Assembly: GCA_002127295.1 (NCBI GenBank)
Contig: NFUV01000002.1
Span: 1,116,001 to 1,180,000 of the forward strand
Length of the DNA stretch: 64,000 nucleotides
Direction of reading: 5' to 3'
Origin: Chitinophagaceae bacterium IBVUCB2
GTDB taxonomy: Bacteria; Bacteroidota; Bacteroidia; Chitinophagales; Chitinophagaceae
Positions within the stretch are counted from its first letter, which is position 1. Every line of letters begins with the position of its first letter. A program made the position numbers and the translations under genes. This document shows, in pieces, positions 1-64,000 of the stretch. Below the pieces are notes generated by a model. That model made no database searches. It saw only the letters and a program-made list of their open reading frames with translations, and was not told the origin of the DNA.

Positions 1-1129
1 TTTCTTCTGTAGCTACACTCATGGTTGGAGTAACATAATCAATAACGGTTGGTCCCACATAAGTACCGTTCTCTTTACCCTTGACTTTTGTATTGCGGCC
101 ATCTACTAAAATTTTTGCACCATCCCTTTCTGCTTCACCAATATATCGTTCAATTCGTTCTTTACTTTCTTTACTGATAACTGCACCTAAATTTTCTCCC
201 GGAATTATTTTTCTGGCTTCCTCACATATTTTATCAATGATGCTGTCAACATTACCAACACCGATCATGGCAGATGCAGCCATGCAACGCTGCCCGGCAC
301 AACCACTCATTGAAGCTGCCACATTTTGTGCTGTCATTCCCGGTATTGCATCGGGTAAAACCATCAAATGGTTTTTTGCACCGCCGAGAGCTAATGCCCT
401 TTTATAGTTTTGCGTTGCCCGTTGGTAAACAATCTTTGCCACTTTGGTTGAGCCAACAAATGAAACTGCTTCAATACCCGGATGATCGCAGATGGCTTCA
501 ACAATTTCTACATCACCATGTACTATATTGAAAACACCATCGGGTAAACCTGCTTCTTTTAATAGCTCAGCCAATTTTCCACAACACAATGGAACTTTCT
601 CCGATGGTTTCATGATCATACAATTTCCTAAAGCTATAGCATTGGGCAAAGTCCAGTTTGGAACCATGGCCGGAAAATTAAAGGGTACAATGCTCGCCAC
701 AACTCCAAGGGGTACATGTTCCGTTCTGCATTCTACACCTTTGCTTACTTCTAATATTTCACCGGTTACTAATTGTGGCAGAGAAGTAGCAAACTCGGTT
801 AGTTCAATACATTTTTCTATCTCAGCTACCGATTCTCCATACGTTTTGCCATTTTCTTCGCTGCAGAGTTCAGCAAGTTTTTTTAAGTCTCGTTCCAATA
901 ACGCTTTATATCTAAAGAAAACCTGTACTCTTTCTTTTATAGGTGTTTTGCTCCAGGCCGGAAAGGCATCTTTTGCTGCTTTAACTGCATTATCTAGATC
1001 TGCGGCGGTTGACATAGGGACAGTAGCTAATAAATTTCCATCTAAAGGTGAGACCACTTCCATGGTTTTTGCATGAGAAGCAGCTACAAATTTTCCATTG
1101 ATATAATTCTGAACCGGAGAATATTTCAT
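1..1129 (-). CDS. mmsA: Methylmalonate-semialdehyde dehydrogenase-like aldehyde dehydrogenase (3' end cut by window)
   Basis: Reading the minus strand from an ATG at 1129 gives an open frame that runs off the left edge (376 codons, so roughly the last quarter of a ~490-residue enzyme is missing). The translation begins MKYSPVQNYINGKF and carries typical NAD-dependent aldehyde dehydrogenase signatures: the VPFNFPAMVP stretch of the nucleotide-binding domain, a SFVGSTK segment, a GGAKNH segment and the catalytic-cysteine region GQRCMA. The GGAKNH/GQRCMA combination and the N-terminal sequence fit the CoA-acylating methylmalonate-semialdehyde dehydrogenase subfamily, which makes propionyl-CoA or acetyl-CoA from semialdehydes in valine and beta-alanine breakdown. 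A different aldehyde dehydrogenase subfamily remains possible because the C-terminus is unseen. Divergent from trmH; a promoter-like element lies just upstream. Confidence 0.82.
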   Translation of the reverse strand, partial: MKYSPVQNYINGKFVAASHAKTMEVVSPLDGNLLATVPMSTAADLDNAVKAAKDAFPAWSKTPIKERVQVFFRYKALLERDLKKLAELCSEENGKTYGESVAEIEKCIELTEFATSLPQLVTGEILEVSKGVECRTEHVPLGVVASIVPFNFPAMVPNWTLPNAIALGNCMIMKPSEKVPLCCGKLAELLKEAGLPDGVFNIVHGDVEIVEAICDHPGIEAVSFVGSTKVAKIVYQRATQNYKRALALGGAKNHLMVLPDAIPGMTAQNVAASMSGCAGQRCMAASAMIGVGNVDSIIDKICEEARKIIPGENLGAVISKESKERIERYIGEAERDGAKILVDGRNTKVKGKENGTYVGPTVIDYVTPTMSVATEE

Positions 1130-1158
1130 AAAATTTATGTATTTAAAATCATCAATTA

Positions 1159-1188
1159 TAAATATACTTAATTTGCCTCTTATTACAA
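1159..1188 (-). promoter_or_regulatory. Putative promoter of the mmsA-like gene
   Basis: On the minus strand TTG (1188-1186), 19 bases, then TATATTTA (1166-1159), one mismatch from the Bacteroidota -7 consensus TAnnTTTG. The ATG follows 29 bases later. Inferred from consensus only. Confidence 0.4.
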
Positions 1189-1207
1189 GCTAACAACTTC
1201 AATCTCA

Positions 1208-1822
1208 ATGACCCCGGAAAGACATCATAAGCTTACGTCTGTACTCGATAAACGACAAGGCAATATTGCCATTGTAATGGAAAATGTTTTCGACCCGCAT
1301 AATATTTCGGCTGTGATGCGTACCTGCGATGCCGTAGGTGTCCAGGACATTTATATCCTCAACACAAAAATTCCCCGTCATAAAAAATGGGGAGCCAAAA
1401 GTTCATCCAGTGCTGCCAAATGGTTAACCGTTCATCCTTTTGAAAATGCTGAGGAATGTTTTGCATCGCTAAGAAAACGCTATTCGACCATTTTAACTAC
1501 GCATCTCAGTAGCGATGCTGTAAGTTTACATAGCATTGATTTTACAAAAAGCATTGCACTTGTCTTTGGTAACGAACATAGCGGCGTTAGTGATGAAATA
1601 AGAGCTATGGGGGATGGAAATTTTATTATACCACAAGTCGGCATTATTCAATCGCTCAATATTAGTGTGGCATGTGCAGTTGCCTTATATGAGGCATTTC
1701 GCCAAAAGAACAATGCGGGACAGTACAACCAGCCCGGTTTGGATAACGTCAGGTATACAGAACTTTTTAAAGAGTGGGAAAATAATGGGAGGGGAGAGAA
1801 TGGCTCTCAGTTTGATGTTTAA
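1208..1822 (+). CDS. trmH: TrmH family tRNA/rRNA 2'-O-methyltransferase (SpoU family)
   Basis: A 204-residue SPOUT-class methyltransferase. It shows the three SpoU motifs in order: NISAVMRTCDAVG near residues 32-44, the FGNEHSGVSDE motif in the middle, and QSLNISVACAVALYEA near residue 150; these form the knotted SAM-binding site. Length and the short N-terminal lead-in match TrmH, which 2'-O-methylates guanosine 18 in the tRNA D-loop; a role on another RNA cannot be excluded from sequence alone. The thioredoxin-like gene starts 12 bases after its stop, suggesting cotranscription. Confidence 0.82.
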   Translation: MTPERHHKLTSVLDKRQGNIAIVMENVFDPHNISAVMRTCDAVGVQDIYILNTKIPRHKKWGAKSSSSAAKWLTVHPFENAEECFASLRKRYSTILTTHLSSDAVSLHSIDFTKSIALVFGNEHSGVSDEIRAMGDGNFIIPQVGIIQSLNISVACAVALYEAFRQKNNAGQYNQPGLDNVRYTELFKEWENNGRGENGSQFDV

Positions 1823-1834
1823 AGTTTGCGGTTT

Positions 1835-2326
1835 ATGATAATCAAGAAATCTTTATGGGTAGTTAGTTTTCTGCTTGCAATAACAACCTGTTTCTCTCAA
1901 GAGATAAAGAGTGTAAAGGTTGCCGAGCTGGAAAAAATCATTGCTGAAAGCAAAACGCCTCTGATCGTTAACTTCTGGGCTACCTGGTGCATGCCTTGCA
2001 TTGAAGAAATCCCCTACTTTTTGGAAGAGCTAAAAGATAATCGCAAGGACAGTCTTACAATTTTACTGGTGAGCCTCGACTTTAGTGATGCTTTTCCAGC
2101 TGGCATAACTTCTTTTGCGAAAAAAAGAAAATTTAATGCGCCGATGCTGTGGCTTAATGAAACCAATGCAGATTATTTCTGTCCTAAGATTGATGCCAAG
2201 TGGTCGGGAGCAATTCCGGCAACCTTATTTATAAATAATAAAACAGGCTACCGGAATTTTTTTGAAGAACAAATCTCCCATGAAGCGCTGAAGAAGGAAA
2301 TCATGGCTATGCTTAAAAAACGCTAA
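1835..2326 (+). CDS. Exported thioredoxin-like (TlpA-type) protein
   Basis: About 163 residues. A hydrophobic N-terminal signal sequence ends near CFSQ, followed by a thioredoxin fold with the redox motif WCMPC (Cys52 and Cys55) preceded by VNFWAT. This fits a periplasmic TlpA/ResA-like disulfide reductase used in cytochrome maturation or envelope redox homeostasis. I prefer the ATG at 1835, which gives a clean MIIKK signal-peptide start, over the in-frame TTG at 1826. It lies directly behind trmH and overlaps the convergent membrane-protein gene by four bases at the stop codons. Confidence 0.78.
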   Translation: MIIKKSLWVVSFLLAITTCFSQEIKSVKVAELEKIIAESKTPLIVNFWATWCMPCIEEIPYFLEELKDNRKDSLTILLVSLDFSDAFPAGITSFAKKRKFNAPMLWLNETNADYFCPKIDAKWSGAIPATLFINNKTGYRNFFEEQISHEALKKEIMAMLKKR

Positions 2327-2583
2327 GCTTCTTCTGCTTCCATTTCTTCCCTGGCTTTTACCAATATGTATAAAAAATAAATTCCGGCACAAAGGCTTGT
2401 TAATGCAAGGATAATTCCCATTACACTTTGATGGTAAATAGCTTTTGCAAGTCCAAAGCCAACTAAGGTCATAAAACCAAGGATGATGATGCGATTGATT
2501 GTTTGCCGTGATAACATAAGCTGTGTTTTTGGTAACAAAATCGGGTGTCGTAAAGCTTTGATGCCTACATAAAAAAATTCCAT
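2323..2583 (-). CDS. Small two-helix membrane protein, unknown function
   Basis: An 86-residue protein with two hydrophobic segments (roughly residues 31-50 and 52-73) and a charged acidic C-terminus (AREEMEAEEA). An internal ATG (MLSRQTINR, residue 23) would give a 64-residue version in which the first transmembrane helix is closer to the N-terminus; the true start is uncertain. No family recognised. Its stop codon overlaps that of the convergent thioredoxin-like gene. Confidence 0.55.
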   Translation of the reverse strand: MEFFYVGIKALRHPILLPKTQLMLSRQTINRIIILGFMTLVGFGLAKAIYHQSVMGIILALTSLCAGIYFLYILVKAREEMEAEEA

Positions 2584-2594
2584 AAAGTTTCTAT

Positions 2595-2625
2595 AAAAAA
2601 AGCCTGTACGTATTCTGTACAGGCT
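2595..2625 (-). terminator. Rho-independent terminator after the redoxin gene
   Basis: A nine-base-pair perfect stem, AGCCTGTAC (2601-2609) with GTACAGGCT (2617-2625), followed on the minus strand by a run of T. It lies 24 bases past the stop of the redoxin-domain gene. Confidence 0.8.
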
Positions 2626-2648
2626 TCTAAAAGGAATGTTTTATGTAT

Positions 2649-3257
2649 TTACTGCGCTTTACGCTTAATGGTACAGCCTACAGATTTTGTTTTTTCAGGT
2701 TCAATTTTTTTGCCATCCTTCAGGTTTTCAATAGCAGGCTTCATATAGGAAATAGCATCATCAGCGCTATTGGCATTGTCATCAATGGCTCCGTGATAAG
2801 CCAGCTTGCCATCATTGTTAAACAAGAAAATTTCTGGTGTTCTGGTAGCGCCAAAGGCATCGGCCATCACAGAATTATTATCTATAACATAGTTCCAGTT
2901 GTACCCCAGTTTTTTTGCATATTCCTGCATATCGGAGTATGAGTCGCCTTTTTCACGATAAGCTTCATTAGGATTTAATAAAATCACCCCAATGTTATTT
3001 TCCAACGCTTTTTTACATACCTCAACAGTTCTTGATTCATATTTATGTACCACCGGGCAAGTATTGCAACTAAACATAACCAACAAACCATTTTTCTTCA
3101 TTGCATCTTTAAAAGAAACCTCTTTTCCACTGATGTCTTTCATTTTCACATCTGCGTTGGGAATAGATGCCCCGATTGACAAGGGGTCGCTTATGGGAGC
3201 CAGAGCAAGCATAGCAATTGCAAGGACAGGTGCCGCAGCAAATAATAGTTTTTTCAT
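2649..3257 (-). CDS. Exported redoxin / thioredoxin-like protein
   Basis: A 202-residue protein with an N-terminal signal-like hydrophobic segment (to about residue 20), then an AhpC/TSA-redoxin type thioredoxin fold. The redox motif CNTCPVV places Cys64 and Cys67 at the expected position after the beta strand GLLVMFSC; TRTPEIFLF carries the conserved cis-proline region. The C-terminal tail with SVGCTIKRK is typical of this Bacteroidota subgroup. It probably acts as a periplasmic thiol-disulfide oxidoreductase or peroxiredoxin-like protein; substrate unknown. A strong terminator follows, so it is probably the last gene of its transcript. Confidence 0.72.
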   Translation of the reverse strand: MKKLLFAAAPVLAIAMLALAPISDPLSIGASIPNADVKMKDISGKEVSFKDAMKKNGLLVMFSCNTCPVVHKYESRTVEVCKKALENNIGVILLNPNEAYREKGDSYSDMQEYAKKLGYNWNYVIDNNSVMADAFGATRTPEIFLFNNDGKLAYHGAIDDNANSADDAISYMKPAIENLKDGKKIEPEKTKSVGCTIKRKAQ

Positions 3258-3292
3258 TTTGTATAAATTTAGGAGTAATCAAATTTCGTAAA

Positions 3293-4261
3293 TTAAACGG
3301 ATTTATCGCCACCGTCTGGGGGGATATCTTTCCGTTCATCTGCTATCTTTTTAAGCGAGGTAATGCTCACATTCAATTCAAAGCCAATTAATAAGACCAA
3401 CGAATTAATAAAAATTAATACGAGTAGTATCAAGACGGTACCTATTGACCCGTAAATTTCATTGTAGTTCCCAAAGCGACTTACCCACCAAGAAAAAAGC
3501 AGTGTCATTAGTAACATCAAAAAAGTGGCCAAAATGGAACCCGGATTAATCATTCTCCATTTTTTATCAATGGCTGGTGCATGGCGATAGATATAGGAAA
3601 TTGAAACAAAAAAAAGAAGAACGATCACCACCCACCGGGCATTTACTATAATGGATCTTACAGTTGGACTTTCGATACCAATAAATTTTAATACCTGCCC
3701 TTGCCCGATCAAGAGCAATATGGATGCACACACCATTACAAATAATACAAGGGTGATCTTTAACGCCACCATTCTTTTTTGTAGCCCCTTTCTTTTCCTG
3801 AAACCCATATAATTTTTATCGAAAGATCGCATAATGCCCATCATGGCATTAGAGGAAAAAAATAAGGAAAGAATAAAACCTAATGACAATAACCCGTTTC
3901 TTGGATTATTGATAAAATCCTGTAAGAATTCAATAACAGGCGAGTTGTTTTTTTGTCCGGGAATTACATCCCGGATAAGACTGTATAAACTATTTTCAAA
4001 CTCTTTGGAAATGGGTAAAAAAGGAATTAATGTAAACAGGAAAATAATTGCCGGAGGAATAGCCATAAAAAAATTATAAGCAATGGCTGAGGCCCTTTCC
4101 GTCATTCCCACTGTTTTTACCTGGCCAAAGAAAAATTTTACCACATCATACAACGGAATGCTCCTAAAACCGGGAAGCGAAAGGGTTTTACTTCTATCTA
4201 TAATTTGTTTTGCTGGTGGTGCATCAACAATCCGGTTCCCTATTTTCTGGAAGTAAGACAT
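3293..4261 (-). CDS. YihY/virulence factor BrkB family membrane protein
   Basis: A 322-residue integral membrane protein. Six hydrophobic segments can be seen, starting with IAYNFFMAIPPAIIFLF (near residue 65) and ending with ILLVLIFINSLVLLIGFELN (near residue 290). The AxAIAYNF segment, the GSIGTVLILL region and the GFELN ending are characteristic of the YihY/BrkB (UPF0761) family. The family has been called ribonuclease BN in error and its transport function is unproven. The start codon abuts the stop of mltG with no gap, so the two are cotranscribed and probably translationally coupled. Confidence 0.82.
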   Translation of the reverse strand: MSYFQKIGNRIVDAPPAKQIIDRSKTLSLPGFRSIPLYDVVKFFFGQVKTVGMTERASAIAYNFFMAIPPAIIFLFTLIPFLPISKEFENSLYSLIRDVIPGQKNNSPVIEFLQDFINNPRNGLLSLGFILSLFFSSNAMMGIMRSFDKNYMGFRKRKGLQKRMVALKITLVLFVMVCASILLLIGQGQVLKFIGIESPTVRSIIVNARWVVIVLLFFVSISYIYRHAPAIDKKWRMINPGSILATFLMLLMTLLFSWWVSRFGNYNEIYGSIGTVLILLVLIFINSLVLLIGFELNVSITSLKKIADERKDIPPDGGDKSV

Positions 4262-5302
4262 TTACTTGATAGCATTTGCTTTTTTAGATGAGTCCATTCT
4301 TCTTGTTAACTCCTTTTGATATAACCTCGCAACTTTCTGGTGATCGTCGTAATTAGTGGTGAAAACACTACTGCCATCAAATTTATGACTAGCAACAAAA
4401 TACAGGTATTCTGTTTTTGGTGCATTCAGTACAGCGTCAATTGATTCAATAGAAGGAGTGCAAATAGGGCCTGGCGGTATGCCAGCGTACATATATGTAT
4501 TGTACGGAGAATCTGTTTTTAGATGGACACCAGTAACTCTTTTTAGTCCAAAATTTTTCATGGCAAACTTGACTGTTGGGTCTGCTTGTAATTTCATGCC
4601 GGTACGGACCCTGTTTAAATAAGTGCTGGCGATATTATACTTGTCCGCTTTCTTATTGGTTTCTTCTTCCACAATAGAAGCTAATGAAATTACTTCAAGC
4701 GGTGTAAGATGAAGACTATCTGCCTTGACTTTTCTTTCAGTCGTCCAAAATTTTTGATAAGCTGTATAAAACTGTTGAAATATTTTATCGGCTGTGCTAT
4801 TCCAATTTAAGGAATAAGTATACGGCATTATTATAGACATCGCTGTATTACTATTAACACCATATTTCTTCAGCGAATCATTATTGTTGAGAAAATTTAT
4901 CATCTGCAATGAATCACATTCTACATCAAACTTCTTTCCCATTTTTCCGGCAAATAGTTCATTGGTTCGTTCTTTGGTGATGACCATTTTTACAGGGGAC
5001 TGGTTACCACTTCTCAGCATTTGTACCAGCTTTAGCAAGCTGGTGCCCTTTTTTATTTCATAGCGTCCGGGCTTTACATTCTTATATTTCATCCATACTG
5101 CTATCCTGTTGTACCAGTTAGTATTGCTGATTATTTGCTGCTTAACTAAATTTTGTTTTACCGTTGCCATATCATCACCCGTATGGATATAAAAATATTT
5201 TCCTTCAGGCGCTGAAACAGTAGGACCCAGAATGTTGTACCCGATAACAGCTCCAATAATTAAAAGGGCAAGAATAAGGCCGGTAATTATTTTCTTTTTC
5301 AT
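4262..5302 (-). CDS. mltG: Endolytic murein transglycosylase MltG
   Basis: A 346-residue protein with one N-terminal transmembrane helix (residues 4-24), a LysM-like segment (around GRYEIKKGTSLLKLVQML), and the YceG/MltG catalytic domain. The signature SLASIVEEETN places the catalytic glutamate at Glu212; LNRVRTGMKLQADPTV and SPYNTYMYAGIPPGPICTPS are further family hallmarks. It cleaves nascent glycan strands in the periplasm to end peptidoglycan polymerisation. Length agrees with the family. It lies after the secG terminator and directly precedes the YihY gene. Confidence 0.93.
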   Translation of the reverse strand: MKKKIITGLILALLIIGAVIGYNILGPTVSAPEGKYFYIHTGDDMATVKQNLVKQQIISNTNWYNRIAVWMKYKNVKPGRYEIKKGTSLLKLVQMLRSGNQSPVKMVITKERTNELFAGKMGKKFDVECDSLQMINFLNNNDSLKKYGVNSNTAMSIIMPYTYSLNWNSTADKIFQQFYTAYQKFWTTERKVKADSLHLTPLEVISLASIVEEETNKKADKYNIASTYLNRVRTGMKLQADPTVKFAMKNFGLKRVTGVHLKTDSPYNTYMYAGIPPGPICTPSIESIDAVLNAPKTEYLYFVASHKFDGSSVFTTNYDDHQKVARLYQKELTRRMDSSKKANAIK

Positions 5303-5321
5303 AGTTGATGTTGAAATTAAA

Positions 5322-5350
5322 TAAAAAACCCCGACTGGTTTGGTCGGGGT
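5322..5350 (-). terminator. Rho-independent terminator after secG
   Basis: Stem ACCCCGAC (5328-5335) and GTCGGGGT (5343-5350) with a seven-base loop; on the minus strand the GC-rich hairpin is followed by TTTTTTAT. It closes the miaB-secG operon and sits only 20 bases before the mltG start codon, so mltG needs read-through or its own promoter within that space. Confidence 0.88.
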
Positions 5351-5373
5351 GCAAAATATGTTGTGGTAGTTTT

Positions 5374-5724
5374 TTATTGACCTACCGGTGTTGTTGTTGG
5401 TGCGGTTGGTAAAACAGGGGCGGTGTTAGTAGGTTGGCTGGTAGCCGGAACCGGTGCCTCTGTGGCATCATTTACTTTCCCTGAAGTAGCAGTAGCTGAC
5501 TTAGAAATAAACATTACTGAAAACAGGCATAAAAGACCGATAACGCCTGCAAATATCCAGGTGCCTTTTTCGAGGACATCCGTAGTTTGTTTTACACCCA
5601 TAAATTGGTTGCTAAAACCGGCGATATTACCAGCCAATCCGCCTCCTTTTGGGTTCTGTACCAATACTATCAAACCCAGTATTACAGAAGCAAGAACAAT
5701 CAGTACAATAAATATAGTAGTCAT
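5374..5724 (-). CDS. secG: Preprotein translocase subunit SecG
   Basis: A 116-residue protein. The first helix (residues 3-22) is followed by the SecG signature VQNPKGGGLAG, a FMGVKQTTDVLEKGT linker and a second helix (about 55-75). SecG assists SecYE/SecA during protein export. After the second helix comes a low-complexity Pro/Thr/Ala-rich tail of about 35 residues, longer than in E. coli. It is the last gene of the miaB operon, 10 bases after the preceding gene, and is followed by a strong terminator. Confidence 0.92.
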   Translation of the reverse strand: MTTIFIVLIVLASVILGLIVLVQNPKGGGLAGNIAGFSNQFMGVKQTTDVLEKGTWIFAGVIGLLCLFSVMFISKSATATSGKVNDATEAPVPATSQPTNTAPVLPTAPTTTPVGQ

Positions 5725-5734
5725 GTCTATTCTT

Positions 5735-6625
5735 TTACTTTAAACGTTCAATTTTCGCTGCAAAATAAGGGCTTTTAGAGGGTTCAAGCAAACTTAATTT
5801 GCTATATATCTCAATGGCTTTGGCGTTATTACCCTGCTTTTCCCATACTTCGGCCATAGCTTCTGTTAGAATTTCTCTTTGTTCTAAAGAGTGTTCAGCC
5901 AATTTTTCCACTTTTTTCTCGCTAATCCCATCTACGACTGCAGCAATTTCACTAACCGGCAATCTTTTCATCGTTTTAAGCCAGGAGGTAAAGCTTTTGA
6001 GTTGAATCCCGAATTTATCAAGTGGCTTTTCCTCTTCTTTAAATTTAATGCCCTGGGAAGCAAAATAATCAACAGTATGGTAAGGTTCAAAGCTGAGTTC
6101 TGCTTTAGCCGGATCAAATGGCTCTATTTTAAGCGGTGGAATTTTTATTTCCGGCTCTTGAGCATTTTGTTCGGCCATGCTCACTACATCGTTTGGTGCT
6201 GGTGCAGTATCATTTTCTTCTTCAACTACTATTTCTGAATTTTCCTCAACTTGTATTTGAGTGATAGTTTCTTCAGTCTCTAAAACAGGAGTAATAACTG
6301 GTTCAATAGTATAAGCAATGGGTTCTTCTTTTGTTTCAATTATTTCTTCAACTGATGATTTTTTTGCAGGAATAACTTCTGCATGTCCTGTGTCGGTCAA
6401 TAACTGCTCTACCCAAAGGGGATTATGAAAGAAAAGAAAAGTTTTTTGTAACTGGTCGTTGTATTGGGCAGAATTTTCTGTCTTTAATTTTTTGGTCAAC
6501 AATAATTGTGCAGCCCCAAAATAAGGATGACGATCTGCAAAGCTTTGTAATTCTTCCAGGCTGCAATGCTCGAGGGAATCTTTTTGCAACAATGACTTTA
6601 CTAATTGATTAATCTGACCATTCAT
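5735..6625 (-). CDS. Conserved hypothetical protein with C-terminal TPR-like segment
   Basis: A 296-residue predicted cytoplasmic protein without a signal peptide. The N-terminal 80 residues look helical (SFADRHPYFGAAQLLLTKKL). A long acidic, Val/Glu/Ile-rich low-complexity linker spans about residues 85-165. The C-terminal part ends in one recognisable tetratricopeptide-like unit (EAMAEVWEKQGNNAKAIEIY followed by SKLSLLEPSKSPYFAAKI). Its position between lptE and secG is a gene order I recall from related Bacteroidota, suggesting an envelope-linked role, but the function is unknown. Confidence 0.65.
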   Translation of the reverse strand: MNGQINQLVKSLLQKDSLEHCSLEELQSFADRHPYFGAAQLLLTKKLKTENSAQYNDQLQKTFLFFHNPLWVEQLLTDTGHAEVIPAKKSSVEEIIETKEEPIAYTIEPVITPVLETEETITQIQVEENSEIVVEEENDTAPAPNDVVSMAEQNAQEPEIKIPPLKIEPFDPAKAELSFEPYHTVDYFASQGIKFKEEEKPLDKFGIQLKSFTSWLKTMKRLPVSEIAAVVDGISEKKVEKLAEHSLEQREILTEAMAEVWEKQGNNAKAIEIYSKLSLLEPSKSPYFAAKIERLK

Positions 6626-6645
6626 AAATTCAAGATAAAGGTTAC

Positions 6646-7200
6646 TTACCAGTTAGAAAAGAGGCGGTTAAAAATTTCGTCGGTAAGAGTTCTGATTATT
6701 TCATCCGACAAGGAATTTTCTGCCTGTTGAAAAGTTTGATTACCCTTAAATTCAAAACTGCGGGATACATCATGTTCTTTCTTCTCATCTTTTTTGCGAT
6801 CGATAAGAATAATATGAACTGCTATTGTAAGTCTGTTATTTACCACCTGCTGTCCGGAGATGGCAGAGGTACTGAAGCTATAATCTGTAATATATCCGCT
6901 AATATCCCAATCAGCAGTGTCGCTATTGGTTTGTGATAATCTGGTTTGCCCGATAATTTTTTGCCGGAGTTTATCGGAGAGTTTTGGACTCATTTGAGGG
7001 TTGATATAACGAGCCTTATTTTCAATATAATTTACCTTAACGGTTTTAATATCTGCGGGGATAGTGGCTTCATTGAACTTATAAATATTGCAACTGCTGA
7101 TAAATAAAGCACCGATTGCAATAATAACAACTGCAAGAGTAGAAAATACCTTCTTGTTGCCGTATTGCTTAGTGTAGCATTTATTTAAACTATTCTTCAA
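6646..7200 (-). CDS. lptE: LptE-like lipopolysaccharide assembly lipoprotein
   Basis: An outer-membrane lipoprotein of about 184 residues. A hydrophobic segment ends in a lipobox (FISSC) followed by NIYKFNEATIPADIKTVKV. The region KLSDKLRQKIIGQTRL and the strand pattern WDISGYITDYSF match the Bacteroidota LptE family, which partners LptD in placing LPS in the outer leaflet. No ATG lies near the lipobox; a TTG at 7200 gives a short basic n-region and overlaps the end of the sigma-54 activator by 11 bases, so I prefer it over a start at 7263. The start is the least certain part. Confidence 0.72.
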   Translation of the reverse strand: MKNSLNKCYTKQYGNKKVFSTLAVVIIAIGALFISSCNIYKFNEATIPADIKTVKVNYIENKARYINPQMSPKLSDKLRQKIIGQTRLSQTNSDTADWDISGYITDYSFSTSAISGQQVVNNRLTIAVHIILIDRKKDEKKEHDVSRSFEFKGNQTFQQAENSLSDEIIRTLTDEIFNRLFSNW

Positions 7201-8431
7201 TGTCGTATTCTTTAAGTTTTCTGTACAATGTACGTTCGCTGATGCCCAGATCAAGTGCCGCATCTTTTCGTTTGCTTTTATGTTTTTTTAATGCCTTGAT
7301 GATAAGTTCTTTTTCTTTATCTACAATATTCAAACTCTCTTCAACTTCTACATGGTCATGAATATCATCCCGCATTATAACCGGTTGTACCGATTGGAGG
7401 GGTTGATGAGAACTAATTGATAATGGAACCTGCTGCGCTACTTCATTATTTTTTAATTCTTTCAGTTCATTAATGAAAGCCTGGTTTTGCGATACCATAC
7501 CGGGATTTTGTAACACATCCAGGAACATTCGTTTTAATTCTGTTACATCTTTCTTCATATCAAAAAACAACTTGTACAGTATCTCTCTTTCATTCGCAAA
7601 CTCATGGCTGTTGCCATTGGACGAAGCCAGTATCGGCATTCTGTTTTCTGAATATGGCTGCAAAAACTTACCCAGTTGTTTTGCAGTGATGTTTTTATCT
7701 GTACTTAACACAGAAATTTGCTCTGCAATATTCTTCAATTCCCGCACATTCCCGGGCCATGGGTAGCTTATTAACAGTTGTTTTGCTTCATCATCCAGCT
7801 GAACTGAGCCTGTTTTATATTTAGTAGCAAAGTCTGCTGCAAATTTTCTAAACAATATATGAATATCCTCTGGTCTGTCGTGCAATGAAGGAACCCTGAT
7901 TGGAACCGTACTCAAGCGATAATACAAGTCTTCCCGGAATTTACCCGATTGAACCAACTGCAACAGATCTTTATTCGTTGCAGCAATTACCCGTACATCT
8001 GTTTTTTGAACCTTAGATGAACCAACACGAATGTATTCCCCGGTTTCTAACACTCTCAATAGTCGTGCCTGTGTACCCAATGGCAATTCACCAATTTCAT
8101 CGAGGAAAATTGTTCCACCATTTACCGTTTCAAAATATCCTTTTCTTGCATCTGCCGCCCCTGTAAAAGAGCCTTTTTCATGACCGAATAATTCAGAATC
8201 AATAGTGCCTTCAGGAATAGCTCCGCAGTTAACTGCAATGAAGGGATTATGTTTCCGGGCAGACAGTGAATGAATAATATGGGAGAATACTTCTTTACCC
8301 ACCCCACTTTGTCCATTAATAAGAACAGTAAGGTCGGTATTGGAAACCTGTGCCGCTACTTGCAACGCATAATTGAGGGCAGGAGAATTGCCAATAATGC
8401 CAAACCGATTTTTTATTGCTTGAATATCCAT
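7190..8431 (-). CDS. Sigma-54-dependent transcriptional activator (AAA+ and Fis-type HTH, no receiver domain)
   Basis: A 413-residue bacterial enhancer-binding protein. The AAA+ domain begins almost at the N-terminus: GIIGNSPAL (residues 12-20), Walker A GQSGVGKE, the sigma-54 contact loop GSFTGA, Walker B GGTIFLDEIGEL, and the VRELKNI segment of the AAA+ lid. The C-terminus holds a Fis-like helix-turn-helix (KDAALDLGISERTLYRKLKEY). There is no N-terminal receiver, GAF or PAS domain, so activity must be controlled by expression, a partner or the linker at about residues 265-365. It overlaps the miaB stop by one base and lptE by 11, implying coupled translation. Confidence 0.9.
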   Translation of the reverse strand: MDIQAIKNRFGIIGNSPALNYALQVAAQVSNTDLTVLINGQSGVGKEVFSHIIHSLSARKHNPFIAVNCGAIPEGTIDSELFGHEKGSFTGAADARKGYFETVNGGTIFLDEIGELPLGTQARLLRVLETGEYIRVGSSKVQKTDVRVIAATNKDLLQLVQSGKFREDLYYRLSTVPIRVPSLHDRPEDIHILFRKFAADFATKYKTGSVQLDDEAKQLLISYPWPGNVRELKNIAEQISVLSTDKNITAKQLGKFLQPYSENRMPILASSNGNSHEFANEREILYKLFFDMKKDVTELKRMFLDVLQNPGMVSQNQAFINELKELKNNEVAQQVPLSISSHQPLQSVQPVIMRDDIHDHVEVEESLNIVDKEKELIIKALKKHKSKRKDAALDLGISERTLYRKLKEYDIEE

Positions 8432-9861
8432 TATAATTTATTGTTGACGATAAAGCCTAATAATGTTCCTTGTGTACAATGGGTTGCTTTCACAATCACA
8501 TAGTCACCTTTGGTTAATTGATAATCTTCTTTTGGGAAAACAAATACTTTGCCGTGAGAACTTCTTCCTACCCAATCGGTATTACTTTTCTTACTATCAC
8601 CTTCTATTAGAATTTTAAATATTTTGCCTATGTCCTTTAGATTACTTTCAAGAGACAGTTTATTCTGCATTTGAACAACTTCATGTAATCTTCTTTTTTT
8701 TGTTTCGAGTGGTACATCATCTTTATACCGTCGTTGTGCTAATGTACCCGGTCTCTCAGAATAGAAATACATATATGCATAATCATATTTTGCATACTCC
8801 ATTATACTAAGCGTATCCTGGTGATCTGCTTCTTCTTCAGTACAAAAACCGGTAATAATATCTGCGGTAATGCCACAGTCGGGAATAATTTGTTTGATCC
8901 TGTCCACTTTTGCCATATACCATTCTCTTGTATAGGTGCGGTTCATTAACTGAAGCACTCTTGATGAACCACTTTGAACAGGAAGGTGTATATGGTTACA
9001 AATATTCTCATGCTTTGCAATCGTATGTAATACCTCGTCAGTAATATCTTTTGGATGGGAGGTAGAAAAGCGAACTCTTAATGAAGGAGATATCAATGCA
9101 ACATTTTCAAGTAGCATGGCAAACGTTATTGATGAATCTTTCAGCTCATCAAAGTAATAGTAACTGTCTACGTTTTGACCGAGCAATGTTACCTCTTTAT
9201 ATCCTTTCTGAAAAAGATCTGTGCATTCGGCAATAATGCTTTCTGCACTGCGGCTTCTTTCCCTTCCTCTTGTAAGTGGTACTACACAGAAAGAACACAT
9301 ATTATTACAACCCCGCATGATACTCACAAAAGCACTAATTCCATTGCTGTTTAATCGTACAGGAGAAATATCTGCATAGGTTTCATCTCGACTTAATAAA
9401 ACGTTGACTGCTTTTTGTCCACTTTCTGCTTCCATTACCAATGCAGGTAATGAACGATATGCATCAGGGCCAACGACAATATCAACCAGCTTTTCTTCTT
9501 CTAATAATTTTGACTTCAACCGCTCTGCCATACATCCCAGCAAGCCTATCAACATTCCTTTCTTAGCTCTCTTCAACAGTTTAAATTCAGTAAGTCGTTT
9601 ACGAACCGTTAGCTCAGCTTTTTCCCGGATAGAGCAGGTATTGATAAAGATCAAATCGGCTTCTTCAAGGTTGCGGGTAGCACCAAAGCCTTCTTTATTT
9701 AATATAGAAGCTACCACCTCGCTGTCTGCAAAGTTCATTGCACAACCATAGCTTTCGATGTAAAATCGTTTTTTAAATAATTGGGAATCGTTGGAAACGG
9801 GTGAAAAAGCCTCTCCCTGTCTTCCTTCGTCCTGCGCCTTATCCGACACGTAATCAAGCAT
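8431..9861 (-). CDS. miaB: tRNA-2-methylthio-N6-dimethylallyladenosine synthase MiaB
   Basis: A 476-residue radical SAM methylthiotransferase. The N-terminal UPF0004 domain starts [16 protein letters not shown] with the first cluster cysteine, with further cysteines in [11 protein letters not shown] and LGCMAERL. The radical-SAM motif [18 protein letters not shown] binds the second 4Fe-4S cluster. A TRAM domain ends the protein ([14 protein letters not shown]). It converts i6A37 to ms2i6A37 in tRNAs. First gene of the miaB, sigma-54 activator, lptE, TPR-like, secG operon; a perfect -7 box lies 21 bases upstream. Confidence 0.95.
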
Positions 9862-9882
9862 TCTTCTTTAAAATTTGGAGGA

Positions 9883-9890
9883 CAAATATA
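9883..9890 (-). promoter_or_regulatory. Putative -7 element of the miaB operon
   Basis: TATATTTG on the minus strand is an exact match to the Bacteroidota -7 consensus TAnnTTTG. It would start transcription close to 9876 and give a 5' leader of roughly 15 bases. No convincing -33 TTG is seen at the usual spacing. Confidence 0.5.
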
Positions 9891-10001
9891 CCTAAAAACT
9901 CCAAGATTATGACAGTATGTCAGCGAAAGATGAATGATTGGCCAACAACTGTTTGTGATTACCATTGCTCCAAAAGTTTTTAAACCAGAGCAGGTTAAAA
10001 C

Positions 10002-10009
10002 TATCTTTG
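10002..10009 (+). promoter_or_regulatory. Putative -7 element of the beta-barrel receptor gene
   Basis: TATCTTTG matches TAnnTTTG exactly and ends only nine bases before the ATG at 10019 (15 before the second ATG at 10025), so the message would have almost no 5' leader. Confidence 0.45.
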
Positions 10010-10018
10010 AGCGTCTAA

Positions 10019-12436
10019 ATGCCAATGCTTAAAAGAGTCTCCACCACTTTAACAGCCCTGTTGTTTTTTATTTGTGCAATTGCTCAAGAGAAACCTGCAT
10101 CGGGTTTATTGACCGGTAATGTGATGGATGAAAAGAAAAAAGCTCTCGAAGGTGCCACCGTACAATTAATTTCCTTAGCAGATACAGTTAAAAGAAAATC
10201 GGCTGTTACGGATAAAACCGGGCAATTCACTTTTCAAAATGTAGACTTCGGGCATTATAAATTATCCATTACTTATATCGGACTTCAGCCTCTTACTATC
10301 GATAGTATTCACTTCAGGATGGAACGATTCGATTTCAATCTTGCGGATATCACATTAATGCCCCGCACAACCGATAACCTGGAAACGGTAGTTATATATG
10401 CCGAAAAACCATTGATAGAATCGAAAGAGGGGAACATTACTTTTAATGCTGGCGAATCCGCAATAGCTGCTGGTAGTAATGCAAGTGATCTATTGACCAA
10501 TGTTCCACTTGTTGGAAAAGACCCGGACGGAAAAATTACCGTAAGAGGGAAGGAACCTAAAATATTGATTGATGATAAACCTGTTGAATTAAATCTCCAG
10601 CAGTTGCAGGATTTATTAGAATCAATGCCCGGCAGCTCCATAGATAAAATTGAAGTGATGACAAATCCTCCTCCGCAATATGCGAATGAGCAGGGCGGAG
10701 TAATTAATATCGTTACTAAAAAAGGAAAAGTTGGAATAAGCGGCAGGGTTTCCATTACTGCAGGTACAAGAGGCGAGGCTACAGTGAATGGTAGCTTTAC
10801 TTATCGTAAACAAGGTCTGGCGATAAACATTAATGCCGGTGGCGGATATAATGAGTTTGAAGGCAATGGGTATTCCATCCGTAATAATATTTATAAAGAT
10901 TCCTCCAATTTCTTTAATACCACAAACAACTATACCAATAAAAGTGTGCGGCCAAACTTCAGAGCAAATATTGATTACGATATTAATAAGACGAACACCA
11001 TCAACCTCGTATTGAATTATAACCAGAACAGCTTTGACAATACTAATAATACCGAATATCAGAATATCAATCGCTTTGATGAACTGTGGAAGCTGAGCAG
11101 GAGACAAGTGCAAAGTGAAGGCGATAATTATAGTCCCAATCTCAATTTAAGTTATACCTGGAAAAGAAAACTGGGTGAAACGCTAAGGATAATTACCGGT
11201 TATAGTTTTTCTTCCAACCAGAATGATCGTTTATTTTACCAGCAGTTTTTTAATCCTGATTTTACTCCTAATGGTATGGATTCAATGCAACAGCAATTGA
11301 ATAATACCAAGATCAATAACTACAGTGTTCGTGTTAACTATGATAAAATGCTGGACAATAAAAAGACATTTTTGTCATTAGGTACAGCACTGAACCGAAA
11401 CAATAATCATGTTATTGTAAATGCCACTTACAAAAAGAAACCGGAAGGAACGATGGAGAAATTGGAATTGCTGAGTAATGATTTCTGGTTTCATCAAACT
11501 GTTAGCAATCTTCGGGCATCTGTTAAGCAAATACTCGGAAAAGATTTCAGTTTTACCGCCGGAACTTCTGTAGAAAGAACAGATATATGGTTTGAGTTAT
11601 TGAAAGAAAGCCGGGATGTCAGGAATGATTATTTTACCTGGTTGCCATTTGCCAATATCAATAAAACGTGGAGGGATAAACTAAATCTTACCCTGGCTTA
11701 TCGCCGTAGTATCCGCAGACCGGGCATCGGCGAATTAAATCCTACGATTGATTTTTCTGATCCTTACAATATTCGTTTTGGTAATGAAAAACTGGAAGCA
11801 TCCACTGCACATAATTTTGATTTTATTGCCGGAAGAACGAAGCCCAAGTATTATGTAAATATTGGTGTTGGTTATAACAGTGTGCAGGATATTTTTAGCC
11901 AGGTTCGCACATTGTTACCCGAAGGAAAAACACAGGTTACCTGGGAAAATATAAGTGGTCGTAAAGAATATGAAGTTAGTAGCTGGAACGGGGTTACTAT
12001 CACTAAAAAATTAAAAGTGAATCTTAGTGCCAGCTACACCTATAGTAAATACAGTGCCTTTGATATCACCGTTCGTAAATTCCGGAATGGAGGTTCATTT
12101 ACTTCTAATATTAATTCAAGTTTTACCCCGACTGACTTGTGGAATGTTACCGCTGGTTTCAATGTTAATCGTTTTGGCAATCCACAGGGCTTTGCCCGAT
12201 GGAATACGAGCATGAATATGGGTTTGCAAAAGAAATTCTTTAATAAGAAAATGACGGTAACGATCAACGTAATTGATCCTTTTGTCAACCAGCAGCGTAG
12301 GATATTTACGTATGGCACTAATTTCAACCTCGAAAGTTATAGCATCACACAAACCAGAAACTTTAGGTTGAGCCTTGCATATAATCTTACCAAGACGCCC
12401 AAGAAAAAACCAGTAGTGCTTCCCAAAATGAAATAG
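10019..12436 (+). CDS. Outer-membrane beta-barrel / TonB-dependent receptor family protein with carboxypeptidase-like N-terminal domain
   Basis: An 805-residue protein. A signal peptide (to about IAQEKP) is followed by a carboxypeptidase-regulatory-like domain (LLTGNVMDEKKKALEGATVQL), a plug-like region (GKDPDGKITVRGKEPKILID, then IDKIEVMTNPPPQYANEQGG) and a beta-barrel of alternating aromatic strands to the C-terminus. The plug signature PPQYANEQGGVINIVTKKGK and the barrel fit the OMP_b-brl_3 subgroup of TonB-dependent receptor-like proteins, which lacks a classic SusC signature. Substrate cannot be predicted; no SusD neighbour. Monocistronic, with a terminator directly after. Confidence 0.82.
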   Translation: MPMLKRVSTTLTALLFFICAIAQEKPASGLLTGNVMDEKKKALEGATVQLISLADTVKRKSAVTDKTGQFTFQNVDFGHYKLSITYIGLQPLTIDSIHFRMERFDFNLADITLMPRTTDNLETVVIYAEKPLIESKEGNITFNAGESAIAAGSNASDLLTNVPLVGKDPDGKITVRGKEPKILIDDKPVELNLQQLQDLLESMPGSSIDKIEVMTNPPPQYANEQGGVINIVTKKGKVGISGRVSITAGTRGEATVNGSFTYRKQGLAININAGGGYNEFEGNGYSIRNNIYKDSSNFFNTTNNYTNKSVRPNFRANIDYDINKTNTINLVLNYNQNSFDNTNNTEYQNINRFDELWKLSRRQVQSEGDNYSPNLNLSYTWKRKLGETLRIITGYSFSSNQNDRLFYQQFFNPDFTPNGMDSMQQQLNNTKINNYSVRVNYDKMLDNKKTFLSLGTALNRNNNHVIVNATYKKKPEGTMEKLELLSNDFWFHQTVSNLRASVKQILGKDFSFTAGTSVERTDIWFELLKESRDVRNDYFTWLPFANINKTWRDKLNLTLAYRRSIRRPGIGELNPTIDFSDPYNIRFGNEKLEASTAHNFDFIAGRTKPKYYVNIGVGYNSVQDIFSQVRTLLPEGKTQVTWENISGRKEYEVSSWNGVTITKKLKVNLSASYTYSKYSAFDITVRKFRNGGSFTSNINSSFTPTDLWNVTAGFNVNRFGNPQGFARWNTSMNMGLQKKFFNKKMTVTINVIDPFVNQQRRIFTYGTNFNLESYSITQTRNFRLSLAYNLTKTPKKKPVVLPKMK

Positions 12437-12450
12437 CATTCCTTGTTTTT

Positions 12451-12476
12451 AAAATACCTACTAATGGGTATTTTTT
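12451..12476 (+). terminator. Rho-independent terminator after the beta-barrel receptor gene
   Basis: Stem AAAATACC (12451-12458) with GGTATTTT (12467-12474), eight-base loop, ending in a T-run; starts 15 bases after the stop codon. The stem is AT-rich but perfect. Confidence 0.65.
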
Positions 12477-12669
12477 GTATTCAGCCCCTAAAAAAATATT
12501 CTTCTTCATTTCTTCTTGCTATCTTCAAAATATATCTCCTTTTGAAACAAAAATGTTACTCAGCAACAAGGGGAAGTTGCCCATCCCATCTCTGAAAACA
12601 ATCCAATCCGGAAGACCTGTTTAAGGTTATTAGCAAATACATTGTGGTAGTTAGAATGGCTTAAATATT

Positions 12670-15612
12670 ATGCATTATATGCAAAGCAGATCGTTATTTC
12701 TGGTATTGGCTTTATGTACTTTTTCCCCCGAGGTTCAGTCTCAATCCTGGCAACTTTACCGGGATCATGCTGATTCCTTTCGGGTACAAAAAAATACCGA
12801 TAGTGCCATTCAATATTATACACTCTCCAGGCAAATTATACCCAAAGACTCTCTCTACACAGATTCTTATATTCAATTACTGACCAATCTTGCCAACCTT
12901 TTTTATTTTAGTAAAAGTCAATATGCCGGTGCTGAACCTTTTTACCTGGAAGCGAGGGAGGTTATCAAGCAAAAACTTGGTATCTCCAATAACACTTATG
13001 CGGCGAATGCAAATCTTCTGGGGCAGATTTATTACCAGCTTCGGCAATACAACAAAGCAGAGAAGTATTATTTAGAAGGAATGGAAATTTGGGAAGGCCT
13101 TCATACTAAGAAAAGTAATCAGTATGCAGGTAGCTGTAATATGTTGGGAATTTTATACAATGATAGCGGGCAATTTGAAAAAGCTATTTCACAACATTTA
13201 GAGGCCCGAGCCATCCGGGAACAATTATTTACAAAAGAACATGATGCGTATGCGCAAAGTTGCAATAACCTGGCAGCTATTTACTGGAATTTAGGGCAAT
13301 ATGATAATGCCGAACCTTTGGCACTTGAAGCCAAAGAAATAAGAGGGAGGGTAAAAGGGATTCCGAAATTTAAATATGCGATCAGTTGTGTAAACCTTGC
13401 TAATATTTACCGGGATATGGGTAAATACCAGCAGGCGGAGCCATTGTATATTGAAGCAAGAAAAGTAAGAGAAGAAGCATTTACCAAACAGCATGATGAA
13501 TATGCACTTAGTTGTACCATCCTTGCCGATCTCTATTATTTCATGAAGCAATACGATAAAGCAGAACCACTTTATCTCGAAGCAAAAGAAATAAGACAAA
13601 AAATATCTTCAAATGGACACTATTATGCACAAAGTTGCAGTGATCTTTCGCAGTTGTATAGAGAAATGGGAAAGTATGGTGAAGCAGAGTCGCTTGCAAT
13701 AGAAGCAGGAAAAATATTTGAAGGCTTCGGAGCAGCCGTTGAAGCAGATATAGCCATTAATAAAAATAGTCTTGGTTCGCTGTATTTTATTACTGGTAAA
13801 TTCGATATGGCAGAAAAATTTCTATTAGAAGCAAGAAATCTATGGCAAAAGAATCTTGGTGAACAACATCCTTTTTATACCAGTAATACTTTAAGCCTGG
13901 CAAAAGTATATTGGGGAGACAATAAAATTGAAAAGGCAAATGAATTATATGTAAAAGCATTTGACGCACAAAATGCGCAGGCAGCCCGGATGTTCTCCTT
14001 TACTTCAGAGGATGAAAAACAATTGTACCTGGATAATATAGCGGGAGCAGAAGGCGAATACTATTCTTTTTATTTTGATAAGTTTAATAATGGTAACAAA
14101 GGCCAGCCCTATTTGATTTCCCTTTTGCGCAGAAACCAGATTCTTTCTTCATCAAAGCAAATTCATCAAATCATATATAACAGTGGAGATACTGCACTTT
14201 CAAAGAAGTATGATGACTGGATCGAATTAAAAAAGCAAATAGCAGCACTTTATTCCAGGGTTGACGAAGTGCCTACAGGTCATTTAAAGAATATAACAGA
14301 AAAGGCATCGGTGTTGGAAAAAGAGTTGGTACGCAATTCTGTTGCTTTCCAAAAAACACAGCAGGTATCGATTGACTGGAAAGCAATACAACAAAAATTA
14401 AAACCTTCGGAAGCTAGTATTGAATTTATTGAGTTCAATTATTTTGACGGACGCCGGCAGACAGACAGTACTTATTATGCGGCACTCGTTTTAAGAAAAG
14501 ATATAGAAGAACCAATATCTGTTATGTTGTTTGAAAAAAAGCAATTAGAAAATTTGCTTACTAAAACTGCCGATGGTCAAAGTATCAATTCATTTTATAC
14601 AAGAGGACTTAAAATCGGGAAAGACAGTTCCCTTTCTCAATTGTCGTATAATACTGTTTGGAAACCATTGGAAGAAAAATTAAAAGGAATAACAAAAATA
14701 TATTTTGCACCGGCAGGTTTATTACATCGCATTGCTTTTGCGGCATTGCCTGTTGATAAGTCTTCAGTCTTAAGTGACAAATACCAATTAGTGCAACTCT
14801 CAACCACTGCAATGGTGGCAGAACAAGAACCGGGCTATGTAAAACAAACTGATAAAATATATTTATTCGGAGGAATTCAATATGTAACAGATACAACAGC
14901 TATACAACCTATTGTTGAATCAGGCAGTGTGGCCAGGAGAAGTGGATTTAATTATTTACCCGGCACTGCAAAAGAAGTAATAGGAATTGAAAAGGCAGGG
15001 CGGCTTAAAAGATTTTCGCCAACTGTTGTACAGGGGCTTGCAGCCAAAGAAAATATAGTTAAAAACTTAACCGGGAAGCAATCGCCAAAAATATTACATA
15101 TTGCCACCCATGGTTTTTTCTTCGACGATCCGGAGAAAAAGAAACGGGGTGAAACTGCTGATAGTTCAACAGGAGGAAAAGTATTTCAGCAATCCGGTAA
15201 CTCATTATTTCGTTCGGGTCTTTTGTTTGCGAGTGCAAATGATGCCTGGAAGGGAAAGCAAATAACGGGTACCGATGATGGCATTCTCACGGCTTACGAA
15301 GTATCTAATCTTTATTTACCCAATACAAGCCTTGTAGTACTCAGTGCTTGCGAAACAGCATTGGGTGATATTAAAGGAAGCGAAGGTGTATACGGTTTGC
15401 AGCGATCTTTTAAAATGGCGGGTGTAAAACATTTGGTAATGAGTTTATGGAAAGTGCCGGATGCAGAAACAGCAGAGTTCATGCAATTGTTTTATAAAAA
15501 TATGTTTGAAGGAAAAGCAATTTCTACCGCATTTTATACAGCACAAAGTTTAATGAGAGATAAATATAGAAAGGAACCATATAAATGGGCAGCATGGGTA
15601 TTAGTGAAGTGA
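12670..15612 (+). CDS. Exported TPR-repeat protein with C-terminal CHAT (caspase-like) domain
   Basis: A 980-residue protein. A signal peptide covers about residues 1-25 (SLFLVLALCTFSPEVQSQS). Roughly ten Kinesin-light-chain-like tetratricopeptide units follow to about residue 430, each with the pattern YAxSCxNLAxLYxxxGxYxxAEPLYLEAKEIR. A linker with coiled-coil character precedes the CHAT domain (about 700-980). Both residues of the caspase-type dyad are present: His814 in HIATHGFF and Cys894 in LSACETALG, so the peptidase is probably active. The protein should act in the periplasm or at the surface. The giant T9SS protein gene begins 29 bases later, so the two are very likely cotranscribed. 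Substrate unknown. Confidence 0.85.
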   Translation: MHYMQSRSLFLVLALCTFSPEVQSQSWQLYRDHADSFRVQKNTDSAIQYYTLSRQIIPKDSLYTDSYIQLLTNLANLFYFSKSQYAGAEPFYLEAREVIKQKLGISNNTYAANANLLGQIYYQLRQYNKAEKYYLEGMEIWEGLHTKKSNQYAGSCNMLGILYNDSGQFEKAISQHLEARAIREQLFTKEHDAYAQSCNNLAAIYWNLGQYDNAEPLALEAKEIRGRVKGIPKFKYAISCVNLANIYRDMGKYQQAEPLYIEARKVREEAFTKQHDEYALSCTILADLYYFMKQYDKAEPLYLEAKEIRQKISSNGHYYAQSCSDLSQLYREMGKYGEAESLAIEAGKIFEGFGAAVEADIAINKNSLGSLYFITGKFDMAEKFLLEARNLWQKNLGEQHPFYTSNTLSLAKVYWGDNKIEKANELYVKAFDAQNAQAARMFSFTSEDEKQLYLDNIAGAEGEYYSFYFDKFNNGNKGQPYLISLLRRNQILSSSKQIHQIIYNSGDTALSKKYDDWIELKKQIAALYSRVDEVPTGHLKNITEKASVLEKELVRNSVAFQKTQQVSIDWKAIQQKLKPSEASIEFIEFNYFDGRRQTDSTYYAALVLRKDIEEPISVMLFEKKQLENLLTKTADGQSINSFYTRGLKIGKDSSLSQLSYNTVWKPLEEKLKGITKIYFAPAGLLHRIAFAALPVDKSSVLSDKYQLVQLSTTAMVAEQEPGYVKQTDKIYLFGGIQYVTDTTAIQPIVESGSVARRSGFNYLPGTAKEVIGIEKAGRLKRFSPTVVQGLAAKENIVKNLTGKQSPKILHIATHGFFFDDPEKKKRGETADSSTGGKVFQQSGNSLFRSGLLFASANDAWKGKQITGTDDGILTAYEVSNLYLPNTSLVVLSACETALGDIKGSEGVYGLQRSFKMAGVKHLVMSLWKVPDAETAEFMQLFYKNMFEGKAISTAFYTAQSLMRDKYRKEPYKWAAWVLVK

Positions 15613-15641
15613 AAATTTTTTAGACGAACCAAACCACCACA

Positions 15642-18600
15642 ATGCAAAAAATCATATTTTTTTTAGGGTTATTGTTGTTAATAGCATTGCATAGCTTTAG
15701 CCAGCAAAATGAGTGGACATGGATGAAAGGGGATAATTCACCAACATTTGCAGATAGTGCAGCGGCAGTTTATGGTCCCTTAGGAATTCCAGGAAGTGGC
15801 TTTAGGCCTGGGGGAAGGCCTAATGCAACTATGTGGTCGGATGCCAGTGGAAATGTTTGGTTGTTTGGTGGAAGTGGAACTATAGATGGATCTAGTTATG
15901 GGAATTTAAACGATCTATGGAAATATAATCCTTCAACAAATGAATGGACTTGGGTAAAGGGAGACAATTTGCTTAATGTTTCAGGCATTTATAATAATTC
16001 AAATCTATTATTAAATAAACCCGGAGCAAGATATGGTGCTGTTGGATGGGTGGATGCTGCTGGCAATTTCTGGCTTTTTGGTGGTTATGGCATAGGTAGT
16101 ACAACCACTGAAGGTCGCTTAAATGATTTATGGAGATATACAATTTCTACTAATACATGGACTTTTATAAAAGGCGATGTTATACCCGAGGCTATAGGGG
16201 TGTATACAAATGCAAACTTACTGCTTGTTAAACCAGGGGGAAGGATAGGTGCCACAGGTTGGAGGGAAGGAGGAAGCCTTTGGTTATTTGGTGGTACCGG
16301 AAAAGCGAGTACAACCATTAATGGTTCACTTAATGATTTATGGAGATATACAATAGCAACTAATACCTGGACTTTTATAAAAGGAAATAATACGGTAGAA
16401 ACAGCAGGAGTATATACTGGAACAGCTTCATCACTTAAACCAGGAAGTAGATCTGGTGCGACAAGTTGGGTAGATGCTAGCGGGAAAGCATGGCTTTTCG
16501 GTGGCAGTGGAAATGCTGCTACAATAGCAAATGGAAATCTCAATGATTTATGGAGTTTTGATCCGATTACTTCGAATTGGACCTGGGTTAAAGGGGATAA
16601 TACAAGAAATAGGATTGGCATATATGGTACGATTACACAGCCTGATTTAACAAATAAACCTGGCTCAAGATCCTATGCAGTTGGATGGGCAGATTCCGCT
16701 GGGGATCTCTGGTTATTTGGAGGTAGCGGGTTAGGAAATAATTTTGGAGAAAGCGGGTGGTTAAATGATTTATGGAAGTATAATAAAGCAACAAATACAT
16801 GGACATGGATGAATGGATTTAATACTGCTGACGATTATGGCGTATATGGAACCCAGGGAATTGCTGGAAATAATGTTACCCCCGGTTCAAAATATTCTGC
16901 TGTTGCCTGTAAAGATGCGAGTGGTAATTTTTGGTTATATGGGGGCATTGGTTATGGTTATGCACCAGGATCCACTTTTGTATATTTAAACGAATTATGG
17001 AAGTTTAATCCTGTTGCTAATGAATGGACATGGGCTAGACATAATAATTTACAGGAGGCATTTTATACTTCTCGATACGGAATACAAGGAATAACTGACA
17101 TATTAAATAAACCGGGTGGTAGAAGTGGTGCCTCTAATTGGACGGATCTCAATGGAAGCTTTTGGTTATTTGGAGGATATGGCAGAGGGAGTAGGAATTA
17201 CGGAAATTTAAATGATTTATGGAAATATGCTCCTGCTACTAACAACTGGGTTTGGATGAAAGGAGATTCTACAATAGCACAGTTGGGTATATATGGACAA
17301 ATAGGGCAACCGGCTACATCCAACAAGCCGGGAAGCCGAAATAATGCACATACTTGGAAGGATAATAATGGAGACTTGTGGTTGTTCGGAGGTTTTGGAT
17401 TTGGAAATTCTGCTGAAGGAGTCTTAAGCGACTTATGGAAGTATTCGATTTCTAATAATATGTGGACATGGATGAAAGGTGATAGTTCAGTATACAATGC
17501 AGGCATTTATAATCAGTCTGCAGCTCAAAACAAACCGGGCGGACGTAATGGAGGAGTAACTTGGACAGATGCTACAGGAAATTTTTGGTTATTTGGTGGA
17601 TACGGATATGGAAGTAGTCCAGTTACAGATGGCCGTTTAAATGATCTATGGAAATACACCCCGGGTTCAAATGAATGGGTATTTATAAAGGGAAATGATA
17701 TTCCGAATTTGCCAGGGAATTATGGCACACAGGGTCTATCTAACTTAACCAATAACCCTGGGAGCCGAAACGGAGGAGTAGCATGGGTAGACGGGAATGG
17801 TGCATTCTGGTTGTTTGGAGGTGAAGGCTATTCATCTTCAAATTATGGGGAACTTAATGATCTCTGGAAATATAATCCCACTAATAATGAATGGGTATGG
17901 ATTAAGGGGAATAATATTGCTAATATAGAAGGTTCATATGGAACAATAAGTATTCCTTCAATCAATAATAAACCCGGAGCTCGAGCAGGTTCATCTTCTT
18001 GGGTTGATGCAAGTAATAATCTCTGGCTTCAAGGGGGATTTGGAAAAGCCTCTTCAAATTTTAGTTCTTCTGGTCAGCTGGATGATCTTTGGAAATACAA
18101 TATTCAAAATAATGTATGGACATGGATAAAAGGCAATGATTCACCGGGGAATAATGGCGAATATGGTAGTCAAGGTACTTCTAATCCTGCTAATAGGCCA
18201 GGTGGTAGGCATTATTCAGCATCATGGAAAAATACGGGAACTCAATTATGGTTGTTTGGTGGATATGGTTATGGAAGTAGCAGTCCGGAGACACAGCTTA
18301 ATGATCTGTGGAAATATGAATTACCGTGTTCGGGAGAAATTATACTAAGTCCGATATCAGGAATAATTTGTTTTGATGGTAACCCAGTTACGCTTACAGC
18401 AAGTGGTGGAGCAGCTCCATATACATGGTATAAAGATGGTGTTATAATTCCAGGACAATCTGGCCCAACCTATACTCCAACAACTATAGGCTCCTATTAT
18501 GTAAAAGGAAATGTAGGTACTTGTACAGATGTTTATTCTAATGAAGTTTTATTCCAATCACCTTCTGTTGAACCATCTCTTGGGGGTAATGGGGTATACT

Positions 18601-21600
18601 GCGAAGGTGCAAATGTAAATGTTGGAATACCTGATACAGAAGAAGATCAGGATTATACATGGGTAGGACCGGCTTCCTACTATGTTCCAATTGGCGGAGG
18701 CGGCGGAAATCAAAGTTTGAATTTTGCAATGGAAGCAAGTTATTCAGGTACTTATATTGTCCGATCTACAAAGCCCGGTTGCGATACTGTATATTCTAAC
18801 AATGTATCTGTTTATTACGGGGGAGTTACAGAGTTGGTAACAACATCAGTTTGTTCAAATCAAGTTTCTTTTAGCTGGAGAGATTACGGAAGTCCTGTTA
18901 AAAGATTTCAATATGCAGTAACTTTGTTTTCAAGTCCACCGGCTAGCGGAACCACAGAAACTTCCACATTTGGATCAGTAGGCGGATTGTTGTCTTCCAC
19001 AACCTATTACATACATGTACGTGGAGCTACCATTCCCGGCTTTGACATCAATTCTATAAGCTTTTGTAACGATTGGACTACTATTTCATTCACTACCCCA
19101 GCTACACCATCAATACCGACTTTAAGCCCCGTTTCGGCCACAGTTTGCCCGGGTAGTTCACAATTGTTAACTGCAACTGGTGGAAATACTTATGAATGGA
19201 CAAGAGATAATATTGTTATAAATGGGGTGACATCTCCAACTTATAATGCTACCATAGCGGGTACTTACCAGGTGAATGCATTTATTAATGGATGTACTCA
19301 GACCTCATTGCAGTCCAACACTTCCATAATAACCATTACTCCTGTAGCTACCAGCATAACTAATATTAGTGTTTGCAATAATCAACTTCCTTTTAATTGG
19401 AATGGAAATAATTATAATACCGCTGGCACATACAATCTAACCTTAACTACCCAAGCGGGTTGCGATTCTATCGCTACACTTAATCTTACTATCAAACCAA
19501 CATCCACCAGCATAACAAATACTGCTGTTTGTTCTAATCTATTGCCGTTTAATTGGAATGGCAATAACTATAGTACAGCAGGAACCTATAATGTAACATT
19601 GGTTGCGGCAAATGGCTGTGATTCCATTGCTACCTTAAATCTCTCCGTAAATGCCGCTTCAACCAGCATTACTAATATAAGTATTTGCAATAATCAGCTT
19701 CCCTATACTTGGAATGGAAATAATTATACTACGGGGGGGACGTATAATGTTACACTAACCGGGACAAATGGCTGCGATTCTATCGCCACTTTAAATCTTA
19801 GTGTAAGTGCCGTGCTGACAAGCACAACGAATGCAAGTGTATGTATCAATCAACTGCCCTATGTATGGAATGGGAATAACTACAATACAGCAGGCTTGTT
19901 CAATATAACATTAGTGAGCCAATCCGGTTGTGATTCGATTGCCACACTTAATCTTACGATAAATCCATTATTGACCAGTACAACTAATGCCGCTGTTTGT
20001 TCCAATCAATTACCGTACAGTTGGAACGGGAATAATTACAATTCCGGCGGAACTTATAACATCATTTTGTCAGGCTCAAACGGATGCGATTCAACTGCAA
20101 CACTTAACCTTACTGTTAATCAAACATCATCAAGTACTACCAATGTTGCTGTTTGTTCTAATCTGTTACCATATAGTTGGAATGGCAATAGCTATACTGT
20201 TGGCGGAACATATAATGTTACCTTAATCGGAGCAAATGGTTGCGATTCCGTTGCCACATTAAACCTGTCAGTAAATACTGCTTTAACAAGTACCACCACT
20301 GCAAGTATATGTACCAATCAGCTTCCCTATAGTTGGAATGGGAATAGCTATAATGCGGCAGGGATCTATAATGTTACCCTGGTAGCTGCAAATGGCTGCG
20401 ATTCGATTGCTACATTGAACCTTGCCGTTAGCACGGTACTAACCAGCACTACCAATGCCAGCGTCTGCGCTAACCAGCTTCCATTTATATGGAACGGAAA
20501 CAACTATAGTACAGCCGGAACTTTTAATATAACATTTGTAAGTCAATCCGGTTGCGACTCGATAGCCACTTTAAATCTTATTATAAAGCCTGTACTAACC
20601 AGTACAACAAATGCAAGTGTTTGTTCCAATCAATTGCCATTTAACTGGAATGGTAATAATTATACTGCCAGCGGAATATATAACATCACACTGCCAGGTT
20701 CAAATGGCTGCGATTCGATTGCCACACTTAATCTCACCATCAATCCAATTTCAACAAGTATAACAAATGCCTCTGTTTGTTCTAACCAACTTCCATATAG
20801 CTGGAATGGTACCAATTATACAAGTACAGGAACTTACAATATCACACTGCAAAGTACCAGCGGTTGTGACTCAATCGCTACCTTAAATCTTATTGTAAAG
20901 CCTGTTCAGACCAGCACTACTAATGTAAGTATATGCAGTAATCAGCTTCCATATAATTGGAATGGCAATAATTATAATTTGGCAGGAACTTATAATGTTA
21001 CGCTGGCTGGTTCAAATGGCTGCGACTCACTTGCCACCTTAAATCTTTCTATAGGTGCAGTGTTAACCAGTACTACCAATATTAATGTATGTGCTAATCA
21101 ATTGCCTTATAGTTGGAATGGGAATAGTTATAACGCTGCTGGCACTTTTAATGTAACATTAATAAGCCAGGCAGGATGTGACTCCATTGCTACATTAAAT
21201 CTTGGTGTAACACCTGTATTAACCAGTGTTACAAATATCAACAGATGTGCTAATCAATTACCATATAATTGGAATGGTAATAATTATACGGCAACAGGAA
21301 TTTATAATATTACGCTGGCAGGATCAAATGGCTGCGACTCGATAGCTTCTTTGAATCTTACTGTAAACCCTGTATTGACAAGTACTACTGCTGCAAGCAT
21401 CTGTTCAAACCAGGCACCTTATAGTTGGAATGGAAATAACTATACTGCTTCTGGAATTTATACTGTTACTCTTACCGGTTCTAACGGCTGTGATTCCATT
21501 GCCACTTTGAATTTGGAAATAAAACCAATACGAACCAGTAATAGCAATATTGAAGTTTGTACAAATCAATTGCCATACAGCTGGAATGGGAATAATTACA

Positions 21601-22835
21601 GTTCTGCTGGCTCATATAATGTTACACTAACTGGTTCTAATAGTTGTGATTCCATTGCGACATTAAATCTTACCATAAAATCGGTTTCAGCAAGCACCAC
21701 AAACATTAGTATATGCGCTAATCAATTACCATTTAGTTGGAACGGCAATAGTTATTCTGCTTCTGGTAGTTATAATGTTGTACTTACAGGTGCCAATGGT
21801 TGCGATTCAACTGCTACATTGATACTAGTTGCAAACTCCTTGCCTGTTGGGTCAATTAGTCCGGGTAATACTACAATTTGTGCTGGTGCATCTCAAGTAC
21901 TTACCATATCAGGAGGTGTTTCTTATCAATGGTTTTTGAACGGAAACCCGGTAAATGGTGCAATAGCAGATGTGTTGACCGTAACCACACAAGGAGCATA
22001 TAGTGTGCAAATTACTGCTGCCAATGGATGCAAAGCGATGGCTTCAAACACAGTAAATATTATAGTGATACAGAAGCCAACAGCAGCTTTTAGTTATTCT
22101 GCGCTTTGTCAAAATGAAACAACCATATTCACTAATACAAGTACAACAGGAAGCAGCGGGACTGTTAACTGGAACTGGAGTTTTGGTGATAATACTACTT
22201 CCTTTGTATTTGCACCGACACATGTTTATACACAGCCAGGCTCTTTTACCGCAGCATTAATTGCTACTCCGGCAGCATGTCCGCAATTAGCAGATACAAT
22301 TAAAAAAGTAATAACTGTAATAGCTGCTATTCCTGGAGTACGATATGACAATGTGAGAGTGTTAAAGAATACAGCTTATCCATTATCCTCCAGAAGTATT
22401 GGTGTGCAATATGTATGGCTTCCCGGTACATCACTAAATAATTCAACTATTCAAAACCCGATAGTTACTACTGCTGCTGACCGGCAATACCTGGTAAGAA
22501 TAAAAACAGCAGCTGGTTGCCTGGTAACAGATACGTTGCTAGTGCAGGCTTTTGATAAAGCAGATGTTTTTGTCCCGAAAGCTTTTACACCCAACAATAA
22601 TAATGCGAACGATAAATTAAGACCGTTAGGTGTAAGTATTGCTACAATTGATTATTTCAGGGTTTATAACAGGTGGGGGCAGCTGATGTATCAAACGCAG
22701 AATAGTGGTGAGGGCTGGGATGGTAATTATAAAAATATACCACAGCCTACCGAAACTTATACATGGGTGTTTGCAGGTAAAAGCCAGGATGGTACTTTAA
22801 TAAAAGCAAGTGGCAAAACAGTTCTTATACGTTAA
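15642..22835 (+). CDS. Giant T9SS-secreted surface protein: kelch-like propellers, Ig-like domains, 16 x 52-residue repeats, PKD, type B sorting domain
   Basis: 2397 residues. Signal peptide at 1-21 (ends FSQQ). Residues 22-895: twelve kelch-like units of about 70-75 residues, each starting NxWTWxKG and ending LWLFGGxG...LNDLWKY, enough for two six-bladed propellers. Residues 896-1236: Ig-like and fibronectin-like domains. Residues 1237-2068: sixteen exact-length 52-residue repeats with motifs NQLPYSWNGNNY and GCDSIATLNL and two cysteines each. Then an Ig-like unit, a PKD domain (WSFGDN near 2178) and, from about residue 2307, a gliding-motility-associated C-terminal domain (FVPKAFTPNNNNANDKL, VYNRWGQLMY), the type B T9SS sorting signal. 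Likely a cell-surface adhesin or scaffold; ligand unknown. The PorP/SprF gene follows immediately. Confidence 0.93.
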   Translation: MQKIIFFLGLLLLIALHSFSQQNEWTWMKGDNSPTFADSAAAVYGPLGIPGSGFRPGGRPNATMWSDASGNVWLFGGSGTIDGSSYGNLNDLWKYNPSTNEWTWVKGDNLLNVSGIYNNSNLLLNKPGARYGAVGWVDAAGNFWLFGGYGIGSTTTEGRLNDLWRYTISTNTWTFIKGDVIPEAIGVYTNANLLLVKPGGRIGATGWREGGSLWLFGGTGKASTTINGSLNDLWRYTIATNTWTFIKGNNTVETAGVYTGTASSLKPGSRSGATSWVDASGKAWLFGGSGNAATIANGNLNDLWSFDPITSNWTWVKGDNTRNRIGIYGTITQPDLTNKPGSRSYAVGWADSAGDLWLFGGSGLGNNFGESGWLNDLWKYNKATNTWTWMNGFNTADDYGVYGTQGIAGNNVTPGSKYSAVACKDASGNFWLYGGIGYGYAPGSTFVYLNELWKFNPVANEWTWARHNNLQEAFYTSRYGIQGITDILNKPGGRSGASNWTDLNGSFWLFGGYGRGSRNYGNLNDLWKYAPATNNWVWMKGDSTIAQLGIYGQIGQPATSNKPGSRNNAHTWKDNNGDLWLFGGFGFGNSAEGVLSDLWKYSISNNMWTWMKGDSSVYNAGIYNQSAAQNKPGGRNGGVTWTDATGNFWLFGGYGYGSSPVTDGRLNDLWKYTPGSNEWVFIKGNDIPNLPGNYGTQGLSNLTNNPGSRNGGVAWVDGNGAFWLFGGEGYSSSNYGELNDLWKYNPTNNEWVWIKGNNIANIEGSYGTISIPSINNKPGARAGSSSWVDASNNLWLQGGFGKASSNFSSSGQLDDLWKYNIQNNVWTWIKGNDSPGNNGEYGSQGTSNPANRPGGRHYSASWKNTGTQLWLFGGYGYGSSSPETQLNDLWKYELPCSGEIILSPISGIICFDGNPVTLTASGGAAPYTWYKDGVIIPGQSGPTYTPTTIGSYYVKGNVGTCTDVYSNEVLFQSPSVEPSLGGNGVYCEGANVNVGIPDTEEDQDYTWVGPASYYVPIGGGGGNQSLNFAMEASYSGTYIVRSTKPGCDTVYSNNVSVYYGGVTELVTTSVCSNQVSFSWRDYGSPVKRFQYAVTLFSSPPASGTTETSTFGSVGGLLSSTTYYIHVRGATIPGFDINSISFCNDWTTISFTTPATPSIPTLSPVSATVCPGSSQLLTATGGNTYEWTRDNIVINGVTSPTYNATIAGTYQVNAFINGCTQTSLQSNTSIITITPVATSITNISVCNNQLPFNWNGNNYNTAGTYNLTLTTQAGCDSIATLNLTIKPTSTSITNTAVCSNLLPFNWNGNNYSTAGTYNVTLVAANGCDSIATLNLSVNAASTSITNISICNNQLPYTWNGNNYTTGGTYNVTLTGTNGCDSIATLNLSVSAVLTSTTNASVCINQLPYVWNGNNYNTAGLFNITLVSQSGCDSIATLNLTINPLLTSTTNAAVCSNQLPYSWNGNNYNSGGTYNIILSGSNGCDSTATLNLTVNQTSSSTTNVAVCSNLLPYSWNGNSYTVGGTYNVTLIGANGCDSVATLNLSVNTALTSTTTASICTNQLPYSWNGNSYNAAGIYNVTLVAANGCDSIATLNLAVSTVLTSTTNASVCANQLPFIWNGNNYSTAGTFNITFVSQSGCDSIATLNLIIKPVLTSTTNASVCSNQLPFNWNGNNYTASGIYNITLPGSNGCDSIATLNLTINPISTSITNASVCSNQLPYSWNGTNYTSTGTYNITLQSTSGCDSIATLNLIVKPVQTSTTNVSICSNQLPYNWNGNNYNLAGTYNVTLAGSNGCDSLATLNLSIGAVLTSTTNINVCANQLPYSWNGNSYNAAGTFNVTLISQAGCDSIATLNLGVTPVLTSVTNINRCANQLPYNWNGNNYTATGIYNITLAGSNGCDSIASLNLTVNPVLTSTTAASICSNQAPYSWNGNNYTASGIYTVTLTGSNGCDSIATLNLEIKPIRTSNSNIEVCTNQLPYSWNGNNYSSAGSYNVTLTGSNSCDSIATLNLTIKSVSASTTNISICANQLPFSWNGNSYSASGSYNVVLTGANGCDSTATLILVANSLPVGSISPGNTTICAGASQVLTISGGVSYQWFLNGNPVNGAIADVLTVTTQGAYSVQITAANGCKAMASNTVNIIVIQKPTAAFSYSALCQNETTIFTNTSTTGSSGTVNWNWSFGDNTTSFVFAPTHVYTQPGSFTAALIATPAACPQLADTIKKVITVIAAIPGVRYDNVRVLKNTAYPLSSRSIGVQYVWLPGTSLNNSTIQNPIVTTAADRQYLVRIKTAAGCLVTDTLLVQAFDKADVFVPKAFTPNNNNANDKLRPLGVSIATIDYFRVYNRWGQLMYQTQNSGEGWDGNYKNIPQPTETYTWVFAGKSQDGTLIKASGKTVLIR
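15705..18329 (+). repeat. Twelve kelch-like repeat units (coding)
   Basis: Twelve tandem units of about 210-230 bases inside the giant surface-protein gene. Shared protein motifs are W(T/V)W(M/I/V)KG at the start, KPG(G/S)R in the middle, and WLFGG and LNDLWKY at the end. Nucleotide identity between units is incomplete, so they are old or under selection for divergence. Confidence 0.88.
19350..21845 (+). repeat. Sixteen tandem 156-base coding repeats (52 residues each)
   Basis: Unit k starts at 19350 + 156(k-1); all sixteen units keep exactly 52 codons with no indel. Invariant positions include Cys9, WNG around 17-19 and the CDS triplet at 38-40 (Cys38). Units at distance four resemble each other most (2/6, 3/7, 4/8, 5/9), indicating an older 624-base block duplication. 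Confidence 0.95.
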
Positions 22836-22839
22836 AACG

Positions 22840-23838
22840 ATGGCAATGAAAATTAGGATAACAATGATCTTTTTGTGTTGGATAGGTTTGGCGCAAGCAC
22901 AATCGCCACATTTTTCTCAATTCTATTCTTCACCACTATTGATAAACCCGGCATTTACCGGTTATACAGAAGGCGCATTTCGGGTGGCTGGTAATTACCG
23001 TTCTCAATGGGGAAGCGGTGGCTCCCCATACAGCACTACTTCATTGTCGGTAGAAGTAAGTCCATTGAGAGATAAACTGGCAGCGGGTAATAAATTAGGA
23101 TTTGGTATTGCTGCACTTAGTGATAAAACACTTGAAGGCGCTGTACAATTTAATTCTATCAGTTTCAGTACGGCATATAATCTATCTCTCGATCCTGATA
23201 ATGTTCACACTATCGGATTGGGATTACAGGGAGTATATAGTGAAAGAAGAATAAATTTTAATAAACTCAACTTTGAAAACCAGTTGACCAGCGGTGGCTT
23301 TGATATTTCTTTACCAATAGGAGAAGAGTTGCCCGGTGGCAATAGAAACTATTTTGATATGAGTACAGGAGCCGCCTATCATGCATCATTACCCGATAAA
23401 TCTTTCTTTGCAGGTGTCAGCGTATACAATCTTTTAAAGAAAAAAGATGTTTATAACGATCCTCAATTTCAATTACCAAAAAGATACACCGCTGTTGCTG
23501 GGGGAAATATAGATGTAGGATATAGTGGAATTTTTTACTTTTCACTAAATTACCAGCAACAGGGTAGCACCAATGAAACAACATTGGGTTCTGCATATGG
23601 AATTCAGTTAGGTGATCAAAAGAAGAATATTATAAGTCTCGGCGCCTGGTACCGGGTAAATGATGCTGTGATACCTTATATAGGTTATCAACTCGAAGGT
23701 TTTCAAACCGGTTTTAGTTTTGACTATACTACTTCTAAATTAAAAACCGGAGGGCAAACAAGAAATGGTTTTGAGATCAGCATGGTGTATACCGCACCAG
23801 ATAATTCTGAAATGAAGAGACTGGTTCCATGGTATTAA
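22840..23838 (+). CDS. PorP/SprF family type IX secretion system membrane protein
   Basis: About 332 residues from the ATG at 22840. The start has a signal peptide (MIFLCWIGLAQAQ) followed by the family hallmark SPHFSQFYSSPLLINPAFTG, then GNYRSQWG and a series of beta strands consistent with an outer-membrane barrel. PorP/SprF proteins work with T9SS cargos carrying type B C-terminal domains and are often encoded directly downstream, as SprF is for SprB. Here the gap to the giant protein is only four bases. A start at 22810 would overlap that gene and spoil the signal peptide, so I reject it. Confidence 0.93.
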   Translation: MAMKIRITMIFLCWIGLAQAQSPHFSQFYSSPLLINPAFTGYTEGAFRVAGNYRSQWGSGGSPYSTTSLSVEVSPLRDKLAAGNKLGFGIAALSDKTLEGAVQFNSISFSTAYNLSLDPDNVHTIGLGLQGVYSERRINFNKLNFENQLTSGGFDISLPIGEELPGGNRNYFDMSTGAAYHASLPDKSFFAGVSVYNLLKKKDVYNDPQFQLPKRYTAVAGGNIDVGYSGIFYFSLNYQQQGSTNETTLGSAYGIQLGDQKKNIISLGAWYRVNDAVIPYIGYQLEGFQTGFSFDYTTSKLKTGGQTRNGFEISMVYTAPDNSEMKRLVPWY

Positions 23839-23843
23839 TAAAA

Positions 23844-24365
23844 TTACTGGCTTGTTGATTTTGCAAAAGAAACTCTCTTTGCCAGCCAACTATCTTTTAC
23901 CGGGATAATCCATTTTGTTTCCAATTCTTCTTTTGTCTGTACCAAATTATTGAAGTACAAGGTATCGGCTGTAATGAATCCATTATCAGCAGCATATTGC
24001 AACTGGTTAAGCGGAAGTAATTGAATTTTATCTTTCACTACAAATGTCAGTGTAGTTCTGTCGAACATATTAACAGCAAAACGTTGTTCAATATCTTTTA
24101 CCAGACGTACAGAACTATCCGTGCTGCATCCGCTTACCCCGGTAGCCTTTTCGTCGGCCATTAATATTATAAATTGGCCAAAGAATAAATACCCGGCTCC
24201 TTTTACAGGTGTGCCATGGCTTTTCCACTGCACTGTAAATTCTTTTAGCAGGTCTTCAATTTCAAACGCCTCACTCAGGCTGAATAAGCGGCTGCTTTGG
24301 TATACCCATACTCTTGATTCGGGGTGAAAATTACCGTCCAGCAGGTATATAAAATCGAGGTTCAT
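23844..24365 (-). CDS. Conserved hypothetical protein
   Basis: A 173-residue soluble protein with no signal peptide or membrane segment. It begins MNLDFIYLLDGNFHPESRVWVYQ and contains a conspicuous SGCSTDSSVRLVKDIEQRF segment. I recall similar proteins in many Bacteroidota, sometimes mislabelled ABC transporter ATPase although no Walker motifs are present here. Function unknown. Convergent with the PorP/SprF gene, five bases apart. Confidence 0.65.
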   Translation of the reverse strand: MNLDFIYLLDGNFHPESRVWVYQSSRLFSLSEAFEIEDLLKEFTVQWKSHGTPVKGAGYLFFGQFIILMADEKATGVSGCSTDSSVRLVKDIEQRFAVNMFDRTTLTFVVKDKIQLLPLNQLQYAADNGFITADTLYFNNLVQTKEELETKWIIPVKDSWLAKRVSFAKSTSQ

Positions 24366-24418
24366 GCTGCTAAATTACAACCAATTAATATCATTTCATT
24401 TTTTACAAACCCAACAGC

Positions 24419-24799
24419 ATGATTCTAGCCCACTGGACGTATTCAAAACAGGAATGGAAAGCTTTTGTCCGCACTGAAAGAAAACAAAAAGGTTTTATAT
24501 CTTATATGATGTATTTATTATTTCCCATGTCTGCAAAAAAAATTCCCGAAGTTAAAATAACTCCTGAGTTAGTATGTATTGGCGCCAATCAGCAATATTT
24601 CAGCAGCGGAAGACATTCTCTAACTGAAATTAATATAAGGGAAGAGGGATTAATTAATATCATTGAGATAACCTATCAATGCTTCAATACTCTCAAAACT
24701 AAGAGAGGGGAAATAATTATACCCGTACCAAAAGGTAAGTTGCGGGAAGCATTTGAAGTAGAAGAAAGATTATTGTCAGACGCCGCCTTATGCCAATGA
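24419..24799 (+). CDS. Hypothetical protein
   Basis: A 126-residue protein with mixed alpha/beta character. Residues 1-40 contain MILAHWTYSKQEWKAFVRTE and an aromatic hydrophobic patch (FISYMMYLLFP) that is too short and interrupted to be a confident membrane helix. The middle resembles beta strands (VKITPELVCIGANQQYF) and the end is a charged helix (GKLREAFEVEERLL). No family recognised. Its last 12 bases overlap the 3' end of the convergent Fe-S protein gene. The ATG at 24419 is the only sensible start. Confidence 0.6.
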   Translation: MILAHWTYSKQEWKAFVRTERKQKGFISYMMYLLFPMSAKKIPEVKITPELVCIGANQQYFSSGRHSLTEINIREEGLINIIEITYQCFNTLKTKRGEIIIPVPKGKLREAFEVEERLLSDAALCQ

Positions 24800-25567
24800 T
24801 TGTGCTATCAACTCTGCTACATCCAGCACTTTTACAGAATCTTCTTTTTCTGCCAGTTTTACACCATCGGTCATCATAGTATTGCAAAAAGGGCAGGCCG
24901 ATGCAATAACATTGGCACCAGTGTTTATCGCTTCATGACTGCGTTCAATATTGATCCTGGTAATTCCTTTTTCTTCCTCTTTAAACATTTGAGCTCCACC
25001 GGCACCACAGCAAAGCCCATTGCTTTTGCAGCGTTTCATTTCTATTAACTCTGCATCCAATGCTTCCAATACTTTGCGGGGCGCTTCATAAATGTTGTTG
25101 GAACGGCCAAGATAACAACTGTCGTGGTAGGTAATTTTTTTTCCTTTAAAGGAGCCGCCTTCTTTTAATTTAATTCTTCCTTCGTCAATCAACTGTTGTA
25201 AAAAAGTAGTGTGATGGATGACTTCGTAGTTGCCGCCAAGTTCAGGATACTCATTTTTTATCGTATTAAAACAATGCGGGCAGGCTGTTACAATTTTTTT
25301 AATGCCGTAGTTATTCAGTATTTGAATATTCTGGTAGGCCATCATCTGGAACATGAATTCGTTGCCTGCTCTTCGTACGGGATCGCCGGTACACATTTCT
25401 TCTTTACCGAGGATGGCATAATTAATACCAACTTTATCAAGAATAGTTACGAATGCTTTGGTTATTTTTTGTGCCCGTTGGTCAAAACTACCGGCGCAGC
25501 CTACCCAAAATAATATTTCCGGACTTTGTCCATTAGCCATTTTTTCAGCGACAGTAGGTACTTGCAT
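24788..25567 (-). CDS. (Fe-S)-binding protein with two CCG domains (heterodisulfide reductase subunit D / LutA-like)
   Basis: A 259-residue cytoplasmic protein with two cysteine-rich CCG domains: the first around TACPHCFNTIKNEYPELGG, the second containing RCKSNGLCCGAGGAQMF and SACPFCNTMMTDG. These domains bind non-cubane or 4Fe-4S clusters in heterodisulfide reductase HdrD, glycolate oxidase GlcF and lactate utilisation LutA. In many Bacteroidota it is encoded beside a membrane Fe-S protein like the one at 29382-30707; here they are separated by four genes. The two probably pass electrons between a soluble donor and quinones, but the substrate is not known. Confidence 0.83.
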   Translation of the reverse strand: MQVPTVAEKMANGQSPEILFWVGCAGSFDQRAQKITKAFVTILDKVGINYAILGKEEMCTGDPVRRAGNEFMFQMMAYQNIQILNNYGIKKIVTACPHCFNTIKNEYPELGGNYEVIHHTTFLQQLIDEGRIKLKEGGSFKGKKITYHDSCYLGRSNNIYEAPRKVLEALDAELIEMKRCKSNGLCCGAGGAQMFKEEEKGITRINIERSHEAINTGANVIASACPFCNTMMTDGVKLAEKEDSVKVLDVAELIAQSLA

Positions 25568-25637
25568 AGATTGTAAAATAATTCAGGAACAATATTACTG
25601 AATTTTAAAGCTTGAATAAGTTTCCGGGGAATCAATA

Positions 25638-26153
25638 TTAACCAAACCAAAAACCTCCGCTTGCAATAATTGCAATTACCAGAATGAGAGCAAGTGCAAT
25701 AAGACCTAAAGTAACTATTCCAAGTATTACACCTGCTTTTGCCTGGCCATTATTTGGATCGGCCTTTTTTGCCTGGTTACCGAAAATTATAGCTAAAATG
25801 GCACACGGGATGGCAACAAGTGACACATAAGGAATAAATAGTGCGGCAATACCAATTATACCCAAAATCATTGCAGTCTTTCCTTTCTTCGCCGGATCTT
25901 CTGCTTTTTTAGCTTTTAATCCCTTCTTATATTTCCATTGAAAAACTTTAATAGCTAATTTTTCTTTCAGCTTTAACTTTCTTCCAAGGAATTTTTCAAT
26001 GTCTTTAGTTTTAGCAGTTGTAATATTTAATGCTGAAGAAACAGGTGTTGCTATTGATGATATAGCAGAGCCTGGGTTTGCGGATGGAACATTTGAGCTT
26101 TCTGCACGGAAACATAAAACAAGAATAAAAATCAGGGTAAAAATTTTTTTCAT
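25638..26153 (-). CDS. DUF4190-type membrane protein with signal peptide
   Basis: About 171 residues from the ATG at 26153 (MKKIFTLIFILVLCF), which is a signal peptide. A basic linker (IEKFLGRKLKLKEKLAIKVFQWKYKKGLK) leads into two long hydrophobic segments: KTAMILGIIGIAALFIPYVS followed by LVAIPCAILAIIFGNQAKK, and AGVILGIVTLGLIALALILV. The GIIGI...IFGNQAKK...GQAKAGVILGI pattern is the DUF4190 signature. A longer reading to 26249 would cross the promoter of the divergent gene, so the shorter start is preferred. Function unknown. Confidence 0.7.
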   Translation of the reverse strand: MKKIFTLIFILVLCFRAESSNVPSANPGSAISSIATPVSSALNITTAKTKDIEKFLGRKLKLKEKLAIKVFQWKYKKGLKAKKAEDPAKKGKTAMILGIIGIAALFIPYVSLVAIPCAILAIIFGNQAKKADPNNGQAKAGVILGIVTLGLIALALILVIAIIASGGFWFG

Positions 26154-26221
26154 GGCAGCTGGTTTATGATTATTGAAAGTAAAAAAAATAAGCAAAAGCA
26201 TTACTTTCTTTAAAGGAAACC

Positions 26222-26229
26222 TATTTTTG
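26222..26229 (+). promoter_or_regulatory. Putative -7 element of the ATP-grasp gene
   Basis: TATTTTTG matches TAnnTTTG exactly and ends 12 bases before the ATG at 26242. It supports that start over an upstream ATG at 26173 and implies a very short leader. Confidence 0.5.
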
Positions 26230-26241
26230 TTTATCCGCTGC

Positions 26242-27285
26242 ATGAACATGAAAAAATTCTTTCAAAAATTGACCAATTGGGAACTATGGAACTTTTATGT
26301 CCTGTATTTCCCTATTAGTCCTGTATGGTTATGGTATTGCCTGCGCAGCCGCTCCTTCTGGTATTTTAGTTCATCAAACCCTACGCTTACTTTTGGTGGT
26401 TTTGAAGGGGAAGGAAAAAAAGAAATGTATGATCAATTGCCCCCACATACTTACCCCAATACCATTTATATAATGCATGATTGGGATTTTGCTGAAGTGA
26501 AAAGAAAAATTGAAGAGGCAGGATTTAAATTTCCATTTGTTGTTAAGCCGGATATTGGGATGAAAGGAATTTTATTCCGTAAAATTGATACGGAGGAACA
26601 ATTAATAAAATACCACGAACGTATTCCCGTTGAATACATCGTTCAGGGTTTAATAGAACTACCGGTTGAAGTAAGCGTATTTTATTATCGCTTTCCCTGG
26701 GAGCAAAAAGGAGTGGTAAGCGGTTTTATAGATAAGGAATTGTTACAGGTTAAGGGAAATGGACAGTCTACATTGAAAGAGCTGGTGGCCGAACATCCAA
26801 GAGCAAAATTCAGAATGGAGGAAATGGAACATCGCCATGGTCATCGTTTTGACCGGGTATTACCTGCCGGAGAAATTTTTTATTTATCCTACGCCGGTAA
26901 TCACAACAGGGGGGCTCATTTTACCAACCTGCATATGGAAATTGACGAAAGCCTGCATAAAGTGTTCGATGAACTCAGCCATTATACTGATAAGTTTTAT
27001 TATGGACGCTATGATATAAAAACTACTTCCATCGAAGATCTAAAACAAGGAAAAAACTTTCAGATTTTGGAGTTCAATGGTTGTGGTGCTGAGCCTAATC
27101 ATATTTATGACTGTGGTATGAGTATCTGGAAAGCATATGGCGTTATTCTCCATCACTGGAAAGTGTTATACAAGATAAGCCGGTATAATCATAAAAATGG
27201 TACTCCTTACTGGTCCTTTAAAAAAGGATATGATTTTCTTCGGCAATCCAGCCGGCATTTTAAAATGTTGGAGAAATATGACTAG
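26242..27285 (+). CDS. ATP-grasp family protein
   Basis: About 347 residues from the ATG at 26242. After a tryptophan/tyrosine-rich N-terminal segment (WELWNFYVLYFPISPVWLWY) comes an ATP-grasp-like core: FPFVVKPDIGMKGILF carries the phosphate-binding lysine and glycine-rich loop, VQGLIELPVEVSVFYYR the middle strand, and FQILEFNGCGAEPNHIYD the metal-binding Glu/Asn pair. This resembles D-alanine-D-alanine ligase-type carboxylate-amine ligases; the substrate cannot be told. The Crp/Fnr gene follows after 32 bases and may be cotranscribed. Confidence 0.72.
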   Translation: MNMKKFFQKLTNWELWNFYVLYFPISPVWLWYCLRSRSFWYFSSSNPTLTFGGFEGEGKKEMYDQLPPHTYPNTIYIMHDWDFAEVKRKIEEAGFKFPFVVKPDIGMKGILFRKIDTEEQLIKYHERIPVEYIVQGLIELPVEVSVFYYRFPWEQKGVVSGFIDKELLQVKGNGQSTLKELVAEHPRAKFRMEEMEHRHGHRFDRVLPAGEIFYLSYAGNHNRGAHFTNLHMEIDESLHKVFDELSHYTDKFYYGRYDIKTTSIEDLKQGKNFQILEFNGCGAEPNHIYDCGMSIWKAYGVILHHWKVLYKISRYNHKNGTPYWSFKKGYDFLRQSSRHFKMLEKYD

Positions 27286-27317
27286 GATTTTACGAACTTA
27301 CATTCTCAATTGCTACT

Positions 27318-28019
27318 ATGCCCGCTGACGAAAAAATGGTAATGCTGCGTAATTACGATCTCTGGTGTGAGATGAGTGACGAAGAGTATGAAGCATTGAA
27401 CGTATCTCATCATTTCATAGTTGCGAAAAAAGGGGATTATATTTATTTCGACTCACACCACCTCAACAAACTCTACTTTGTAAAAGATGGTTATATTAAA
27501 ATTGGGTACATCGATGAGAATGGAGACGAAATAATTAAAGAGATCATTAAGGAAGGAGAAATATTCGGACAGTTTGCATTGGAACGGAATAACCTGAATG
27601 GAGAATTTGCCCGTGCCTACAAAGGCAATGTAAGCCTCTGCGCCTTTAATATCGAAGATTTTGAAAAGCTGCTCACAAAAAAACCTTCGCTGGCCATAAA
27701 GTATACCAAGCAAATGGGAGAGAAGCTTCGCCGGGCGGAGTTCCGTTTGGTAAATATGCTGAATAAAGATGTCCGCTCAAGGTTACTTGCATTTTTTTAT
27801 AACCTGGCAAGGATGGATGGATGTAATGCATCTTCGGTTTCTTATTCGATGGAGAATTTTCTTACACATGATGATATAGCCAAGCTGATTGGAAGTGCCA
27901 GGCAAACGGTAACGACTTTTATCAATCAATTGGAAGAGGAGGGACTGGTGAAAATTACAAGAAAAAAAATTACGTTGCCGGATGTTAAAAAAATTGAGAA
28001 ACTGGTAATTGTTACCTGA
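27318..28019 (+). CDS. Crp/Fnr family transcriptional regulator
   Basis: A 233-residue regulator. Residues 25-120 form a cyclic-nucleotide-binding-like beta roll (KKGDYIYF, LYFVKDGYIKIGYIDENGDE, GEIFGQFAL). A long helix (residues 122-150) joins it to a winged helix-turn-helix with the recognition pattern THDDIAKLIGSARQTVTTFINQLEEEGLVKI. There is no N-terminal FNR-type cysteine cluster, so oxygen sensing by Fe-S is unlikely; the effector is unknown. Encoded right behind the ATP-grasp gene. Confidence 0.88.
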   Translation: MPADEKMVMLRNYDLWCEMSDEEYEALNVSHHFIVAKKGDYIYFDSHHLNKLYFVKDGYIKIGYIDENGDEIIKEIIKEGEIFGQFALERNNLNGEFARAYKGNVSLCAFNIEDFEKLLTKKPSLAIKYTKQMGEKLRRAEFRLVNMLNKDVRSRLLAFFYNLARMDGCNASSVSYSMENFLTHDDIAKLIGSARQTVTTFINQLEEEGLVKITRKKITLPDVKKIEKLVIVT

Positions 28020-28062
28020 GCGGTACAAGATTTTCCTCACACAGACTTCGTATTTTCGCTGT

Positions 28063-28803
28063 ATGCACCCCTTGCTAAAAATTTTTTTAACTGGCATGCT
28101 GGTCAGTTTTATCGGTTCATTACCGTTAGGAACGCTGAATATTGCGGCCATGCAGATTTCAATTTCTGATGGTGTTACAGGGGCTTTGTTGTTTTCAATG
28201 GGTTCACTGCTGGCAGAAATTATTTATGTGCGCCTGTCCCTTGTAGCAATGGATTGGATTCGTAAGCAGGAGAAAATATTAAAAATACTAGAGTGGATTA
28301 CTTTGTTAATTGTTGTTGCGCTGGCTGCGGCTAGTTTCTATGCAGCGTTACATCCGTCACAGAAAGATAATGTGATATTAAGCAGCAATCTTCCTAAGTT
28401 TTTATTGGGTTTTACTATGAGTGCCTTAAATCCAGTGCAGATACCTTTTTGGTTTGGATGGAGTACTGTTTTATTCACGAAGAAAATTTTACTACCCCGT
28501 AATGATCATTATAACATTTATATCATTGGAATAGGCCTGGGTACATTTGCGGGTAACCTTATTTTTATTTTCGGAGGTCGTCTTATTGCCGATAAGATCA
28601 ACAATAACCAGCATGTTCTCAACTGGGTTATCGGCAGCATATTCGCCATTACGGCATTGATACAGGTATGGAGAATGGTAAAGAAAAAAGATGCAGCTCA
28701 TAAAATAGAACATCCCGAAGAAATGACAGAAAAAATTGAAGAACAGATGGAGAAAATCGAAGAGGGGCTAGATAAAATTTCACAAAAAGATGAAAAAGAT
28801 TAG
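28063..28803 (+). CDS. LysE family translocator
   Basis: About 246 residues from the ATG at 28063. Six hydrophobic segments are visible, beginning IFLTGMLVSFIGSLPLGTLNIAAMQISISDG, whose PLGTLNIAAMQ region corresponds to the conserved PGP-type motif of LysE/RhtB amino-acid exporters. A further family feature is the long hydrophobic hairpin around FLLGFTMSALNPVQIPFWFGW. The C-terminal 35 residues form an acidic, Glu/Lys-rich coiled-coil-like tail. The upstream in-frame TTG at 28009 overlaps the regulator gene and adds no sensible residues. Export substrate unknown. Confidence 0.78.
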   Translation: MHPLLKIFLTGMLVSFIGSLPLGTLNIAAMQISISDGVTGALLFSMGSLLAEIIYVRLSLVAMDWIRKQEKILKILEWITLLIVVALAAASFYAALHPSQKDNVILSSNLPKFLLGFTMSALNPVQIPFWFGWSTVLFTKKILLPRNDHYNIYIIGIGLGTFAGNLIFIFGGRLIADKINNNQHVLNWVIGSIFAITALIQVWRMVKKKDAAHKIEHPEEMTEKIEEQMEKIEEGLDKISQKDEKD

Positions 28804-28805
28804 CA

Positions 28806-29336
28806 TTACCTCTTGATTCTATATCCCGCCGACAAAGAAGGGATGATGCGGCCCCCATCATCTTCATTCAAAGAATTATAGTCTTTACTCATTTTCTTTG
28901 TGTACCCATAACCGATAGCAGGGGCGGCGTAAAAGCGTTTGGCAAATATAAGATGGTATCCAACTTCTGCCCAGGGTGTAATTAATAAACTGTTGTTGGT
29001 GGTTTGTCCTTCAAAATTTTCCAATGAAAATAAAATTCTTGCCCCGGCAAAAGGACTGTTGCCATTTAATTTATTGCTAAATGCATAGCGATAGCCAAAA
29101 TAAACTCCAAAGCCTCTTGATACGGAGTATGCTTTTTTTGAAGCCAGCTGATAAGTAATGCCGGCGCTGTAACTTGATTTGTTATTAAATGATTCGCCCC
29201 TGATAGCAGCCTTGGCACTATTATATCCTTTGCCAATAGGTCTTAAATATTCTGCGCCGAGCTCAAAGGGGTTTTGTGCATTACTACCGGAAGAAAAAAG
29301 CAAAGCAGCTACTACAAAAAGAAAAAGCTTATTCAT
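28806..29336 (-). CDS. Predicted outer-membrane beta-barrel protein, small
   Basis: A 176-residue protein with a clear signal peptide (LFLFVVAALLFSSGSNAQ) and a mature part rich in alternating aromatic strands and glycines (YSAGITYQLA, GFGVYFGYRYAF, AEVGYHLIFAKRFYAAPAIGYGYT, SLSAGYRIKR). The closing strand ends in a basic residue rather than phenylalanine. This fits a small eight-stranded outer-membrane barrel. No specific family is recognised. Convergent with the LysE gene, two bases apart. Confidence 0.62.
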   Translation of the reverse strand: MNKLFLFVVAALLFSSGSNAQNPFELGAEYLRPIGKGYNSAKAAIRGESFNNKSSYSAGITYQLASKKAYSVSRGFGVYFGYRYAFSNKLNGNSPFAGARILFSLENFEGQTTNNSLLITPWAEVGYHLIFAKRFYAAPAIGYGYTKKMSKDYNSLNEDDGGRIIPSLSAGYRIKR

Positions 29337-29381
29337 AATTTGTAAAAGGTTTTTGAGAACAGCAGTTGAAGTACTTAATTA

Positions 29382-30707
29382 CTACTTCATTTCTTCCGCC
29401 CATTTATCCCGTTCATCGGGGCTAAACTTCCACGGCGCAAAATTGTTCTCCACGTTACTGAACATAACGGCCCATTCCTGTGGACTATTGCTTTCCTCCA
29501 TCACTAAATAGCGGCGTAGCTCTAAAATAATATCCAGCGGGTTAATGCTAACAGGACATTCCTGCACACAGGCATTGCAGGTGGTGCAGGCACGAAGTTC
29601 TTCTACAGAAATATAATCATGCAGTAACGATTTGCCATCGTCTTTAAACTCACCATTCTTATTAATATTTTTACCTATTTCTTCTGCTCTGTCCCGGGTG
29701 TCCATCATGATCTTTCTTGGCGAAAGCAATTTGCCGGTTTGATTGGCAGGGCAGGCGGCAGAACATCTTCCGCATTCTGTACAGCTATAGGCATCCATCA
29801 GGCTTTTCCAGCTGAGGTCGGTGATATCTTTTGCTCCAAATTTTTGTGGGGCTGCGGCTTGTTCACCTGTTGGGGCCAACTCCGGTTGCATAGCATACAG
29901 CACTTCATTTTGTATGGATTTCATATTATCCATCTCACCCATTGGCTGTAGTTTGGCGTACCAGGCATTGGGGAAGGCCAAAACAATATGCAAATGTTTT
30001 GAGTAAGGTAAATAATTAAGGAAAGCAAAAATGCCAACAATATGCAGCCACCAGCTTATTCGTTCTATCATCTCCAACCCGCTGTTGCTTATACCATTTA
30101 ATACAGGCTGTAAATATTGAGAAATAATAAAATTTCCTGTAGGATGTGCTGCATAATGTTCAACCCCTCTGGACTGTAGTAAGGTATCACTTGCATTGAG
30201 CAACAGAAACAGCGACATTAAAATAATTTCTATAAAAAGTATATAATTAGCATCGCTTCTTGGCCATCCATTTAAATCTTTGCTGATAAAACGTTTTAGT
30301 TTTATGATATTTCTGCGAACAAGAAAAATTATAACTGACACCAATACCAGCAGAGCCAGCACTTCAAAACTATTGATCAAAAAAGTATAAAAGCTCCCCA
30401 GTACCGGGGCAAACATGCGGTGAGTGCCGAAAATCCCATCCAGCACAATTTCTAATACTTCTATGTTGATAATAACGAAACCTGCGTACACAAAAAAGTG
30501 TAATACAGCTACCAAAGGATTACGAAACATTTTCTTTTGTCCGAAAGCAAGCAATAGTAAATTTTTCCACCGCTGTGGTTTGTTATCGCTGATGTCTTCA
30601 TCCCTGCCGAGTTTAATATTGCGGCTGATCTCTTTTACTTTCCTGGTGAAGAACCAGATAGAAATACCACTGATGAGGATAAACAGTATTTGTTGTACAA
30701 GCTGCAT
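29382..30707 (-). CDS. Membrane-bound (Fe-S) oxidoreductase, 2x[4Fe-4S], HdrE/NarI-like N-terminus
   Basis: A 441-residue protein. The N-terminal half has about six transmembrane helices with a nitrate-reductase-gamma-like layout. The C-terminal half is a ferredoxin-like module with CTECGRCSAACPANQTGK and CTTCNACVQECPVSINP binding two 4Fe-4S clusters. This architecture matches membrane heterodisulfide-reductase-like proteins that move electrons to or from quinones. The obvious partner is the CCG-domain protein at 24788-25567. Physiological donor unknown; in other bacteria related modules serve glycolate, lactate or acyl-CoA oxidation. Confidence 0.83.
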   Translation of the reverse strand: MQLVQQILFILISGISIWFFTRKVKEISRNIKLGRDEDISDNKPQRWKNLLLLAFGQKKMFRNPLVAVLHFFVYAGFVIINIEVLEIVLDGIFGTHRMFAPVLGSFYTFLINSFEVLALLVLVSVIIFLVRRNIIKLKRFISKDLNGWPRSDANYILFIEIILMSLFLLLNASDTLLQSRGVEHYAAHPTGNFIISQYLQPVLNGISNSGLEMIERISWWLHIVGIFAFLNYLPYSKHLHIVLAFPNAWYAKLQPMGEMDNMKSIQNEVLYAMQPELAPTGEQAAAPQKFGAKDITDLSWKSLMDAYSCTECGRCSAACPANQTGKLLSPRKIMMDTRDRAEEIGKNINKNGEFKDDGKSLLHDYISVEELRACTTCNACVQECPVSINPLDIILELRRYLVMEESNSPQEWAVMFSNVENNFAPWKFSPDERDKWAEEMK

Positions 30708-30753
30708 AGAAATGAATTACAGCTGCTAATTTAGGCAATGTTAGGCTAAGGAA

Positions 30754-31929
30754 TCAGAAAGAAATGGCATTTACTTTCAGCTTACCATTTGATAATTCCA
30801 GTGACGGAGCAGGAAATTTAAAGGCACTTAATACTGTAAACAAAAACTTCAACCCTTTTTTGTTGGTTTTTATTTTCGTGAGGTCAATGTCCGGAGATAA
30901 ATACCATTGTCGATAACGTTTAATATCTGGCCTGCTGAAAATAATATTTCCATTATCATCTTTACCGATGTTCTCTGTGCCGCCAAACAATCCTTCTGCG
31001 CCATAGCCAACGGACACCGATAACCAATCCGGCAGGTTAGAGTTTTTAAAGAATGGTTTTAAGTTAATACTTGCCCAATAGGTTTGCCCATTATAATCTT
31101 TTAATAATCTTTCTGCGCTGCTATTGCCAAACAATTTATTGCTTCGTTGGTTTAATTGCGGGTCGCTATAACTTTTTCGATGAAAAGAAAATTTCAGTTT
31201 AATACGTTGTTCATCCCAGGCAAGTTCCTGTGCTACTAAGGCGCCACTGCCTAATATATTGGCACCAAAATCTCCCCAACTCCAGCCCCAGCCTTCACTA
31301 AACCCATCGAGTACTTCAATGGCGGTTTGATACATAGCCCCACTCATGCCGCCGATCCAGATCCTTTTTTTTCTGTCTATGCCTGTCCATCGCCACATTT
31401 CCATACTGGCACGGCTTTCTATATAAGCACTGTAAACATGGCCCACTTTATCCACTTGTTTCCATTCCGGCCAATCGTTGAATGTGTGAAAACTTGTTTG
31501 CTCGTATTGACTGTACCAGGTAGTAGAAAGAGCAACCATAATGCCGCTATAGGCAACAACATTTGCACCGGCTACAAACCAAGTTCTTCTTTTAATTTTT
31601 TGTTTTTCTTTAAGCAAAGCTGCAGAGTCAAATCGGAAACTATATTTGTCTGTTAAAGAATCTACTGCTATATGTGTATAACGAGCACTTTGTAACTGGG
31701 AATAACTAAGTTCTGCGATACGGGCATTCCGCATTTCTTGCATTTCTAGCATTATACTTGGCAAATTCTTTTTAAAGCGTTCATAATTGAGCTGTCTTCT
31801 TACGATTGTATCCTGCGAAAAACATATATTAGAAAGAAATAGGGTTGCCAGCAAAGTGGTGAGTAATGTTCTGAACGATGAACGGTGCGACGCAACGAAA
31901 GCCGATAGTAGTAATGACGATGACCTCAT
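30754..31929 (-). CDS. DUF2279 (YfiM-like) family protein
   Basis: About 391 residues from the ATG at 31929. A signal-like N-terminal segment (LLTTLLATLFLSNICFSQ) is followed by a helical region and a transmembrane-like stretch (TWFVAGANVVAYSGIMVALSTTWY). The block VDKVGHVYSAY, GGMSGAMYQTAIEVLDGFSEGWGWSWGDFGANILGSG is the DUF2279 signature, including the conserved HxxSAY and DGFSEGWGWS elements. The C-terminal third looks like beta strands. The family is predicted to be envelope-located; function unknown. Confidence 0.78.
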   Translation of the reverse strand: MRSSSLLLSAFVASHRSSFRTLLTTLLATLFLSNICFSQDTIVRRQLNYERFKKNLPSIMLEMQEMRNARIAELSYSQLQSARYTHIAVDSLTDKYSFRFDSAALLKEKQKIKRRTWFVAGANVVAYSGIMVALSTTWYSQYEQTSFHTFNDWPEWKQVDKVGHVYSAYIESRASMEMWRWTGIDRKKRIWIGGMSGAMYQTAIEVLDGFSEGWGWSWGDFGANILGSGALVAQELAWDEQRIKLKFSFHRKSYSDPQLNQRSNKLFGNSSAERLLKDYNGQTYWASINLKPFFKNSNLPDWLSVSVGYGAEGLFGGTENIGKDDNGNIIFSRPDIKRYRQWYLSPDIDLTKIKTNKKGLKFLFTVLSAFKFPAPSLELSNGKLKVNAISF

Positions 31930-31963
31930 AAAAAACAAATTTACGTTTCCTTACTCTTTTCAG

Positions 31964-31992
31964 TTTGAAAAAGGTAAAATTCAATAACTTTC
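31964..31992 (+). promoter_or_regulatory. Putative promoter of the phosphosugar mutase gene
   Basis: TTTG (31964-31967), 17 bases, then TAACTTTC (31985-31992), one mismatch from TAnnTTTG. The ATG lies 20 bases further on. Confidence 0.35.
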
Positions 31993-32012
31993 AAGCTTAA
32001 ACCGATTTAATT

Positions 32013-33734
32013 ATGGATGCTGCAATACAAGCTAAAGTGGATGCCTGGGTAAATGGAAGTTTTGATGAGGCTACGAAGGAAGAAATTAAAAAATTACAAG
32101 AGCAAAACCCGGGGGAACTGGCAGATGCTTTTTATAAAAATTTGGAATTTGGTACCGGTGGTCTTCGTGGAATAATGGGTGTGGGCACTAACCGTATGAA
32201 TAAATACACGGTGGGGATGGCTACGCAAGGCTATGCCAACTATTTAAAGCAATGTTTTCCTGCAGGTGTAAGTGTGGCCATTGCACATGATAGCCGTAAC
32301 AATAGCCGCTTCTTTGCTGAAACAACAGCGAATGTATTTGCGGCTAATGGAGTAAAAGTGTTTTTATTTGAAGCATTGCGGCCAACTCCTGAATTATCTT
32401 TTGCTATACGTCATTTAAAATGCCAGGGAGGAGTTGTGCTGACCGCTTCGCACAATCCGAAAGAATATAATGGATACAAAGCGTATTGGGATGATGGTTC
32501 GCAATTGGTACCGCCGCATGATAAAAATGTAATACTCGAAGTTGATAAAATAGCATCGGTAGATGATGTAAAATGGAGTGGCGGTGAAGCAAATATTATT
32601 CCGATAGAAAAAGAATTGGATGCGGCGTATAGAAAAATGGTAAAAGGATTGAGTGTTTATCCTGAAATTATCACTAAACACAGTGATATGAAGATCGTTT
32701 ACACTCCGATACATGGCACCGGCATTACGCTGTTACCTGATGTGCTGAAAGATTTTGGTTTTAATAATGTACACATTGTAGAAGAACAAAGTGTACCGGA
32801 TGGCAATTTTCCAACGGTGGTGTATCCTAACCCGGAAGAAAGTGAAGCGATGAGCCTGGGTTTACAATTGGCAGAAAAATTAGATGCTGATATTTTGAGC
32901 GGAACAGATCCGGATGCTGACCGGATTGCCATTGGCGTAAAAGACAGCAATGGTAAATGGGTATTGATGAATGGCAACCAGACAGCAGTGCTTGCGTTTA
33001 ATTATTTGATGGAAGCCCGCAAATCAAAAGGTATTGCACAGCCGAATGATATGGTGGTGACAACCATTGTTACAACCCCCATGATCGATGCGATCGCAAA
33101 AGGAAATGCAGTTAGTTGTTATAGAGTGCTGACAGGTTTTAAATGGATAGCTGAATTGATCCGCCAGAAAGAAGGAAAAGAAAATTATGTGATCGGTGGT
33201 GAAGAAAGTTTTGGTTTAATGATTGGCGATAAGATCCGTGACAAAGATGGTATTAGTGCCGTGGCTTTGCTTTGCGAAATGGCGGCCTATGAAAAAGATA
33301 AAGGACGCAGTCTTTATGAAAAGATGATCGATCTGTATGTGCAGTATGGTTTTTATAAGGAGCATCTTATTTCTATTACCAAAAAAGGAATGGATGGGCA
33401 GCAGCAGATCGCAGCCATGATGGAAGGCTATCGGAATAACCCGCTAAAAAATATCAATGGTAGTCCTGTGGTGAAATTGCTGGATTATGAATTACAAAAA
33501 GGTATTAATCCGCAAACAGGAGAGGAGTGGCCAATTGAATTGCCGAAATCGAATGTGTTACAATTTATTTTGGCAGATGGCAGCAGTATTTCTGCAAGAC
33601 CGAGTGGTACTGAGCCAAAGATCAAATTTTATTTTAGTGTGAATACCAAATTGAACAGCGCTGCTGAATTTGACACCACAAATAAGGAATTGGATGAAAA
33701 AATAAAGGCTGTGATTGCTGATTTGGATTTATAA
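32013..33734 (+). CDS. Phospho-sugar mutase (phosphoglucomutase / phosphomannomutase family)
   Basis: A 573-residue alpha-D-phosphohexomutase. The domain order is clear: GTGGLRGIMGVGTNRMN near the start, the phosphoserine loop TASHNPKEYNGYK (Ser146 is the phosphorylated residue), the metal loop GTDPDADR, the sugar-binding GGEESFG, and the phosphate-binding RPSGTEPKIKFY near the C-terminus. Length fits the PGM/PMM type common in Bacteroidota and in Bacillus PgcA. It interconverts hexose 1- and 6-phosphates for envelope glycans or storage polysaccharide. Sugar specificity (glucose versus mannose) cannot be settled from sequence. Confidence 0.93.
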   Translation: MDAAIQAKVDAWVNGSFDEATKEEIKKLQEQNPGELADAFYKNLEFGTGGLRGIMGVGTNRMNKYTVGMATQGYANYLKQCFPAGVSVAIAHDSRNNSRFFAETTANVFAANGVKVFLFEALRPTPELSFAIRHLKCQGGVVLTASHNPKEYNGYKAYWDDGSQLVPPHDKNVILEVDKIASVDDVKWSGGEANIIPIEKELDAAYRKMVKGLSVYPEIITKHSDMKIVYTPIHGTGITLLPDVLKDFGFNNVHIVEEQSVPDGNFPTVVYPNPEESEAMSLGLQLAEKLDADILSGTDPDADRIAIGVKDSNGKWVLMNGNQTAVLAFNYLMEARKSKGIAQPNDMVVTTIVTTPMIDAIAKGNAVSCYRVLTGFKWIAELIRQKEGKENYVIGGEESFGLMIGDKIRDKDGISAVALLCEMAAYEKDKGRSLYEKMIDLYVQYGFYKEHLISITKKGMDGQQQIAAMMEGYRNNPLKNINGSPVVKLLDYELQKGINPQTGEEWPIELPKSNVLQFILADGSSISARPSGTEPKIKFYFSVNTKLNSAAEFDTTNKELDEKIKAVIADLDL

Positions 33735-33745
33735 ACTTATCAGAT

Positions 33746-34603
33746 ATGCGACTATATACGTATTTAGAACTAAACGAACTGGCGCTTGCTAATAGTGCTG
33801 TAATGTCAAAATTCTCTTTTTTTGAGCATTTTGCATTAACACATGAGAACCTCAACTCATTATTACATTATTTTCATGAAAATGGATTTTCCAATATTAG
33901 TTCAGGGGGCGGGCTGGAATTTAGTAAAATGTTTGATGATTATGTTGAGATTAGAGCAACCCTTTCGAGAATTGCTGATGCGTATTATAGGTTTTTAATT
34001 AATTATACTTGGACAAATGTTTATTCATTAATCGCCAAAGAGAATAAAAATAATTTTTGCTTTATTACTAGAGTTGCCTTGTGTCTTTATTATCCAGATT
34101 TTAGAAATAAATTAATATCCGGTGACGATGCTGGTTTAATTATATCTTTATTAGCCTTAATTAATGAAAAGCAGGTCTACAATGATTCTATTTCACCTGG
34201 ATATAAATACATTAGATTGAAAGTTATTGATAAAATATATTCAAATCCAGATGACATTCATGAACAACCAATAGTCTTATGGGGAATTACTATAGCTGAA
34301 GACCCTATTGCTCTTTTAAGAGAAACATTTGATTCCAATAAAATGTATATAGATGACGAATCTAATTCATCCTTAACTGGATACTCTTTTGATCATTATA
34401 TAATTACGGACAACCCTGATCTTCTATTTTTAAGACCTGTAATTTTATATCCATCATTAAAAGAGTTGAAATGTCTATACTCCTTTAAGGAAATTGAAGT
34501 TTACGTTCATAAGATTTGGTCTGGTGATTATGAATCGGCAAACCAAAGTTGGGATAATTCAAAACTCTTTTGGCATTACACAGCTCAAACGGTTAGGAAA
34601 TAA
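33746..34603 (+). CDS. Hypothetical protein, AT-rich orphan
   Basis: A 285-residue soluble protein, no signal peptide, membrane segment or known motif that I recognise. It is rich in Asn, Ile, Tyr and Asp and looks mainly helical (YVEIRATLSRIADAYYRFLI). Codon use is clearly more AT-rich than in the flanking mutase and pcm genes, with many aat, aaa and ata codons, which hints at recent acquisition. It starts 11 bases after the mutase stop, but that need not mean a shared role. Confidence 0.6.
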   Translation: MRLYTYLELNELALANSAVMSKFSFFEHFALTHENLNSLLHYFHENGFSNISSGGGLEFSKMFDDYVEIRATLSRIADAYYRFLINYTWTNVYSLIAKENKNNFCFITRVALCLYYPDFRNKLISGDDAGLIISLLALINEKQVYNDSISPGYKYIRLKVIDKIYSNPDDIHEQPIVLWGITIAEDPIALLRETFDSNKMYIDDESNSSLTGYSFDHYIITDNPDLLFLRPVILYPSLKELKCLYSFKEIEVYVHKIWSGDYESANQSWDNSKLFWHYTAQTVRK

Positions 34604-34660
34604 ATTTTTTAGGCTTTCATTTTCAGTAATACGAAATTTAGTTCACATTTCACCCAACTT

Positions 34661-35317
34661 ATGAGACCAACCGACGATACCTACCGCCACGAGGCACTTC
34701 GCAGAAAATTAGTAAAGGAGATTCAATCCAAAGGCATTACTGATGAAAGAATTCTGGCTGTGATGTTGGATTTACCTCGCCATTATTTTTTAGATTCTGC
34801 ATTTGATGAAACAGCTTATGAAGACAAAGCTTTCCCTATTGGTGAGGGGCAAACTATTTCACAACCATATACAGTGGCTTACCAAACGCAGCTATTAGAG
34901 TTAAAGCCATATCAAAAAGTGTTGGAGATTGGAACGGGTAGTGCTTACCAAGCGGTAGTACTCGCAGAAATGGGAGTACAGGTTTATACCATCGAACGGC
35001 AAAAGAAATTGTTTGAGGCTAACAAAACCTTTGAGTTTTTAAAAAAATACAAATTCATCAAATTTTTTTATGGTGATGGCTACCGGGGTCTGCCTACCTA
35101 TGCCCCATTTGATAGAGTAATTATTACAGCCGCCGCTCCGGAGATTCCACAAAATTTAATTGACCAGTTAAAACCTGGCGGCATGATGGTAATTCCATTA
35201 GGTGCCGGTGATATGCAGCAAATGATGCGGATCACTAAATTGGAAAACGGTTCGTTGAAAGAAGAAGTGTTTGATTATTTTTCTTTTGTGCCGATGCTGG
35301 GCGGAAAAGAATCTTGA
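34661..35317 (+). CDS. pcm: Protein-L-isoaspartate O-methyltransferase
   Basis: A 218-residue class I SAM methyltransferase. The substrate loop GEGQTISQPYTVAYQTQLL and the SAM-binding motif VLEIGTGSAYQAVVLAEMG are both diagnostic of PCMT; FDRVIITAAAPEIPQNLIDQLKPGG is motif II/III. It methylates isoaspartyl residues to start repair of aged proteins. Length is normal. A weak hairpin (GGTTGAT/ATCAACC, 35322-35340) follows the stop. Confidence 0.94.
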   Translation: MRPTDDTYRHEALRRKLVKEIQSKGITDERILAVMLDLPRHYFLDSAFDETAYEDKAFPIGEGQTISQPYTVAYQTQLLELKPYQKVLEIGTGSAYQAVVLAEMGVQVYTIERQKKLFEANKTFEFLKKYKFIKFFYGDGYRGLPTYAPFDRVIITAAAPEIPQNLIDQLKPGGMMVIPLGAGDMQQMMRITKLENGSLKEEVFDYFSFVPMLGGKES

Positions 35318-35321
35318 TAGG

Positions 35322-35344
35322 GGTTGATTTACTATCAACCTATT
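35322..35344 (+). terminator. Possible weak terminator after pcm
   Basis: Seven-base-pair stem GGTTGAT (35322-35328) with ATCAACC (35334-35340) and loop TTACT, just after the pcm stop. The following T-tract is poor (TATTTC), so termination efficiency is doubtful. Confidence 0.35.
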
Positions 35345-35421
35345 TCAGTCAAAACACTAAAAAATAGATTTTTTATTTGGTTTGGATTGAGTTCATCTTA
35401 CCTACATAGCCTTGTATGCTG

Positions 35422-36288
35422 CTACTCGAATAAAAGTAACTTATCGTCAATGTTGTCAAAGGGTGGAAGTGATTTTAAATACTGTTGGCCAATTTCACTT
35501 AGCTCTTGTCCTCCCAAAATAGAAATGTGTTGACTTTTCTTTTCTAAATGATTTGCATTAATTGTAAGTCGCACTTCAGCATGTTCCATAAATGGAAGAA
35601 AAACACTATTAAAAAGTGTTTTATCATTTTCAAATTCTATTTGTCCAAACTCCTCTTTCCAAAAGTGTGAATTGAACCATTGAATAAATACTCTAGTGTA
35701 ATTTTGTCTGGAATTATTGAATGCCCTTTTTATAAGTGCAAAGACAATCTTAGATGGTTTTTCAAAATCATCAATCCAAGTTAAATTTTCAAAAATATCT
35801 TCGGTCATTGGAAAATCTATATGCCTTTGGTTGGTTATTAAACGGTCTAGGGCAAATGATGTGCTTGAGTATATGTTAAGCTTCTTCATCGCAAGAAACT
35901 CAATTGAATTGTCTTTTGTGTAAGGGGTTAATGAGTTTTTGTTTGCCGTCGTAGCTGGAAATATTGTAGTTATGTCATTTCGTATAGAAAGTTCGCCTAA
36001 AACAATATCTAGTATATCTTCTATTTTATTTAAAAGCAAATAATTTTCTTTTGGTTCGCCATAAATATTTAAGAAGGTCTGCTTGTCATACTCTTCTGAC
36101 ATTGTAAAACACTCCCCATACTTGTCTAGGACAACATCTATTATCTCTCGCAAGTCGCTTGGCTTTTCATCGCCTTGCAAATTGTAAACAGAAGTGAATA
36201 TGTCCATTTTTTCTTGAACAGTTAACTTCTGCTTCTTTTTGAATCGGTCTAACTGCGAAAGTGTTTTTTGGTGGTCGCTATTATTCAT
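35422..36288 (-). CDS. Hypothetical protein, AT-rich orphan
   Basis: A 288-residue soluble protein with charged and aromatic residues spread evenly and no signal peptide or membrane helix. The N-terminus (SQLDRFKKKQKLTVQEKMDIF) and the region DEKPSDLREIIDVVLDKYG look helical. I do not recognise a family. Base composition is AT-rich like the orphan at 33746 and unlike pcm or the M48 gene. The gene stands alone, convergent with pcm, with TTGTTAGGC just upstream (see findings). Confidence 0.6.
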   Translation of the reverse strand: MNNSDHQKTLSQLDRFKKKQKLTVQEKMDIFTSVYNLQGDEKPSDLREIIDVVLDKYGECFTMSEEYDKQTFLNIYGEPKENYLLLNKIEDILDIVLGELSIRNDITTIFPATTANKNSLTPYTKDNSIEFLAMKKLNIYSSTSFALDRLITNQRHIDFPMTEDIFENLTWIDDFEKPSKIVFALIKRAFNNSRQNYTRVFIQWFNSHFWKEEFGQIEFENDKTLFNSVFLPFMEHAEVRLTINANHLEKKSQHISILGGQELSEIGQQYLKSLPPFDNIDDKLLLFE

Positions 36289-36380
36289 ATTCGTTTACTC
36301 GGATAATTTGTTAGGCTTGCAGATAACTCATAAATATACACAACCTCTTGTTTTTAATATCTACTTACAATTAGAGCTAT

Positions 36381-37343
36381 TTACACAAACTGCTCCAATA
36401 ACTCAATCCTCTTTTCAATCGCCGGATGCGTAGCAAACATATTATCCCAGGATGCAGATTTGTGGGTGGATGGTTTTGGATTGTCTATAAAAAGTTGAGC
36501 AACGTCACGGCTTTCTACAGCTTCAATTAAAGGGTCGCCGGAAATTTTGCGCAACGCATTGGCTAATGCATAAGGTTTCTTGGTCATTTCCGCAGCACCT
36601 GCATCGGCGAGGTATTCTCTTCTTCTGCTTATACCAAAACGAAGTAATAATGAAATAAGATAAGCCGCTGCAGTAACTACAATGGCGATCAAAATAATTC
36701 CACCACTGCCTTTGCTGTCTTTGCTTCTTTTACCACTACCAATATGGCGAAGGCTGCGAAAAGCCACTTCTGCCAAAAATGCAAAAATGCCTACGAAAAT
36801 GATTGAAACGATCAGTAACCGCACATCCCGATTTTTTATATGCGTCAATTCATGTGCAATTACTCCTTCCAGTTCTTCATCATCCAATTTATTGATGATG
36901 CCTCTTGATAAAGAAACGGAATAAGTTCTTTGATCAATACCACTGGCAAATGCATTGAGGGAATCATCTTCTATTATATACAACTTAGGCATTTGCATAC
37001 CCTGCGAAATACAAAGATTTTCTACGAGGTTGTACACTCTCTTATTTTCCATTCTTTCCAATGTCTTACTGCCTGTAGCCATTCTAATGAAAGCAGCATT
37101 GCCTGCCCAGGCAATTAAGAACCAAACCCCGACACCTCCTAAAATAAAAGGTGCCATCTGAAGGAAAGTGGAAGTTGTGTCCAGGTTGGAGGAATAGGCC
37201 GATGATTCAGCATTGGTCTTCTCAACAATAGCCCACGTAATTGCATACACCATTCCCAGCAACAATGCCGGGAATGCGATTAATAAAAGAATGGAATTGA
37301 AATTATTTTTACGAATCTGTTTATCAAGACCAATGTATTCCAT
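36381..37343 (-). CDS. M48 family zinc metalloprotease (HtpX-like)
   Basis: A 320-residue membrane protease. Two N-terminal helices (about 17-39 and 62-84) precede the catalytic zinc site HELTH (His164, Glu165, His168) in GVIAHELTHIKNRDVR; two further helices follow (about 174-196 and 215-240), then a third zinc ligand region REYLADAGAAEMTKKP. This is the layout of HtpX-type M48B peptidases, which degrade misfolded membrane proteins. It sits 30 bases downstream of lemA, a frequent pairing, so both likely form one operon. Confidence 0.9.
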   Translation of the reverse strand: MEYIGLDKQIRKNNFNSILLLIAFPALLLGMVYAITWAIVEKTNAESSAYSSNLDTTSTFLQMAPFILGGVGVWFLIAWAGNAAFIRMATGSKTLERMENKRVYNLVENLCISQGMQMPKLYIIEDDSLNAFASGIDQRTYSVSLSRGIINKLDDEELEGVIAHELTHIKNRDVRLLIVSIIFVGIFAFLAEVAFRSLRHIGSGKRSKDSKGSGGIILIAIVVTAAAYLISLLLRFGISRRREYLADAGAAEMTKKPYALANALRKISGDPLIEAVESRDVAQLFIDNPKPSTHKSASWDNMFATHPAIEKRIELLEQFV

Positions 37344-37373
37344 ATTTCTTAACTCCCTTTTAGGGGGATGGGG

Positions 37374-37934
37374 TTAGAATTGAATTTTAGGAGGCTCTTC
37401 CATTTGTTTGCGGGTATCTGTTCCGAGGTCAAACATGATCTCTCTTTTAAACCCAAAGTTTTTCGCAATCAAATTGCCGGGAAATGCTTCAACAGCGGTG
37501 TTGTATTCTGTGGTAGCAGCATTGAAGAAACGTCTGGAGGCGGCCAGCTTGTTTTCTATATCACTTAACTCTTCCTGTAATTGCAAAAAGTTTTGGTTCG
37601 CTTTTAAGTCGGGGTATGCTTCCACCTGCACTTTTAAACCTTGCAATGCATTTGTCAACTGTTGCTCTGCTACAATTTTGCCATCAATTGTTGTTGCACT
37701 CATGGCCGCCGTTCTCGCTTCTGTGATTTTCAGTAACAGGTCTTTTTCATGTGCTGCATAACCTTTTACAGTTTCTACCAACTGCGGGATCAGGTCATGT
37801 CGTTGACGTAACTGTACATCAATATCAGCAAAAGCATTTTCTCGCCTGTTGCGCAATCTTACCAGTCTATTGTATAAACTTATAACCCAGAAAATAATCA
37901 GCACCAGGATGCCGACAACAATTAAGATAACCAT
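37374..37934 (-). CDS. lemA: LemA family protein
   Basis: A 186-residue protein with an N-terminal transmembrane helix (residues 2-22) and an extracytoplasmic alpha-helical domain. Family hallmarks are YNRLVRLRNRRENAFADIDVQLRQRHDLIPQLVETVKGYAAHE and NKLAASRRFFNAATTEYNTAVEAFPGNLIAKNFGF. LemA proteins have unknown biochemical function but are often encoded with M48 or TPM-domain proteins, as here. The start at the ATG at 37934 puts the helix directly at the N-terminus. Confidence 0.93.
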   Translation of the reverse strand: MVILIVVGILVLIIFWVISLYNRLVRLRNRRENAFADIDVQLRQRHDLIPQLVETVKGYAAHEKDLLLKITEARTAAMSATTIDGKIVAEQQLTNALQGLKVQVEAYPDLKANQNFLQLQEELSDIENKLAASRRFFNAATTEYNTAVEAFPGNLIAKNFGFKREIMFDLGTDTRKQMEEPPKIQF

Positions 37935-38060
37935 AGTCTTTGTGTTTTAATGATTTGAAATTAGTGAAAAATCTTATCAATCTTCCTGACTAAGTTTGTC
38001 CATGGATAGAAGCAAGACGGTATTCCTTTTATTCTTATCTTTCGCTATCATTATCTGCTT

Positions 38061-40502
38061 ATGCGTATCGTTCCATTTGCTATCTCAACCATAGTTACTG
38101 CCGGACTCGTTTTTGCTCTCAACAAACAATGGGGTACTATTCCTCCGGTTGGAAAATTTGTAAGTCCTCAACATGGTTTTTGGCAGAATGCCGAACCAAC
38201 CGGTGAGGGTTTTAATGCTGAACTTAACTTTCCTGAATTAAAAGGAAAGGCCGACGTTTATTTTGATGAACGTTTGGTGCCGCATGTATTTGCAGAAAAT
38301 GACGAAGACCTGTACTTTATTCAAGGATTTCTGCATGCCAAATTCCGGTTGTTCCAGATGGATTTGCAAACAAAAGCAGCTGCAGGCCGTGCCAGCGAAA
38401 TTGCAGGACCCAAAGCTATCAATTTTGATAAAGAGCAACGAAGATTAGGAATGGTATATGCCGCTGAGAATGCGATGAAGGAAATGGACAAAGATCCTGC
38501 TACTAAAATAATGTTTGATGCTTATACAAACGGAGTTAATGCTTATATCAAATCATTAAAGGAAGCTGAATTGCCTGTTGAGTATAAGCTGCTCAATTTT
38601 AAACCGGAGGAGTGGACCAATTTTCGCACCGCTTTGTTATTAAAGATGATGGCGAAAATGTTGTCAAGCGGAACAGAGAATGATTTGTCTAACACCAACG
38701 CTAAATCAATATTCATCCCGGATGAATTAAAAGCGATGTACCCGCAGGTGCATGATTCTTTAGCACCCATTGTACCAAAAGGAACAGTGTTTGAAAAGCC
38801 GGGGATAGTTCCGGTTCAACCTGCTACTGCGGATTCACTTTATTTCGGTAACAAAGAAGTGATTGCTGCCAAAGAAATTTCAAAACCTGATATCAATAAT
38901 GGGAGCAATAACTGGGTAGTAGCCGGCAGCAAAACACAAAGCGGTGTTCCTATCCTGTCAAACGATCCGCATCTTGAACTATCGCTTCCTTCTATCTGGT
39001 ACGAAATGCAATTACAGACACCTACCAGCAATACTTATGGTGTTTCATTGCCGGGCAGCCCGTTTGTAATTATTGGATTTAATGATAGCATAGCATGGGG
39101 AGTTACCAATGCACAGCGGGACGTAAAAGATTATTACAATATAAAATTTAAGGACAATACAAAGCAAGAGTATTGGTTCAATGGCAAATGGGAAAAGTCA
39201 GCCCGTAAGGTAGAAACGATAAAAGTAAAAGGCGGTGCTGATGTTCTTGATACGGTTGCTTACACCGTTTTTGGCCCGGTAATGTTTGATGAAGCTTTCT
39301 CCAACGATTTTTCTAATAAAAGAAATTTAGCAGTTCGCTGGGCCGCACATGACCCCAGCAATGATGGCATTACTTTTTATAAATTGAACCGTGCAAAAAA
39401 TTATGATGAGTATGCAGATGCGATAAAAACTTTTGATTGCCCGGGTCAGAATTTTGTGTTCGCTTCTAAAACAGGCGATATTGCTATTTGGCAGCAAGGA
39501 AAGTTTCCTGCACGATGGAACAGGCAAGGATTGTATGTAATGCCGGGAGAAGACAGCAGTTATATGTGGCAGGGATTTATTCCGCAGGCAGAAAATCCGC
39601 ATAGCAAAAATCCGGTGGAAGGATTTTTACAAAGTGCCAATCAGCGTCCGGTTGATTCTACTTACCCCTATTTTATTCCCGGAAGTTATATTACACCAAG
39701 AGGTATTACCATATCCAATAAGTTGACGGCAATGAGTGGCATTACTCCGGATGATATGATGAAATTGCAGAATAATTATTTTAATACGTTAGGAGAAGAT
39801 GCAAGAAGTATTTTAACCGGCTATGTAAAAGAAAACGAACTGAATGCCACGGAGAAAAAATATCTTGACATTCTTAGGAATTGGGATTTGATGGCAACGC
39901 CAGATTCAAAAGGGCAAACTATTTATCAATGCTGGTGGGATAGTTTAGAAATAGGTATCTGGAAAGATGAATTGTCCCGGACAACTCCAATATCTCCTTT
40001 CCCGGATGAGCAAACAACCATGGAGCTTTTAAAAAGAGACACGGCATTAAAGTTTATCGATGACATTACTACCACAAAACAAGAAACTTTATTTGACGTA
40101 GTAACAATTGCATTAAAGAAAGCCTCGGTTGAATTAGCAAAAGCTGAGGCAGAAGGAAAATTGGAATGGACGAAATTTAAAAACCCTACTGTTTATCATT
40201 TATTAAAAGATGCATTACCTGCCTTTGCAAGGAAAGGATTGCCTGTAGGTGGAAATGGAAACATTGTAAATGCAATAACCCATAGTCATGGTCCAAGCTG
40301 GCGCATGGTAGTTCAGATGAGTACGCCGACAGAAGCATATGGAGTTTATCCGGGTGGACAAAGCGGTAACCCCGGCAGCCAATATTATGATGATTACCTG
40401 GATAACTGGGTAGCTGGCAAATACAATAAATTATGGTTTATGAGAGAGGGAGACAGGACAGATAAAAATGTAAAGTGGACCATGAAGTTCAGCAAAGGAT
40501 AA
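38061..40502 (+). CDS. Penicillin acylase family protein (Ntn-hydrolase)
   Basis: An 813-residue exported Ntn-hydrolase precursor. A hydrophobic N-terminus (IVPFAISTIVTAGLVFAL) suggests a signal or anchor. The alpha chain has DVYFDERLVPHVFAENDEDLYFIQGFLHAKFRLFQMDL. Autocleavage is expected at Gly281/Ser282 in NNGSNNWVVAGSKTQSG, freeing Ser282 as the catalytic nucleophile of the beta chain; NDPHLELSLPSIWYE and FNDSIAWGVTN are conserved. The family hydrolyses amide bonds in penicillins, acyl-homoserine lactones or other acylated compounds; the substrate here is unknown. Confidence 0.92.
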   Translation: MRIVPFAISTIVTAGLVFALNKQWGTIPPVGKFVSPQHGFWQNAEPTGEGFNAELNFPELKGKADVYFDERLVPHVFAENDEDLYFIQGFLHAKFRLFQMDLQTKAAAGRASEIAGPKAINFDKEQRRLGMVYAAENAMKEMDKDPATKIMFDAYTNGVNAYIKSLKEAELPVEYKLLNFKPEEWTNFRTALLLKMMAKMLSSGTENDLSNTNAKSIFIPDELKAMYPQVHDSLAPIVPKGTVFEKPGIVPVQPATADSLYFGNKEVIAAKEISKPDINNGSNNWVVAGSKTQSGVPILSNDPHLELSLPSIWYEMQLQTPTSNTYGVSLPGSPFVIIGFNDSIAWGVTNAQRDVKDYYNIKFKDNTKQEYWFNGKWEKSARKVETIKVKGGADVLDTVAYTVFGPVMFDEAFSNDFSNKRNLAVRWAAHDPSNDGITFYKLNRAKNYDEYADAIKTFDCPGQNFVFASKTGDIAIWQQGKFPARWNRQGLYVMPGEDSSYMWQGFIPQAENPHSKNPVEGFLQSANQRPVDSTYPYFIPGSYITPRGITISNKLTAMSGITPDDMMKLQNNYFNTLGEDARSILTGYVKENELNATEKKYLDILRNWDLMATPDSKGQTIYQCWWDSLEIGIWKDELSRTTPISPFPDEQTTMELLKRDTALKFIDDITTTKQETLFDVVTIALKKASVELAKAEAEGKLEWTKFKNPTVYHLLKDALPAFARKGLPVGGNGNIVNAITHSHGPSWRMVVQMSTPTEAYGVYPGGQSGNPGSQYYDDYLDNWVAGKYNKLWFMREGDRTDKNVKWTMKFSKG

Positions 40503-40532
40503 ATTAATAAAACAGGTATTAAATATATACAC

Positions 40533-40886
40533 ATGAAATTTTTGGTAGCTACAATTCTTACCGCATTACTTGCATTTATCAGTGGCCTGTTTTTGCCCTG
40601 GTGGGGAATTGCAATTACATCATTACTAGTGGCAGTTATTATTCATCAAAAAGCCGGCAAAGCCTTTTTAGCAGGAATGCTTGGTGTGTTTGCACTGTGG
40701 GCAGGACTTGCAGCATGGATCAATCTGCAGAACCAGGGAATAATGGCTAAAAAAATTGCAGCTGTACTCCCGTTGGGAGGTAATCCTGTATATCTTATTT
40801 TATTCACCGCCTTTATTGGTGGATTGGTAGCAGGATTTGCTGCTATGAGTGGCAGTTTTCTCCGTTCTTCAAAAGAGAGCCGTTAA
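40533..40886 (+). CDS. Small multi-pass membrane protein, unknown function
   Basis: A 117-residue protein with about four hydrophobic segments: LVATILTALLAFISGLFLPW, WGIAITSLLVAVIIH, AFLAGMLGVFALWAGLAAW and PVYLILFTAFIGGLVAGFAAM. The rest is short, and the C-terminus is charged (LRSSKESR). No family recognised. It starts 30 bases after the penicillin acylase gene and is probably cotranscribed with it. Confidence 0.6.
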   Translation: MKFLVATILTALLAFISGLFLPWWGIAITSLLVAVIIHQKAGKAFLAGMLGVFALWAGLAAWINLQNQGIMAKKIAAVLPLGGNPVYLILFTAFIGGLVAGFAAMSGSFLRSSKESR

Positions 40887-40946
40887 TACTTTCAAAATAG
40901 TTGGCAATAAAACTATTGTTGTCTTTTTTTGAACTTACCTTGTCGA

Positions 40947-40974
40947 TTGTCAAAATGATTTAATCCTATTTTTG
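40947..40974 (+). promoter_or_regulatory. Putative promoter of the DUF5686 gene
   Basis: TTG (40947-40949), 17 bases, then TATTTTTG (40967-40974), an exact -7 match. The ATG at 40991 follows 16 bases later. Confidence 0.55.
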
Positions 40975-40990
40975 ACACTACCTCACAATT

Positions 40991-43471
40991 ATGAAGACGT
41001 TATTCTTAGCTTTTATCGGCCTTTTATTTTCATTGCTGTCCTTTGCCCAAAAAATTAAAGGTGTTGTTGCCGACACCGAAGGGAAAATTTTGCCTTATGC
41101 TTCGGTGTTTGTAAAAGAAAATAACCAGGGAACGAATGCAAACAGCGAAGGAAAATATGCCATAAAAATATCTCCCGGAACCTATACATTGGTTTGCCAG
41201 TATGTTGGCTATGCAAGAGTGGAAAAATCAATTAAAGTTTCAACTAATGATATTGAACTGGACTTTATATTGGGTCTTCAGGAAATGACATTGGGCGAAG
41301 TGATTTTGAAAAATGGAGAAGACCTTGCGTACCAGATCATCAGGAATGCAATTGATAAAAGAGAGTATCATCAAAACCAGTATAACAAGTTTACTGCTGA
41401 AGTGTACACAAAAGGCCAGTTACGGGTAAGGAGTTATCCCAAAAAAATACTGGGACGAAAAGTAGATTTTGAAGACGGGGATACCAGTAAACAAAAAATG
41501 CTGTATTTGTCTGAGACCGTTTCTAATTATGCAGTTGATAAACCCAATAAAGAAAAGGTGGAAGTAATTTCATCAAAAGTAAGTGGACAAAGTGATGGAT
41601 TTGGATTAAGTGCACCACGATTTTATTCCTTTTACGATAACAATGTTTTCATTGGAAATAATCTCAATCCCAGGGGGTTTATTTCTCCTATTTCAAGCAA
41701 TGCGCTGAATTACTACCGGTATAAATTTGAAGGAAGTTTTACAGAAGATGGAAAAGAGATCAACCGTATTAAAGTAATTCCTAAAAGAAAGTATGAACCT
41801 TTATTCAGTGGCTATATCAATATTGTGGACGAAGATTGGCGTATTCATTCTGTTCAGTTATTATTAACCAAGTCGGCTCAAATGGAACTGGCAGATTCAC
41901 TCCGGATAGATCAGTTGTATAGGCCCTTATCAAAAGATGTTTGGTACATGTCGAGCCAGGTTGTTTACCCCACTATTAAAATATTAGGGTTTGATGCCTA
42001 CGGGAGTTTTATAAATATCTATTCCAATTTTAATGCTGATCCTCAATTCACCAAGAAAACATTCACCAGTACCATTTTAAAATATACCGATAGTTCCAAT
42101 AAAAAGAGTATCGATTATTGGGAAAAAACAAGACCAGTTCCGTTAATGGCAGATGAGATAACAGATTACAGGAAGAAAGACAGCCTGGAGCAAGTGAAAA
42201 AAGATCCCCGTTATCTCGATTCGTTGGATAAAAAACGAAATAAAATAAATCCGGTGATGGCTTTGCTATTTGAGCAATCTGTTTCCACACAAAAAAGCAG
42301 AACAACTTTCAGTTTTCGGCCATTAACAGAATTAGTGAGTTTTAACCCTGCAGAAGGTTGGGTGATTAATCCGGATGTTACCTGGACAAAACGATTGGAT
42401 AGTAATTCCCTTAGCCGCAGATCAATTTCTTTATCTCCAAATTTGCGCTATGGATTTGCGAACAAACATTTCAATGCACACCTTACAGCTATTTATACCT
42501 TCGGAAAAAAATATGCTTCTTCGGTAAGTATTTCCGGTGGCAGCAGAGTATTTCAATTCAATAATAACAGCCCGATCGGTCAGCGGGGCAATTCCATATC
42601 TTCTTTATTAAGTGAAGAGAACCGCATGAAAACTTATGAAGCTTTGTATGTGAGGGGAAGTTATAAACAAGCCATAGGCGGTGGTTTTACTTTCAATACG
42701 GCCTTTCAGTTCCAGGATAGAAAACCACTGGACAACGTAACAGATTATACCTGGCGGAATAAACCCGGGAGAGAGTATACACCTAACTATCCCAATGAAA
42801 TTGTCAATGAAAATTTAAAGCCTCATCAGTCGATGGTTGTTTTAATCGGCGCCAGCTGGCAACCCGGTAATCGTTATATAGAATTACCTGATAGAAAGAT
42901 AAGCATCGGCTCAAAATATCCGTTACTATCAGTCCAGTATATACAAGCCATTAAAGGATTGTTTGGTAGTGATGCAGATTTCAGTAAATGGAAATTCAAT
43001 GTTTCGGATAATGTGAACCTTCGTTTGCAAGGAAGGTTACGATACAAATTGGGCATCGGCGGTTTTATTAATACTAATAAAGTAGAGCTTCCTGACTATA
43101 ATCATTTCAATGGAAATTTGTCAACTTTTGCTACGGAGTATGTAAACAGTTTTCAATTACTTCCTATTTACCAATACAGCAACACAGAAAAATTTTATAC
43201 CCTGGCACACCTGGAGCATAATTTCAATGGGTTTCTTACCAATAAAATTCCGGGCTTAAAAAAACTTAACCTTTACCTGGTTGCGGGTGTAAATGGTTTC
43301 TATATCAACAGCAATAAATATTATTATGAATATTTTGTTGGCTTCGATAATATTTTCAAACAATTCCGGGTTGATTTTGTACAATCATTTCAAAATGGCA
43401 GAGCCTGGCAAACCGGATTTAAACTTGGGCTTAGCCGCAGTAACGGCAGAAGAGGGGATGATTGGCCATAA
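40991..43471 (+). CDS. DUF5686 and carboxypeptidase-like regulatory domain protein (outer membrane)
   Basis: An 826-residue protein. A signal peptide ([17 protein letters not shown]) leads into a carboxypeptidase-regulatory-like domain ([30 protein letters not shown] broken across strands, to about residue 95). The large DUF5686 region follows, with [21 protein letters not shown] and the YSFYDNNVF segment, and the last 350 residues are barrel-like strands. The family is restricted to Bacteroidota and predicted to sit in the outer membrane; function unknown. Own promoter-like element upstream. Confidence 0.82.
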
Positions 43472-43502
43472 ATCCTATTCAACATTACTTTTATTATCTT
43501 TG
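43472..43502 (+). promoter_or_regulatory. Putative promoter of trhO
   Basis: TTG (43472-43474), 20 bases, then TATCTTTG (43495-43502), an exact -7 match at a plausible spacing. It lies just past the DUF5686 stop codon and would give a leader of about 60 bases before the ATG at 43570. Confidence 0.55.
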
Positions 43503-43569
43503 CCTTGCTTTAAAAATTTTGCCCAACCTGCAATTGGGTTCCGCTAACAACGGGATAAAATTTAAACTC

Positions 43570-44595
43570 ATGGCACAACTACATAACCGCATCTCCCGTA
43601 AGGAGCTGAAGGAAAAGATCCTTAACGATCCAACTCCCCGCACTACCATTTCATTTTATTGTTATTTCAAAATTGAAGAACCTGAAGTCTTCCGGAATAC
43701 TTTGTACAAAGATTTAAAAGAAATAGGAGTATTGGGTCGTATCTACATAGCCCATGAAGGGATTAATGCACAGATCAGTGTCCCTTCTGCAAATCTTGAA
43801 ACAATCAGAGACTATCTATATGCCATCAAAGCACTTAATGGAATACGTTTGAACATAGCTGTAGATGATGATGGGAAATCATTTTTTGTATTGGATGTTA
43901 AAGTGAGAAGTAAGATTGTTGCGGATGGAATTGAAGATCCTGCTTTCGATATGCAAAACAAAGGGAGGTATGTCAATGCTATGCAGATGAATGAACTGAT
44001 GCAGCAGGAAGGCACAGTTCTTATAGATATGCGCAATCATTATGAATATGAAGTAGGTCATTTTGAAAACGCATTAGAAATTCCTAGTGATACATTCCGG
44101 GAGCAATTACCAATGGCGGTTGATATGATGAAAGCAGATAAAGACAAAAATATTATCATGTACTGCACCGGCGGTATTCGCTGTGAAAAGGCATCTGCTT
44201 ATATGTTGCACCAGGGATTTAAAAATGTATTCCATCTAGAAGGTGGAATTATAAATTATGCCCGGCAGATAAAAGAAAGTGGACTGGATAGTAAGTTTAT
44301 TGGTAAGAATTTTGTTTTTGATGAAAGACTGGGGGAGAGGATTACTTCTGATATTATTGCTACTTGTCATCAATGCGGAAAACCTGCCGATACACATGTT
44401 AATTGTGTGAACGATGCCTGTCACCTGTTATTTATTCAATGCAATGAATGCAAAGAAAAAATGAAAGGTACATGCAGTAATGATTGCCTGGAGTTCATTC
44501 AACTACCGGAAGAAAAGCAAAAAGAACTCCGTGCAGGAATTGACAAAGGAAGAAATGTGTTTAATAAATCCAAGGTTTTAAAACAGAAGAATTAA
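43570..44595 (+). CDS. trhO: tRNA uridine(34) hydroxylase TrhO (rhodanese-related)
   Basis: About 341 residues from the ATG at 43570. The N-terminal acylphosphatase-like domain ([38 protein letters not shown]) precedes a rhodanese domain with the active loop [16 protein letters not shown], Cys199 being the conserved active-site cysteine. A C-terminal cysteine-rich extension ([27 protein letters not shown]) could bind zinc. TrhO oxidises U34 to 5-hydroxyuridine in tRNAs using O2. An upstream in-frame start at 43462 would overlap the DUF5686 gene and precede the promoter, so it is rejected. Confidence 0.92.
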
Positions 44596-44848
44596 GCAAT
44601 TCAAAATATATCCTTTCATATTTTTTTTATTGGCATATGTAATATAAAATATTGGAATAGAGCCCTCTCTACTTGATTTTTCCTACCAGGTGATGCAATA
44701 TTGAAATATTATTAATCGTTATAAATCCATACGGAAAAATAAGCCGTATTTTTTCTAACATCCTTTGAAAATTTCGGTTGTTGGTAAAAGTTTCTGTTAG
44801 TATAAATCCGAATCCTTAGAAAAAGCTACTCCGAACCATTTTCGTACC

Positions 44849-46231
44849 ATGAATACAATACTGCTGCCCCTATCTAATTTTTATTCCTTTATTCGTCGAA
44901 TCGGTGCTTCTGTTGAGTTAGATGATTATGAATTAAGGAAGCTGGCCATTTTTAATATACTCAACACATTAGGTATAATGAACGGTATAGTAATACCACT
45001 TGCCGGCTTATTCAATGATGATAAACTGCCAGCATTGGCATGGCTCGTTGCTATTTCTCCCGCAGTAATAAGTGGCGTTGCTTTACTAGGTACTTATTAT
45101 CGAAAGTATGAGCAATCCAGGATGGTATATTTTATTTTTTATCCGTTGGTTACGGCTTTAGCGTATGCAACAAATATTGATATTGGAATTGAGTTATTTT
45201 TTATTGTATATGGAGTATTGGCCATATTTCTGCTAAAGAAAATTATCAATGCAGTAGTATCGTTTTGCTTTTCTATTGCATTATATCTGACTGTATTTGT
45301 TTTTTGGCAAGGGTATGATTTAAAATTAATTGATATAAACCCCGGTTTTTATTTTTTTAATCATTTTCTCGCAGTATTATTTATTTTTTTCAGTCTTTAC
45401 CTTTTCAAAACTGAAAATAATGGTTACCAGTTTCGGCTTTTACAAAGGAACAGTGAATTAGAAAACAGGAAAAAAGAAATTGAAGAGCAAAAACTTATAA
45501 TTGAGCAGAAAGCAAATTTGTTGGAAAAGCAAACTGCTGAATTAAGGGAATTAGATACGTTAAAGAATAAACTTTTTTCTGTAATTGCTCATGATCTGAA
45601 AACCCCAATGTATGCCCTCCGTAATTTATTTAGAAATATGCAGGAGTATAATTTGCCGGGCGAAGAGATAAAAGTAATGATACCCGATGTTGTTACCGAC
45701 TTGAATTATACCACAGGCCTTATGGAAAACCTGCTTCAATGGGCAAAAAGCCAGATGCAGGCAGATGCGTTAAGGCCGCAACTGATTAATGTTTCTGAGT
45801 TGATTAGAGAAGTAATGCAATTATTACGATTACAAGCCGATGCGAAAAAAGTATACCTCGAAAACAAAGCTGATGAACCGGTTTATATTTATGCGGATAA
45901 GGACATGGTAAACCTTGTTCTTAGAAACCTGCTTTCCAATGCTATCAAATTTACTCCTGAGAATGGATATATATTCCTTGGTGCAAACGAAACAGATTCA
46001 TTCGTTGAGGTGTTTGTACAAGATACAGGTACAGGGATGAGTGAGGAAGTGATGCAAAAAATTAATGCAAACAATTATTTTACAACTAAAGGCACCGCTA
46101 ACGAATCAGGTACCGGATTGGGATTAATGCTTTGTAAAGAGTTTCTGGCAAAAAATGGAGGACGCATGTTTGTAGAAAGTGAAATAGGGAAGGGCAGTGT
46201 ATTTTCTTTTACTCTTCCCGGGAATAACTAA
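44849..46231 (+). CDS. Membrane sensor histidine kinase
   Basis: A 460-residue kinase. Six hydrophobic segments fill residues 25-195 in an unrecognised membrane sensor domain with little periplasmic loop. A coiled coil (about 205-240) leads to the H-box SVIAHDLKTPMYALRNLF with His248, then the N-box LVLRNLLSNAIKF, the G1 box DTGTGMSEE and the G2 box GTGLGLMLCKEF. It is a HisKA/HATPase kinase of the 7TMR-like Bacteroidota type. No response regulator lies next to it, so its partner is encoded elsewhere. Signal unknown. Confidence 0.88.
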   Translation: MNTILLPLSNFYSFIRRIGASVELDDYELRKLAIFNILNTLGIMNGIVIPLAGLFNDDKLPALAWLVAISPAVISGVALLGTYYRKYEQSRMVYFIFYPLVTALAYATNIDIGIELFFIVYGVLAIFLLKKIINAVVSFCFSIALYLTVFVFWQGYDLKLIDINPGFYFFNHFLAVLFIFFSLYLFKTENNGYQFRLLQRNSELENRKKEIEEQKLIIEQKANLLEKQTAELRELDTLKNKLFSVIAHDLKTPMYALRNLFRNMQEYNLPGEEIKVMIPDVVTDLNYTTGLMENLLQWAKSQMQADALRPQLINVSELIREVMQLLRLQADAKKVYLENKADEPVYIYADKDMVNLVLRNLLSNAIKFTPENGYIFLGANETDSFVEVFVQDTGTGMSEEVMQKINANNYFTTKGTANESGTGLGLMLCKEFLAKNGGRMFVESEIGKGSVFSFTLPGNN

Positions 46232-46236
46232 AATCT

Positions 46237-47361
46237 TTACTGATCAATGCCAATCCATTTTATACAGACAGGCTTACCTATCGAAATCCGGTTGCCGGTA
46301 TCTGTTAATAGACCCGTTTCGATATCTCTTTTAAATATTACTATTTCATCGCTGTTCTGATTAGCTGCCAATAAAAATTTTCCTGTAGGATCAAAATTAA
46401 AATTGCGGGGTGTCTTTCCCAGTACAGATTGATGGCTGATGAGGGTTAGAGTTCCCTTCTTTTCATCAATCCTATAAATAGCAATAGTGTTGGAATTGCT
46501 ACGATTGCTGGCATATAAAAATTTTCCATCGGGTGATACATGGATGTCTGCACTGCCTGCAAAACTTGTATCACCATCAGGCATACTGCTAAGCCGTTGT
46601 AGTTGTTTCAACTTACCTTTTTTATAACCGAAAGTTACCACAGTGCCACTAAGCTCTTCAACCAGGTAGGCAAATTTATTGTTGGGATGAAAGGTAAAAT
46701 GTCTGGGCCCTGCTCCGGGTGCAGACTCAGCATACGGTTCTTTTGCAGCAGTTAGTTTTCCAGTTCTTGCATCAAAGGCATAGATCATTACCTTATCTAT
46801 TCCAAGATCTGGTACAAAAAGCCATTTGTTATCTGGGGATATTACAGTGCAGTGTACATGCGGACCTTTTTGCCGGTCCTTATTTGCTCCACTGCCGGTA
46901 TGTTGAACGGTTGAAGTTGCAGCACCCAATCCACCATTTTCTAATACGGGTAATACAGCTACACTACCACTTGTATAGTTACCCGCAAAAATCCATTTGC
47001 CTGTTTTATCAATGGCAACATAACAGGGATGGTCACCACCTGATGCTTGTTGGTTTATTAATGTAAGTGCTCCTGTTTGCTTGTTAAATGCAAAAGCTGC
47101 AATAGAACCACCTATATTATTGTTACCAGTTTCTTCTACTGAGTATACAAACTTTTCATCCGGTGATATTGTGACAAAGGAAGGATTGAAAGTTTTGACC
47201 TGGTTAATTTTTTTAACAATACCATCTGCACTGTTAAAATTAAATACATAAATGCCTTCACTTTTTGGAGAGTTGTAGGTGCCTGCTATCAAATAATAAT
47301 CTTGCGCAAATACAGGTTGGATAAGGGTTGTAAGCAATGTGGCTATAAAAAGTGACTTCAT
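46237..47361 (-). CDS. Lactonase family protein (seven-bladed beta propeller)
   Basis: A 374-residue exported protein with a signal peptide (LFIATLLTTLIQPVFAQ). The propeller begins YYLIAGTYNSPKSEGIYVFNF and shows repeated PDEKFVYSVEE, GKWIFAGNYTSGSVAVLP, PDNKWLFVPDLGIDKVMIY, GAGPRHFTFHPNNKFAYLVEEL and PDGKFLYASNRSNSNTIAIY blades. This is the YbhE/6-phosphogluconolactonase (Lactonase, PF10282) family. Because it is exported, a cytosolic pentose phosphate role is unlikely; it probably acts on a periplasmic lactone or carbohydrate. Convergent with the kinase gene. Confidence 0.87.
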   Translation of the reverse strand: MKSLFIATLLTTLIQPVFAQDYYLIAGTYNSPKSEGIYVFNFNSADGIVKKINQVKTFNPSFVTISPDEKFVYSVEETGNNNIGGSIAAFAFNKQTGALTLINQQASGGDHPCYVAIDKTGKWIFAGNYTSGSVAVLPVLENGGLGAATSTVQHTGSGANKDRQKGPHVHCTVISPDNKWLFVPDLGIDKVMIYAFDARTGKLTAAKEPYAESAPGAGPRHFTFHPNNKFAYLVEELSGTVVTFGYKKGKLKQLQRLSSMPDGDTSFAGSADIHVSPDGKFLYASNRSNSNTIAIYRIDEKKGTLTLISHQSVLGKTPRNFNFDPTGKFLLAANQNSDEIVIFKRDIETGLLTDTGNRISIGKPVCIKWIGIDQ

Positions 47362-47498
47362 GTTTCATTGTTTTGAGCTACAGTGAATATCCTGCTTTCA
47401 GTTGATTTTAACAAACCCCTTTCCGGCTCTTTAAAAATTGGCACAATCTTGTAATTATAGTATGCGGCAACAATTTTTTAAAAATAAAATCAAACGCC

Positions 47499-47939
47499 AT
47501 GAAAAGAATATTTACACTTTCTGCTGTTTTATTAACAGCAACAATTTTTTTAAGCAGTTGTTACAGGGATAATAGTCTTCCTGCAAACAATGAGAACTAC
47601 TGGCTTTCTAAAGAACAGGGAGAAGTTGTGTACAGCGACAGTTATTGTAACTACTACGTAATTGAAACGTACAACGGTTTCGCTGTTGTAAGAGCATACG
47701 GAAGCTATAAACCTTTTGAAGGAAGTATAGTGTATGGTAATTTTAGTAGCCAGGGTACAAGAGACTTGTACAACTATACTAATCGGGTGGTGTTCACCGG
47801 TACAATAACTGACTACTGGTTGTCATACCAGGAAGCACAGGATGCTTTAGATTACTATTGTCCTGTTTATGGAAAAGGAACTGCAGCCGCTACACCTAGA
47901 GTGTTTAAAAAAGCAACTGTAGTTAAAAGCAGTAAGTAA
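47499..47939 (+). CDS. Small predicted lipoprotein, unknown function
   Basis: A 146-residue protein with a lipoprotein signal peptide ending LSSC. The mature part is unusually rich in tyrosine and contains YSDSYCNYYVIETYNGFAVVRAYGSYKP, which looks like a compact beta sandwich. Two further cysteines (in DSYCNYY and DYYCPVYG) could form a disulfide. No family recognised. It stands alone with its own terminator. Confidence 0.65.
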   Translation: MKRIFTLSAVLLTATIFLSSCYRDNSLPANNENYWLSKEQGEVVYSDSYCNYYVIETYNGFAVVRAYGSYKPFEGSIVYGNFSSQGTRDLYNYTNRVVFTGTITDYWLSYQEAQDALDYYCPVYGKGTAAATPRVFKKATVVKSSK

Positions 47940-47952
47940 AAAAAATTATATC

Positions 47953-47990
47953 AGCGCAGATTGTATTAAAAGATACAACTGCGCTTTTTT
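47953..47990 (+). terminator. Rho-independent terminator, probably bidirectional
   Basis: Stem AGCGCAG (47953-47959) with CTGCGCT (47979-47985), one bulged A, then TTGTAT (47961-47966) with ATACAA (47973-47978), loop TAAAAG, and TTTTTT after. The opposite strand also has a T-run a few bases past the stem, so it can serve purC too. Confidence 0.85.
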
Positions 47991-48000
47991 ACTTTTTAAA

Positions 48001-48924
48001 CTATAGATTCGAAAGAGAGTTTACAACCCGGTCATACGTTTCATTGTCACTTATATCAATTGGCTCAAAAGATTTCCCAATTACTCTTTCGTATAATTCA
48101 ATATATCTTTTTGAGATAGTGTTGATCCATTCATCACTCATTGCAGGAACCGTTTGTCCTTCTTTGCCCATAAAATCATTAGCTATTAGCCACTCTCTTA
48201 CAAACTCTTTACTTAATTGTTTTTGCCTTTCACCTGTGGCTTGCCTTTCTTCAAAACCATCCGCATAAAAATACCTGGAGCTATCGGGAGTATGAATTTC
48301 ATCCATCAGGTAAATAGTATCTCCGATTTTTCCAAACTCATATTTTGTATCCACCAGAATAAGGCCTTGTTTGGCGGCAATTTCTTTCCCCCTGTTAAAT
48401 AACTGTAGCGCATAGCTGCTCAAGGTTTGCCATTCTGCTTCAGTTGCTAATCCCTGCCGTATGATTTCAGCCGGGCTGATATCCTCGTCATGCCCATGTT
48501 CCGCTTTAGTACTGGGAGTGATGATTGGGGTGGGGAAGTAGTCATTTTCCTTCATTCCTTCTGGCATGGTCGCTCCACAAAGGTTTCGTTGGCCGGCAGC
48601 ATAAGTTCGCCAGGCATGACCGGTAAGATTACCCCGCACCACCATTTCAACCTTAAAAGGGATGCATCTTTTTCCGATAGAAACATGCGGGGCTGGGACA
48701 GTTAGCAGCCAGTTAGGACAAATATCCTGAGTTGCCTCCAGCATGTAGGCGGCAATCTGGTTTAAAACTTGTCCTTTGTACGGAATTGGGCGGGGTAAAA
48801 TAACATCAAATGCAGAGATCCTGTTGGAGGCCACCATTACCAATAATTGCTCACCGATGGAGTAAACATCACGAACTTTACCGCTGTAAAAATTGGTTTG
48901 ATTTGGGAAAGAAAATAGAGCCAT
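48001..48924 (-). CDS. purC: Phosphoribosylaminoimidazole-succinocarboxamide synthase
   Basis: About 307 residues from the ATG at 48924. SAICAR synthetase signatures are present: [28 protein letters not shown] at the N-terminus (ATP-binding strand and loop), [17 protein letters not shown] in the middle and [29 protein letters not shown] near residue 210. It ligates aspartate to CAIR in purine synthesis. Length matches the long form found in yeast and Bacteroidota. The ATG at 48924 is supported by a good promoter right upstream; the open frame to 48984 adds a non-homologous leader. purM is also in this window but 10 kb away. Confidence 0.95.
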
Positions 48925-48927
48925 AAT

Positions 48928-48958
48928 CGAAAGTAGCGAGGGGTAAAAAACCAGCCAA
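48928..48958 (-). promoter_or_regulatory. Putative promoter of purC
   Basis: On the minus strand TTG (48958-48956), 20 bases, then TACTTTCG (48935-48928), one mismatch from TAnnTTTG, ending three bases before the ATG at 48924. Leader would be minimal. Confidence 0.4.
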
Positions 48959-49072
48959 TTAGAGTTGCCCCAAGATTTCAACAATTTATCCTTTTCCCTT
49001 AAAAATTAAATTTTTAGATAAACTTTACAATGCTTATTTTTCCGCCATATTCCAAACCAAAATTTCCTATTT

Positions 49073-52000
49073 ATGAGAAAAAGCTACCGCTATTTAGCTG
49101 CCTGGCTGATGGCTGTCTTATTTTCGATTGCTGCTAATGCTCAGACAGTTACTGTATCTGGTACTGTTCGCAACGAATCTTCTAAAGAAAGTGTCCCATC
49201 AGTATCTGTGCGTATTAAGGGAACAGAGCAGGGTACCTATACAGATCCTAATGGCGAATTTAGTCTGAAAGTGACCAAACTCCCCGTTACTCTTGTCTTT
49301 ACATCTATTGGTTATTTGGATCAGGAGGTTACTGTTTCAGATGCTTCTAAACCCATAAGTGTTGACTTTAAAGTAAATAATGCTTTAGGGCAAGAAGTTG
49401 TAATTGCAGCTACCAGGGCACCTCAACGTATTATTGAGTCTCCTGTTACTGTAGAAAGAATGAGCAGCAGTGCAATTCGCAGCAATCCGGCCGCAACATA
49501 TTACGAAGGATTAGCCAATTTAAAAGGTGTGGATGTTCATACAGCCAGCCTTACTTTCCGTACTGTAACTACCCGTGGTTTTGTAAGTAGCGGTAACACC
49601 CGTTTAAACCAATTGGTAGATGGTATGGATAACCAGGCACCCGGTTTGAACTTTGCCGTTAGTAGCATAGTTGGTCTTACAGAACAAGATGTTGACAATA
49701 TTGAAATTTTATCAGGAGCTTCTTCTGCATTATATGGTTCTGGTGGTATGAATGGAACGGTGCTTATTTCAAGCAAAAACCCATTCAAGTACCAGGGATT
49801 AAGCTATAACATTAAGCAAGGTATAATGCATGTGGATGGCAAGCAAAGAAGTGCTGCACCTTATTATAACTGGTCAATGCGTTATGCTAAAGCGATAAAC
49901 GATAAGTGGGCATTTAAAATAACTGGCGAACTTACAAAAGGTAACGATTGGCAAGCTGACGATTATAGAAACAAACAGCAATTGGGTATTTTAAGTTCTG
50001 TTGTTGGTGGTAACCGTACTAACGATCCAAATTTTAATGGTATCAACCAATATGGTGATGAAACCAATTTTAATATGGATGCGTTTTCTTTTTATATACA
50101 GGATCAAACAAGAAGGGGAATTTTAGCACAAACAGGCAACGGCGTTGACATTGTTAATTTGCTCAATACCTATTATGGCGCTATTGGTAACCCAACTTAT
50201 CCAACGAATGCTCAGAGGGATGGCTTCTATACATTTGCCCCTTTTGGTGCTATAAATGTTGCTCCTGGCGTTACTTTATTAAATGTCCTTAATAACCCTG
50301 CTTTGAAACCTGCGATCGACCAAATGTTTCCTGCTTATAACGGCTTGAAAAATGGTTACTATCGTAATACATCTGTATCAAGAACAGGATACAATGAAAA
50401 AGATTTAGTTGACTATAATACCTTAAATGTAAAACTAACAGGAGCGTTACATTGGAAAATAACTGATAAAATAGAAGCATCCTGGAATACTTATTTCGGA
50501 ACAGGTACTACTGTCTATACAGGTGCAAATCGTTATTCTCTTCGTGGATTTAAAATGGCACAGCATAAGTTAGAGGTTAAAGCAAATAACTGGATGCTTC
50601 GTGGTTACACGATCCAGGAAAATGCCGGTGATTCATACATTGGCGATGCGGTTGGTTCTTTCATGAATGAGGCTTACAGACCAAGTTCAGTTTGGTTCCC
50701 TACCTATCTTCTAACTTTTTCAGAGGTTAGACGTGCAATGGGACAAGGACTGGTGCCAACGCAAAGCGATATTACTCTTCATAATTCACTACGTGATGTT
50801 TTGGATTATGCTACAATAAATCCTTATAACGGGCTTGCTATCCCTGGCTCTCCGAGGTTTTTACCTGGTACTCCACAGTTCAATGCAGCAGCGAAACAAA
50901 TAAAGAGTACCCCTGTAAATAAACCCGGTGGTTCTAAGTTCCTGGATAAATCAGACTTATGGGCAGGAGAAGGTCAATTGAATTTATCAGATGCACTTCA
51001 TTTTTCTGATAAAGTTGAAGTGATTGCTGGTGCCCAATGGAAACAGTGGGTAATGAATTCACAAGGAACCATTTTTGCTGATACAACAGGTCCGATCAAG
51101 ATCAATGAAATTGGCGGTTATGTTCAGTTAAAAAAGAAATTTTTAAATGATGTGTTAACGTTAATTGCTTCCGGACGTTATGATAAGCAAACTAATTTTG
51201 AGGGAAAGTTTACTCCAAGAGTAGCTGCTGTAATTAGAGTGGCGAAAGACAATAATATTCGTCTGTCTTATCAAACTTCTTATCGTTTCCCGTCGAACCA
51301 GAACCAATATATCAGTTTAAGAATTGGAGGTCAATCCAGCTATTTGATCGGTTGCCTTCCTGAGTTCCAGAGTTTCTATAAGTTGAACTCAACGAAGATT
51401 GGATACACTGCTGCAAGTGTAACTGCATATCGTGCCGGTACCATTGCTGATTCAAGCAGGCTGGTAGTGGCCAACTACAAAGAAGTAGTACCAGAAACAG
51501 TTAAGTCTTATGAGATAGGTTATAAAGGCATTATTGGTAAGCGGTTATTGGTAGATGCCTATTTCTATTATAGCAAATACGACAATTTCCTGATAGCTGA
51601 AGCGGTTGTGCAAGGCGCAACTACAGGTTTCAAATATGAAACATATTCTAACTTTAGCAGCAATAGCTTATCATATACTCAAAACTCAGCCCGTACAGTT
51701 AAATCAACAGGATGGGGTATAGGAATTGAGTATAAGGTGATACAAAACTTTATGCTCTATGGTAACTTATTCTCTGACGTATTAAGAGATGTTGCTCCTG
51801 GTGAAGTTACTTTCTTCAATGCACCTAAATACAGGTATAATATTGGTGTACGAAACGACAATGTATGTAAGAACATTGGCTTTAACATTGTAATGAGATG
51901 GCAGGATAATAACTACTATGAAGGAACTTTTGTAAGCGGAACACTTCCATATTTTGCTTCTGTTGATGCACAGGTTACTTATAAGCCTAAGGGAACCAAA

Positions 52001-52111
52001 AGTACTTTCCGTGTAGGCGGTACTAACCTTGGAAACAACTACTACCGTACTGGTTACGGTAGCCCGGCAGTGGGTGGCTTATACTATTTGAGCTATGGAT
52101 ACAATCTTTAA
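49073..52111 (+). CDS. TonB-dependent receptor with carboxypeptidase-like domain
   Basis: A 1012-residue outer-membrane receptor. A signal peptide (LAAWLMAVLFSIAANAQ) is followed by a CarboxypepD_reg-like domain (VTVSGTVRNESSKESVPSVSVRIKG), a plug domain with VVIAATRAPQRIIESPVTVERM and the LSGASSALYGSGGMNGTVLI signature near residue 225, and a long barrel with alternating Tyr-rich strands. The final strand lacks the usual Phe and ends YYLSYGYNL. It carries no SusC-specific motif and has no SusD neighbour, so a siderophore, vitamin or metal substrate is as likely as a glycan. A strong terminator follows. Confidence 0.9.
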   Translation: MRKSYRYLAAWLMAVLFSIAANAQTVTVSGTVRNESSKESVPSVSVRIKGTEQGTYTDPNGEFSLKVTKLPVTLVFTSIGYLDQEVTVSDASKPISVDFKVNNALGQEVVIAATRAPQRIIESPVTVERMSSSAIRSNPAATYYEGLANLKGVDVHTASLTFRTVTTRGFVSSGNTRLNQLVDGMDNQAPGLNFAVSSIVGLTEQDVDNIEILSGASSALYGSGGMNGTVLISSKNPFKYQGLSYNIKQGIMHVDGKQRSAAPYYNWSMRYAKAINDKWAFKITGELTKGNDWQADDYRNKQQLGILSSVVGGNRTNDPNFNGINQYGDETNFNMDAFSFYIQDQTRRGILAQTGNGVDIVNLLNTYYGAIGNPTYPTNAQRDGFYTFAPFGAINVAPGVTLLNVLNNPALKPAIDQMFPAYNGLKNGYYRNTSVSRTGYNEKDLVDYNTLNVKLTGALHWKITDKIEASWNTYFGTGTTVYTGANRYSLRGFKMAQHKLEVKANNWMLRGYTIQENAGDSYIGDAVGSFMNEAYRPSSVWFPTYLLTFSEVRRAMGQGLVPTQSDITLHNSLRDVLDYATINPYNGLAIPGSPRFLPGTPQFNAAAKQIKSTPVNKPGGSKFLDKSDLWAGEGQLNLSDALHFSDKVEVIAGAQWKQWVMNSQGTIFADTTGPIKINEIGGYVQLKKKFLNDVLTLIASGRYDKQTNFEGKFTPRVAAVIRVAKDNNIRLSYQTSYRFPSNQNQYISLRIGGQSSYLIGCLPEFQSFYKLNSTKIGYTAASVTAYRAGTIADSSRLVVANYKEVVPETVKSYEIGYKGIIGKRLLVDAYFYYSKYDNFLIAEAVVQGATTGFKYETYSNFSSNSLSYTQNSARTVKSTGWGIGIEYKVIQNFMLYGNLFSDVLRDVAPGEVTFFNAPKYRYNIGVRNDNVCKNIGFNIVMRWQDNNYYEGTFVSGTLPYFASVDAQVTYKPKGTKSTFRVGGTNLGNNYYRTGYGSPAVGGLYYLSYGYNL

Positions 52112-52139
52112 TAATTACTGACTTGGGTTTTAAGTATAC

Positions 52140-52172
52140 AGGTCCCGAAGAAATCCGGGACCTTATTTTTTA
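52140..52172 (+). terminator. Rho-independent terminator after the TonB-dependent receptor
   Basis: Perfect eight-base-pair stem AGGTCCCG (52140-52147) with CGGGACCT (52156-52163), eight-base loop, then TTATTTTTTAG. Confidence 0.88.
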
Positions 52173-52185
52173 GTGCGGAATTGAT

Positions 52186-52815
52186 TTATTTTTTCAATAC
52201 AAAGACACTGATATTCGTCTTTCCATTTTCCATTTCCACTTCTATTTCTGTTTGTTCTTTGCAAAACACTAAGATCTGTTGAATAAAATCTTTTGCCATT
52301 AAGCGCTGGGGTGTGCTTAAAATTATACAACATCCGTTTGACAGCAGATAGTTAACTGCTAACAGCAACTCCTCAAATTGAGCTGGATTATAATTGATAT
52401 CACTAAGTAATACAATTTCGGGTATTGGAACTTGTATAAGGTTATTCCAATCGAGAATACTGCATTCAGTATTTTTTAATTGATGATGAGTAATTGTTTG
52501 CTGGATCATTGCTACCGCTTCAGCTTCAATATCACTGATGCAAACCTGTTTAGCATACGTAGCACAAAAAATGCCTGGCAATCCCGGGCCAGCAGCCAGT
52601 TCTAATACTTTTTTATCTTCAATATATGAAAGGTTGTTGTGCAGGAATGTACAAAGGCCTATTGCAGCCGGCCAAACCTTGGCCCAATATAAAAAACCGG
52701 CACCTTTATTTTCTTTCTTGTATTGAGCTACTAATGAGACTGGGTCAGGTACAAAAATTTCTAAAGGCGTGGTGCCTATGTAATATGTTTTTAGAATAGT
52801 GGGATAAAATATCAA
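52186..52815 (-). CDS. Class I SAM-dependent methyltransferase (METTL16/lysine methyltransferase-like)
   Basis: A 209-residue protein. It starts with a TTG codon at 52815; no ATG fits upstream of the conserved region. GFLYWAKVWPAAIGLCTFL followed by KVLELAAGPGLPGIFCATYAKQV (SAM-binding motif I) and IVLLSDINYNPAQFEELL match the family of methyltransferases related to eukaryotic METTL21-type protein lysine methyltransferases and to bacterial nicotinamide-like enzymes. The target, protein or small molecule, cannot be predicted. Confidence 0.75.
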   Translation of the reverse strand: MIFYPTILKTYYIGTTPLEIFVPDPVSLVAQYKKENKGAGFLYWAKVWPAAIGLCTFLHNNLSYIEDKKVLELAAGPGLPGIFCATYAKQVCISDIEAEAVAMIQQTITHHQLKNTECSILDWNNLIQVPIPEIVLLSDINYNPAQFEELLLAVNYLLSNGCCIILSTPQRLMAKDFIQQILVFCKEQTEIEVEMENGKTNISVFVLKK

Positions 52816-52937
52816 GGAATACAGTTTTTTTCAAGCTGTGTCTAATGAACTTTTTAAATAAAGCTTAGTCCAGCATTTAAGGCAAATTTTCAACATAGAA
52901 GAGGGCGTCGATGTTATTTCATATAACGCCATTTTAA

Positions 52938-53867
52938 CTAGCTTAAAGTCTTCGTAACCTGGCCAATCATGTATCCATTATGATAAATCTGTAAAGTATA
53001 ATTGCCTTTTTCATATTCCGGGGCATTCAATGAAAAGATCAGACGTTTGGCTTCTCCTTTCAGATATTCAAATCTAACTTTTCTTGTAAAATTCATTTTA
53101 CTGCCATTGTGCAATAGCATCAGGGAACTTGCCTCCCATACGTCATCGTTTTTCAATAACTTACCATTTGGCTGTATAATCATTACATAGACATCAGCAT
53201 TTTTATATTCGTTTACATTATTCTGAACTGCGAATGAAACTATCATCTTACTTGTTTTTTTTGCAAGATTAGTTTCCTGTTCTTTATCGTTTTTAACAGT
53301 CACAGGAGAAAACTTTATTTCAGATGCTACAAACACAGAAGCCAGGTTTACTTTTTCAGTAAGGTTCTTATTTTCTTCACTCAGTTTTTTGATCGACTGT
53401 TGTAGTCCAACGACTTCTCCGGATAGTTGAGACATTACATCACTCAGCCTTTGTTTTTCTTGTTCCATAGAGTCTTTCTGGCCTTTCAATTCATCTACCA
53501 TTTGTTGTAGCTCCGTTATTTTTTCTCTTGCAATTGAAAGATCTGCAGCAGATGCTCCCCGCTTTTTTAATATACCATCAATCTCATTCTTAAGGGTGTA
53601 AATTTCATTTAGTTTAGAACCGAGCTGGTTCTTTAATGAGTCGGCATTGCTGCGGGTAGAATCAAGCCGTGTATCCAATGTAGTAATGGTGGCATAGTAA
53701 ATTTTCTGTAATGAATCTTGTATGCCCTGGGCAACGGCAGTCGAGTCTTTAATAAAAATCTCTTTAACCCGGCTACTATATTGTGTTTTATCGTATAAAT
53801 GATATACCCATGTACCCACAAGGCCAGTAGAAAGCAATACTAATAGTAAGGTTTTAATATCTTTCAT
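52938..53867 (-). CDS. Membrane-anchored coiled-coil protein (paralogue of the gene at 55272)
   Basis: A 309-residue protein. A single N-terminal helix (LLLVLLSTGLVGTWVYHLYDK, residues 7-27) anchors it, followed by a long coiled coil to about residue 175 (LNEIYTLKNEIDGIL, LQQMVDELKGQKDSME, LQQSIKKLSEENKNL). The C-terminal 130 residues form a beta-rich domain with ASVFVASEIKFSPV and the ending GNYTLQIYHNGYMIGQVTK. The same start (GTWxYxLxDK) and end (GNYxxxIYHNG) occur in the protein at 55272, so they are paralogues. It lies 66 bases downstream of the ASKHA-like gene; function unknown. Confidence 0.72.
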   Translation of the reverse strand: MKDIKTLLLVLLSTGLVGTWVYHLYDKTQYSSRVKEIFIKDSTAVAQGIQDSLQKIYYATITTLDTRLDSTRSNADSLKNQLGSKLNEIYTLKNEIDGILKKRGASAADLSIAREKITELQQMVDELKGQKDSMEQEKQRLSDVMSQLSGEVVGLQQSIKKLSEENKNLTEKVNLASVFVASEIKFSPVTVKNDKEQETNLAKKTSKMIVSFAVQNNVNEYKNADVYVMIIQPNGKLLKNDDVWEASSLMLLHNGSKMNFTRKVRFEYLKGEAKRLIFSLNAPEYEKGNYTLQIYHNGYMIGQVTKTLS

Positions 53868-53933
53868 TACCTCAATCTAATTGTATTTGATAAATGAAGC
53901 TGTAAAAAGAGTCCACATTATGGAAAACAGAGT

Positions 53934-55097
53934 TTATTTTAAAATGCTGTCATCTACATAAGCAGATACCCAGCCTACCTGGCCATTTTTTACGAGAAAA
54001 AATTGTTTTGTTTCAAAAGCTGATTCAAACTGGCGCATAATTTTTAGTAAAAGCCCGGTGCCTGCCATCAGTGATTTTTGATCAAATACCTGGTGTACTC
54101 TTTTGGCCTCTTTTTGTATTAATTCTTTTTCTTCGGCTATGCTCGCAGTGGCAGATAAAAAAGAAGGAGAAAGCGAGTTGTAGTTTTTATATAATTTTTC
54201 TGCAAATTTTTCTACTTCACTAAAACTCACAGATACTACCGGGTTTTCAATCAGGTCTGGATGTAACAATGTTGCCACGGCCCAGGCAATACCCCCACTA
54301 ATAGCAATATTATCACTAAGCGGAAAGGCGCCACTGGAATTTACTGCATACACTATTTCAGAATTTTCAGCACTCCAGAGAACCCTTGTTAATTGCTTAT
54401 TATAATTGGCAAGAGTTTTATCTTCAGCACATCTTTTTTCGGTTTCATTATTGGTACTTTTAGTACCCCAGTTTAGCTGAAAAAGTTTGAAATTTTTCTT
54501 GTTTCCATCCGGGAAAAAACCGCCCTTTGTATTACCACTTCCAATATCCACTAAAAATGTTGTGTAGCGCCTGCTTTCAGGTACTATACCCAAGTGGGAA
54601 AGCATAGCTTCTTTCATTACATCCACAACTTCTACTTTACGTCCCGGCTCTTTTATTTTTACCCGAAAGGAATCGATCAGTTCATTGATCCAGGCGGTTT
54701 TTTCTTCTTTTTCTGCCTGCATTTTAACACCGCTGCTTATAACTGTAAAAATGCGATTAGCTGGTATTTTGTAATCTTTAGTGGCTGTTATAAAAAGATC
54801 GTAAAAGCCGTTTAGTGTAGCACTAAAAGTGGGTCTTGAAAAACTGATGAAGTCGGTATTAATCGTTGTGTCTTTTAAAATATAAAAAGCTCCGCTGCTT
54901 TGTGCATTTTTTCCAATTTCAATTACACTCATCTTAACTCCTTTGGAGCCCACTTCTATTCCTGTATAGGTGTTGTTATTGATTTTTGACTTAATGCTAT
55001 TCTGTGCAAAAAGTATCGGGGTAGTTGCAAAGCATAAAAAAGTAACAATCAGAATACGGGCGGAAGGGGATGATAACATTCGGTTATTTATTTTCAC
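53934..55097 (-). CDS. Exported protein with ASKHA (Ppx/GppA-, actin/Hsp70-like) nucleotide-binding motifs
   Basis: 387 residues from a GTG at 55097, or 381 from the ATG at 55079. A signal peptide (ILIVTFLCFATTPILFAQ) implies export. Two glycine-rich loops follow: YTGIEVGSKGVKMSVIEIG just after it, like phosphate-1 of the ASKHA fold, and FLVDIGSGNTKGGFFP near residue 187, like phosphate-2 (compare DIGGGSTE in Ppx/GppA). A later ISGGIAWAVATLL resembles the adenosine/connect region. Together these suggest an actin/Hsp70/exopolyphosphatase-type fold, but in the periplasm, where ATP is absent. It is flanked by two paralogous coiled-coil membrane proteins. Binding activity and role are unproven. 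Confidence 0.65.
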   Translation of the reverse strand: MKINNRMLSSPSARILIVTFLCFATTPILFAQNSIKSKINNNTYTGIEVGSKGVKMSVIEIGKNAQSSGAFYILKDTTINTDFISFSRPTFSATLNGFYDLFITATKDYKIPANRIFTVISSGVKMQAEKEEKTAWINELIDSFRVKIKEPGRKVEVVDVMKEAMLSHLGIVPESRRYTTFLVDIGSGNTKGGFFPDGNKKNFKLFQLNWGTKSTNNETEKRCAEDKTLANYNKQLTRVLWSAENSEIVYAVNSSGAFPLSDNIAISGGIAWAVATLLHPDLIENPVVSVSFSEVEKFAEKLYKNYNSLSPSFLSATASIAEEKELIQKEAKRVHQVFDQKSLMAGTGLLLKIMRQFESAFETKQFFLVKNGQVGWVSAYVDDSILK

Positions 55098-55140
55098 TGA
55101 TAAAATTACTCTAATGTAGGGCAGCTTTATCCTTTTCTAT

Positions 55141-55154
55141 TTGCTTTAAAGCAA
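55141..55154. promoter_or_regulatory. Perfect 14-base palindrome upstream of the ASKHA-like gene
   Basis: TTGCTTTAAAGCAA is a perfect inverted repeat in the 174-base gap between the ASKHA-like gene and the coiled-coil gene at 55272, on the promoter side of the former. It could be an operator; it could also arise by chance in AT-rich DNA. Confidence 0.3.
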
Positions 55155-55211
55155 TATGTGTAAAAGTTGTGCTTAAGTCCGAAGGGCATATAATTTCAGT
55201 AGAGTGTAGGC

Positions 55212-55249
55212 AAAAAAAAGCCGCTCCCGAATGAGAAACGGGAACGACT
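55212..55249 (-). terminator. Rho-independent terminator after the coiled-coil gene at 55272
   Basis: An 11-base-pair stem (55219-55229 with 55239-55249, two G-T wobbles), GC-rich, nine-base loop; on the minus strand it is followed by eight T. It separates this gene's transcript from the ASKHA-like gene downstream. Confidence 0.88.
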
Positions 55250-55271
55250 TTCTTGCAGGAGTTAACTGCTT

Positions 55272-56246
55272 TTAACCGAATAAACCACCTTTTTTAAGAC
55301 TTCTTACACCTTCGCCAATTTTGAAGCCATTATGATAAATTTCAATTTTATAGTTACCAGTAGTAAAATCATTTTGCTGAATAGGGAACTGTATTGGTTT
55401 ACGGGTTCCTTGCTCATAATTTACAGGAATCTTTGCTGTAAAGCTTTTATCACCATCTGTACGGGTATTTAAAACATTACCACTTTCAGATATTACTTTA
55501 CCATCAGGAGCAGTAACGATCAGGTACATGTCAGCCGGACCAGATTTAGCAATACGGTTTTCTACATCAAAAGAAACTACAAGTTTGTCTACTTTTTTTG
55601 CGCTGGTTGTACTCTTTTCTTTACCACTCTTCTTCTCATTAACCGGAGTTACCTGGATATTAGAAGCACTGAAAGTAGAAGCTACATCAACAGTTTTTTC
55701 CAAATCTTCTTTTTCTGTTTTTGTAGTGGTAAGATTAGTTTCCAGATCAGCTTTTTCCTGCGTCAATGTAGTGTTAGCAACATTGAGCTCCTGATTTTCA
55801 CCAGTGAGTCTTGTAACTTCTGCTTCAAGACTACCAATTTGGTCATTCAGTTGAGCTATCATTGTTCTTGCTTTAGCTAACTGAGACTGAGTTGCATTTT
55901 TATCATTCAGGATCTTGCGAATTTCAGCTTTGCGGGCATCAATGTCTTTTTGTAAAGCACTTTTTTCTCCTTGTAAGGAATTATTAGCACCAGTAATTGA
56001 ATCCAATCTTATTTCAGCCTCGTCGTACATGGCTCTGATAGAGTCACGCTGAGACATGTAAGAGATAGAATTCGTTTGTTCTTTTTTCAATTCTTCACCT
56101 GCTTTGTTTTTGTCCCAAAGAAGGTAACCCCAGGTTCCAAGCAGGCCAGCTGCTAATAAACCTATCATAAGATTTTTAGTGTTGTTGTTTTTCACCGGCC
56201 TGTTGTTCTGTGGAGCACTAGCCGAAGGATAATTAGTGTCTGTCAT
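55272..56246 (-). CDS. Membrane-anchored coiled-coil protein (paralogue of the gene at 52938)
   Basis: A 324-residue protein. A short polar N-terminus is followed by one helix (KNLMIGLLAAGLLGTWGYLLWDK, about 24-46), a coiled coil to about residue 195 (heptads such as LNDQIGSLEAEVTRLTGENQEL) and a beta-rich C-terminal domain with KVDKLVVSFDVENRI and GNYKIEIYHNGFKIGEGVR. Domain order matches the gene at 52938. The coiled-coil and C-terminal parts should face the periplasm if the helix is a signal anchor. It has its own terminator. Confidence 0.72.
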   Translation of the reverse strand: MTDTNYPSASAPQNNRPVKNNNTKNLMIGLLAAGLLGTWGYLLWDKNKAGEELKKEQTNSISYMSQRDSIRAMYDEAEIRLDSITGANNSLQGEKSALQKDIDARKAEIRKILNDKNATQSQLAKARTMIAQLNDQIGSLEAEVTRLTGENQELNVANTTLTQEKADLETNLTTTKTEKEDLEKTVDVASTFSASNIQVTPVNEKKSGKEKSTTSAKKVDKLVVSFDVENRIAKSGPADMYLIVTAPDGKVISESGNVLNTRTDGDKSFTAKIPVNYEQGTRKPIQFPIQQNDFTTGNYKIEIYHNGFKIGEGVRSLKKGGLFG

Positions 56247-56452
56247 AACGATTATTTTTTAGTTTTTGTATTTTATTGGAATTTGGATTTTGGAAAGGTG
56301 GTCGCTGGTTGCATCTCCTTTAGCTAAATCCGGTTTAAAATTCCGTTCGTGGCACAAAATTTCGAAAACCGTGCCAGAATAGCTGTCAATATTTATGAAC
56401 AGGTGTTATTTTAAAGATAGGCTTCTCCTGAAAGCCTGTATCTTAGCATTTT

Positions 56453-57451
56453 ATGAGTGTGGAAAAGATAATAGCAGATTGGAAAAAAGGAAACTTCAAA
56501 CCCATTTATTGGTTAGAAGGCGAAGAAGATTTTTATATAGATAAAGTGATAAACTATGCCGAGCAGCATATTTTAACCGAAAGTGAATCTTCTTTTAACC
56601 TTTCTGTATTTTATGGAAAGGATGCCAACTGGGCCGATGTAGTAAATGCATGCCGTCGGTATCCCATGTTTGCAGAGCGGCAGGTGGTGCTGCTAAAGGA
56701 AGCGCAACAGATGAGGGATATAGAGAAGCTGGAATCTTATGTTGAAAATCCACTTGCATCAACAGTACTCGTTATTTCGTATAAAGAGAAAAAGCTGGAT
56801 GCCCGCAAAAAATTCACAAAGCTTGTAAAAGATAACGGCGTTCTTCTGAGTACAAAAAAAATGTATGATAGTCAGTTGCCAGAGTGGACACAGGGATTGT
56901 TACAGCAAAAAGGATTTACCATTACTCAAAAAGGGCTGGCACTATTGGTTGATCATATAGGTAACGACCTTTCAAGAATAGAAAACGAAATCGATAAGCT
57001 ATCTGTAAATCTTGGTAAGAGAACCACTATTACAGAAGACGATATTGAACAATACATTGGTGTAAGCAAAGACTATAATGTATTTGAATTGCAATCGGCA
57101 TTAGCTTCAAAGGATCTGGCAAGAAGTATTCAAATTATTCAATATTTTGAGGCTAACCCGAAAGCGGCACCTATTCAATTGATATTGCCGTCACTCTACA
57201 GTTTTTTTAGTAAAGTATTTATGATTTTTGGCGCAGGAGGGGGAGATGAAAAATCCATTGCTGCCAATATTGGGGTGAATCCTTATTTCATGAAGGATTA
57301 TACCAAAGCGGCCCGTTTATATACTTATCCCGGTGTAGAAAAAGCATTGATACTATTACATACTTACAATCTTAAGAGCATAGGTATTGGAAGCACTGGT
57401 ACAGAAGATGCTTCCTTATTAAAAGAAATGGTAGTGAAAATGATGGCTTAA
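56453..57451 (+). CDS. holA: DNA polymerase III subunit delta
   Basis: A 332-residue protein whose start MSVEKIIADWKKGNFKPIYWLEGEEDFYIDKVINY is the typical HolA N-terminus. The central FAERQVVLLKEAQQM and LVISYKEKKLDARKKF, and the C-terminal YNVFELQSALASKDLARSIQIIQYF with PIQLILPSLYSFFSKVFM, correspond to the three domains of the clamp-loader delta subunit, which opens the beta ring. Length is as expected. A lipoprotein gene follows in the same direction. Confidence 0.92.
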   Translation: MSVEKIIADWKKGNFKPIYWLEGEEDFYIDKVINYAEQHILTESESSFNLSVFYGKDANWADVVNACRRYPMFAERQVVLLKEAQQMRDIEKLESYVENPLASTVLVISYKEKKLDARKKFTKLVKDNGVLLSTKKMYDSQLPEWTQGLLQQKGFTITQKGLALLVDHIGNDLSRIENEIDKLSVNLGKRTTITEDDIEQYIGVSKDYNVFELQSALASKDLARSIQIIQYFEANPKAAPIQLILPSLYSFFSKVFMIFGAGGGDEKSIAANIGVNPYFMKDYTKAARLYTYPGVEKALILLHTYNLKSIGIGSTGTEDASLLKEMVVKMMA

Positions 57452-57538
57452 TTGTTGGGTAACTATCCGCTCAAAATCCTTTTCTTTGTGCAACTTTTTA
57501 AAACAGGCCATCATCTTTTTGGCCATCAAACAATCATA

Positions 57539-58294
57539 ATGAAAAAATTATTCTTTCCGGCAATCCTTTTAACAGCGATAATGCTTACCGGTTGTTATGA
57601 ATCAACCCAGGAAATTACGTTGAATGAAGATGGAAGTGGCACCATTTCTAATACGAATGATATGAGTGCTTTAATTGCAGTAGCCAAACAAATGGGAGGG
57701 GCAGAAAAAATGGCCGAAGCTGGCGACCAAAAGATAGATTCTACTTTTTCTTTGGGAAAGGAAGCGGATAGCATTCTGGGACTTAGTAATTCTGAAAGGG
57801 AGCTTGCCCGTAAGGGAACCGCCAATATTACCCTTAACCTGAAGGATGAAAAGTTTAGTACCAAATTGAATTTCCCTTTTGCTAAACCTTCAGAGATCGC
57901 TACGTTAAATATGCTATCCGGAAAGATTCTCGCCTCTACCATGAAAGACCAAATGGGCGGCATGCCGGGTGGTGGAGCAGGAGAAATGCCGGAACCAACT
58001 TCCCTTGATGACTATTATACCGTTGAGTTTTCCAATGGTGAGCTAACAAAAAAAGTAAATAAAGAAAAGTATGCTGGTGCCGCCAACGATAAATTCCTGG
58101 AGGGATTAAAAGAAGCTGCAACCATGGGCCTTAATATGAAAGTAAATTATGTAATTAACCTGCCTCGCCCAGCTACAAAGGCAGAAGGAAAATCAGTTAA
58201 ACTGTCTGACGATAAAAAGAAGGTAACAATTTCAGCAGGCATCGATGATTTTTTTGAGGATGCTTCAGTGCTGGAGTTTAAAATAAAGTATTAA
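57539..58294 (+). CDS. Predicted lipoprotein, unknown function
   Basis: About 251 residues from the ATG at 57539. The signal peptide ends in the lipobox LTGC (about residue 18), giving a lipid-anchored mature protein starting CYESTQEITLNEDGSG. The rest alternates charged helices and strands (GTANITLNLKDEKFSTKLNF) and contains a Gly/Met/Pro-rich patch (DQMGGMPGGGAGEMPEP). It may be outer-membrane or periplasmic. No family recognised. A start at 57452 would place the lipobox far from the N-terminus and is rejected. A terminator follows. Confidence 0.7.
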   Translation: MKKLFFPAILLTAIMLTGCYESTQEITLNEDGSGTISNTNDMSALIAVAKQMGGAEKMAEAGDQKIDSTFSLGKEADSILGLSNSERELARKGTANITLNLKDEKFSTKLNFPFAKPSEIATLNMLSGKILASTMKDQMGGMPGGGAGEMPEPTSLDDYYTVEFSNGELTKKVNKEKYAGAANDKFLEGLKEAATMGLNMKVNYVINLPRPATKAEGKSVKLSDDKKKVTISAGIDDFFEDASVLEFKIKY

Positions 58295-58316
58295 AGAAAA
58301 AATAATTTCGTACTAA

Positions 58317-58347
58317 AGGCAGTGGTTACAAATCACTGCCTTTTTTT
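58317..58347 (+). terminator. Rho-independent terminator after the lipoprotein gene
   Basis: Perfect stem AGGCAGTG (58317-58324) with CACTGCCT (58334-58341), nine-base loop, then a run of T. It also lies at the end of the convergent ribF gene. Confidence 0.88.
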
Positions 58348-59275
58348 ATAATACAAGAAGACTATCAATTTTATCCTGGTCTATTTGTTTGATTAAAGCT
58401 TCCAACCCATCAAACTTAACTTCTTCCCGCAGGTATTTTTTTACAAACACCTTTAATTTCTGGTTATAAATTTCTTTATCGAAATCAAAGATATTTACTT
58501 CAATGACTCTTTTCTTTCCATCTACAGTTGGCCTGAAACCTATGCTCATCATAGCTTTCAGCCGTTCTGTAGAACCTTCAGGCTGAGCATATACTGCATA
58601 GATGCCGTTCCCCGGGGTAATTTTTTCTTCATCTTCTATTTTGAGATTGGCAGTTGGATAGCCTAATTTTCTGCCCAATTTATCACCATGAATTACTGTA
58701 CCCGAGAAGAAAAATTCGTATCCCAGCAATTTATCAGCGGTAGCAATATCATTATGCAATATCGCTTCTCTTATATTGGTAGAGCTGATGGAAATATTTT
58801 CCAATATATGTTTGGGAATTTCTTTCAACTGGTAATTATACTCGACTGCTTTCTTTTCAAGTAAACGATAATCACCTGAACGGTCACGACCAAAACGGTG
58901 GTCGTATCCAATGATAATAATATGAGGATGAAATTTATCAACCAGGAAATTCTTAATGTACTCCTCGGCTGGTTGATTAGCAAATGCATCTGTAAAAGGA
59001 ACAATTACAAGATGATCTATACCTAAATCCCGTAGCAGTTCAATTTTTTCATCCAATGTATTAATAAGCCGGATGCCCAGGATGGTAGAGGAAACTACTT
59101 TTCTTGGGTGCGGATGAAAGGTTATAACCACTGTCTCGCCATCATTAGCCAGGGCTTCAGTTCTCAATCGGTCAAGTACCTGTCGATGACCCATATGAAC
59201 TCCATCAAAAGTGCCGATAGTAATGACTGCATTCTTAAAAACCGGCAATTCGTCAATATTATAATGTACCTGCAT
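58346..59275 (-). CDS. ribF: Bifunctional riboflavin kinase / FAD synthetase
   Basis: About 309 residues from the ATG at 59275. The N-terminal nucleotidyltransferase domain shows AVITIGTFDGVHMGHRQVL, FHPHPRKVV, and GYDHRFGRDRSGDYRLL plus ISSTNIREAI; the C-terminal flavokinase domain shows GTVIHGDKLGRKLGYPTANL and TPGNGIYAVYA. It converts riboflavin to FMN and FAD. The ATG at 59275 agrees with family starts and with a TATCTTCG -7-like element at 59293-59286; the longer frame to 59356 only adds unrelated residues. Divergent from purM. Confidence 0.95.
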   Translation of the reverse strand: MQVHYNIDELPVFKNAVITIGTFDGVHMGHRQVLDRLRTEALANDGETVVITFHPHPRKVVSSTILGIRLINTLDEKIELLRDLGIDHLVIVPFTDAFANQPAEEYIKNFLVDKFHPHIIIIGYDHRFGRDRSGDYRLLEKKAVEYNYQLKEIPKHILENISISSTNIREAILHNDIATADKLLGYEFFFSGTVIHGDKLGRKLGYPTANLKIEDEEKITPGNGIYAVYAQPEGSTERLKAMMSIGFRPTVDGKKRVIEVNIFDFDKEIYNQKLKVFVKKYLREEVKFDGLEALIKQIDQDKIDSLLVL

Positions 59276-59315
59276 ATAAAATATGCGAAGATAATTATTA
59301 ACGGCCACCGATGAG

Positions 59316-59348
59316 TTGTAAGTCTTTAATCGGGAATAGTTAGTTTTG
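59316..59348 (+). promoter_or_regulatory. Putative promoter of purM
   Basis: TTG (59316-59318), 22 bases, then TAGTTTTG (59341-59348), an exact TAnnTTTG match, 16 bases before the ATG at 59365. Confidence 0.5.
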
Positions 59349-59364
59349 CGCCACAAATTGCATT

Positions 59365-60534
59365 ATGAGTCTGTATTCAAAAAGAGGCGTTTCAGCACAA
59401 AAAGAAGAAGTACATGCAGCTACAAAAAACCTTGACAAAGGGCTTTATGCAAAGGCTTTTTGCAAAATTTATCCCGATGCTCTTTGTGGCGACGATAATT
59501 GGGTAAATATTATGCATGCCGATGGAGCTGGTACTAAAAGCATTTTGGCATACCTGTACTGGAAAGAAACAGGAGACCTATCTGTATGGAAGGGAATTGC
59601 ACAAGATGCTATAGTAATGAACCTAGACGACTTACTTTGTACCGGTATTTATGACCAATTACTTTTTTCTTCCACTATCGATAGAAATAAAAACGTCATA
59701 CCTGCTGATGTACTTGAAGCAATTATCAACGGCTCCCAGGAATTTTTCGATACAATGAAAACGTTCGGGATCAACATTACCTACATGGGTGGCGAAACGG
59801 CTGATGTCGGAGATGTGGTGCGTACCATTGCTGTAAACGGAACAATGGCTGCAAGATGGCCAAAGTCAAAAGTGATTACCAACGAAAAGATAAAAGCAGA
59901 AGATGTGATTGTTGGATTAGCTGGTTTTGGTCAGGCAAATTATGAAAGCTCTTACAACAGCGGGTTAGCAAGTAATGGTTTGACCAGTGCAAGACATGAT
60001 GTATTGCATAAAACATATGGCGCAAGATTTCCTGAGAGTTTTGATAACTCATTGGATGAATCAGTAGTATATATTGGTCCACATCGAATGACAGATAATA
60101 TAATGGATGGAGAAAGAAAAACTACAATTGGGCAACTTTTATTAAGTCCCACAAGAACATTTGCTCCTGTAATGAAAGAATTACTGGAAAATCATTTTGA
60201 TTCAATTCATGGAGTAATTCACTGCAGCGGTGGCGGGCAAACCAAATGCCTGAAATATGTTCCGGAAAATGTTCGGATAATTAAAGACAATCTTTTTGAG
60301 CCTCCAATAATTTTTAAGCTGATACAGGAAGCCAGTAAATCTGATGACAGAGAAATGTACCAGGTATTTAATATGGGTACAAGACTGGAGATTTACACCA
60401 ATGAAAAAGACGCAAATGCAATCATCAACGTTTCCAAAAGTTTTGGAGTGGAAGCACAGGTGATAGGTAGGGTAGAGCAAAGTGAGAAGCAAGAGTTAAT
60501 AATTAAAACGAAGGCAAAAGAAATAGTTTTTTAA
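59365..60534 (+). CDS. purM: Phosphoribosylformylglycinamidine cyclo-ligase (AIR synthase), Bacteroidota long form
   Basis: A 389-residue PurM-fold protein. Visible hallmarks are the N-terminal YSKRGVS, MHADGAGTKSILAYLY, the metal-binding IAQDAIVMNLDDLLCTG, MGGETADVGDVVRTI and VIVGLAGFGQANYESSYNSGLASNGLTSARH. It closes the imidazole ring in purine synthesis. At 389 residues it exceeds the ~345 of E. coli PurM, with extra sequence between about residues 230 and 330 (ARFPESFDNSL). Bacteroidota often carry this form; because it is diverged, a closely related AIR-synthase-like protein is a minor alternative. Confidence 0.85.
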   Translation: MSLYSKRGVSAQKEEVHAATKNLDKGLYAKAFCKIYPDALCGDDNWVNIMHADGAGTKSILAYLYWKETGDLSVWKGIAQDAIVMNLDDLLCTGIYDQLLFSSTIDRNKNVIPADVLEAIINGSQEFFDTMKTFGINITYMGGETADVGDVVRTIAVNGTMAARWPKSKVITNEKIKAEDVIVGLAGFGQANYESSYNSGLASNGLTSARHDVLHKTYGARFPESFDNSLDESVVYIGPHRMTDNIMDGERKTTIGQLLLSPTRTFAPVMKELLENHFDSIHGVIHCSGGGQTKCLKYVPENVRIIKDNLFEPPIIFKLIQEASKSDDREMYQVFNMGTRLEIYTNEKDANAIINVSKSFGVEAQVIGRVEQSEKQELIIKTKAKEIVF

Positions 60535-60570
60535 GCCACTTTCCTTTATTTTGCAACAAAGCTTATCATA

Positions 60571-61260
60571 ATGGCAGAACCTATCATAGAACTACACAAC
60601 GTTAATATATACCAGGGTAATAATCTGATACTGCAAGATGTGAACCTGACGGTAAACAAAGGTGAGTTTGTGTATTTGGTTGGAAAAACCGGAACTGGTA
60701 AATCGAGCCTCTTAAAAACATTGTACGGAGAGTTGGAATTAACAGAAGGGCAAGCCACTGTAGCTGGTTTTAATCTTCGTGAACTTGACTGGAAAAAAGT
60801 TCCTTACCTCCGTCGCAACCTTGGGGTTGTATTCCAGGATTTTCAGTTGCTGACAGACAGGAATGTAAACGACAACCTGAAGTTTGTTTTAAAAGCCACA
60901 GGATGGACAGATGTGAAGCTGATGGATGAAAAAATAATGGATGTACTGGATAAAGTAGGTTTAAAAGCAAAAGGTTTTAAAATGCCTTTTGAAATGAGTG
61001 GCGGAGAACAACAACGCATTGATATCGCAAGAGCTTTATTGAACTCGCCTAAATTAATATTGGCAGATGAGCCTACCGGTAATTTGGATCCTGAAACTTC
61101 AGACGAGATCATGAATTTATTATTTAGTATCTCCAGGGATTACAATACTACTATAGTGATGGCTTCGCATGATTATATAGTGGTGCAAAAATTCCCTGCC
61201 CGTATGATACGTACAGAGAGAGGCCGGGTAATTGATAATGCAACTATCAGCATGGAATAA
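60571..61260 (+). CDS. ftsE: Cell division ATP-binding protein FtsE
   Basis: A 229-residue ABC ATPase. Walker A is GKTGTGKSS (residues 38-46), the Q-loop GVVFQDFQLL, the signature SGGEQQRIDIARAL, Walker B LILADEPTGNLDPETS and the H-loop MASHDY. Among ABC ATPases the YGELELTEGQATVAGFNLREL region and VFQDFQLLTDRNVNDNL fit FtsE, which with FtsX activates peptidoglycan hydrolases at the division site. ftsX is not in the window. The next gene, a glycosyltransferase, starts inside its last 29 bases. Confidence 0.88.
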   Translation: MAEPIIELHNVNIYQGNNLILQDVNLTVNKGEFVYLVGKTGTGKSSLLKTLYGELELTEGQATVAGFNLRELDWKKVPYLRRNLGVVFQDFQLLTDRNVNDNLKFVLKATGWTDVKLMDEKIMDVLDKVGLKAKGFKMPFEMSGGEQQRIDIARALLNSPKLILADEPTGNLDPETSDEIMNLLFSISRDYNTTIVMASHDYIVVQKFPARMIRTERGRVIDNATISME

Positions 61261-62143
61261 TATTGTGGGGTTATCTATCCTCATACCAATTTATAACTAC
61301 AATGTAACTACATTAGTACAGGTATTAAACGACCAGCTAAATCATTCAAAACGACAAGGGGAAATAGTTTTACTGGATGATGGTTCTTCTTTATCATTTG
61401 TCTCCAATAATGAAATACTGCAAAACGGCTCCACTATTCGTTTCATCACCAGTGGCGTAAACGAAGGCAGGATAATTGCCAGGCAAAAATTAGCTGCAGA
61501 AGCCCGATACGAAAATTTATTATTCCTGGATTGCGACAGTGAAGTAATCAAAAAAGATTTCCTTTCTGCTTACTTTAATTTGATTGATAAAGACACAATG
61601 CTTGCATCAGGTGGAAGGGTATATGTAAATGAGGAGCCAAAAGAATGTGATTTGAAATTACATTGGAAGTATGGAAGCAAAAGAGAAAGCAAGGCTTCCG
61701 CTTTTAGGTCAAATAATTTTCTTATTAAAAAGGATTTGTTCAGCAGTTTGGAAACAAAAATTCCATTTTCTGGTTATGGACATGAAGATAGTTGGTGGGG
61801 CATCCAATTTGAGGAGGCTGGTGTGAAATGTGAGTATATTAATAATCCAACATTACATGCAGGACTTGAAAAAGCATCTTTATTTATTGAAAAATCAGAA
61901 AATGCAGTTGGCAATTTATTGGTACTTGAAAAAATGATCAGTGAGCAAACACTTAGCAGGCATATTAAAATATACAAGTGGTACCGTAGAATAAAAAATA
62001 GTGGATTGGCAGGGGCGTACTTATTTTTTGAAAACTGTTTCCATAAATTTTTTTACAAAAATCTTATTTCCTGCAATCCAAATCTTTTCTATTTTGATTG
62101 CTACCGCCTTGCTATTCTGCTTAAAAAAGGAAAAAATAATTAG
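61232..62143 (+). CDS. Family 2 glycosyltransferase
   Basis: A 303-residue inverting glycosyltransferase of the GT-A fold. The N-terminal SILIPIYNYN with LLDDGSS and the metal-binding DxD region LFLDCDSEV are GT2 hallmarks; SGYGHEDSWWGIQFEEAG resembles the acceptor-site segment of the Glyco_transf_7C group. An additional ATG six bases in (61238) is an equally good start. It overlaps ftsE by 29 bases and overlaps the convergent glycosyltransferase at the stop codons by four bases. Likely part of a surface-glycan gene group; sugar unknown. Confidence 0.82.
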   Translation: MIMQLSAWNNIVGLSILIPIYNYNVTTLVQVLNDQLNHSKRQGEIVLLDDGSSLSFVSNNEILQNGSTIRFITSGVNEGRIIARQKLAAEARYENLLFLDCDSEVIKKDFLSAYFNLIDKDTMLASGGRVYVNEEPKECDLKLHWKYGSKRESKASAFRSNNFLIKKDLFSSLETKIPFSGYGHEDSWWGIQFEEAGVKCEYINNPTLHAGLEKASLFIEKSENAVGNLLVLEKMISEQTLSRHIKIYKWYRRIKNSGLAGAYLFFENCFHKFFYKNLISCNPNLFYFDCYRLAILLKKGKNN

Positions 62144-63213
62144 CCATACAGCCATCTCATCAAAGTATTTACAGGGGTTTCCTTGTTTATTGTCCTGAAA
62201 ATTTTTTTACGCAATTCAATTTCATTTTCTTCAAAGGGACGGCGATATAGTTGCAGTATGATAGATTTTAATGCAGCTGCATTTTTTCCTATATGACAAG
62301 CATCGCTAAATTTTGTTCCTGCAACCCCTTCTTCATTTGTTACACAATGCTTGCCTGCTAATAATGCATGAACGAGTTTCAACTCCGGTCTAGATTTGCT
62401 AAATGAAGGAAGAATATTAATATGTGCTTTTTTGATCAGCTCATCCATTTCGGTTGTGGAAGGGTTGCTGATAAGGCACAAATGTGTAAATAACCCGGCA
62501 AGCTTAGTAATTTTTTTTCCAGGATTTTTCCCGGCAATAACTAACGGAGTATTTATATCATTAAAAACTTTTGAAATCAACCAAATGGCTGAATCCTGGT
62601 TGGAGGAATAAGAAAGATCGCCGTGGTAAAGACAAAAAATTCCCATTCCGGGTTCGCTACTTACCGATTGTGAAGGAATAAATACAGGCAAATAATTAAT
62701 GTTTAGAAAACTAGTTGTTGAGCGGAAGGATTCGGCTTCTTCCTCATTCCCAAAAACATAGCGAAATTTAGAAGGAAGATCTTGGCTGCTATCTTTATTA
62801 AAGGCTGCCCTAAAAATTTTATTTATAAAACTATTCGATTGGATTTTAGTTAAATGGGCGTCTTCATTACGCATTCGCACAATTATAACCCTGTTAGTAT
62901 CAGAAATTTGAGAAAGAAGTTTTATGCAGCTCAGTCCTTCTACTAATAATGGATAATTATTACTGTTTATTCTTTCTGTTAATTCAGTATTTCCTTTGTC
63001 AGAATCTATAGATGTAGCCGGATAAGTATGAATTGAACCACAATATTGGTTTAGATCCGTTGGATGAAGTCCTTGTTCATTATAGAAATAATGCAAATGA
63101 ATCTTAACTCCTTCCTGGTGCAGGGATTTTATTGTATAAAAAATATTTATAGAGAAGCTACTGTCTAGGGGCCAGGGTACTTTGCTTGATATGATATGTA
63201 AGTGCCGGATCAA
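62140..63213 (-). CDS. Glycosyltransferase family protein (GT4-like)
   Basis: A 357-residue protein. The N-terminal HLHIISSKVPWPLDSSFSINIFYTIKSL opening and the C-terminal LVIAGKNPGKKI, AHINILPSFSKSRPELKLVHALLAGKHCVTNE region fit a GT-B-fold group 1 glycosyltransferase; the usual E-x7-E motif is diverged here (SRPELKLVHALLAGKHCV). Separated by two bases from the next glycosyltransferase gene, with which it is cotranscribed. Substrate unknown; group-1 assignment is moderately sure because conserved residues are few. Confidence 0.72.
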   Translation of the reverse strand: MIRHLHIISSKVPWPLDSSFSINIFYTIKSLHQEGVKIHLHYFYNEQGLHPTDLNQYCGSIHTYPATSIDSDKGNTELTERINSNNYPLLVEGLSCIKLLSQISDTNRVIIVRMRNEDAHLTKIQSNSFINKIFRAAFNKDSSQDLPSKFRYVFGNEEEAESFRSTTSFLNINYLPVFIPSQSVSSEPGMGIFCLYHGDLSYSSNQDSAIWLISKVFNDINTPLVIAGKNPGKKITKLAGLFTHLCLISNPSTTEMDELIKKAHINILPSFSKSRPELKLVHALLAGKHCVTNEEGVAGTKFSDACHIGKNAAALKSIILQLYRRPFEENEIELRKKIFRTINKETPVNTLMRWLYG

Positions 63214-63215
63214 TG

Positions 63216-64000
63216 TCAGATAGATTCATAGAAATTCAGCAACTTTTTTTCTTCCAGTTGCCAATTAAATTCTTCTCTTGCTTTAAGACAATTCTCCTTA
63301 AGCCTGGTATGTAAAACATTATTATCAAGTAAATTGTTCAAAGCAGCAGCAATTTTAGCCGGAGATAGGTCGTCAATAAGCACCGCTACTTCATATTCCT
63401 CGTTTATTTTTTGATACTCAGGGTAGTTCATTGTTAGCTGTGGAAGCCCTGCATGTATATAATCAAAGAATTTATTGGGTAGTGCTAAATATTGATTTAA
63501 GCCCTTTTTTTCTGCAATCGCAACCCCAATGTAAGCTTGTTGTGAAACTTGCCAGAGCTTATCAGGAGATAGCATTCCCATAAGCTCAATTTTGTTTTCT
63601 ACTCCGTGCTGTGAGATTAAATTTTTTAGCTGTTCCATAAAGTTGCCATCTCCACAAATGAGTAAACGGCAATTCACCAGTTTCATAGCAGGAATGAGGT
63701 ATTCAAACCCTCTTGCTTCGTTCACGGCTCCCTGGTACAAAATAAATTTTTCTATCGATGCAGAAGCGTTTAATTCTTTTAGCACCGGCATATTGCGGAT
63801 TGTTTGATATACTACTCCATATCGGTGATGGAATTCTTGTGCAATGCCGGCGCTGACAGTGTATCCGTATTTAAATTTTGGAACAAGCTTTTTTTCAACC
63901 CGGAGCCAGATTTTTTGGATAGCTGGCCGGGTAATTACTTCCTTCAACTCAGTAAATAATTCATGTGCATCATATACACGGGGAATACCTTTAACTTTTG
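63216..64000 (-). CDS. Glycosyltransferase (GT4-like), 5' end beyond the window
   Basis: The frame is open to the right edge: upstream of a TTG at 63947 it continues without stop through YDAHELFTE, a stretch common near residue 100 of group 1 glycosyltransferases, so the true start lies beyond 64000. About 260 residues of the C-terminal domain are visible, with LLICGDGNFMEQLKNLI, PDKLWQVSQQAYIGVAIAEKKGLNQYLALPNKFFDYIHAGLP (E and N/K residues of the nucleotide-sugar site) and LREKLKENC-like helices near the end. It precedes the other glycosyltransferase by two bases. Confidence 0.82.
   Translation of the reverse strand, partial: KVKGIPRVYDAHELFTELKEVITRPAIQKIWLRVEKKLVPKFKYGYTVSAGIAQEFHHRYGVVYQTIRNMPVLKELNASASIEKFILYQGAVNEARGFEYLIPAMKLVNCRLLICGDGNFMEQLKNLISQHGVENKIELMGMLSPDKLWQVSQQAYIGVAIAEKKGLNQYLALPNKFFDYIHAGLPQLTMNYPEYQKINEEYEVAVLIDDLSPAKIAAALNNLLDNNVLHTRLKENCLKAREEFNWQLEEKKLLNFYESI

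Follow-up and report, generated by a model that had tools for sequence, protein, structure and literature searches.

A Ppx/GppA relative with an export-type signal and a linked coiled-coil membrane protein in Bacteroidota

Gene organization of the locus

The window, a 64,000-nucleotide stretch of Chitinophagaceae bacterium IBVUCB2 (contig NFUV01000002.1), contains three minus-strand genes in the order CC1 (55272–56246), A (53934–55097) and CC2 (52938–53867, 66 bp downstream of A), and all three open reading frames were confirmed at these positions. A encodes a 387-aa exported relative of the Ppx/GppA (ASKHA) family. CC1 carries a candidate transmembrane (TM) anchor at its N-terminus (Kyte-Doolittle 1.64), a long helical/coiled-coil stretch and a beta-sandwich at its C-terminus; CC2 has a weaker candidate TM segment (1.58), a coiled coil and a C-terminal beta domain, and diverges faster. 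The two proteins share an N-terminal motif (GTWGYLLWDK in CC1, GTWVYHLYDK in CC2) and a C-terminal motif (GNYKIEIYHNG and GNYTLQIYHNG, respectively), as an earlier note on this DNA had written them, and they match each other with an E-value of about 1e-39, which identifies the flanking genes as paralogues, as that note had claimed. The structure model of CC1 (pLDDT 73.7, pTM 0.42) has helices at residues 21–187 and strands at 191–317, and in the PDB it matches GH3 beta-glucosidases best (E 4e-6, with a TM-score of only about 0.26 of the query), the matched part of which we take to be an FnIII-like domain. Matches of CC1 and CC2 to SMC, laminin, filament and similar profiles in Pfam/NCBIfam lay under the cut-offs and were regarded as coiled-coil background, and their PADLOC matches were likewise discarded.

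A hairpin of the intrinsic-terminator type (55221–55241, minus strand), a stem-loop followed by a T run, lies 3' of CC1 and suggests that CC1 is transcribed separately from A and CC2. Its folding energy is -27 kcal/mol (z -5.66), and 0 of 200 shuffles were equally stable; the stem-loop-then-T-run pattern occurs at 3 sites, against a chance expectation of 2.9, and on its own carries little weight. A promoter scan gave 13 matches, which is the chance level (13.5 expected).

Export signal and homology of A

The signal peptide region of A (residues 1–32, ending in TTPILFAQ; 55002–55097, minus strand) reaches a Kyte-Doolittle value of 1.96 in a 19-residue window and ends at FAQ, and no further segment exceeds 1.6. 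As far as hydrophobicity alone goes, this agrees with the earlier claim that A is exported with a signal peptide. Judging from the sequence, the reading frame as called from GTG may include six codons too many; a likely alternative start is the in-frame ATG at 55079, which would yield a more typical signal peptide.

By itself, A had no significant match in Pfam, NCBIfam or a single-sequence PDB search (best PDB E 0.47, chance level). Homology to the Ppx/GppA profile was reached through bridging relatives, such as L012, which scored 57.5 bits against a cut-off of 27, and through profile-profile comparison (hhalign), which placed the glycine-rich loops of A opposite the phosphate-1 and phosphate-2 loops of Ppx from Bacteroidota with 96–98% probability. 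The resemblance of these loops to the two phosphate loops, proposed earlier from the letters only, is thereby borne out; the ASKHA profile search proposed with it succeeded by this indirect route, while A itself stays below every Pfam/NCBIfam cut-off. The GDA1_CD39 profile matched neither A (E up to 5) nor eight homologues (E up to 1), Pfam gave A no Actin, MreB or Hsp70 match with E up to 5, and PADLOC gave it no match at all with E up to 0.01; L012 matched MreB weakly (E 0.0031, 16.6 bits versus a cut-off of 365.75). Only six alignment rows were usable for a structure model of A, which has low confidence (mean pLDDT 48.8); 22 of its 23 best structural rows are Ppx/GppA proteins, NTPDases rank just after Ppx, and the aligned ranges either miss phosphate-1 or only border on it. 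On this weak basis, the duplicated ASKHA core, whose absence had been named as a refuting outcome, was not found to be absent. Taken together, the bridging homologues, the profile-profile alignment and the low-confidence model make the assignment of A as a relative of Ppx/GppA (exopolyphosphatase, ASKHA fold) well supported.

Active-site residues

Conservation was assessed on 49 distinct complete A proteins, which were left from 54 loci after removal of duplicates and cut open reading frames (ORFs); among the 26 loci L085–L110, L094 yielded no ORF. The phosphate-1 loop GIEVGSKGVKMS (54927–54962, minus strand, as are the following features) has Glu and Lys where the Ppx motif DIGSN has Asp and Asn. 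Glu163 (Glu162 without Met1; 54609–54611) is, by alignment and residue spacing, the counterpart of Glu114 of Deinococcus radiodurans PPX (DrPPX), described as catalytic in excerpts from the report on that enzyme (PMC11234463), and both this Glu and the phosphate-2 Asp (DrPPX D136) are kept in 49/49 A proteins. The phosphate-2 loop, DIGSGNTKGG (54519–54548), carries Lys191 (54525–54527) in place of the last Glu of the Ppx motif GGGSTE (DrPPX E143), again in all 49 proteins; as this Glu is absent, A is filed as a relative and not as a Ppx/GppA enzyme. An SGG motif (54291–54299) aligns with the GSGG of Ppx. The phosphate loops and the catalytic Glu are among the best-conserved parts of the 49 proteins.

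Across a wider set, the water-holding Glu of Ppx was missing in 32/32 exported relatives (Lys in 31; the row T_L153 has Leu, not Lys, at this key phosphate-2 position) and kept in 25/25 unexported Ppx. T_L153 has no motif match and was left out of the motif alignment, in which the Ppx arginine R249 occurs in 0/31 and R239 in 1/31 exported rows (A_L047), the alignment being uncertain in this part. With the water-holding Glu absent, A is not a standard exopolyphosphatase, though its site is strongly conserved. A Lys ending the phosphate-2 loop is no proof of inactivity. BcrAD_BadFG proteins have a Lys at the end of their phosphate-2 loop, and the BcrAD_BadFG profile had no match over its cut-off in 14 relatives.

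One alternative, rather unlikely in our judgment, is a catalytically active A: a phosphohydrolase of the periplasm (polyphosphatase, pyrophosphatase or nucleotidase) that might, for instance, scavenge phosphate, with Lys replacing Glu and the coiled coils serving only as a tether. A retains the catalytic Glu, the Asp of phosphate-2 and an acidic residue in phosphate-1, and a precedent exists for the fold working outside the cytoplasm: many NTPDases (apyrases) are secreted or extracellular, so that such a location of an ASKHA fold, an oddity by implication in the earlier note, is not new in itself, even if NTPDases differ from A by the GDA1_CD39 profile that A fails to match. Against an active enzyme stand the near-total lack of the two arginines, in an uncertain part of the alignment, and the loss in all 32 exported relatives of the water-holding Glu, whose change to Ala removes most of the efficiency of DrPPX according to the same excerpts (PMC11234463). 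A second alternative, a degenerate ASKHA fold acting as a pure protein-binding scaffold with no phosphate ligand, appears distinctly unlikely. The active-site substitutions relative to Ppx, the association with coiled-coil genes and the TPR repeats of some relatives would fit it, but the highly conserved phosphate loops and catalytic Glu are unlike an abandoned site, and this strictness argues against simple degeneration, leaving the degenerate-fold option raised earlier weakened.

Distribution and linkage of A, CC1 and CC2

Of 42 genomes from the window's genus, 21 carry both A and CC2, always as neighbours (21/21), and the other 21 carry neither; as members of one genus, these genomes are not independent. 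All 21 genomes with A measure at least 2.6 Mb, and 17 of the 21 without it measure 1.5–2.1 Mb; the presence of A thus tracks genome size, so genome reduction alone could remove A and CC2. At the family level, CC1-like genes are near-universal (230/244 genomes), whereas A is patchy (37/244). Among 29 family loci (L019–L047), a CC gene lies inside the fetched flank of A (about 1.5 kb) in 15 and none does in 14, one of which (L022) is interrupted by a contig end. A sits elsewhere in several family genomes in which CC1 and CC2 are still in tandem, and CC2 is kept in 12/14 genomes with a non-adjacent A. At least three genomes with A lack CC2 (G214 with no CC gene, G220 and G313 with one each), and CC2 was found in five A-negative genomes, two of which (G200 and G321) are 99% complete. 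In G385 (L024), A lies between the CC genes on the opposite strand, so A and CC2 do not always form a single transcript. The CC tree excludes incomplete ORFs, ORFs shorter than 250 aa and identical ones, and it lacks the second CC gene of several A-negative genomes, the loci of which had not been retrieved; support for where the G252/G395 CC2 pair falls in it is weak (68).

These data rule out that A never neighbours CC genes. The position of A between two CC genes, true of the window, is not general, and the description of the three genes as fixed in order did not hold. It is highly unlikely that chance alone put A, CC1 and CC2 side by side with no functional relation among them: the family loci with no CC gene in the flank, the three A genomes without CC2 and the dependence of joint absence on genome size are what such a reading would draw on, but it is opposed by co-occurrence in the genus (21/21 versus 0/21) and in the family (33/37 versus 29/207) and by the persistence of CC2 where A is not next to it. 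We regard the linkage of A and CC2 as well supported.

Proposed function and comparison with known systems

At the level of sequence, the data establish the homology of A, an export-type signal, kept catalytic residues, the Lys swap and mostly joint inheritance with CC2; the ligand and the mechanism we infer. Our preferred reading, a tentative one to which we give somewhat less than an even chance, is that A, coupled to a coiled coil in the inner membrane, serves in the periplasm as a switch that binds a phosphate ligand, or else as a phosphohydrolase of very low rate. Its ligand there would be rich in phosphate (polyphosphate, pyrophosphate or a nucleotide reaching this compartment) and would stay bound, hydrolysed very slowly or not at all, and the ligand-dependent closure of the cleft of A would be read by the head and coiled coil of CC2 at the inner membrane. 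CC1 would be the older, general member of the coiled-coil family, beside which CC2 probably arose by tandem duplication before its recruitment to A. A bolder form, which we consider unlikely, is an envelope switch in which a periplasmic ASKHA domain that has lost the cleavage of ATP and polyphosphate changes between open and closed states with a phosphate-rich ligand and signals to a duplicated, dedicated coiled-coil receptor in the inner membrane; if true, the Ppx fold would here serve as a cell-envelope sensor for polyphosphate, pyrophosphate or leaked nucleotides. That an exported branch of Ppx/GppA has consistently exchanged one active-site residue, and that its gene presence goes with that of a membrane coiled coil, points to a phosphate-ligand function of the Bacteroidota envelope that is so far undescribed, and suggests that some Bacteroidota usually keep an exported, rewired Ppx relative with an added coiled-coil membrane protein as an unstudied envelope device.

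Ppx/GppA enzymes (PF02541; exopolyphosphatase and pppGpp phosphohydrolase) are internal housekeepers of polyphosphate and (p)ppGpp. They have in common with A the motif order phosphate-1, catalytic Glu, phosphate-2 and GSGG, the profile homology and the first structural matches. A differs from them by its export signal, the phosphate-1 and phosphate-2 substitutions, Lys in place of R88, the arginines R239/R249 that are not kept, and an insert ahead of SGG. Excerpts from PMC11234463 likewise treat Ppx as an internal housekeeper of polyphosphate, and among the openly licensed PMC papers listed for an exported Ppx, none describes one in its title or abstract opening.

Further relatives are exported Bacteroidota proteins with TPR repeats, such as a paralogue in the same genome (G000:C1:479606-480625), which has 30% identity to A, an export-type signal and the motif DVGSGNTKGG; unlike A, these relatives have their TPR repeats at the N-terminus and no CC match in the 1.5-kb flanks (L007–L011). 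The membrane-anchored relatives L147 and L154 resemble A in DIGSGNTK, the catalytic Glu, an N-terminal hydrophobic anchor and coiled-coil-like neighbours, but lack an R88 equivalent, have a shorter second half and are distant relatives only; the genome of L147 (G417) matches A at E 2.6e-6. Among the matches listed, the TPR, flavobacterial and anchored relatives showed no neighbour family common to most loci. L147 adjoins genes with kinase, PP2C and VWA domains. A literature search on TerY-type systems gave one paper, which was unrelated; operons of this type may be akin to these systems.

Gene arrangement in the window

Three genes on the minus strand lie between a divergent DNA polymerase III delta gene (56453–57451) and, downstream, a small methyltransferase gene (52186–52815; Pfam Methyltransf_16). 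CC1 (55272–56246) and CC2 (52938–53867) encode paralogous membrane coiled-coil proteins, and between them A (53934–55097) encodes a 387-residue exported protein, an arrangement that had been noticed in an earlier note and is borne out here. A terminator-like hairpin is found 3' of CC1, which would make A and CC2, spaced by 66 bp, the likelier transcription unit. The genome measures 4.0 Mb in three contigs. Among titled contigs, A is closest to its counterparts in a Bacteroidia MAG, at 88% identity, and in a Chitinophagaceae MAG, at 70%.

Exported relatives of exopolyphosphatase

A is an exported relative of the exopolyphosphatase (Ppx)/GppA family that lacks one defining active-site residue, the last Glu of the GGGSTE motif. 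The exported relatives are of four types: (i) A itself; (ii) TPR-bearing proteins; (iii) flavobacterial single-domain proteins; and (iv) short anchored or lipoprotein-like proteins. A phosphate-2 loop ending in TK is common to all four, the exceptions being SK in one A protein (A_L047) and Leu in place of Lys in another relative (T_L153). The last Glu of GGGSTE occurs in none of the 32 exported relatives, where it is Lys in 31 and Leu in T_L153, and in all 25 unexported Ppx. Export was judged from a 15-residue hydrophobicity scan of the first 70 residues; all 32 exported relatives reach at least 1.55 and the highest unexported Ppx reaches 1.51, so that the scan separates the two sets narrowly at the edge. 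A tree built from 56 rows unites the unexported Ppx in a single group (support 100) and places the flavobacterial protein of locus L012 basal to the Ppx branch; the deep branches among exported rows are poorly supported.

The TPR type is represented in the same genome, outside the window, by a protein that carries TPR repeats at its N-terminus and the loop DVGSGNTKGG (C1:479606–480625). An ordinary unexported Ppx is also encoded outside the window (C2:1196640–1197377), and the gene upstream of and overlapping it resembles, by eye, a polyphosphate kinase. At locus L147 (6459–12124), a distant membrane-anchored ASKHA relative is encoded next to genes for kinase-, PP2C- and VWA-domain proteins and for one whose C-terminus is coiled-coil-like; a similar anchored type at L154 (7330–10315) has coiled-coil-like neighbours. 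These two loci hint at a recurring theme.

A retained but altered active site

Residues of A were mapped onto the unexported Ppx of the same genome and then, by conserved spacing, onto D. radiodurans PPX (DrPPX) as described in PMC11234463. The catalytic Glu is retained in A, as is the Asp of phosphate-2; the Mg-binding Asp of Ppx is replaced by Glu, the Arg contacting the catalytic Glu by Lys, and the last Glu of GGGSTE by Lys. Counting from Met1, six residues do not vary across 49 distinct A proteins (Glu163, Asp184, Lys191, Lys125, Lys52 and Lys55), and 48 of the proteins have Glu48. Invariant positions make up 37 of 65 in hand-set segments around the Ppx motifs, compared with 42 of 282 in the rest of the core. 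Structural alignments of the predicted model of A start at model residue 177 and chain residue 130 for 8jgp, and at 178 and 131 for 6pc0; if the first residues are ungapped, Lys190 (counted without Met1) would fall on residue 143 in both, in agreement with the sequence mapping. In DrPPX, the E143A substitution reduces kcat/Km to 0.04, against 2.28 without it, and E114A has a similar effect (0.05; PMC11234463). H. pylori PPX/GppA carrying E143A was, according to the title of its structure entry, crystallised with ppGpp.

The main rival reading is that A is an active enzyme. A site that is kept but rewired would fit slow or absent hydrolysis by A with retained ligand binding.

Linkage of A to the coiled-coil genes

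Within the genus, 21 of 42 genomes carry A, and exactly these carry CC2; the two genes lie at most 0.6 kb apart in every case. In 19 of the 21, CC1 flanks A on its other side within one contig; in the remaining two (G717 and G730) it is at the edge of another contig. Twelve of the 21 genomes without A have one CC1-like gene and nine have none. All genomes with A are at least 2.6 Mb, whereas 17 of the 21 without it are 1.5–2.1 Mb; presence of A and CC2 thus tracks genome size, and genome reduction could take both genes. Among the 25 genomes of at least 2.6 Mb, 21 have both and four have neither. In a congener without A (locus L224), a TonB receptor gene directly follows CC1, so that A, CC2 and the intervening methyltransferase gene are all absent. 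The genome-size confounding and this third missing gene give slightly more weight to the explanation that A, CC1 and CC2 are chance neighbours, which we nevertheless regard as very improbable. By eye, the methyltransferase gene is also present in L001 and absent from L002 as well as L224.

Across the family, 50 of 244 genomes have some match to A. In 37 of these the match is A proper: E lies below 1e-100 in 36, and the last, in G286, is a fragment at a contig edge. With CC genes called at E 1e-8, two or more are present in 33 of the 37 genomes with A versus 29 of the 207 without; judged from the loci fetched, most of these 29 carry duplicated genes of CC1 type, not CC2. G220 and G313 carry A but only one CC gene each. 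At 14 loci A has no CC neighbour: nine of these genomes carry a CC1-CC2 tandem elsewhere, two have CC1 and CC2 about 7 kb apart, one has them on separate contigs, one locus is cut by a contig end (G328) and one genome has no CC gene (G214). In G385, A is flanked by CC genes but is on the opposite strand to them. The coiled-coil partner is mostly co-inherited; the genes thus tend to occur in the same genomes but in no set order, contrary to the suggestion that A is fixed between two coiled coils.

Given homology, the N-terminal signal seen in hydrophobicity, site conservation and gene linkage, the most economical reading is that A is a periplasmic Ppx-derived protein. It would bind a phosphate-rich ligand, hydrolyse it slowly and, through conformational coupling and contact with CC2, either signal through CC2 or be held by it. 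Of the earlier note's interpretation, an exported ASKHA-type Ppx/GppA relative with a linked coiled coil stands; the fixed order does not, nor does the implied oddity of an extracytoplasmic ASKHA protein. Secreted NTPDases exist, so this fold outside the cytoplasm is not in itself new.

The coiled-coil proteins

The CC1 model (pLDDT 73.7) has an N-terminal helix that includes the candidate transmembrane segment, further long helices, and a beta-sandwich at the C-terminus; the best PDB matches come from GH3 beta-glucosidases (E 4e-6). Of 244 family genomes, 230 carry CC1-like genes, and 41 of the 52 loci checked also contain the DNA polymerase III delta gene. When 98 CC proteins are placed in one tree, a long branch (support 100) parts CC2 from CC1; the CC2 side holds 39 rows, 34 from A-bearing genomes or loci and five from genomes without A (G242, G321, G200, G391 and G395). 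Tandem CC pairs are found in genomes without A at L197–L201, L205, L206 and L208, and since both copies fall on the CC1 side, CC1 was duplicated more than once.

Elsewhere in the window, a 280-residue ORF (57452–58294) matches no Pfam family at E up to 5 and reads by eye as a lipoprotein from an internal ATG, with an LTGC box; several loci (8 of 52, with short flanks) have a relative of it after the DNA polymerase III delta gene. A 2397-residue protein with a T9SS type B sorting domain (15642–22835) is followed by a PorP/SprF-family gene (22810–23838).
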